A stretch of 23,805 nt of DNA from a virus (IMGVR_UViG_3300022748_000044:1-23805), one strand, 5' to 3'. Positions 1 to 23,805 are shown, counted from the first letter of the stretch. Numbers and translations are program-made. The notes: generated by a model from the letters alone, not told the origin.

Positions 1-791
1 CCGCTTTTGCGGATTTCTTGGACGCGCTGCTGAATACGGTCACGATTCGCCAGCAATCCGCGCCGCAATCCGCTATCGCCATTGTCCTTGCCGTTTAACT
101 CAAAAGTTGCCGCGTTGTCGTTGATCTTTTGATCCAGTTCCGCCTGCTGTTTGAACAGGCTTTGCAACTCGATCTTGTCCGGCTCGGCCATGTGGTTCAC
201 CTGCGCTGCCGCGCTCGGGTTTGTGAAAATCGGTCGTTCGCCCGCCTTCATGGTTTTCGGGATCACCGCCGCGCCGGGCTGCACCACCATGTTCGGACTC
301 GCCGCAATCTCGGCTTTCTTGTTCACCATGCTCGTCGCCCCGCGTTGCAGCAAAGCGATCTGATCCGGGTTCGCGTTCGTGCCCAGCGCCTTCATGCTGG
401 CGATCAGATTTTCCAACGCCTTGGAACCTTGCTCGGGATTCTTTTTGAAGAAACGGCCTGCCTCGATCATCGCATCACCCTGCGCGTCGGTGTCATCGGG
501 ATTCGCCAAAATGCGTTTGAACACCGCGCCCAGCCGTTGCGCGCTCTGTTCGTCGGCGTCCAGCGCGCCGGTTTCCGCCGTCAGCTTGCCCGTGCGGGCC
601 TGCGCCTCGCTGGTTTGGGCGCCCACCAAGTTCTGCCGCGCCTGCAATAGCGCCGCCTGCTCCGCCCGTTGTTTGGCCATCGCCTGCATCGCCGGCGCTT
701 GCACGAAAGCCCGACCGATGCCGTTGATGCCGTTCACCCACGGCGCGGCGGAGTTGCCGGAATACGATGATGGCGTCGTGTAAAGTCCCAT
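1..791 (-). CDS. Putative internal virion (ejection) protein, C-terminus beyond the window
   Basis: An open frame of 263 codons runs from the ATG at 789-791 to the left edge with no stop, so the C-terminal part is missing. The product starts MGLYTTPSSYSGNSAAPW and is rich in Ala, Gln, Lys and Glu, with long helical stretches (AQARTGKLTAETGALDADEQ) and no membrane segment. It is the last of three consecutive Ala/Gln-rich, helix-rich genes downstream of the tail hub, which is where P22-like podoviruses keep their DNA-ejection proteins. The function is inferred from position and composition only. The gene begins 3 nt after the stop of its upstream neighbour (TGA TTT ATG), so it is almost certainly co-transcribed with it. 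Confidence 0.6.
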   Translation of the reverse strand, partial: MGLYTTPSSYSGNSAAPWVNGINGIGRAFVQAPAMQAMAKQRAEQAALLQARQNLVGAQTSEAQARTGKLTAETGALDADEQSAQRLGAVFKRILANPDDTDAQGDAMIEAGRFFKKNPEQGSKALENLIASMKALGTNANPDQIALLQRGATSMVNKKAEIAASPNMVVQPGAAVIPKTMKAGERPIFTNPSAAAQVNHMAEPDKIELQSLFKQQAELDQKINDNAATFELNGKDNGDSGLRRGLLANRDRIQQRVQEIRKS

Positions 792-794
792 AAA

Positions 795-1691
795 TCAGAT
801 GTAAGTTTGTTTTTTGCGCGATCCTAATTGACTCAACGCCGGACTGACCAAGCCGGAAACCGCGTTCGCCCAACTGCCCGCCGCCGGTGCTGCCGTCGTC
901 ACCGATGGCGTCATGCCACCGGCCAGCGAAGTAAACAGGTTGCCCGACCAGCCGCCGGTCGTTGCCGCTGTCTGCGCCGCTGTCGCGCCCGTGCTGGCCG
1001 CGCCGAATCCTGAAGCCGCGCCTAAACTGGCCACGCTCCCCAGCGCGCCCACGATTTGCCCCCACTGGCTCAAGCTATCGCCCGCATGACTCGCCGCTTC
1101 CATCTGGCCCGGCAAAATCCGCGCGTTGCCCTGCGACTTGCTGGCAATCGGGGCCAACTGCCGCGATGCCTCGGCGTTATCCAGTTGTTGCTGCGCCGTA
1201 AAATCATCGTAAGCCCCCAGCTTTGCCGCCGCCGTGCTTTGCGCCGTGCGGCTCGCCGCGCCCGCCGTCTGCGCCACGTTCGCCGCGCGCCGTGTCGGGT
1301 CGTCTGTCACCTCGTAACTCGTCACCGTGTCCTGCGGCAAACCCGCATCCGTGGCGCTCGCCTGTTTCAACGCCTGCACCAACTGGCTGCGCTGATCCGC
1401 GCCTTTGTCCAGCGTGGCCTTGGCCGCGTCCGCGCTCGCCTGTTTGGCGCTGTTCTGGAACACCTGGCTGGCCTGTTTCTGCAACTTCTCCTGTTGCGCC
1501 AGAAAATTCGCCCGCGTGCTTTCCATCGCCGCCCGGCTTTCCTCGCTGCCGGCGACTTGCAATCCGGTTCCCACGGCGGACGCCGCCAGCCCCAGCAACA
1601 ACGGATAAAGCTGGCAGTTCACGCGCGCCTCGATGCCGGCGCGCAAAACGCCCATCGGATAATCGCCGCCGTCCAGTAAAAGGGTTTTCAT
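795..1691 (-). CDS. Putative internal virion (ejection) protein, 298 aa
   Basis: The 298-aa product has a short hydrophobic stretch near residues 28-45 (YPLLLGLAASAVGTGL), followed by a long Gln/Ala/Ser-rich helical middle with coiled-coil character (AMESTRANFLAQQEKLQKQA) and a Gly/Ala/Thr-rich C-terminal third. This resembles podoviral internal virion proteins, which are helical, carry an amphipathic or membrane-active segment and are ejected with the DNA. It sits between two other genes of similar character, 3 nt from each. The start at 1691 keeps the hydrophobic segment; an internal Met before ESTRANF would remove it. The assignment is by context, and I cannot name a specific family. Confidence 0.6.
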   Translation of the reverse strand: MKTLLLDGGDYPMGVLRAGIEARVNCQLYPLLLGLAASAVGTGLQVAGSEESRAAMESTRANFLAQQEKLQKQASQVFQNSAKQASADAAKATLDKGADQRSQLVQALKQASATDAGLPQDTVTSYEVTDDPTRRAANVAQTAGAASRTAQSTAAAKLGAYDDFTAQQQLDNAEASRQLAPIASKSQGNARILPGQMEAASHAGDSLSQWGQIVGALGSVASLGAASGFGAASTGATAAQTAATTGGWSGNLFTSLAGGMTPSVTTAAPAAGSWANAVSGLVSPALSQLGSRKKQTYI

Positions 1692-1694
1692 ACG

Positions 1695-2339
1695 TCAGCC
1701 AAAAAGTTGTTGCCGCAGGCTCGGCACGGCGGGGTTGTAAGCCCGCGCATTGATGTTCGTCAGATAGGTGTTCGTCCAGTTGCCAAACATATCGCCCAAG
1801 CTGTTGAAACTCGGCGTGCTGCTGATGCCCTGCGTCGCCACCGCCGCGTTGCCGCTGATCACGCTCGGATCGCCGCTGGAAATCAACTGGTTCGTCAAGT
1901 TGCTCCGCGCGTTGCTCACATCGCTGCGCAGTTTGTTCATCTCGCCCTGCGCCTGATTGCCCACGGTCGTCAGATTCTTGCTCAACTCGCTTTGCAAATC
2001 CTGATTCCGCTGGTTCGCGGTGCTGCTGCTCAAGATGCCGTTCCGCGCCAGCGCATAAGCCAGATTGTTTCTGGTGGTCTTGAACTGCTGCTGAACCTGC
2101 GGCACGGCGAAATCCGTGTAAGCCTTGCCGCGTTCCTTGTAGAAATCGTCGTTGTAACGGCCAAAGATGTTACTGATCTGCGACATCCCCGCGTCCAGAT
2201 TTGCCTGCCGTTTTTTCTCGATGTCGCTGCCATCACCGCCGCCGCCGCCGTATTCATGCCGCGTCAGCCGTTGCATCCGGGCACGGCTCGCCACCAGCGG
2301 ATTGCCCGCCGTGGCGCTTTCAAATTCAATCAGTCTCAT
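1695..2339 (-). CDS. Putative internal virion protein, 214 aa
   Basis: The product has a Gly-rich hinge near residues 31-37 and then a helical region (residues about 50-150) with segments such as RYNDDFYKERGKAYTDFAVP and a Gln/Asn/Ser-rich stretch. Small podoviral virion proteins with this pattern are often ejection or tail-assembly factors. It is the first gene after the intrinsic terminator at 2341-2391, and its ATG lies immediately after the terminator's T-rich tail. Translation of this gene therefore depends on readthrough or on a promoter I could not find. The product ends SLRQQLFG. The function is inferred from position and composition. Confidence 0.55.
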   Translation of the reverse strand: MRLIEFESATAGNPLVASRARMQRLTRHEYGGGGGDGSDIEKKRQANLDAGMSQISNIFGRYNDDFYKERGKAYTDFAVPQVQQQFKTTRNNLAYALARNGILSSSTANQRNQDLQSELSKNLTTVGNQAQGEMNKLRSDVSNARSNLTNQLISSGDPSVISGNAAVATQGISSTPSFNSLGDMFGNWTNTYLTNINARAYNPAVPSLRQQLFG

Positions 2340-2340
2340 A

Positions 2341-2391
2341 AAATAAAAAATGCGCGTTCATCAACTCCCGCGACGGAGGCGAACGCGCATT
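2341..2391 (-). terminator. Intrinsic terminator after the 220-aa gene
   Basis: On the minus strand an 11-bp perfect inverted repeat (AATGCGCGTTC / GAACGCGCATT, plus-strand 2381-2391 and 2349-2359) encloses 21 nt that can pair further through CTCC/GGAG. It is followed directly by TTTTTTATTTT. This is the clearest Rho-independent terminator in the window. It lies between the stop at 2407 and the start at 2339, and separates tail hub and 220-aa genes from the ejection genes. Confidence 0.75.
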
Positions 2392-2406
2392 AAAAACACC
2401 AAAAAC

Positions 2407-3069
2407 TTACGCCGCAACCATACCACCAGCGGGCGCGGTTTCAACCAGAATTTCGTCCGGTTTGTCGTAATCCCGCAACGCGCTGAATTTCAGCGCCGCT
2501 TCCCAGCCGCCGGCCAGCTTCGCCACGTGGACGATGAAATCAATATCCCCGCACCGCACCGCCGGGGCCAATGCCTGCCGCGCCGGATCAACGCTCGATG
2601 CCATCTCGTCGCCCGCAATCGTCCGCAAGATCATCATGTCGAACATCGCCAGATGTTGCGGCGCGTGCCGCCGGTAGAACGGATTATCCAGCAAGTTGCC
2701 CGTGAAATCGTCGAATGCCTGCAACGCCAGCGCGTTCGTTTCCGCATCCAGCCGCGCCGCCGCCAGCGCCGCGCGATAATGCGCCTTGAACACCAGCGCC
2801 GCCGCCGGTGCGTCCGGCGTCAGCAAAACCGCCTTCAGATATTCCGCGCACTCGATCAACAGCGTTTCCTTTTCCGCGCCCGTCAGATGGCCCGCGTCCA
2901 AAATGTCGTCAAAGGCGTGTTCAAAATTCCAAAAGCTCCAAAGCGCGTTCCACACGTGGCGCGTCTCGTTCTCATCCTTCGCCGTGCTGGCGATCAGTTG
3001 GAACATCTCCACCACGCCGCGATGTTTCTTTAACTCGGGTTCGCGGGCCATGTAAAACAAATGATTCAT
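2407..3069 (-). CDS. Hypothetical protein between tail hub and ejection genes, 220 aa
   Basis: I do not recognise a family. The 220-aa product is soluble, mostly helical, and rich in Ala, Asp, Glu and aromatic residues (HVWNALWSFWNFEHAFDDIL). It has no signal peptide or membrane segment. Its start codon overlaps the stop of the upstream tail hub fragment (ATGA at 3066-3069), so the two are translationally coupled and probably made in related amounts. It is followed by the terminator at 2341-2391. The position suggests a virion or assembly protein, for instance a tail accessory or assembly factor, but nothing in the sequence proves this. Confidence 0.7.
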   Translation of the reverse strand: MNHLFYMAREPELKKHRGVVEMFQLIASTAKDENETRHVWNALWSFWNFEHAFDDILDAGHLTGAEKETLLIECAEYLKAVLLTPDAPAAALVFKAHYRAALAAARLDAETNALALQAFDDFTGNLLDNPFYRRHAPQHLAMFDMMILRTIAGDEMASSVDPARQALAPAVRCGDIDFIVHVAKLAGGWEAALKFSALRDYDKPDEILVETAPAGGMVAA

Positions 3070-4481
3070 TGGCTCGGCGCGGGTTTGAAATGGAGCAACA
3101 CGCTGCTGAATCGCGCGTAACCCGTGCTAAACTCTTGGAAATCCACCGCCAGATGGCTCGTCACCACTTTCATCGGGATGTTCTGGCCCATGAAACTGGA
3201 TGTGTTGTTGCGGTAAACCTGCCGGCTGAAATCGTTCGTGTTGTAGTTCTGACTGACGGACACCAGCCAATCGCCTTCTATCGCCACGTCCAGCGATTCA
3301 AAGTTTTTCTTGGATGCCGGACTGTCGCAATCCAGAAACGGCGTTCGGCCTTGCGGCCCGCAGGCGTCATAAGTCTGGTTATCCGCGCCGCCGTAGAGAA
3401 ACACGTTATCGCCCGCGCGACAATAAACCCGCCCCAGCAGACTCGAAAATTTTTCCGGCGCGAAATAATCCGTCCGGCTCAACGTGCCCGCCGCCGTGCC
3501 CGTCACGGTCGCCGTCGTCGCCCCGACCGGCGCGGTAAATATCCCCTGTTTGACCAGCGCCACGGAACCGCACGCCAGCGTGTCGCCTGCCGCCGCCGGT
3601 TGCCACGCATACACGCGGCCCGCTGTCACCGCAAACGTCTTGCCGCTCGGCGTGATGGTTGTCTGATAGCTCGGCGTGTAAGTTGACCATGCCGCGATCT
3701 GGCTTTCGGGGAACTGGCTCAAAACGTAAATCTTGCCGATGGCCGCGCTCGGGCCGGGGATGTAAGCCATGTAACGGTTCGCCGATGGCTCGACCACGCC
3801 GCACACCGCCGCCTTTTCGACTTCGGACAACGCCAGCAAAGCCGCCTGCACCGGGTTGTCTATCGGCGTGCCGATGTCCGTGATTTCCGCGTTTAAGCTC
3901 GCCACGCGCGGACGGATGGAACGGAACCCCGAATCTGCCAACATCAACACGTCGCGGTCGCCGATGTTGTGGACGCTCAACGGGGCCATCGTGCCGATGT
4001 TCGGCAAAATCTGCTGTTTGGCGTTCTGCGCCGGATCTGCGTCCAGCGTCCAGATTTGCACCGTGCGCCGCGCGATCACCGCCATGTTCCCTTGATACGT
4101 CGCCAGCGCCACCAGATTTTCCGGCGTGCCGTTCTGGTTCGCCATGCGGATGAATCCGTTGCCCGCCTGGTTCGGATCGTTGAACACGGTCGGCGCGGTC
4201 AACGCGCTGAAATAAAGCACCGTTCCCGCGCTGAAATAAATCTTGTCGTTGAACGTCAGCGCAAACGTCGGAACCACGCCCGTGATGTTGCCCGCGCCCA
4301 CTTGCGTCTGCCCGCCGCTGCCGGTGTCCGTAAAGATCACGGTGAAGTTGTCGTTCGTCGCCCAATCGCCGCTGCCGTTGTTCGCCACCGTCAGCACCGT
4401 GTCCGCGCCCACGCCGGCCACGGCATCCGCGCCGCCAGCCAGTCCTTTGCAGGTCGTTACGATGGATAATGCGAGAGCCAT
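3066..4481 (-). CDS. Tail hub/stabilisation protein, C-terminal part, 471 aa
   Basis: The middle carries the pattern of short-tail hub proteins (P22 gp10 / T7 gp12 type in role): NDKIYFSAGTVLYFSALTAP, then VQIWTLDADPAQNAKQQ, then NIGTMAPLSVHNIGDRDV and a GFRSIRPRVA segment. These beta-propeller-like repeats form the ring below the portal. The first 70 residues are low in complexity and rich in Gly/Ala/Thr. The upstream 634-aa gene has the typical N-terminus of the same protein, and the two reading frames are identical, separated only by a TGA and one codon. The two ORFs therefore look like halves of one ancestral hub gene. The alternatives are two genuine subunits or stop-codon readthrough. 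It overlaps the next gene by ATGA. Confidence 0.75.
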   Translation of the reverse strand: MALALSIVTTCKGLAGGADAVAGVGADTVLTVANNGSGDWATNDNFTVIFTDTGSGGQTQVGAGNITGVVPTFALTFNDKIYFSAGTVLYFSALTAPTVFNDPNQAGNGFIRMANQNGTPENLVALATYQGNMAVIARRTVQIWTLDADPAQNAKQQILPNIGTMAPLSVHNIGDRDVLMLADSGFRSIRPRVASLNAEITDIGTPIDNPVQAALLALSEVEKAAVCGVVEPSANRYMAYIPGPSAAIGKIYVLSQFPESQIAAWSTYTPSYQTTITPSGKTFAVTAGRVYAWQPAAAGDTLACGSVALVKQGIFTAPVGATTATVTGTAAGTLSRTDYFAPEKFSSLLGRVYCRAGDNVFLYGGADNQTYDACGPQGRTPFLDCDSPASKKNFESLDVAIEGDWLVSVSQNYNTNDFSRQVYRNNTSSFMGQNIPMKVVTSHLAVDFQEFSTGYARFSSVLLHFKPAPSQ

Positions 4482-4484
4482 AAA

Positions 4485-6389
4485 TCAGCTTGCTACAACT
4501 TGAGCGATTGAACCGTAATTGACCGTCACCACCAGATCCAGATTCGGCGTCGTGAACGTGTTGCCCACGGAATCCGTGATCGTGCATTTCCACGTGCTGC
4601 GGTAGGTGAATGGCAGCATATTCTTGGTGAATTGATCGCCGCCCGCATACTTGAAGCCCGGCGTGGCCGATGTCTTGTTCGCCGGCGTGATCACGCCCGT
4701 ATGGTGGGCGGTTTCCGTTACCACCGTCCAAAGATAACTGAATGGCGGATTGCTCGTGCCGCCGATGGCTACGGAAACCGAATTGAAGTTGGCTGGAACC
4801 GTTGTCGAATAATCATTGGTCGCCGTGCCGATCACCAGCGTTTCCGCAATCGTCAGATTGTAAGCCGTCAGCCCGATCTGCGTGGAACCTTGCACCGATG
4901 ACACCGTGAGGCCCGCCGCCGCCGGCGTCACCACCAAAGAGATCGGCGCATCATTGCTGCTCGTCGTCACTTTTGAGATGTAGATTGTGGCGCTCACCGC
5001 GTTGGCCGTGAAACCTGCCGTTCCACGGATGGCCGTGGCGATGTTGCTGGCCAGCGCGTTTAAGCCGTTCGTCGTGCCGCCGACCGGCCCGCCCATGATG
5101 TTGCTGCCCGTCGTGTAAACCACATTACCGCCCGTGTCCGCAACGCTCGCCTCAGTAAAGCTTGTGGACGTGTTGAAAGCGATCGTCGTCGCCGTGATGG
5201 CCGTGATGGTGAATGAACCGTTGTAACGGGTGTCGCCCATGCCGCTTACTGTCACCACTTCGCCCACCAGAAAACTATGCGTGCCGATGGTCAACGTCGC
5301 CACAAACAGCGCGTGCGCCCGCAACGTTGTCCGGCCCAAAATCGCGCTGCTCAAGATGCTCGTCATCCCCACCGTGGAATCCCCGCCGATGGTCAACGCA
5401 CAAGTTCCGATGCAAACCGTGCCGCTCGTCGTCACCTTGATCTCATAGCCGTTCGTTGATGTCCCGCCCGTCAACGGCAGGATGCTCACCAGCGGCCCCG
5501 TGGCCACGGCATAATAACCGTGCGTTCCCGCCGCGCTGCTGATGCTCACCGCCACCGCCGCCGCCGTCGTCGCTTCATCCGTCACATACAAGATCGCCGT
5601 GCTGTTCTTCAGCAGTTCCACGTTGTTGGCTTTCACCGATGTGATGGAATTGGTCGCCCCTACGCTGCCCGTGACGACTTGGAATTGCCCCGCCGCCTGC
5701 ACCGATGCCACGCTCGCCAGCCCGTTGTTCAACAGTTGCGCCGCCAGCGTGCCGTTCGTGGAACTCTTGTTGATGGCCGTCGTGTAGAGATTGCCCGGCA
5801 GGCTGAATACATCCAGCTTGCCCGTGCTGCCTTGCTGCGTCGCCGTGTAGCCGCTCGTTCGGTTTACCAGCGCCGTCAACGCCGTGGCGATCTTCCCGTC
5901 GTTCCCTGCCAGATAAGCGAGGATCAAGCCCGATGTGAAATCATTGATCAGCGAACCGTCGTAATAGCCGTAAGTGTTTTCGTCCGCGAACTTCGCCGCC
6001 ACCCACGCCTTGCCGCCGTAAACTTCGCTCGCTACCACCGCCGTCATCGCGTGCAGCGCGCCGTTGTAAGCCGTGCCCGCCAGCACCGCCGGATGCTGCA
6101 ACCGCTGATACGTCACGCCGCTCGGAAACGTCAACGCCGCGCCGTCCTGACTCCCGAAAACCACATGACTCGAAACCAGCGCCAGCCAGCCGAACGTGCC
6201 GCTCGGCAAACTCGTGGAAACCGCGCCGCTGCTGTTCGCCACCAGCGTGAACGCCTTCCGTTTCTCTAACTCCGCGCCCTGGTTGATATGCGCGTTGTTC
6301 GCAATCGTCAGCACGCCCGCCGGCTGCGACAACACAAACTTGCGCGCATCCAGCCCGCCGCGAAAATCTTTGATGGTGATGTCTGCCAT
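4485..6389 (-). CDS. Tail hub/stabilisation protein, N-terminal part, 634 aa
   Basis: The N-terminus (MADITIKDFRGGLDARKF, then a segment on N-terminal handling of EKRKAF and GVTYQRLQHP) is what I expect at the start of podoviral tail hub or stabilisation proteins. Residues about 130-520 are long stretches of Thr/Ser/Gly/Ala-rich beta sequence with repeated Ig-like or phage-tail beta units. Residues about 540-620 resemble a PKD/Ig-like domain (PPFSYLWTVV, TYRSTWKCTITDS). It ends at TGA 4485-4487, in frame with the downstream ORF. The start at 6389 is supported by the conserved opening residues; the leader is A-rich with no clear Shine-Dalgarno. CCGCTTT repeats lie just upstream. Confidence 0.75.
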   Translation of the reverse strand: MADITIKDFRGGLDARKFVLSQPAGVLTIANNAHINQGAELEKRKAFTLVANSSGAVSTSLPSGTFGWLALVSSHVVFGSQDGAALTFPSGVTYQRLQHPAVLAGTAYNGALHAMTAVVASEVYGGKAWVAAKFADENTYGYYDGSLINDFTSGLILAYLAGNDGKIATALTALVNRTSGYTATQQGSTGKLDVFSLPGNLYTTAINKSSTNGTLAAQLLNNGLASVASVQAAGQFQVVTGSVGATNSITSVKANNVELLKNSTAILYVTDEATTAAAVAVSISSAAGTHGYYAVATGPLVSILPLTGGTSTNGYEIKVTTSGTVCIGTCALTIGGDSTVGMTSILSSAILGRTTLRAHALFVATLTIGTHSFLVGEVVTVSGMGDTRYNGSFTITAITATTIAFNTSTSFTEASVADTGGNVVYTTGSNIMGGPVGGTTNGLNALASNIATAIRGTAGFTANAVSATIYISKVTTSSNDAPISLVVTPAAAGLTVSSVQGSTQIGLTAYNLTIAETLVIGTATNDYSTTVPANFNSVSVAIGGTSNPPFSYLWTVVTETAHHTGVITPANKTSATPGFKYAGGDQFTKNMLPFTYRSTWKCTITDSVGNTFTTPNLDLVVTVNYGSIAQVVAS

Positions 6390-6400
6390 GTTCTTTGCTT

Positions 6401-6446
6401 GTTTCCGCTTTCCGCTTTCGTGCCCGTGGCGCTGCCACTTTCCGCT
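6401..6446. repeat. CCGCTTT heptamer repeats in gene gap
   Basis: Two adjacent CCGCTTT units (6405-6418) and a third at 6440-6446 fill most of the gap between the 199-aa gene and the tail hub gene. On the coding strand they read AAAGCGG. The same unit recurs in at least seven other places in this window. Confidence 0.8.
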
Positions 6447-7046
6447 TTAGCTCAAGACGATTCCTTTTGTCAGCACCGCCGCGTTGCCTTTGCTGTCCGT
6501 GTATTCGATGTCATACGTGCCCGCCGCGATGCTCGTATCAATCACAAACGTGCAACTTGTCCCGCCGCTGTCCGGCACAACGCCCACCGGCATCGCCGCG
6601 CTGTTCGCGCCCGTCGTGCTGTCCGCGAATTTGATCTGTCCATCGCTGCCGAAGCCCGTTCCTGTCAGGGTGACAATCGTATTCGCCACGCCTGCCGTCG
6701 CTGCCGGCATTGAACACGCCACAAGCGTTACTTCCTCAACCCGCAAATCTTTTCCAAGGCCAGCCGATAAGATGGCTTGAATGACTTTGTTCTTTGCCGC
6801 CAACGCCAGATTCGGCGACTTGAATTTATATGCCGTCGTGCTGCCCGATGTTCCCGAGCCGTTGGAAATGCCATGAAAGAACACCAGTGAACGCTGCTGG
6901 GCAGACGATGCCGGCGTGCTGGTTTTCGTCATAAAATCGCCGCCCCATTGCACCTTGGCCAGAAAATCCAGATTGATCGGATCGCCGTCTTTCGCCGTGC
7001 CGTCCGGTAGCAACCCGCCTTGCGTGATGATCCAGTTTTGCGCCAT
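6447..7046 (-). CDS. Putative virion protein with Ig/IPT-like domain, 199 aa
   Basis: Residues 1-100 are of unknown type and include AQQRSLVFFHGISNGSGTSG and a helical KNKVIQAILSAGLGKDLRVE segment. Residues about 115-199 look like an IPT/TIG or similar Ig-like beta sandwich (NTIVTLTGTGFGSDGQIKF, then AGTYDIEYTDSKGN), a fold often used in phage surface and tail proteins. It has no signal peptide. It lies immediately upstream of the tail hub gene, so a tail or capsid-surface role is plausible. The gene ends TAA inside a CCGCTTT repeat, showing that such repeats can supply gene ends. Confidence 0.65.
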   Translation of the reverse strand: MAQNWIITQGGLLPDGTAKDGDPINLDFLAKVQWGGDFMTKTSTPASSAQQRSLVFFHGISNGSGTSGSTTAYKFKSPNLALAAKNKVIQAILSAGLGKDLRVEEVTLVACSMPAATAGVANTIVTLTGTGFGSDGQIKFADSTTGANSAAMPVGVVPDSGGTSCTFVIDTSIAAGTYDIEYTDSKGNAAVLTKGIVLS

Positions 7047-7084
7047 ACGAGAATGAAATAGATAGATAAAAAATTGTTCTCTCG

Positions 7085-7519
7085 TCAGGGCGCGATCAGC
7101 ACCTTGTCCGGTTGCACCGCCGCATTGGCGTTGCCGAAATCTTCCACCGCATCAAACCACATATTCGCGCGACATTTCCACATCCCGTCTTGCTTGCTCT
7201 GGTCGCGCAAAAATTCATTGGCCGGATGAAAACAATCATGCGGCAACAGCCCCTCCCGCATCATCTGATAAAGCACATCATGCCCCAGCGACGAACGCAT
7301 GGAACTTTTCGTGTCCAGCGTTGGCCCGCTCGCGCCGTCCCAGGCGTAACCCTGTTTGATCAGCAACATCCCGTTGGCGTGTAACTGGAAAAACGGATGA
7401 CTCACCGAAAAGCCGGTGATATTCGTTTTCAGCCAGCAATCCGCATACACCTGATACTTGTAGCCGGCGCAATACCGCAACGGCGTGGCATCAGTCGGGA
7501 TGTTCGCTTCCTCGGGCAT
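7085..7519 (-). CDS. DUF1353-like phage protein, 144 aa
   Basis: The core GYAWDGASGPTLDT followed by SLGHDVLYQMMREGLL and an F-rich acidic tail matches what I know of the DUF1353 family, small proteins common in phage tail and lysis regions whose biochemical role is unresolved. Conserved His/Asp residues in GHDVLY are compatible with metal binding. The length is normal for the family and there is no signal peptide. It follows the lipoprotein gene by 8 nt and precedes the Ig-like protein gene. The sequence supports the family call fairly well but not a function. Confidence 0.65.
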   Translation of the reverse strand: MPEEANIPTDATPLRYCAGYKYQVYADCWLKTNITGFSVSHPFFQLHANGMLLIKQGYAWDGASGPTLDTKSSMRSSLGHDVLYQMMREGLLPHDCFHPANEFLRDQSKQDGMWKCRANMWFDAVEDFGNANAAVQPDKVLIAP

Positions 7520-7527
7520 GGATCAAA

Positions 7528-7782
7528 TCAAGGTTTGGCCGCAGCCGCCGCGCCCTGCACCGCGCCCTGCACCACCGCCGCCAACGCCTCTTTGTCAACG
7601 CTCGACTTGTTGGCGGTCAAAGTAGCCTGATCGTTGGCGATGCTCGCGGCGTAACTGTCTGTTGTCCACAGCAGCCGCGTGTTGGTGACGTGAACCTTTG
7701 TCCCGTCCGCCTTCGTCGCGTCGAACGTGGTCACAGCACAGCCGCACAATGCGACGACCGGAATGATAATCAGTTTCTTCAT
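7528..7782 (-). CDS. Small putative lipoprotein, 84 aa
   Basis: The chosen ATG (7780-7782) overlaps the stop of the preceding gene (ATGA) and gives a clean signal sequence, MKKLIIIPVVALCGCAV, with a lipobox-like LCGC at residues 12-15. The mature part is about 70 residues, polar, with an Ala/Val-rich C-terminal helix (EALAAVVQGAVQGAAAAAKP). A longer frame exists upstream, but it overlaps the preceding gene in another frame and has no credible N-terminus. The placement after two small membrane proteins recalls phage lysis cassettes, where a short outer-membrane lipoprotein (o-spanin) can follow the holin. It could equally be a host-surface modifying lipoprotein. Confidence 0.65.
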   Translation of the reverse strand: MKKLIIIPVVALCGCAVTTFDATKADGTKVHVTNTRLLWTTDSYAASIANDQATLTANKSSVDKEALAAVVQGAVQGAAAAAKP

Positions 7783-8000
7783 GGTTGTTTTGGTGGTTCG
7801 TTGTTGTTTTGATCTTCGACATCTTCCAGCGGCGACTTTTGCAGATACGCCGTGATGTGCGTGACAAGTGATGTCGCCACGACGGCGGCAAACGCCTGCC
7901 AACTCATGCCCGCCGCCAGACCCGCGCAGCCGGACAGAACTCCAAGCCCGATGGTCAGCAGCAACCCCACGCGCCATTTTTTCCACGTTGTCTTTGGCAT
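7779..8000 (-). CDS. Small membrane protein, holin- or lipoprotein-like, 73 aa
   Basis: A basic N-terminus (MPKTTWKKWR) is followed by a hydrophobic segment at residues 11-32 ending in a perfect lipobox, LSGC (22-25), then a second hydrophobic stretch at about 34-52 (SWQAFAAVVATSLVTHITA) and an acidic/Asn/Pro-rich tail. Two readings fit: a two-helix holin-like protein, or a lipoprotein with an amphipathic segment. It lies between another single-span protein and a lipoprotein, with overlap to the latter, so a lysis or envelope function is the best guess. The charged tail on the cytoplasmic side would fit a class II holin. Confidence 0.6.
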   Translation of the reverse strand: MPKTTWKKWRVGLLLTIGLGVLSGCAGLAAGMSWQAFAAVVATSLVTHITAYLQKSPLEDVEDQNNNEPPKQP

Positions 8001-8068
8001 AAAATCTTTTGCGCTCTCTGCGTTCTTTTTGTCCCGCCATAGCTTTAGCGACGGCGGATGCGGTTAAA

Positions 8069-8266
8069 TCAAAATTTGAAAACCACTTTCGCCAGAAAAG
8101 CGATCACGGCCACCGCGCCCATGATGCCCGCCACCTTCAGCGTGGCGCTGTTAATCCATTTCTCGTGGCGGTCAACTTTCTTCACCAGCCCCTCGTGGCC
8201 TAAAGCCTCGTTGCCCAGCACGGCGGAATGGATGTCGGTCAACATCTTCTTGTCGTGTTCGTCCAT
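8069..8266 (-). CDS. Small single-span membrane protein, holin/XhlA-like, 65 aa
   Basis: The N-terminal half is polar and helical (MDEHDKKMLTDIHSAVLGNE, then VKKVDRHEKWINSATLK). A single membrane helix covers residues about 45-62 (VAGIMGAVAVIAFLAKVV), ending in Phe-Lys-Phe. This layout, a soluble coiled-coil-like N-terminus with a C-terminal anchor, is typical of small phage holin-associated proteins of the XhlA kind. It follows the Fn3-like lipoprotein gene by 6 nt and precedes another small membrane protein. A/T-rich TTTTATG precedes the start. Confidence 0.6.
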   Translation of the reverse strand: MDEHDKKMLTDIHSAVLGNEALGHEGLVKKVDRHEKWINSATLKVAGIMGAVAVIAFLAKVVFKF

Positions 8267-8272
8267 AAAATT

Positions 8273-8617
8273 TCATTTGATGCCCGTCGTCGGCGCGCTC
8301 GGAATGTTGTTCGTCCAGATCGTCCCGTAATCACTTTCCGCGCCCGTGGCGCTGTTGGTGCTCGTGGCCATGTAAAGTTCAAACTTCACGCCTTGTGTCA
8401 GCGGCGTGCTGGCCGTGATGCCGTTCGTGGCCGTCAACACCACGATGCGCGTCCAATTGGTGTCCGCATGGTTGGCCGCGTAAAGGTTCACGCTATCCAC
8501 CGGCACACCGGCGGGCACGGTCACGTAGGCCACGTAAGTCTTGTGCGCCGGCGGCTCGGCTTGCACCGCAGCACAACCGGCACAGATCAACGCGAGAATG
8601 GTGAGAAATAATTTCAT
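8273..8617 (-). CDS. Exported protein with Fn3-like fold, probable lipoprotein, 114 aa
   Basis: The ATG at 8615-8617 overlaps the upstream stop (ATGA) and opens a signal sequence, MKLFLTILALICAGCAA, with a lipobox-like CAGC at residues 12-15. The mature part looks like a single fibronectin type III domain (VDSVNLYAANHADTNWTRI and a late ESDYGT motif, the usual ending strand of such domains in Verrucomicrobia surface proteins). It is translationally coupled to the tail-fibre-like gene. An exported Fn3 protein inside a virion gene cluster is odd. It may be a cell-surface protein made during infection or lysogeny, or a host gene picked up by the phage. Confidence 0.65.
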   Translation of the reverse strand: MKLFLTILALICAGCAAVQAEPPAHKTYVAYVTVPAGVPVDSVNLYAANHADTNWTRIVVLTATNGITASTPLTQGVKFELYMATSTNSATGAESDYGTIWTNNIPSAPTTGIK

Positions 8618-10008
8618 TGTCTTGCGGCGATGGCATTCAGGATGCCGGTGAAGGACGGGAACGTGATGACGACGTTCGTGGTGGTCTTGGCCCCGATGAC
8701 AAGGTTGGTGCCGACCGTGACGCCTGCGCCGGTGCAGGTGACGCTGTAATTGGTGTCGCTGAATGGATAGGTGAATTTCCAAGTGAATGATGTCTGCGCC
8801 GAAAGCGTGGCATTGGTGGTGTTGATTTGGGGGATGGCAAACCATTGGCCGCGTTGCGCGATAAATACGTTAGTGTTGTCCGTCCAAAATCCAGCGGGCG
8901 CGACGTTTGTGGGCGAAGTGAATTTTGTTCCTTGATTCGTCAAAACCAGAATCGGAATATCATTTGTGCTGGCGGCGACCGTTAATCGTGCTGGCGGCAA
9001 AATGTTGTAAGTATGTTCGGCAACATTCAAATCACCCGCCCAAATGCCTTTCCAATGACGAATAAAATTGCGACTCCATCCGCCTGCGGGATTGTTGGGG
9101 GTTCCATAATAAGTTGGCTGCTCAACCATTGTTTCAATCATGCTGCCGCCGCTGGCATCTGTGTTGAAATAAACGCCCAAGTCCAACCCCATGCGGGTGT
9201 CGGCTTTCTGGTTATACGCGGCGGTGTAATTGATTTTCCCGGCCTCAAAACCCGATGCGCCGACTTGATTATTGGTGACGTATTCGCCAAAAGGATTGCC
9301 GAAAAAGTTGATGCCACCCGTCAGGCCGGAATGGGCGATTCCCGCCGTTATGCTAAAAATCGAGGCGGAATTTTGAACATTGGAACCAGAAAAGATGACG
9401 CCAACGTTTCCGCCGACGGCTTGGATGTTCAACTCGCCGTTGGGAAGGATGACCACGTTGGTCTTTGATACCAGCGTATTGGCGAGGATCGCGGTTGTGT
9501 CGTAAGTGGCTTCATCGTCCGCCGTCCATTGGAATTGATTAGCGGCGTTCACTTGCAGGTCGGGTGCCCCGGCATCGTTGTATTCATAGACGGCAGCGGC
9601 GGTCAAATTGGTCAGGGCCGGCGTGCGCGAAAAAACAAAGGTTGGCAGGACTGCCGTTCCGACACCGCGCGCCTCGTAAAATAGAAAGTTGGTGTTGCCC
9701 TTGGTGAAGATGGAGCGGCTGCCACTCCAAGGCAGCCAGCAGTTTGTGCCGTTCAAAAACGGAAAGGCCGTGCAGCCCGTGACGGTGAGGGATGCGTAAC
9801 TGGGCCAGCTATTTGACAGTGAATAGTTGAGAAAGTTTGTGCTGCTGATGCCGCCGCCGCCGCCAGTCAACCGCCTCGGCGTCACCGCCACCGGCGTGCC
9901 CGCCGTGCCGGCCTGCATCTCCGCCACGGTCGCCTCGCGCCACGGTGTTTGTGCCTGCATCTTCAGCGCCATCACCAGCGCGGCCAGAATCAAAAGAAAA
10001 GTTTTCAT
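8614..10008 (-). CDS. Tail-fibre-like protein with N-terminal signal peptide, 464 aa
   Basis: Residues 1-20 form a clear signal peptide (MKTFLLILAALVMALKMQAQ). Just after it, REATVAEMQAGTAGTPVAVT followed by PRRL resembles the spacer motif seen in many phage tail fibres. Residues about 60-440 are Asn/Thr/Gly-rich, beta-helix-like sequence, and the last 80 residues (SFTWKFTYPFSDTNYSVTCT) resemble the end domain of tail fibres and spikes. The combination of fibre-like body and export signal is unusual, since fibres assemble in the cytoplasm. A helix anchoring it to the tail, or a host-derived surface protein, are alternatives. It overlaps the next gene by ATGA. Confidence 0.65.
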   Translation of the reverse strand: MKTFLLILAALVMALKMQAQTPWREATVAEMQAGTAGTPVAVTPRRLTGGGGGISSTNFLNYSLSNSWPSYASLTVTGCTAFPFLNGTNCWLPWSGSRSIFTKGNTNFLFYEARGVGTAVLPTFVFSRTPALTNLTAAAVYEYNDAGAPDLQVNAANQFQWTADDEATYDTTAILANTLVSKTNVVILPNGELNIQAVGGNVGVIFSGSNVQNSASIFSITAGIAHSGLTGGINFFGNPFGEYVTNNQVGASGFEAGKINYTAAYNQKADTRMGLDLGVYFNTDASGGSMIETMVEQPTYYGTPNNPAGGWSRNFIRHWKGIWAGDLNVAEHTYNILPPARLTVAASTNDIPILVLTNQGTKFTSPTNVAPAGFWTDNTNVFIAQRGQWFAIPQINTTNATLSAQTSFTWKFTYPFSDTNYSVTCTGAGVTVGTNLVIGAKTTTNVVITFPSFTGILNAIAARQ

Positions 10009-10018
10009 GGATGGTTTG

Positions 10019-10732
10019 TTAAGCGTGATATTCGGCGCGCAGCGTTACCGTGCTGCCGCCGGTGATGGTTGTAAGTGTTTTCGCTGTGCTGCTGACTTTG
10101 AGCGTGCAACCATCTTGCAGCACGTTTGTGCTGGAATAGCTGTAAATCTCGCGGCCCATCTCGCCAAACGTGAATTTTTTCGGCGCAAAAGGTTCGCCGG
10201 ATTTGATTGGCAAAGACAGGATTGGCGTGGCCCCTTCGGCGGGTGAATCCTGCCCGAAAATTTGTAAAAAACTGTCCGCCGCCAACAACAAAATGCCGAC
10301 CTCGACATTCAGCAAACGGTTCGGCCCGGCTGATTCCGCCCAAACCTGCAACCCCGTTACCGCCGATGTTTTGTCTCCCGCCACCGTCACGCCGCTCGGC
10401 GCTTCGGGATCGGTCAACTCGATGGCAAGGATGTCCAATTTGTCGCTGCCGCCGCCCGCCGCCGTGTAAGTCGCCGCCGTGGTGGACAACGCCACAAACA
10501 ACCCGTTGGCCAGTTGTAGCTCGCCCATCTTAAACTCTTTGTAACCGCACTCCGCCGCCGGCCAGCTTTTCAACGGAACCGCGCTGGCCGCTGCCGCCGC
10601 GTTGCTGTCGTGCAACTGAAGGAAAAGGCCCGCCGTCGCCGCCGCGTTCAACGTCGCTTCCAGCTTCAGCACCCCCACCGGATGCGTCGCCACCTGCTGC
10701 GTCGTTACTGCAAAATAAGATGATGGTTTCAT
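10019..10732 (-). CDS. Hypothetical virion protein, 237 aa
   Basis: The product begins MKPSSYFAVTTQQVATHPVG and is a soluble, beta-rich protein (Thr, Ser, Gly, Val) without signal or membrane segments; the C-terminal part (TLKVSSTAKTLTTITGGSTV) is especially strand-rich. I do not recognise a family. It lies between the head-tail adaptor candidate and the fibre-like gene, so it could be a tail or head-decoration subunit. The leader AAAAAATTTATG is A/T-rich with no Shine-Dalgarno, and a TCTCTGCG-type repeat lies just upstream. Confidence 0.7.
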   Translation of the reverse strand: MKPSSYFAVTTQQVATHPVGVLKLEATLNAAATAGLFLQLHDSNAAAAASAVPLKSWPAAECGYKEFKMGELQLANGLFVALSTTAATYTAAGGGSDKLDILAIELTDPEAPSGVTVAGDKTSAVTGLQVWAESAGPNRLLNVEVGILLLAADSFLQIFGQDSPAEGATPILSLPIKSGEPFAPKKFTFGEMGREIYSYSSTNVLQDGCTLKVSSTAKTLTTITGGSTVTLRAEYHA

Positions 10733-10762
10733 AAATTTTTTGTTTTCTCTGCGCTCTCAAAG

Positions 10763-10795
10763 TTTCCGCTTTCCGCTTTTGCCCTTTCCGCTTTA
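10763..10795. repeat. CCGCTTT heptamer repeats
   Basis: Units of CCGCTTT occur at 10767-10780 and again at 10789-10795, running into the stop codon of the 238-aa gene. On the coding strand they are AAAGCGG. A degenerate TCTCTGCGCTCTC repeat of a second family adjoins at 10745-10758. Confidence 0.75.
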
Positions 10796-11509
10796 CCCGT
10801 TGGTCGCTACCACGGGCCTGCGGCCATTCCCGCCAAAGCCCAGCAGATCCTCGTGGTGATGTCCGCCGGCGATGTTCAATGTCTCAAACCGGCTCGGGAA
10901 CGTCGCGCGGATGCTCGCCAGCGCCGCCTTGGCCTTTTCCAATTTGGCCTGCGTGTCGCCCGCCTGCTGCCGCGCCTGCATTTCTGCTGCCGTGAACAGC
11001 ACCAGCACCAGATCATCAATCACGCACGTGTCGCTGTCGTTCACCATGTCCGTCAGCAACGCCGCGCCGCTGAACATCAGCGTTTGCGGAACCAGCGGAA
11101 TCGGCCAGACCTCGATCTGTTTCACTCCGCCGATCAGCAACCGATCCCACTTCATCACCGGCGTGGCTTTCAATCCACGGGATGAATCCCAATAATTGTA
11201 TTCGTCCTGTCCGATGCCGTAGCCGACGCGATAACGGAAATTACTCACGTTCGTGAAAACGGGTTGATCCAGCCGATCCATATCAATCCCGCTCGGCAAA
11301 GCGTAGTATTGCGTCCCCGTCGTCAACGGCACTTCGGCTCGGACTTTGCCCAACAGATAAGCGTGCTGATTTACCAGAAATTTCTGCTGGTTATTCAACA
11401 CCTGGTTCTGGTTGGCGACATTGGCGGGTGAAATCGTTTCATCCATCTCCGCGCCAAGCTCGGCGTTGAGCATCTTCCGCAGATTCACCAATGTCGTTCC
11501 CGTGGGCAT
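10793..11509 (-). CDS. Putative head-tail adaptor (connector) protein, 238 aa
   Basis: The product is alpha-rich at the N-terminus (VNLRKMLNAELGAEMDETIS) and has a central part with LPSGIDMDRLDQPVF, then FRYRVGYGIGQDEYNYWDSS and a VWPIPLVPQTLMFSGAALL segment. The order helical bundle, beta insertion, and a late LVLVLFTAAEMQARQ helix is like podoviral adaptor or head-completion proteins (roles of P22 gp4 / T7 gp11), which dock beneath the portal. The position, after capsid genes and before tail genes, agrees. The C-terminus has a His/Gly-rich stretch (GGHHHEDLLGFGG). The gene ends within CCGCTTT repeats. Confidence 0.6.
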   Translation of the reverse strand: MPTGTTLVNLRKMLNAELGAEMDETISPANVANQNQVLNNQQKFLVNQHAYLLGKVRAEVPLTTGTQYYALPSGIDMDRLDQPVFTNVSNFRYRVGYGIGQDEYNYWDSSRGLKATPVMKWDRLLIGGVKQIEVWPIPLVPQTLMFSGAALLTDMVNDSDTCVIDDLVLVLFTAAEMQARQQAGDTQAKLEKAKAALASIRATFPSRFETLNIAGGHHHEDLLGFGGNGRRPVVATNG

Positions 11510-11515
11510 AATCGT

Positions 11516-12061
11516 TTAACGGCGGCGGCGCGCGGTCGGCGCAGGCTGTTCACCTTCCCCGCTCGGAGTTTCTTCCGATGGCGTTTCCGGCGCGGCCTCT
11601 GCGTTTCCGCTTTCCGTGTTTCCGCTTTCCGCTTTTGGGGTTAAATCCGTGATTTCAGGATTCCCGATGAACTCCGCCACTTCAGCAAACGTCTGCGGCA
11701 ACGGTCGCGTGCGGTCGGGCAAAATCACTTTCACCGCTGACTTGCCTTCGATCTGGCCCGTGTAAAATTTTTCCAATAGGGCGCGTTCCTCGGCATCCGT
11801 CCGCTTGCGCGTTTGCGCCGGACGGCCCGGATTGGCCGGACGCACCAGAATGTGATCCACTGTGTATTCCGCCGGACTGGCTGGAACGGCGGGTGAGATT
11901 TCCGTCTGCGCTTCGCCGACGATCTGGATGTCGGAAAGCGGATTGCCCTTGGCTTCCTTGAAATGCAGCGCGTGCAGGATCAAAGCGTCTGCCGGCGTCA
12001 GGTCGTAGAGTTGAACCTTGTTTTCGGGTGTGATGGTGAGTTTGGCGTGTGCGATTTGCAT
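11516..12061 (-). CDS. Hypothetical protein downstream of capsid genes, 181 aa
   Basis: I chose the ATG at 12059-12061, because the frame upstream runs through a strong hairpin and the end of the preceding gene with unlikely protein sequence. The product starts MQIAHAKLTITPENKVQLYD; the first 130 residues are an ordinary mixed fold with a helix (DAEERALLEKFYTG). The last 45 residues are low in complexity and Glu/Pro/Ser-rich, ending in Arg-Arg-Arg. Part of this tail (KAESGNTESGNAE) is translated directly from CCGCTTT-type repeats. No family is recognised. Its place between the capsid-neighbour gene and the adaptor fits a head-completion or minor capsid role. Confidence 0.7.
   Translation of the reverse strand: MQIAHAKLTITPENKVQLYDLTPADALILHALHFKEAKGNPLSDIQIVGEAQTEISPAVPASPAEYTVDHILVRPANPGRPAQTRKRTDAEERALLEKFYTGQIEGKSAVKVILPDRTRPLPQTFAEVAEFIGNPEITDLTPKAESGNTESGNAEAAPETPSEETPSGEGEQPAPTARRRR
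11603..11635. repeat. CCGCTTT repeats inside a coding region
   Basis: Three full CCGCTTT or near copies (one CCGTGTT variant) sit inside the 3' part of the 181-aa gene and are translated as KAESGNTESGN. Since the unit is 7 bp, three copies are needed to keep the frame, and the block here is compatible with that. Confidence 0.75.
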
Positions 12062-12090
12062 GGTCGTGTTTTGTTGTTTTGTTTGAGAAT

Positions 12091-12117
12091 GGGCGCGGGG
12101 TTCCTCACCCCGCGCCC
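12091..12117. promoter_or_regulatory. Strong GC hairpin upstream of the 181-aa gene
   Basis: GGGCGCGGGG and CCCCGCGCCC form a perfect 10-bp stem with a 7-nt loop in the 74-nt gap between two minus-strand genes. No T-run follows on either strand, so it is not a standard intrinsic terminator. On the transcript it is followed by an unstructured A/C-rich leader. Roles in mRNA protection or processing are possible. Confidence 0.6.
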
Positions 12118-12135
12118 GTGAGAATCTTGCCGGCT

Positions 12136-12813
12136 TTACGGCGTCGGGATAAACCCGTTGATGGAGACATCCAGCAGCGCCCCGTTCGTGCCGGCGTTGC
12201 TCGGCGTCGCCGATACCAGCCGCACACCGCCCGCGCAATTCTGCAAGAACGCGGTCGGAACATTCGTCGGCACATCAACCAGGTTTGCCCCGTTGCCGTT
12301 CACAGTGAACGAGAACGTGCCGGTTGTCGCGGCGATGCCGTCATTCTTGGGAACCGGCGCAAAGGTGAACAACAGCGCATTGGTGAACGCAGCATTGACG
12401 CCACGCATCCGCACGTTGATGTTCGCCACCGGCACGCTGCCGTCGCGGTTGGCCCACAATGAAACATCTCGAATCGCCGGTGCGTTGGAATAACCCACGC
12501 CGGCCTTCATAAAGTTGGCGTTCGTGCCAAAGATGTTTGTGCCCGTCTGGATCACCAGCGTGGCGTTCGTGTAACCCGCGTAACTGTTCGTTGCCACGGC
12601 CACGGTCGTGCCCGCCGGCAAAGCGCCGTTCACGATCAACACGTTGGTGATGCCGTCGCCTAGGAAGCTGCGGCTTTGGAAACCCTGCGCCTGCGTGTCC
12701 ACGGCCACCGCCATGAACGCCACAAACAACAAGGCCATGATGACGCGCAGACCAAGCAAGTCGCCAAGCAACGCCGCCAGTCCCGCGATAGGATTCAGAT
12801 TTTTCGTTTTCAT
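12136..12813 (-). CDS. Exported or membrane-anchored protein next to the capsid gene, 225 aa
   Basis: The ATG at 12811-12813 follows an A/T-rich leader (CAAAAAAAATATG); the frame further upstream crosses a strong hairpin and gives implausible sequence. The N-terminus has a long hydrophobic stretch at residues about 24-46 (VIMALLFVAFMAVAVDTQAQ), a signal peptide or membrane anchor. The rest is Asn/Thr/Gly/Val-rich beta sequence without a known motif (TTVAVATNSYAGYTNATLVI). The site directly after the major capsid gene is typical for decoration proteins, but the export signal argues for a cell-envelope destination. It is one of several exported proteins encoded among virion genes here. Confidence 0.65.
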   Translation of the reverse strand: MKTKNLNPIAGLAALLGDLLGLRVIMALLFVAFMAVAVDTQAQGFQSRSFLGDGITNVLIVNGALPAGTTVAVATNSYAGYTNATLVIQTGTNIFGTNANFMKAGVGYSNAPAIRDVSLWANRDGSVPVANINVRMRGVNAAFTNALLFTFAPVPKNDGIAATTGTFSFTVNGNGANLVDVPTNVPTAFLQNCAGGVRLVSATPSNAGTNGALLDVSINGFIPTP

Positions 12814-12856
12814 ATTTTTTTTGATAAAAGTTTTGTCTGTTAATTCGATTCGTTTG

Positions 12857-12886
12857 GGAGCGCGGCGCACACCTACGCCGCGCCCC
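12857..12886. promoter_or_regulatory. Strong GC hairpin downstream of the capsid gene
   Basis: GCGCGGCG (12860-12867) and CGCCGCGC (12876-12883) pair around an 8-nt loop, and the flanking GGGA/CCCC bases extend the stem to about 11-12 bp with one mismatch. It lies 20 nt after the stop of the capsid gene. As with the hairpin at 12091-12117, no T-run follows. The two together bracket the 225-aa gene. Confidence 0.6.
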
Positions 12887-12904
12887 CGGTTGGTTCTCAA
12901 CAAC

Positions 12905-13969
12905 TCACGCCAACACCCATTTCGCAGAACTGTCCGGCTGGTTCTGGCTCAACGCCCCGCGATCCGTCACGCTCTTGAGCATGATGAATTGATCCGCCGG
13001 TTGGTTCTGGTTGGTGATCTTGTTCCACTCCTTTTTCTGCGGACGCAGACGGAGATGGTTGGAATCCCACGCATAGCAGGATTTGGCTTCGCCCAGGTCG
13101 TCCAGCGTCGGATCATAAACGATCTCCACGCTGCCAAACTTGACGCCGGAAACTTCCACGTTCGTTTTCTTGTCCGCCCAGCCCGTCATCGTGATCGTGC
13201 CCTTGGCGCGACATTCGCGGTTCACGGCGTCCACAAAGTCCGCGCCGGCCAGCATCACGTCGGGATTACCGCCGAAGCGTTTCAACTGGATCATGTCTTT
13301 CAACAGGGTTTCCGTTAGCGTCTGGTCGGCCTTGGAATAACCCACGGTCGGCAACGCGCCGCCCACACCGGTGCGGGCGATGTGCCGCCACCACGTATTC
13401 GTCGCGCGGTCAATGCCGCCCAACGTGCCCGTGGTCGGGTCGTCGGTGATGATGCTCTTGATGCCGGGGATGGCTTTCGCATCTTGCGAGCCGTCCAGCC
13501 ACAGCGTGAGATTCGCGTTGATGGCGCGGCTCTCGCTGAAGTCGAACAGACGAGTTTTCAGCAAGTCCAGCAACACCGAGGATTCGTCCTTGGTCGCCGT
13601 CACATTGTTGCCGTTGTCCTCCACGTGGATGCCCTGCGCAAGCAGTTCGTCCAGCGTTATCTTGAAACCCGCGTGCATCCAGCGGATCGGGAATTGCGTC
13701 TGGATCGCGCCGCTGGATGCGGTGAACGTCAGAACGTCGTCGCCGCTGATACCCTGATAAGAACCGGGCTGATCCTTCATCATGGCCCCCTGCACGCCTT
13801 CGCGCACATAGGTCAAGCCGCTGCCGTATTCCTTCTTGGTGGAATACAACTTTTGGAGCAGCGGACGGTTTTGGAGATGGCGAAAAATATCTTCCGGTTT
13901 GTCCGGCATGATATATTTGTTCAACTGGATGGCCGCGAGATCGCTGGCCTGGGCTACGGTAAAGGGCAT
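12905..13969 (-). CDS. Major capsid protein, 354 aa
   Basis: The product has the size and layout of HK97-fold major capsid proteins. Its early segment contains YSTKKEYGSGLTYVREGVQG, the middle has a helical region (SSVLLDLLKTRLFDFSESRA) like a spine helix, and late strands include DVMLAGADFVDAVNRECRAK and VKFGSVEIVYDPTLDDL, typical of P-domain and A-domain ends. The NTWWRHIARTG segment is also common in phage coat proteins. It follows the scaffold-like gene by 12 nt and is followed by a strong hairpin, as expected for the most heavily expressed virion gene. The leader is A-rich with no Shine-Dalgarno. I am sure of the role, less of the subfamily. Confidence 0.85.
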   Translation of the reverse strand: MPFTVAQASDLAAIQLNKYIMPDKPEDIFRHLQNRPLLQKLYSTKKEYGSGLTYVREGVQGAMMKDQPGSYQGISGDDVLTFTASSGAIQTQFPIRWMHAGFKITLDELLAQGIHVEDNGNNVTATKDESSVLLDLLKTRLFDFSESRAINANLTLWLDGSQDAKAIPGIKSIITDDPTTGTLGGIDRATNTWWRHIARTGVGGALPTVGYSKADQTLTETLLKDMIQLKRFGGNPDVMLAGADFVDAVNRECRAKGTITMTGWADKKTNVEVSGVKFGSVEIVYDPTLDDLGEAKSCYAWDSNHLRLRPQKKEWNKITNQNQPADQFIMLKSVTDRGALSQNQPDSSAKWVLA

Positions 13970-13981
13970 ATTTTTGTTTGG

Positions 13982-15154
13982 TTACGCCTGCCCCTGCAAC
14001 TTTTGGACGGTGTGGTAAAACTCATCGTCCTCACTCGCAAAGGTCGGCTTTGTTTTCGCGGACGAACCGTTTCCACCAGTGACCGGCACTTTCGCCTTCG
14101 GTTTCGGCTGGAACTTCATTGCCTGCGCTTTGACCTGTTTGTAAGCGGCTTCCAAGACTTGCTTGGCTTCCCCGCCGTTCAACTCGCGGCCTAGTTCCTG
14201 CATCTTGCGATTCGCAAGTGTCTCCGTCAGCGTCTCGTGTAACTCGGCTAAAGCCGGGTAGTCAGGGTCTTTTGCCAGAATCTCCTTCTGCCAGTTGTTC
14301 GCCACCGTCACCACTTCCTGCACGCGCTGCTGTTGCTCGGCTTGCTGGCGCTGCTGCTGTTCAAGCTGCTGCGTCTGCGTCGTCCGGCTTTGCAGTTGCT
14401 TCGCCGTGGCCCGGGTGCGTTCCAGTTCTTGCAATTCCGCCCGCCGTTCTTTGGCTTCGTCCTCGGTCAATAACCCTTGGGCCATTTGCTCGTCCACCCG
14501 CTTCAACTTGTCGGTCAAGTCGGGGCTGGTGATGACGTTGCCGGTGCGGCGGTCGAAGTCGTCCATCAATTCCTGCAATATCTTGCGGGCCTGTGGATCT
14601 CCGGCCTGCCAGCCTTCAATCAATCGGATGGAACCCTCGACGCCCTCTTTACCGGCGGCGCGCTCGATCCGTGTGATGGCTTCATGGGCAGGTTTGAATT
14701 GCTCGACTTGGGTTTTCAGCGTCGTCTCCGTTTTTAGAATTTCACGCATCAGATGCCGCATCTCCTTGCCCGCTGTCGGGCCAAGTTTGTCGGCGATCTC
14801 GGCGGCTTTCTTCCACTCGGGACGGCTGGAAAAACCCTTGTCTGGATCAACTACTGGCTTGGAAAGATCGTTCGGGCCTTTGGTCGTTTCCTCGGAATCC
14901 GCGCCGGGTTCATCCTTCAACGGCTCGGTATTTTCTTCGGCAACTTCCGCTGACTCGGTTTCTTCTTTTTCAGCAGGTTGCGAATCTGCGCTGGCCGGTT
15001 TCCCTTGAAGTCGCTCGACTTCACCATGAAACGCGGTTTCTTCGCTTGCAGGGGACGATTCTGCGGTGGCGTCCGGTGGGGTGGCCGATGCCCCGGTAGC
15101 GGCTGGCGCTGGTTTCTCTACTTCACCCGCGCCGTCTGTAACTTCATTATCCAT
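13982..15154 (-). CDS. Scaffold-like capsid assembly protein, 390 aa
   Basis: The first 110 residues are acidic and disordered (many Glu, Ala, Thr, Pro). Residues about 115-340 are helical with strong coiled-coil character, including a Gln-rich stretch (TTQTQQLEQQQRQQAEQQQR), and the C-terminus is basic (QPKPKAKVP) with a final helix. An acidic start, coiled-coil body and basic C-terminus are classic for scaffolding proteins, whose basic tail contacts the coat protein. The place between portal and major capsid genes is the standard scaffold position. No protease motif is visible, so this is scaffold rather than protease. The assignment rests on architecture and position. Confidence 0.75.
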   Translation of the reverse strand: MDNEVTDGAGEVEKPAPAATGASATPPDATAESSPASEETAFHGEVERLQGKPASADSQPAEKEETESAEVAEENTEPLKDEPGADSEETTKGPNDLSKPVVDPDKGFSSRPEWKKAAEIADKLGPTAGKEMRHLMREILKTETTLKTQVEQFKPAHEAITRIERAAGKEGVEGSIRLIEGWQAGDPQARKILQELMDDFDRRTGNVITSPDLTDKLKRVDEQMAQGLLTEDEAKERRAELQELERTRATAKQLQSRTTQTQQLEQQQRQQAEQQQRVQEVVTVANNWQKEILAKDPDYPALAELHETLTETLANRKMQELGRELNGGEAKQVLEAAYKQVKAQAMKFQPKPKAKVPVTGGNGSSAKTKPTFASEDDEFYHTVQKLQGQA

Positions 15155-15191
15155 AAATCGGTTTTGTTAAGGTGTCAACAGCTTTCGTATT

Positions 15192-15240
15192 TGTTTCCGC
15201 CTTTTGGTTTCCGCTTTCCGCTTTTCACATTTCCGCTTTA
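15192..15240. repeat. CCGCTTT repeats overlapping the portal gene end
   Basis: CCGCTTT units at about 15211-15224 and 15233-15239 (and a CCGCCTT variant at 15197) fill the gap between scaffold and portal genes. They overlap the portal stop codon at 15225-15227; the last portal residues (GKAEM) come from a repeat unit. Confidence 0.75.
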
Positions 15241-17576
15241 CCCGGCCCCGTCCCCGTCTTGGTCAAATTGGGGATGTGCGAACCCGGAACCGGCGCGCCC
15301 GCTGCCGGCGGTTGCGGCTGATGTTCCTGCGGTGCTGCCGGCTGAAAACCAAACGTCTGCTCGATCTGCGCCTGCACGCTCGGCGGCGCGTCCTTGAAGT
15401 TCATCGAAAGACTCAAGCTCGGCTTCGGCCCCATCGCTGCGGGATCAACCGGCGGCGCTTGCAACTGCGCGGGTTTCAAAAAGTCGTCCACGTCCAGCTT
15501 GTCGCCCAGGCGGCGCACGCCTTCCTTGATCAACGGTTCCAAGTCGCGGCCTGATTTCGCCATGTAATCACCCAACTGCGGCCCGATGACTTTGAAGTTG
15601 TTCAGTTCCGCCATCTGGTTCGGACGGCCCATGCTGCCCGCCGCGATCTTCACAAAGATAGCTTCCTGCAATTCCTGCCGGCGGATGCTCGGCCACACAG
15701 CGCCGCGCCCCACCAGTTTTTTCACCGTGTCCTCGCGCATCTCTTGGATCAACATTTCAAACGTCATTTGCGCCAGCGTGGTGAACAACATATCCAGATC
15801 TTCGATGTTGCTTTCGTCGTTCGTCGCCCGGCCCATCGCGGCGATCTGTTGTCCCGTGGCTTTTTCGTCGGGACGTTGCTGGCCCAAATCGCTCGCCTGC
15901 ATCCCCGTGGAAAGCATCATCGCCTGCAAACTGGCGGATGTGGAATAAAGTTCCGGCGTGATCGGCTTGGTCGGCAACGGCTGGATGAAATCGGCGATGC
16001 CTTCACCGGGATTGATGTTTTCAATCATCAAAACCTGATGCGCCGGACGCGGACGCGCCAGCTTCATCAAATCGTTCTCGCCGCTTGCGCCGGCAAAGCG
16101 CGACTTGATCCCGATCCACGATGGACGATTCGCAACGCGATGCTCGCGCAACCCTTCGCCCGCCGTGTTGATGTCTTTCTGCATCGGCATGGCCAGCCGC
16201 ACATCGCTGCGCGGATAGATGGTCACATCCTCGTCGGGATAGTTCACTTCCATTTCCTGCGCGTTGAACGTCACGCTGACGATGCTCCAGAAACGGTTCA
16301 CCTTCGGATCGTTCGATTCCGGTTCTTTCAGGAAATCTTTTACGCCGTCACAAACCACGTAGTTCATGCCGTCCGTCTTGTCCTCGATGTTCCAGATGCA
16401 GACTTTGCCCGTGCGTGGTTTTGTTCCTTCATCGGTGCGGCTTTCCTCCTTCGTCTCCGTCGCGCGGTCGTAGCCGTTCGTTCCGTCCTCCCGATAGATT
16501 GCCGCGCCGGTGTCCCGCAAACTCACGCCAAACTTGGCTTCCGCTTCGGCGATGTCCAAAAGCATCTCGTGCGCGATCCACCGCGCGCCCACGAAATCCC
16601 GCAGACACGTGCAAGCGCGATCCACGATCACCGCTGTCGGCTGAAGGAAATCGTAAACCACGCCTTCGTCCTTCACCTGGTTCTCGTTGTCCGCCTGCTC
16701 ACGCTCGATCTGTTTGGCCATCAACTGCGCCTGCGCCGCCGCCGCGCTGTCGCCGCTCGTGGCCGCGTCCTGAAGCTCGCGCAACTTTTGCTGCAACGCT
16801 TGCAGCCGTTCAGCAAACCCGAAATCATTCACGCTGGCCGTCGCCGTCGTCTCCATCTCGCGCTTGAACATCACCTTAACAAAACCCACGCGGCTGGTGA
16901 CGATGCGCGTCACCAGTTGCTTGCCGCTGGATAGCAACGGCGGTGATTGATTTTTGAACGTCAATTCTACCAGCCTCGTCGCCGTGTTCGCCACGCGCTG
17001 AAGCATCTGTTTTTCCGTCATGCCTTGCTCGTAATCCTGCAAGATGGCTTGCGCCTTTTTGACATCCTCCGCCATCTGCGGCGGCGGCGGGGCCACCTCT
17101 TGCCCAGCGGCGGCGGCTTCGTGCGCCTGCATGGCGATGGGCGCGATGCCTTCCACCAGCTTCTTTGCTGCGTCCAGCGTTTCCTGCCGGCCATCCCACA
17201 CTTCAAAATTCATCCGTTCCGCGATTGCCGCCTCGGGCTGCGGGTTCTTGGCGTAAAGCGTCGCCGTCTTGCGATTGATCATCTGTTGCATCACGTCGAG
17301 CACGCACAAATCTTTTTCATCTGTTTGACTCTTGGCGATGCTCGGCCATTGTTTGCCGGCGGCAAACTTCTGTTCCTCACGGATGCGGTCAAACGTCGGC
17401 TTCCAAAACTTACGTTCCGCCCGCACGCGCTCCTGCAACTCTTGCACCAGCGCCGCCCGGCTGCTATCACGCGGCGCAGACGCCAGCGGATTGGGCAACT
17501 TGCCGGTCGTCACCACCGCGCCCGCCGCCTTGATCCGGTCAAAAAATCCCATCGGTTGCTCTGTAATGGTTTCCAT
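15225..17576 (-). CDS. Portal protein, 783 aa
   Basis: This is the largest gene of the window. Length, position between terminase and scaffold, and sequence pattern fit a podoviral (P22-type) portal, the dodecamer at one capsid vertex through which DNA is pumped. N-terminal features include WKPTFDRIREEQKFAAGKQW and MINRKTATLYAKNPQPEAAI, typical for portal N-termini. A Gln/Ala-rich coiled coil lies at about 275-315. The middle has DFLQPTAVIVDRACTCLRDF and GARWIAHE; near 540-600 GMQASDLGQQRPDEKATGQQ and the following AMGRATNDES form the usual clip/stem region. The last 70 residues are Pro/Gln/Gly-rich. The leader has AGGA about 7 nt before ATG, one of the few Shine-Dalgarno-like sites here. Confidence 0.88.
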   Translation of the reverse strand: METITEQPMGFFDRIKAAGAVVTTGKLPNPLASAPRDSSRAALVQELQERVRAERKFWKPTFDRIREEQKFAAGKQWPSIAKSQTDEKDLCVLDVMQQMINRKTATLYAKNPQPEAAIAERMNFEVWDGRQETLDAAKKLVEGIAPIAMQAHEAAAAGQEVAPPPPQMAEDVKKAQAILQDYEQGMTEKQMLQRVANTATRLVELTFKNQSPPLLSSGKQLVTRIVTSRVGFVKVMFKREMETTATASVNDFGFAERLQALQQKLRELQDAATSGDSAAAAQAQLMAKQIEREQADNENQVKDEGVVYDFLQPTAVIVDRACTCLRDFVGARWIAHEMLLDIAEAEAKFGVSLRDTGAAIYREDGTNGYDRATETKEESRTDEGTKPRTGKVCIWNIEDKTDGMNYVVCDGVKDFLKEPESNDPKVNRFWSIVSVTFNAQEMEVNYPDEDVTIYPRSDVRLAMPMQKDINTAGEGLREHRVANRPSWIGIKSRFAGASGENDLMKLARPRPAHQVLMIENINPGEGIADFIQPLPTKPITPELYSTSASLQAMMLSTGMQASDLGQQRPDEKATGQQIAAMGRATNDESNIEDLDMLFTTLAQMTFEMLIQEMREDTVKKLVGRGAVWPSIRRQELQEAIFVKIAAGSMGRPNQMAELNNFKVIGPQLGDYMAKSGRDLEPLIKEGVRRLGDKLDVDDFLKPAQLQAPPVDPAAMGPKPSLSLSMNFKDAPPSVQAQIEQTFGFQPAAPQEHQPQPPAAGAPVPGSHIPNLTKTGTGPGKAEM

Positions 17577-17582
17577 AAAAAA

Positions 17583-17609
17583 TTCCTGTTAATTCTGTTA
17601 ATCCTGTCT
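17583..17609. repeat. TTAATCCTG-type short repeats
   Basis: The sequence CCTGTTAATTCTGTTAATCCTGTC (a 9-bp unit, about 2.5 copies) lies in the gap before the portal gene. It matches a type of dispersed repeat I know from environmental bacterial genomes. It also supplies the AGGA near the portal start. Confidence 0.6.
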
Positions 17610-17619
17610 AAAAAAACGT

Positions 17620-17742
17620 TCACGGTTGGTAAACCAGATAGGCGAACGCCTTGCGCCCCTTCACCGTTAGCGCCCGAAATTCCCGCCGCCACCCTTCCGG
17701 CGTCGTCGGGTTCTGCAATTCGGTTTTTGTATCTGTGTCCAT
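17620..17742 (-). CDS. Small hypothetical protein between terminase and portal, 40 aa
   Basis: An ATG at 17740-17742 opens a 40-codon frame that fills the 213-nt gap between large terminase and portal. The product is MDTDTKTELQNPTTPEGWRR followed by a basic helix and the C-terminus AYLVYQP. The sequence is compatible with a small soluble protein with a basic centre. It begins 47 nt after the terminase stop. There is no family match by eye, and at this length it may be non-coding, but the gap otherwise has no content except repeats. Confidence 0.4.
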   Translation of the reverse strand: MDTDTKTELQNPTTPEGWRREFRALTVKGRKAFAYLVYQP

Positions 17743-17756
17743 CTGTCGCTCAAATT

Positions 17757-17791
17757 GTTTCCGCTTTCCGCTTTTTTCGTTTCCGTTTTTT
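17757..17791. repeat. CCGCTTT repeats overlapping the terminase gene end
   Basis: Two CCGCTTT units (17761-17774) and degenerate copies (TTCCGTT) precede and include the stop codon region of the large terminase gene (TAA at 17790-17792). Confidence 0.7.
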
Positions 17792-19385
17792 AGCTTCGCC
17801 CCGCCGTGAACGCCTTTTCATCGCTCACACCCTGCCCCCAGCTATGCCACGCCATCGTGCCCGGCTTCGGCAGATCGCTGATCATCTTGCGTTCCGCCGG
17901 CGTCAACGTGTCCAGCCCCATGCCCAGCAACGCCAACGCCGCCACAAAATCGTCGTGCTTGCCGCTCGGGAAATGCAAAAGCTCCTGTTCCGCTTCGCCC
18001 CACTTCGGCCAATGCTTCGGAAACCGCACCATGCCGCTCGCCATGCTGTTGCGGATGCTGATCACGCGATGCTCTTGTAAGTCCTTTGTCTCGGCAGTTT
18101 CTTTGATGTATTGGAACACCCGCTTTTCCTGCATCCGCTGCCGCAGAAACGGCCCGATGCTCCCCGCAATCTGATCCTTCGCCGCGAACCAGATGGCCGG
18201 ACGTTTCCGCGCCATCAGATCAATCATCTTGTCGGTCATCACCAGCGTGTCGCTGCGATCCCATTCCGTTTCCGGCAACACCCAAATCGTCCCGCTCGCA
18301 TCAATGCCCACCACCAGCAAGCAATGCCGGTCGTTCTGCTGCGCGCCGCGCACCGCGTGATCGCTCGCCACGTAAATCCGCAACGCCTTCGGCAACTCGT
18401 CCGCCGTGTAAGTTTTCAGCCATTCCTTTTTGAAGAACTTGCCTTCTGTCGGCGTCGGATTGCATTGCGCCTGCACCTGAAAATCTTCCCGCACCAGTTC
18501 GCTCTGGTTTTCCCGCTGCGCCAGCCAGAACTCTTTTGAAAATCGTTCCGGCCACAACGGTTCATCAATCGCGCGGCACAAAACATCGCCCGCTTCCGCC
18601 AACGCCGGCAGACGTATCACTTCCCATTTCTCGCGTTCCTTGGGATCGAAATGCAGATTGTCCTTGTCCAGAATCCGGCCCTGCGGATCGTCCTCGTGCT
18701 TGCGCGTGCCGATCATGCAGATGCCGCCCGTTTCCTCGTTCAACCGGCTGGAACAATCCGAGACATAGCAATGCCACGCATTATCCCGCGTTGCCGCGCT
18801 GCGCGCTTCTTCGGCGTTCTTGAAAAAATCATCAATCAAAATCCAGTCCGCGCCGAAACCGCCGCCCATGCCGTCGCGGCCCGTGAACATCCACACGCCG
18901 CCCGCCACCGTCTGCAACCGATCCATCGCCCGGCTATCCGTCCGCAGTTGCGCCAGCGGACTCGGGAACGCCGTGCGGTAACCGCCGCTGTCAAACACAT
19001 CGCGGCAATCCCGGCCCAAATCACTCGCCAGCTTGTCCGTGTGCGTGATGACGATGCCGCTGCGATGCGGCCAGTTGCCGGCCAGCCACGGAACCAGCTT
19101 GCGCACGCTCAACTCGCTTTTCCCGTGGCGATACGGGATCGAGATCATCAGATTCTTTTTCTGTCCTTCGCGCCGCGCAAATTGCATCAGCTTGCCGCCG
19201 ATGTATTGGTGATGCCGCGCCACCTTGTAACGGCTCTTGCTCACGTCCAACGGTTCGCTCGGCAACGGACTGGTGAGTTGCGCGAACGCGATCAGATCCC
19301 GCTGGGCAAGTTTTCCGTAAGCCAGCCGCGCCTGTAACAGTTGCGGGGTGATCAGCGTCATGGCGATGAGTAAAAGAAATTTCAT
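17790..19385 (-). CDS. terL: Terminase large subunit (packaging ATPase/nuclease), 531 aa
   Basis: The motor that cuts and packages phage DNA. The P-loop is PYRHGKSEL at residues 84-92, a common form in large terminases. Walker B is WILIDD (181-186), followed by FFKNAEEARSAATRDN. The GICMIGTRKHEDDPQGRI segment (221-238) is the coupling motif region. The nuclease domain has an RNase H-like strand with acidic residues (VASDHAVRG, 339-347) and ends with HDDFVAALALLGMGL (477-491). All key residues are present. I start at the ATG 19383-19385, which overlaps the small-subunit stop (ATGA); a frame extending 79 codons upstream gives Arg/Gly-rich shadow sequence of the small subunit. An internal Met at residue 9 is a possible alternative start. 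Confidence 0.93.
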   Translation of the reverse strand: MKFLLLIAMTLITPQLLQARLAYGKLAQRDLIAFAQLTSPLPSEPLDVSKSRYKVARHHQYIGGKLMQFARREGQKKNLMISIPYRHGKSELSVRKLVPWLAGNWPHRSGIVITHTDKLASDLGRDCRDVFDSGGYRTAFPSPLAQLRTDSRAMDRLQTVAGGVWMFTGRDGMGGGFGADWILIDDFFKNAEEARSAATRDNAWHCYVSDCSSRLNEETGGICMIGTRKHEDDPQGRILDKDNLHFDPKEREKWEVIRLPALAEAGDVLCRAIDEPLWPERFSKEFWLAQRENQSELVREDFQVQAQCNPTPTEGKFFKKEWLKTYTADELPKALRIYVASDHAVRGAQQNDRHCLLVVGIDASGTIWVLPETEWDRSDTLVMTDKMIDLMARKRPAIWFAAKDQIAGSIGPFLRQRMQEKRVFQYIKETAETKDLQEHRVISIRNSMASGMVRFPKHWPKWGEAEQELLHFPSGKHDDFVAALALLGMGLDTLTPAERKMISDLPKPGTMAWHSWGQGVSDEKAFTAGRS

Positions 19386-20065
19386 GCCGTTTTCGTCGTC
19401 GCTGCCGGATGTTGGTTTCCGCTGCCGTTTCCGCTTTCCGCTTTCCGCTTTTCTCCCGCCGTCGCCGTCTTGGTCGTCGCCGTTACCGGCGTCACCCCGA
19501 GGCGCTTCAGTTCCGCCAAAATCTCCGCTTCCCCCCATTGCTCCACCGGCTTGCTCGTGTCCACGGCGATGTCGTTGTTCACCGTCACGTTCACGCCGTT
19601 CTCGTCCGGGTTGTTCTTCCACTCGTCCGCGCAGGAATTTCGCAGCGCAAAGATCACCGCCCGAGCATCCGGCCCCGCCACTTCCAGCCGCTTTTCCCAG
19701 TAAAACGTGCGCGCCGCCCGGGCTTTCGTTAAGGCGTCAGAAAATTCCTTGTGCGTTTCCGTCCAGGCATAGATCGTTTCCCGCGAAACGCCGATGTGCC
19801 CAGCGAACGCCGTCAGCGAAAAACCCTTCGCCATGAAGTTGATGATGTCCGCGCAGTATTTTGAAAGATAAACCGAAGGCCGACCGCTTGACTTGTTTCC
19901 GATTTCCGATTTCCGATTTCCGATTTTGATTTGCTCCGGCTGGCACTTTTTGACGTTCGCCTGAATCCGTTGCCGCGCCGTCAGCTTCTTTTTTTTGGGT
20001 GAAGCCTCTGCCGGTCTTTCCGCTTTCCGCTTTCCGCTTTCCGCTTTTGGGTTTTCCTGTGCCAC
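19382..20065 (-). CDS. terS: Terminase small subunit (DNA-recognition), 227 aa
   Basis: The start codon is GTG (20063-20065). Residues 1-60 are basic and low in complexity, and partly made of translated short repeats (PKAESGKRKAE and IGNRKSEIGNK). Residues about 62-102 hold a DNA-binding segment: GRPSVYLSKYCADIINFMAK, then a helix-turn-helix at 81-101 (GFSLTAFAGHIGVSRETIYA), typical of small terminases. Residues 103-150 form helices (EFSDALTKARAARTFYWEKR), as in the family. The C-terminal tail is Thr/Ala-rich with another KRKAESGNGSG repeat. It is translationally coupled to the large subunit. A promoter-like pair lies just upstream. Confidence 0.8.
   Translation of the reverse strand: MAQENPKAESGKRKAERPAEASPKKKKLTARQRIQANVKKCQPEQIKIGNRKSEIGNKSSGRPSVYLSKYCADIINFMAKGFSLTAFAGHIGVSRETIYAWTETHKEFSDALTKARAARTFYWEKRLEVAGPDARAVIFALRNSCADEWKNNPDENGVNVTVNNDIAVDTSKPVEQWGEAEILAELKRLGVTPVTATTKTATAGEKRKAESGNGSGNQHPAATTKTA
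19415..19453. repeat. CCGCTTT repeats inside the small terminase gene (3' part)
   Basis: Three CCGCTTT units (about 19431-19451) and two variants lie in the 3' part of the small-terminase gene and are translated as EKRKAESGNGSGN. Confidence 0.75.
19895..19927. repeat. TTCCGAT heptamer repeats inside the small terminase gene
   Basis: Four TTCCGAT units in tandem (19897-19924) lie inside the small-terminase gene and are translated as KIGNRKSEIGNK. The unit differs from CCGCTTT but has the same 7-bp period. Confidence 0.8.
20016..20049. repeat. CCGCTTT heptamer repeats at the small terminase 5' end
   Basis: Four CCGCTTT units in tandem (20020-20047) lie near the 5' end of the small-terminase gene and are translated as PKAESGKRKAER. 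Confidence 0.85.
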
Positions 20066-20071
20066 GCCCCG

Positions 20072-20099
20072 AGCATAGCTTTTAGTTATACTCGTTCAA
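20072..20099 (-). promoter_or_regulatory. Candidate sigma70-like promoter for packaging genes
   Basis: On the minus strand TTGAAC (20094-20099) and TATGCT (20072-20077) are separated by 16 nt, in the 46-nt gap upstream of the small terminase gene. A start site 6-7 nt downstream would coincide with the GTG start codon, giving a leaderless or nearly leaderless mRNA. This rests on consensus similarity alone. Confidence 0.35.
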
Positions 20100-20111
20100 C
20101 CGTCCCGCTTT

Positions 20112-20324
20112 TCACCCTTTTTTCACCCCGCCGCGCACGATCCTAAAATTGTTTTTCTTGATCCACCGTCTGACGCTCGCCGGCGTGGCCACCAGCGTGC
20201 GCGTTTCCTGATCCCGCTCCATCGGCAACCCCGCCATGCGCGCCTTGTAAAGAAACGAAACCGTCCAGCCGGTTTCCGCCCCCGCCAATTCCTTCACGGT
20301 CAACTTGGTAGATACTTGGATCAT
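20112..20324 (-). CDS. Small DNA-binding-like protein, 70 aa
   Basis: I prefer the start at 20322-20324, because it overlaps the stop of a short upstream gene (ATGA) and the longer 110-aa alternative is mostly a shadow of that gene. The product begins MIQVSTKLTVKELAG. It resembles a small winged-helix or MerR/excisionase-like domain: a TVKELAG helix, then a helix with WTVSFLYKARMAGLPM, a short beta wing RTLVATPASVRRWI, and a basic end (KKNNFRIVRGGVKKG). Such proteins act as regulators, excisionases or accessory packaging factors. It lies directly upstream of the small terminase. Confidence 0.6.
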   Translation of the reverse strand: MIQVSTKLTVKELAGAETGWTVSFLYKARMAGLPMERDQETRTLVATPASVRRWIKKNNFRIVRGGVKKG

Positions 20325-20485
20325 TGATTCAAAGCCTTGTTTGCTATCCGCATATAGCGGTTGCTGGCATTGTGCCATTTCTTGAACACGCGCCGACGCT
20401 GGCTGCGGTTTCTCAACTTCGCCGCCCGCACCGCTTTGCTGCAATAGCGAATGACATGGATTAGCTTGTGACTCTCGTTCGTCAT
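20321..20485 (-). CDS. Small very basic protein, 54 aa
   Basis: An ATG at 20483-20485, preceded by the leader ATAAATTTT, opens a 54-codon frame with an overlapping stop/start at its end. The product is MTNESHKLIHVIRYCSKAVR and continues with a very basic stretch (LRNRSQRRRVFKKW) and an ending NRYMRIANKALNQ. It is probably helical and could bind nucleic acid. No family is recognised. The overlap with the next gene supports it as real. Confidence 0.5.
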   Translation of the reverse strand: MTNESHKLIHVIRYCSKAVRAAKLRNRSQRRRVFKKWHNASNRYMRIANKALNQ

Positions 20486-20492
20486 AAAATTT

Positions 20493-20521
20493 ATGCGTTC
20501 TCTGCGTTCTCTGCGGTTAAA
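20493..20521. repeat. TCTCTGCGT repeats between genes
   Basis: Two units of GCGTTCTCT plus a final TGCGGTTAAAT fill the gap after the putative replication gene's stop. An almost identical block occurs at 21424-21450, and degenerate copies at 8009-8025 and 10745-10758. The unit reads AACGCAGAGA on the coding strand. Confidence 0.75.
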
Positions 20522-21394
20522 TCAATCCGCGAACTGCTTCCAAAGAAATTCCGTGTGCGCCCCCGTGCTGCGCACCGTCCGATTCCCCATGTCCTCCACG
20601 CACGCCGCGAACACGCGATGAACTTTCGCCCGGTTCGCCCGCCAGCGCAGCCGCCACTTGCCGCCGTCGTTCTCCATAACCGCGTCCCCGAGCACCTGCC
20701 GACATCCCAGCATCGCCTGACGCTCATCCTTGCCTTCGATGGCATACAACGCCCCTTTCAAAGTCTCAAAGCTAAAAGCCTTTGAATCCTTTGACTCTTT
20801 AACCTTTAAGTTAGAACCCGCGCCAGTTCCTATTTTGGGAACTGCGGGATTTATTGGCTTTTCCGGTGGTTTTCCGGTAGCACACCGCAAGGTGTTCCCA
20901 TTTTGGGAACTCGGCAGACTTTGGACTTTGGACTTTGGACTTTGGACTAGCTCCGCGCTCACTTCCGCCAGCGCCCGCTTCAGACTCGGCGCTGGTTCCA
21001 CCAGTTCGCCCTGCGCCTGTCCCGGCGCTTGATTCACCATCGCCATGAACGCCAGCATTTCATCCTGCTTATAGAACCAGTCCACCGCCCACATGGCGCT
21101 GTCTGGATAGATCAGGATTTCCCAGCCGTCCGCGATTTCCTCCACATGAAGAATCCGCGCACTCACCAACGCCGCCACCACTTCCGCCACATGATTTTTC
21201 CCGATCTTCAACAATTCACATAGCCGCGTCCGATTCGGGATCACCACGCGCGTCCGACCTTGCCCCAGCGTCGCCTTGATGCAGAACTCCGCCAGCCGCC
21301 GCGCCCGGCCCGTGATGTCCGCGCGATCCAAGTCCGCCCGCATCCGCGCCGCCACCTTCCGAAAATCCGTGTCTGCTGTGATAACCGTTGTCAT
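20522..21394 (-). CDS. Putative replication initiator / winged-helix protein, 290 aa
   Basis: The N-terminal 100 residues form a winged-helix-like domain (TRVVIPNRTRLCELLKIGKN, then HVAEVVAALVSARILHVEEI). This is close in layout to the N-termini of phage replication initiators, such as O-like proteins, and to plasmid Rep proteins. Residues about 125-215 are low-complexity linker, partly encoded by GGACTTT repeats (SPKSKVQS) and by palindromic repeats. Residues about 225-290 form a second compact domain (ALYAIEGKDERQAMLGCRQV, then RWRANRAKVHRVFAA). The linker part of the gene contains an origin-like cluster, as in lambda O. It follows the SWIM gene with TAAAATG spacing. The initiator role is an inference. 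Confidence 0.55.
   Translation of the reverse strand: MTTVITADTDFRKVAARMRADLDRADITGRARRLAEFCIKATLGQGRTRVVIPNRTRLCELLKIGKNHVAEVVAALVSARILHVEEIADGWEILIYPDSAMWAVDWFYKQDEMLAFMAMVNQAPGQAQGELVEPAPSLKRALAEVSAELVQSPKSKVQSLPSSQNGNTLRCATGKPPEKPINPAVPKIGTGAGSNLKVKESKDSKAFSFETLKGALYAIEGKDERQAMLGCRQVLGDAVMENDGGKWRLRWRANRAKVHRVFAACVEDMGNRTVRSTGAHTEFLWKQFAD
20759..20949. other. Candidate replication origin inside the rep-like gene
   Basis: Within the linker-coding part lie, in order: an AT-rich tract (20759-20819); an 18-bp palindromic element GTTCCTATTTTGGGAACT (20826-20843); an 11-bp tandem repeat TTTTCCGGTGG/TTTTCCGGTAG (20859-20880); a second copy of the 18-bp element, GTTCCCATTTTGGGAACT (20894-20911), 68 bp from the first; and GGACTTT heptamers (20917-20949). 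AT-rich DNA next to repeated palindromes inside an initiator gene is the layout of the lambda O origin. Direct evidence of replication is absent. Confidence 0.4.
20917..20949. repeat. GGACTTT heptamer repeats inside the rep-like gene
   Basis: Four tandem copies of TTGGACT (20921-20948), preceded by GACT, lie in the linker-coding region and are translated as SPKSKVQS. This is a separate family of the 7-bp class. Confidence 0.8.
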
Positions 21395-21395
21395 T

Positions 21396-21662
21396 TTATT
21401 CTACCGCCGGTGCAACCGGCATTGTGTTCTCTGCGTTCTCTGCGGTTAAATTTTCCGCTTTCCGCTTTTCGATTTCCGCTTTCACCAGCCTCACGTGCCG
21501 ACATTCCAAGCCGTTGATCTCATACCGTGGACACCCGCAACCCCACCCGCGCCGTCGCCTATCCTCATCCCAATAATCCTGGTCAACGATATAAGCCTCA
21601 TCCGCCCGCGACCCGCTCCAAACCCGCCACCGCGTCGGCTCGCCCGGTATTGGCTCGATCAC
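21396..21662 (-). CDS. SWIM zinc-finger protein, 88 aa
   Basis: Start codon GTG (21660-21662) overlaps the integrase stop as GTGA. The core is a SWIM-type zinc finger, CxCx9CxH: Cys42, Cys44, Cys54 and His56 in CGCPRYEINGLECRH. SWIM fingers bind DNA or proteins and occur in transposase- and recombination-linked proteins. The preceding residues (RWRVWSGSRADEAYIVD) are typical of short SWIM proteins. The C-terminal 25 residues (EIEKRKAENLTAENAEN and following) are translated from CCGCTTT and TCTCTGCGT repeats. The coupling to the integrase suggests co-expression, perhaps in control of recombination or replication. Confidence 0.7.
   Translation of the reverse strand: MIEPIPGEPTRWRVWSGSRADEAYIVDQDYWDEDRRRRGWGCGCPRYEINGLECRHVRLVKAEIEKRKAENLTAENAENTMPVAPAVE
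21424..21483. repeat. Mixed TCTCTGCGT and CCGCTTT repeats at the SWIM gene end
   Basis: A TCTCTGCG/TTCTCTGCGGTTAAAT block (21424-21450) is followed directly by two to three CCGCTTT units (about 21455-21483). The SWIM protein's C-terminal tail is encoded by them. The first block is nearly identical to the one at 20493-20521. Confidence 0.8.
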
Positions 21663-22651
21663 AAACTATCAATCGGCAGCTTCACCCGCCGTTCCGCCGG
21701 ACTCATCACATGATTGTAAATCTGCGTTGTCTCAATCCGTGAATGTCCCAGCAACTTCTGCAAATCGTAAATGTTCCCACCGTCCTCCAAAAAATGCGTG
21801 GCGAAACTGTGCCGAAACGTGTGCGTGCTGGCTTTTTTGGTGATGCCCACAATACGGATGGCCCGCCCCACCGCCCGCTGCACCGTTTCCTCGAAAATGT
21901 GGTAACGCTTGAAAACGCCGTCACGGTCATCCCGCACCAGATCACGAGCCGACATCACATACTGCCAACCCCACGAACGCGCCGCGCCCGGATTCTTCAC
22001 GCCATAAGCGTTTGGCAACGCCACCGTCCAACCGCCATCCTGGTCAAACATCAATTTCAATCGCGCCAAGTGTTCCTGCAACGGTTGCACCAACACCGCC
22101 GGCAATGGCACGGGCCGATGTTTCCCACCCTTGCCATCAATCACCGTCACCACCCTGCGATCAAAATCAATATCCTTGACCATCAACCGCACCACTTCGC
22201 CCACGCGCAAACCGCAACCGTATTGCAACAACGCGCACAGCCGCGTCATTCCCGCCATCGCCGCCAACACCTTGCGCACTTCATCACGGGAAAACACCAC
22301 CGGCAAATGTGACGGCTTACTGGCGGCGGCAAACTTGCCGATGTCGCCCAGCGGTTTCTCTAAAAACTTGTCGTAAAACAAAACCAGCGCGCACAGGTTC
22401 TGATTCTGGGTTTTCCAAGTCACATCCCGCTTGTTCGCCAGCATGGAAAGAAAACGGTTCACATCATCCTTGGACAACTCGCGCGGATCACGCTTGCCGC
22501 AGAACAGCACAAAATCCAAAACATTGCTGACATACGCGGAAATCGTCGCCGGACGATAATTTTTCATCCGCATCCAGTCAGCAAACTCCTCCCGCAACCG
22601 GCGCTTCATTGCGGCTTTCTGCGGTGAAAATGCTGTTACGGCAACATTCAT
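21659..22651 (-). CDS. intI: Integron integrase (IntI-type tyrosine recombinase), 330 aa
   Basis: A full tyrosine recombinase: N-terminal SAM-like core-binding domain (about 15-100) and catalytic domain with Arg149 (GCGLRVGEV), Lys174 (DGKGGKHRP), His277 and Arg280 (HTFRH), His303 (LLGHS) and nucleophile Tyr312 (QIYNHV). The region about 213-265 has the extra integron-integrase segment (GAARSWGWQYV, then RYHIFEETVQRAV) that in IntI contacts extrahelical bases of folded attC and is absent from ordinary phage integrases. The start at 22651 is the longest frame; the ATG at residue 15 (22607-22609) is an alternative that would leave a normal-size attI. The cassette array lies divergently upstream, as in integrons, and the stop overlaps the next gene (GTGA). 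Confidence 0.92.
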   Translation of the reverse strand: MNVAVTAFSPQKAAMKRRLREEFADWMRMKNYRPATISAYVSNVLDFVLFCGKRDPRELSKDDVNRFLSMLANKRDVTWKTQNQNLCALVLFYDKFLEKPLGDIGKFAAASKPSHLPVVFSRDEVRKVLAAMAGMTRLCALLQYGCGLRVGEVVRLMVKDIDFDRRVVTVIDGKGGKHRPVPLPAVLVQPLQEHLARLKLMFDQDGGWTVALPNAYGVKNPGAARSWGWQYVMSARDLVRDDRDGVFKRYHIFEETVQRAVGRAIRIVGITKKASTHTFRHSFATHFLEDGGNIYDLQKLLGHSRIETTQIYNHVMSPAERRVKLPIDSL

Positions 22652-22676
22652 GTTGTGGAATAACTGTTACACAGCC
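22610..22676 (+). other. attI-type recombination site and cassette 1 junction
   Basis: The crossover G/TT lies at 22666/22667 in AATAACTGTTACACAGCC, where AAC and GTT form a simple inverted site. A direct repeat of CTGTTAC occurs at 22633-22639 and 22664-22670, reminiscent of integrase-binding repeats in attI. The site overlaps the beginning of the integrase frame if the long start is used. The 12 bases 22665-22676 are the reverse complement of 23129-23140 in the first attC, which marks this as the left cassette boundary. Confidence 0.7.
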
Positions 22677-22684
22677 TGATTTCA

Positions 22685-22702
22685 TTGGCGATTTCGCGCC
22701 AA
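22685..22702. repeat. Inverted repeat in the cassette 1 leader
   Basis: TTGGCG and CGCCAA are separated by 6 nt (ATTTCG) between the integrase start and the first cassette gene. An operator for the divergent integrase/cassette pair or a small hairpin are possible. Confidence 0.4.
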
Positions 22703-22729
22703 AAAATAGTTGAAGATTTATGCTGCAAA

Positions 22730-22746
22730 ACCCAAGCGGCTTGGGT
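22730..22746. repeat. Second inverted repeat in the cassette 1 leader
   Basis: ACCCAAG and CTTGGGT are separated by CGG, a perfect 7-bp palindrome. On the minus strand it is followed by TTTT, so a weak terminator on that strand or an operator are both possible. A TATATT box (22746-22751) directly abuts it on the plus strand, so a repressor site controlling the cassette genes would fit. Confidence 0.4.
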
Positions 22747-22797
22747 ATATTCTAACCATCGAAGGCGATTAAGCCTCCGAAAAACAAAAAGAAAAAT

Positions 22798-22992
22798 ATG
22801 AAGACCACCAAATATGTAGCCCTCGATTGTAACGGTTCGGCGCTCCAGTTCACCGGATCTGGCCGCTCGGTGCAGTGCGCTGATGAGTCCGCCGACCTGT
22901 TCGATACACAGGCCGAAGCCGAAGCCGCCCTGAAGTTGGCTGAAGAACGCGGCGGGCAGGTTGTCCCGCAGCACGACCCCACCGACCGATGA
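22798..22992 (+). CDS. Cassette-borne hypothetical protein, 64 aa
   Basis: The first gene of cassette 1, on the plus strand as is usual for cassettes. The product starts MKTTKYVALDCNGSALQFTG, has a beta-rich first half with a small Cys-containing turn (RSVQCADESADLF) and an Ala/Glu helix (AEAEAALKLAEERGG), and ends in Asp-Arg. I know no family, but short proteins with a FDTQAEAEAA-type helix are common in cassettes. The leader is A-rich (AAAAACAAAAAGAAAAATATG) with no clear Shine-Dalgarno. Its stop overlaps the start of the next gene (ATGA). Confidence 0.75.
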   Translation: MKTTKYVALDCNGSALQFTGSGRSVQCADESADLFDTQAEAEAALKLAEERGGQVVPQHDPTDR

Positions 22993-23138
22993 ACGCCGAA
23001 GCATCCAGATACCTCGCCGCCATTGGGCGGCGAGGAGGCGAGGCCAAATCAGCCGCGAAAGCGGCAGCGGCAAAAGAGAATGGGAAGCGCGGCGGTAGGC
23101 CGAAGAAAAAGAAGCACATTGACGTTCGGGCTGTGTAA
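22989..23138 (+). CDS. Cassette-borne small basic protein, 49 aa
   Basis: The ATG at 22989-22991 overlaps the preceding stop. The product is MNAEASRYLAAIGRRGGEAK, then an Ala/Lys run and GKRGGRPKKKKHIDVRAV. The IGRRGGEAK and NGKRGGRPKK motifs occur in many short bacterial and phage proteins with KGG-like repeats, presumably nucleic-acid binding. The stop lies inside the R'' end of the first attC (TAA at 23136-23138 in GTGTAAC), a usual arrangement in compact cassettes. Two small overlapping genes in one cassette recall toxin-antitoxin pairs, but neither product is a recognised toxin. Confidence 0.7.
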   Translation: MNAEASRYLAAIGRRGGEAKSAAKAAAAKENGKRGGRPKKKKHIDVRAV

Positions 23139-23241
23139 CAATGCGCTGATGCAGACCACCGGCGGGCGTCTCCCGTGAATCGGTAACGTCTCTTGCGCTC
23201 GTGAGTTGGTCGGTCGGTGGCTGCATAGCTATTCGTTCGGA
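23129..23241 (+). other. attC1: cassette 1 recombination site
   Basis: R'' GTGTAAC (23133-23139) is followed by spacer AATGC (23140-23144) and L'' beginning GCTGATGCAGACCACCG (23145-23161). The other arm is CGGTGGCTGCATAGC (23215-23229), spacer TATTC (23230-23234) and GTT (23235-23237). The arms pair as GCT-ATGCAG-CCACCG with two extrahelical bases (a G and an A, 7 nt apart) on the R'' arm and a 5-nt unpaired spacer on each side; a variable loop of about 53 nt lies between. These are the defining features of attC. Confidence 0.87.
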
Positions 23242-23609
23242 AGCCCGGCGGCATCGTAGGTTTCCAGCGCGGCATTTGCGGCCTCGGCATATTCGAGCGC
23301 ACCTTCCGCCCATTCCATCGTTTGCAGCGCCCACACATTTCCGTCAGTGTCGGTTTTCTTGCGGTCAGTTCGGACGCTGGCGAGATAGCCAGCAGCTTTT
23401 ATGAGCGTGTCCGCGAGCATTTTGTTTTCGCGTTCAAGCTTGCGGCACAGATACAGAGCGCGGTCACGGTCGGTTTCTTTTTCCTTCGTGTATTCCGGCG
23501 TCAGCTTCATCTGCATGAGCAGATTATTTGTGCGTGGAGTCGGGACTTCCGAACCATGCGCCGCAGGCGAATCGGCGGTGGCCTTGTCAGTTCGATTGTC
23601 GTTTGGCAT
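23229..23609 (-). CDS. Phage-type hypothetical protein in cassette 2 (reverse orientation), 126 aa
   Basis: The product starts MPNDNRTDKATADSPAAHGS and contains VPTPRTNNLLMQ, a PTPRT-type opening common in small phage early proteins, followed by a helical, coiled-coil-prone segment (RDRALYLCRKLERENKMLAD) and an Ala-rich acidic C-terminus (LEYAEAANAALETYDAAG). It fills cassette 2 in the reverse orientation: it starts in the central loop of the second attC and ends in the 3' arm of the first. Reverse genes in cassettes are known but uncommon. It may have been carried in as a phage-derived gene. Biochemical function unknown. Confidence 0.7.
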   Translation of the reverse strand: MPNDNRTDKATADSPAAHGSEVPTPRTNNLLMQMKLTPEYTKEKETDRDRALYLCRKLERENKMLADTLIKAAGYLASVRTDRKKTDTDGNVWALQTMEWAEGALEYAEAANAALETYDAAGLPNE

Positions 23610-23654
23610 AGAGATTATTTTTGGGCGTTCGCGCCGATTCGCTGAGCTTGGTCG
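23236..23654 (+). mobile_element. Integron gene cassette 2
   Basis: A 419-bp cassette bounded by G/TT at 23235/23236 and 23654/23655. Its first bases TTCGGAAG, preceded by G, are the reverse complement of CTTCCGAAC (23546-23554) at the R'' side of its own attC: nine bases, perfect. It has no plausible plus-strand gene; a reverse 126-aa gene uses almost all of it, including parts of both flanking attC sites. Confidence 0.8.
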
Positions 23655-23660
23655 TTCAGC
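23546..23660 (+). other. attC2: cassette 2 recombination site
   Basis: R'' CCGAAC (end at 23554), spacer CATGC (23555-23559), then L'' arm GCCGCAGGCGAATCGGC (23560-23576). The other arm is GCCGATTCGCTGAGC (23633-23647), spacer TTGGTC and GTT (23654-23656). Nine consecutive bases CGAATCGGC/GCCGATTCG pair, then CAG/CTG, with extrahelical G bases at 23563 and at 23566 or 23567, one mismatch, and GC/GC at the base. A loop of about 56 nt lies between. The plan equals attC1. Confidence 0.78.
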
Positions 23661-23805
23661 ATCAGAGTTTCGGGCGGAAGATCACGATTGCGACCGGGAA
23701 TGGCGCAGCCGCTTCCGCTCCGGCAAAAGTCACGCGGCCTTTGGGATAGCGCACTTCACCTTTCACCGCGTAGTTGTGCCACCAGTTCGTGTCCACGCGG
23801 GCAGG
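23655..23805 (+). mobile_element. Start of integron gene cassette 3 (partial)
   Basis: The stretch after the second attC crossover begins TTCAGCATCAG and contains the reverse-oriented end of a Dam-type methyltransferase gene. The far end and its attC lie beyond the window, so whether this is a further cassette or the start of ordinary phage sequence cannot be decided here. Confidence 0.5.
23662..23805 (-). CDS. Phage-type DNA N6-adenine methyltransferase (Dam family), C-terminal 47 aa only
   Basis: An open frame enters from the right edge and ends at TGA 23662-23664, giving the last 47 residues. These contain WWHNYAVKGEVRYPKGRVTF and the ending APFPVAIVIFRPKL. In phage Dam proteins (DNA N-6-adenine-methyltransferase, PF05869 type) the C-terminus has this combination: aromatic residues, an EIRF/KGR strand, an F-G-G-A segment and an APFPS-IVIF strand followed by RP. 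The catalytic motif is outside the window. The gene is on the minus strand, 10 nt inside what may be cassette 3, so it would be read opposite to the array. Dam proteins protect phage DNA from host restriction. Confidence 0.78.
   Translation of the reverse strand, partial: PARVDTNWWHNYAVKGEVRYPKGRVTFAGAEAAAPFPVAIVIFRPKL

Follow-up and report, generated by a model that had tools for sequence, protein, structure and literature searches.

Integrons of bacteria and of phages

Integrons are gene-capture machines known mainly from bacteria. Their occurrence in phages has been described by Qi et al. (2023), who reported integrons, attC sites/CALINs and methyltransferase cassettes in phages, suggested an anti-restriction role and assayed attC sites of phages with IntI1 (PMC9892861). 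The complete cases (Vibrio, E. coli P1, Shewanella) were described there as pieces of class 1 or chromosomal integrons or belong to a cryptic prophage, while intI is missing from those of virulent phages (PMC9892861). The arrays considered here are alike in that IntI, attC sites and cassettes are found in phage genomes, with DNA methyltransferases among the cassettes, but differ in that intI is placed in the phage operon and in phage-rich lineages, that the cassettes are mostly reversed and that exchange is seen between close relatives.

With sedentary chromosomal integrons the phage arrays share IntI, an attI site by the intI start, the canonical attC strand and complementarity of the attC site to the start of its own cassette, whereas bacterial cassette genes lead away from intI (57 forward, 4 reverse) and those of phage arrays mostly toward it. 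In the atypical integrons of the Treponema type (PMC3607928), as in the phage arrays, intI and the cassette genes share one direction; the Treponema intI, however, reads toward attI, whereas that of the phage arrays reads away from it in the usual manner and the cassette genes are turned instead.

Virus Rctr41k (KX853513; our locus L011), a published phage genome absent from Table 1 of PMC9892861, also encodes a canonical IntI at positions 4680-5678 (383 bits), which its annotation names an integrase-like protein. There, too, intI is situated upstream of a same-strand terminase, but the strict finder detected no attC within 4 kb.

A preliminary description of the DNA analysed here knew of no established class of integrons carried by tailed phages. 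This stands only in part, as integrons and attC clusters in phages had already been published in 2023 (PMC9892861), whereas the lineages and the reversal described below are unreported in the literature searched. In that literature, with preprints and subscription papers outside its scope, no subsequent description of phage integrons as a class was found, nor any of IntI lineages rich in phages, of cassette reversal or of cassette turnover between related phages. Clustered phage IntI lineages, often beside a terminase, in combination with reversed cassettes appear to be new.

Layout of the window

The window, by which the whole stretch of DNA analysed is meant, is the entire IMG/VR record IMGVR_UViG_3300022748_000044 of 23,805 bases of environmental DNA, and in the collection searched the same virus is present solely as this fragment. 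No terminal repeats were found over the whole 23,805 bases, the contig being a fragment of a genome that is not closed; it stops at position 23805, 1.15 kb past intI, with the far side of the array and any lysogeny genes outside. In one continuous stretch of this contig, an intact intI, an attI-type crossover, cassettes and attC sites, as recognized from sequence, are shown to be joined to predicted phage replication and packaging genes, with the tailed-phage (Caudoviricetes-type) hallmarks TerL, portal and head protein all present (Table 1). The order given in the preliminary description, namely IntI, a G/TT boundary, two genes, an attC site, a second cassette, a second attC site and the beginning of a third, holds at these coordinates, and its SWIM, replication-like and terminase genes downstream on the same strand are recovered as profile matches, in part below cut-off.

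Table 1. Predicted features of the 23,805-base window, in order of position.
Feature	Position	Strand	Remarks
Seven short repeats	10740-10794, 11604-11635, 15208-15247, 17732-17789, 20017-20047, 20494-20522, 21422-21482		
Major head protein	12905..13969	-	phrog_9953, 119 bits
Portal protein	15225..17576	-	phrog_1216, E 5e-4
TerL	17790..19622	-	phrog_38, 254 bits; listed ORF overlaps TerS, true start probably later
TerS-like, helix-turn-helix	19382..20065	-	Sf6_terminase, E 9e-5, below cut-off
Phage replication protein O-like (Rep-O-like)	20522..21394	-	PF04492, E 1e-5, just below cut-off
SWIM zinc-finger protein	21396..21662	-	PF04434, E 0.0025, just below Pfam gathering cut-off
intI, integron integrase, 330 aa	21659..22651	-	TIGR02249 (NCBIfam), 317 bits, cut-off 265
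Putative attI-type site	22640..22672	+	crossover G22666/TT22667; placed by position and own-start match
Cassette 1	22667..23235	+	from G/TT at 22666 to G of R' at 23235
Cassette 1 ORF a, 64 aa	22798..22992	+	forward, canonical orientation (away from intI)
Cassette 1 ORF b, 49 aa	22989..23138	+	overlaps ORF a as ATGA; stop within R''
attC1	23133..23241	+	covariance model 13.3 bits, E 0.16, rank 2; structural finder 8.5
Cassette 2	23236..23654	+	own start pairs with R'' over 9 nt
Cassette 2 ORF, 126 aa	23229..23609	-	reversed, same strand as intI; later start possible near 23519
attC2, degenerate stem	23548..23660	+	covariance model 16.8 bits, E 0.023, rank 1
Start of cassette 3	23655..23805	+	after R' of attC2; cut by contig end

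In the alignment, the residues of the window IntI read as catalytic (R149, K174, H277, R280, H303 and Y312) are all present, and the IntI-specific insertion, already proposed in the preliminary description, aligns with the IntI family. The crossover G is located 14 nt upstream of the intI ATG, and an ACTG/TT motif beside intI is common to the window and its two nearest relatives, L017 and L018, which have the crossover in the corresponding position.

As an Rfam match to attC was absent from the window, a structural finder was written and a covariance model built from bacterial sites. The model, trained solely on 36 bacterial attC sites and searched against both strands of the 23.8 kb, did not reject the two sites proposed beforehand but placed them at the top, although their E-values are modest alone and the next chance match in the window reaches 12.4 bits. 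In an array, each R'' box is expected to complement the start of its own cassette, and this complementarity is, as far as sequence can tell, a stronger test of the sites than the covariance E-values. For attC1, the match of the extended R'' spans 11 nt at 22666, with 5 nt as the next best among the 524 GTTs of the window; for attC2, it spans 9 nt at 23235, which is the R' of attC1, with 7 nt as the next best among the same 524.

The layout of attC1 is canonical, with R'' GTGTAAC, a 5-nt spacer, L'' GCTGATGC, L' GCATAGC carrying one extrahelical base, a 5-nt spacer and R' GTTCGGA, and its bottom-strand fold has a z of -2.4. For attC2 in its in-array form, the plain minimum-energy fold is not better than in shuffles, and the in-array R'/R'' pairs are imperfect. 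A finder match on the opposite strand (22827-22941, score 8.7) was set aside as chance because it lacks an own-start partner.

Matches were found neither for ORF a of cassette 1 in family profile scans nor for its ORF b in a Pfam scan, and the ORF of cassette 2 had no family in profile scans, no phage tblastn match and no relative on viral contigs. Among the phage genes, the portal protein is 34-35% identical to ORFs following TerL in two TerL relatives. A host look-up with TerL against 388 Verrucomicrobiota genomes gave only matches of about 30%. The seven short interspersed repeats are situated near gene ends and are built from pieces like CTCTGCGTTCTCTGCGGTTAAAT and TTCCGCTTTCCGCTTT.

Related integrases, cassette orientation and turnover

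While a scan with the window IntI as a single protein gave no matches in viral or genome contigs, an alignment query did find relatives. The nearest IntIs found, both on viral contigs with attC arrays, are 71% (L017/G001) and 53% (L018/G002) identical to the window IntI, compared with 47% for the best bacterial IntI found, and the window IntI forms with L017 and L018 a clade of three members (SH-aLRT 100). The closest relative, G001, has genes for a head protein and for a tyrosine integrase separate from IntI, besides a weak match to a terminase, and G002 encodes DnaB and a head protein; the attC sites of both lie upstream of intI in canonical strand orientation, and their own-start matches fall at an ACTG/TT that resembles attI. 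In the IntI tree, which was built from the best 80 matches from each collection and midpoint rooted, viral IntIs cluster, with 13 label changes versus about 48 in shuffles, a clustering to which near-copies contribute.

Across 81 viral IntI loci, the structural finder identified 74 attC-like sites in canonical strand orientation upstream of intI, compared with 1 on the other strand, 2 and 8 on the downstream side and 6 in shuffled sequence, and own-start complementarity extends on average 4.5 nt beyond GTT versus 1.3 in control pairs (p 1e-8). Terminase matches are present on 34 of the 69 IntI-bearing virus records, as the union of several scans in which the families run varied by record. IntI and TerL are adjacent in 14 of 19 cases in the phage-rich part of the tree versus 2 of 18 elsewhere (Fisher p 2e-4), which is suggestive only, since adjacency was counted by hand from contig coordinates and the split of the tree was picked after viewing it. 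Two genomes with IntI and attC sites, G017 (51,880 bp) and G044 (39,440 bp), possess 127-bp terminal repeats as expected of closed assemblies. Besides TerL, TerS, portal, head protein and endolysin, G017 encodes a separate serine integrase; G044 encodes DnaB, a primosomal protein, a tail chaperone and a virion protein, with a terminase match that is sub-threshold only.

When orientation is called by the longest ORF per cassette, 32 cassettes of phage arrays are reversed, i.e. co-directional with intI, and 5 are forward, a ratio opposite to that of the bacterial arrays (Fisher p 3e-16, with cassettes that are not independent). Three loci, L037, L058 and L025, were removed once a first count had been made, as they have IntIs that group among those of bacteria or a contig derived from an isolate genome; the viral count including them is 34 reverse and 17 forward. 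On 21 contigs marked with a phage hallmark gene, or grouped with one having it, 24 cassettes are reversed and 5 forward. Pfam recognized 12 families among 80 reversed cassette ORFs versus 1 among 82 forward ORFs, which supports the reversed strand as the predicted coding strand; among the families are N6/N4 and C5 DNA methylases, Dam, Mom, PAPS reductase and HNH, and genes of DNA modification recur. Of the window cassettes, the second is reversed and the first, with two forward ORFs, runs against the phage trend, so that reversal is to be read as a trend of the relatives and not as a property shown in the window.

IntI matches at E 1e-60 or better occur in 70 of the 388 sampled Verrucomicrobiota genomes, and several of the 70 contain more than one. 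As no attC was found at Verrucomicrobiota IntI loci with 1.5 kb flanks, 20 longer stretches were taken as the orientation control. One of these genomes (L288, G341 C7 30000-49999) contains an array of mixed orientation with two reversed calls, which could be a prophage integron.

Direct comparison of related phages shows where cassettes differ. G045 and G047 have 26,277 bases in common at 100% and 7,036 at 99.4%, and G044 shares the array flanks at 98.7-100%, with parts of its backbone away from the array at 84-93%. Read in array orientation, the three agree up to the attI crossover (...ATAATTCTTGTT), then diverge over the first cassette and coincide once more from R' boxes like CGTTCTGC and CGTTCGCC, the breakpoints of these attI-proximal differences being located at G/TT. 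Such a pattern is what integrase-mediated cassette exchange would leave. The two contig ends of G045 hold overlapping but different versions of the array, as would be expected if its sample contained a mixed population. The IntIs of these phages are placed elsewhere in the tree than the window IntI, and turnover was observed solely in these relatives.

Further attC-like sites form a second cluster in G044 (31635-32631) and G045 (32227-33588), on the plus strand, opposite to the main array, and this region also differs between the two.

Phage residence, its alternatives and its consequences

We consider the integron to be phage-resident and part of a tailed-phage genome with a probability of roughly 85%. 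The preliminary description had proposed an integron beside or inside a phage genome; a location inside is supported by the first and second rank of the two attC sites in the covariance model and by the translational coupling of intI to the next phage gene. The check it had set, rejection of both sites by the covariance model or host genes with prophage ends separating IntI from the replication gene, thereby did not turn out against this reading.

Among the alternatives, the one that survives best, although improbable, takes IntI as the phage's own lysogeny integrase, which inserts at a host attI or attC, with the cassettes as host sequence from the attachment site. No second integrase is visible in the 23.8 kb (ORF list and limited family scans), and a Vibrio anguillarum prophage flanked by attC sites has been described (PMC9892861); on the other hand, the serine integrase of G017 and the tyrosine integrase of G001 each exist beside an IntI-attC array, cassette genes run mostly in the non-bacterial direction and relatives turn over whole cassettes. 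Integration of the phage into host attC sites through IntI, an idea put forward beforehand, is not favoured for the reason that these two relatives each possess another integrase in addition to IntI.

Somewhat less probable again is a host chromosomal integron joined to a neighbouring prophage, or a misassembly. The record is an incomplete metagenomic contig, IntIs occur in Verrucomicrobiota genomes, as counted above, and phages with captured chromosomal integrons are known (PMC9892861). Yet the intI stop overlaps the GTG start of the SWIM gene as GTGA, and coupling of the same kind is found in G001, where intI overlaps a different phage gene, and in G044 with its next gene. Base composition is alike across the junction between integron and phage (54.6 to 59.8% GC), the identity to the best bacterial IntI falls below that to both IntIs on phage contigs, and the closed relatives exhibit the same layout. 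That the integron is an inert relic, its intI and attC sites persisting without recombining, as the degenerate attC2 and the imperfect in-array R'/R'' pairs might indicate, is very unlikely in view of a full-length intI with conserved catalytic residues, R''/own-start pairing that is still exact and cassette turnover in related phages.

For a phage-resident integron, the window IntI, which we infer to be active, would recombine folded bottom-strand attC hairpins with attI, whereby the phage may gain, lose and reorder accessory genes. Cassette genes running toward intI would be transcribed with the phage operon from phage promoters and not from the integron Pc promoter, a scheme that fits cassette 2 of the window but not cassette 1. 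Many related cassettes would serve DNA modification, probably helping to evade restriction, and we infer a benefit of the integron to the phage. Evenly balanced, in our judgement, is the wider proposal that tailed phages keep integron lineages of their own, apart from the bacterial ones, in which the cassettes are turned into the reading direction of the phage operon and pass between phages as a variable stock of DNA-modification (anti-restriction) genes.

Phage integrons have so far been reported as occasional captures. If there is a phage-maintained form, with its own integrases, a recurrent place by the terminase and its own cassette orientation, integrons would be a standing source of viral variation, whose use against restriction can be tested and through which cassettes could travel between phages and bacteria.
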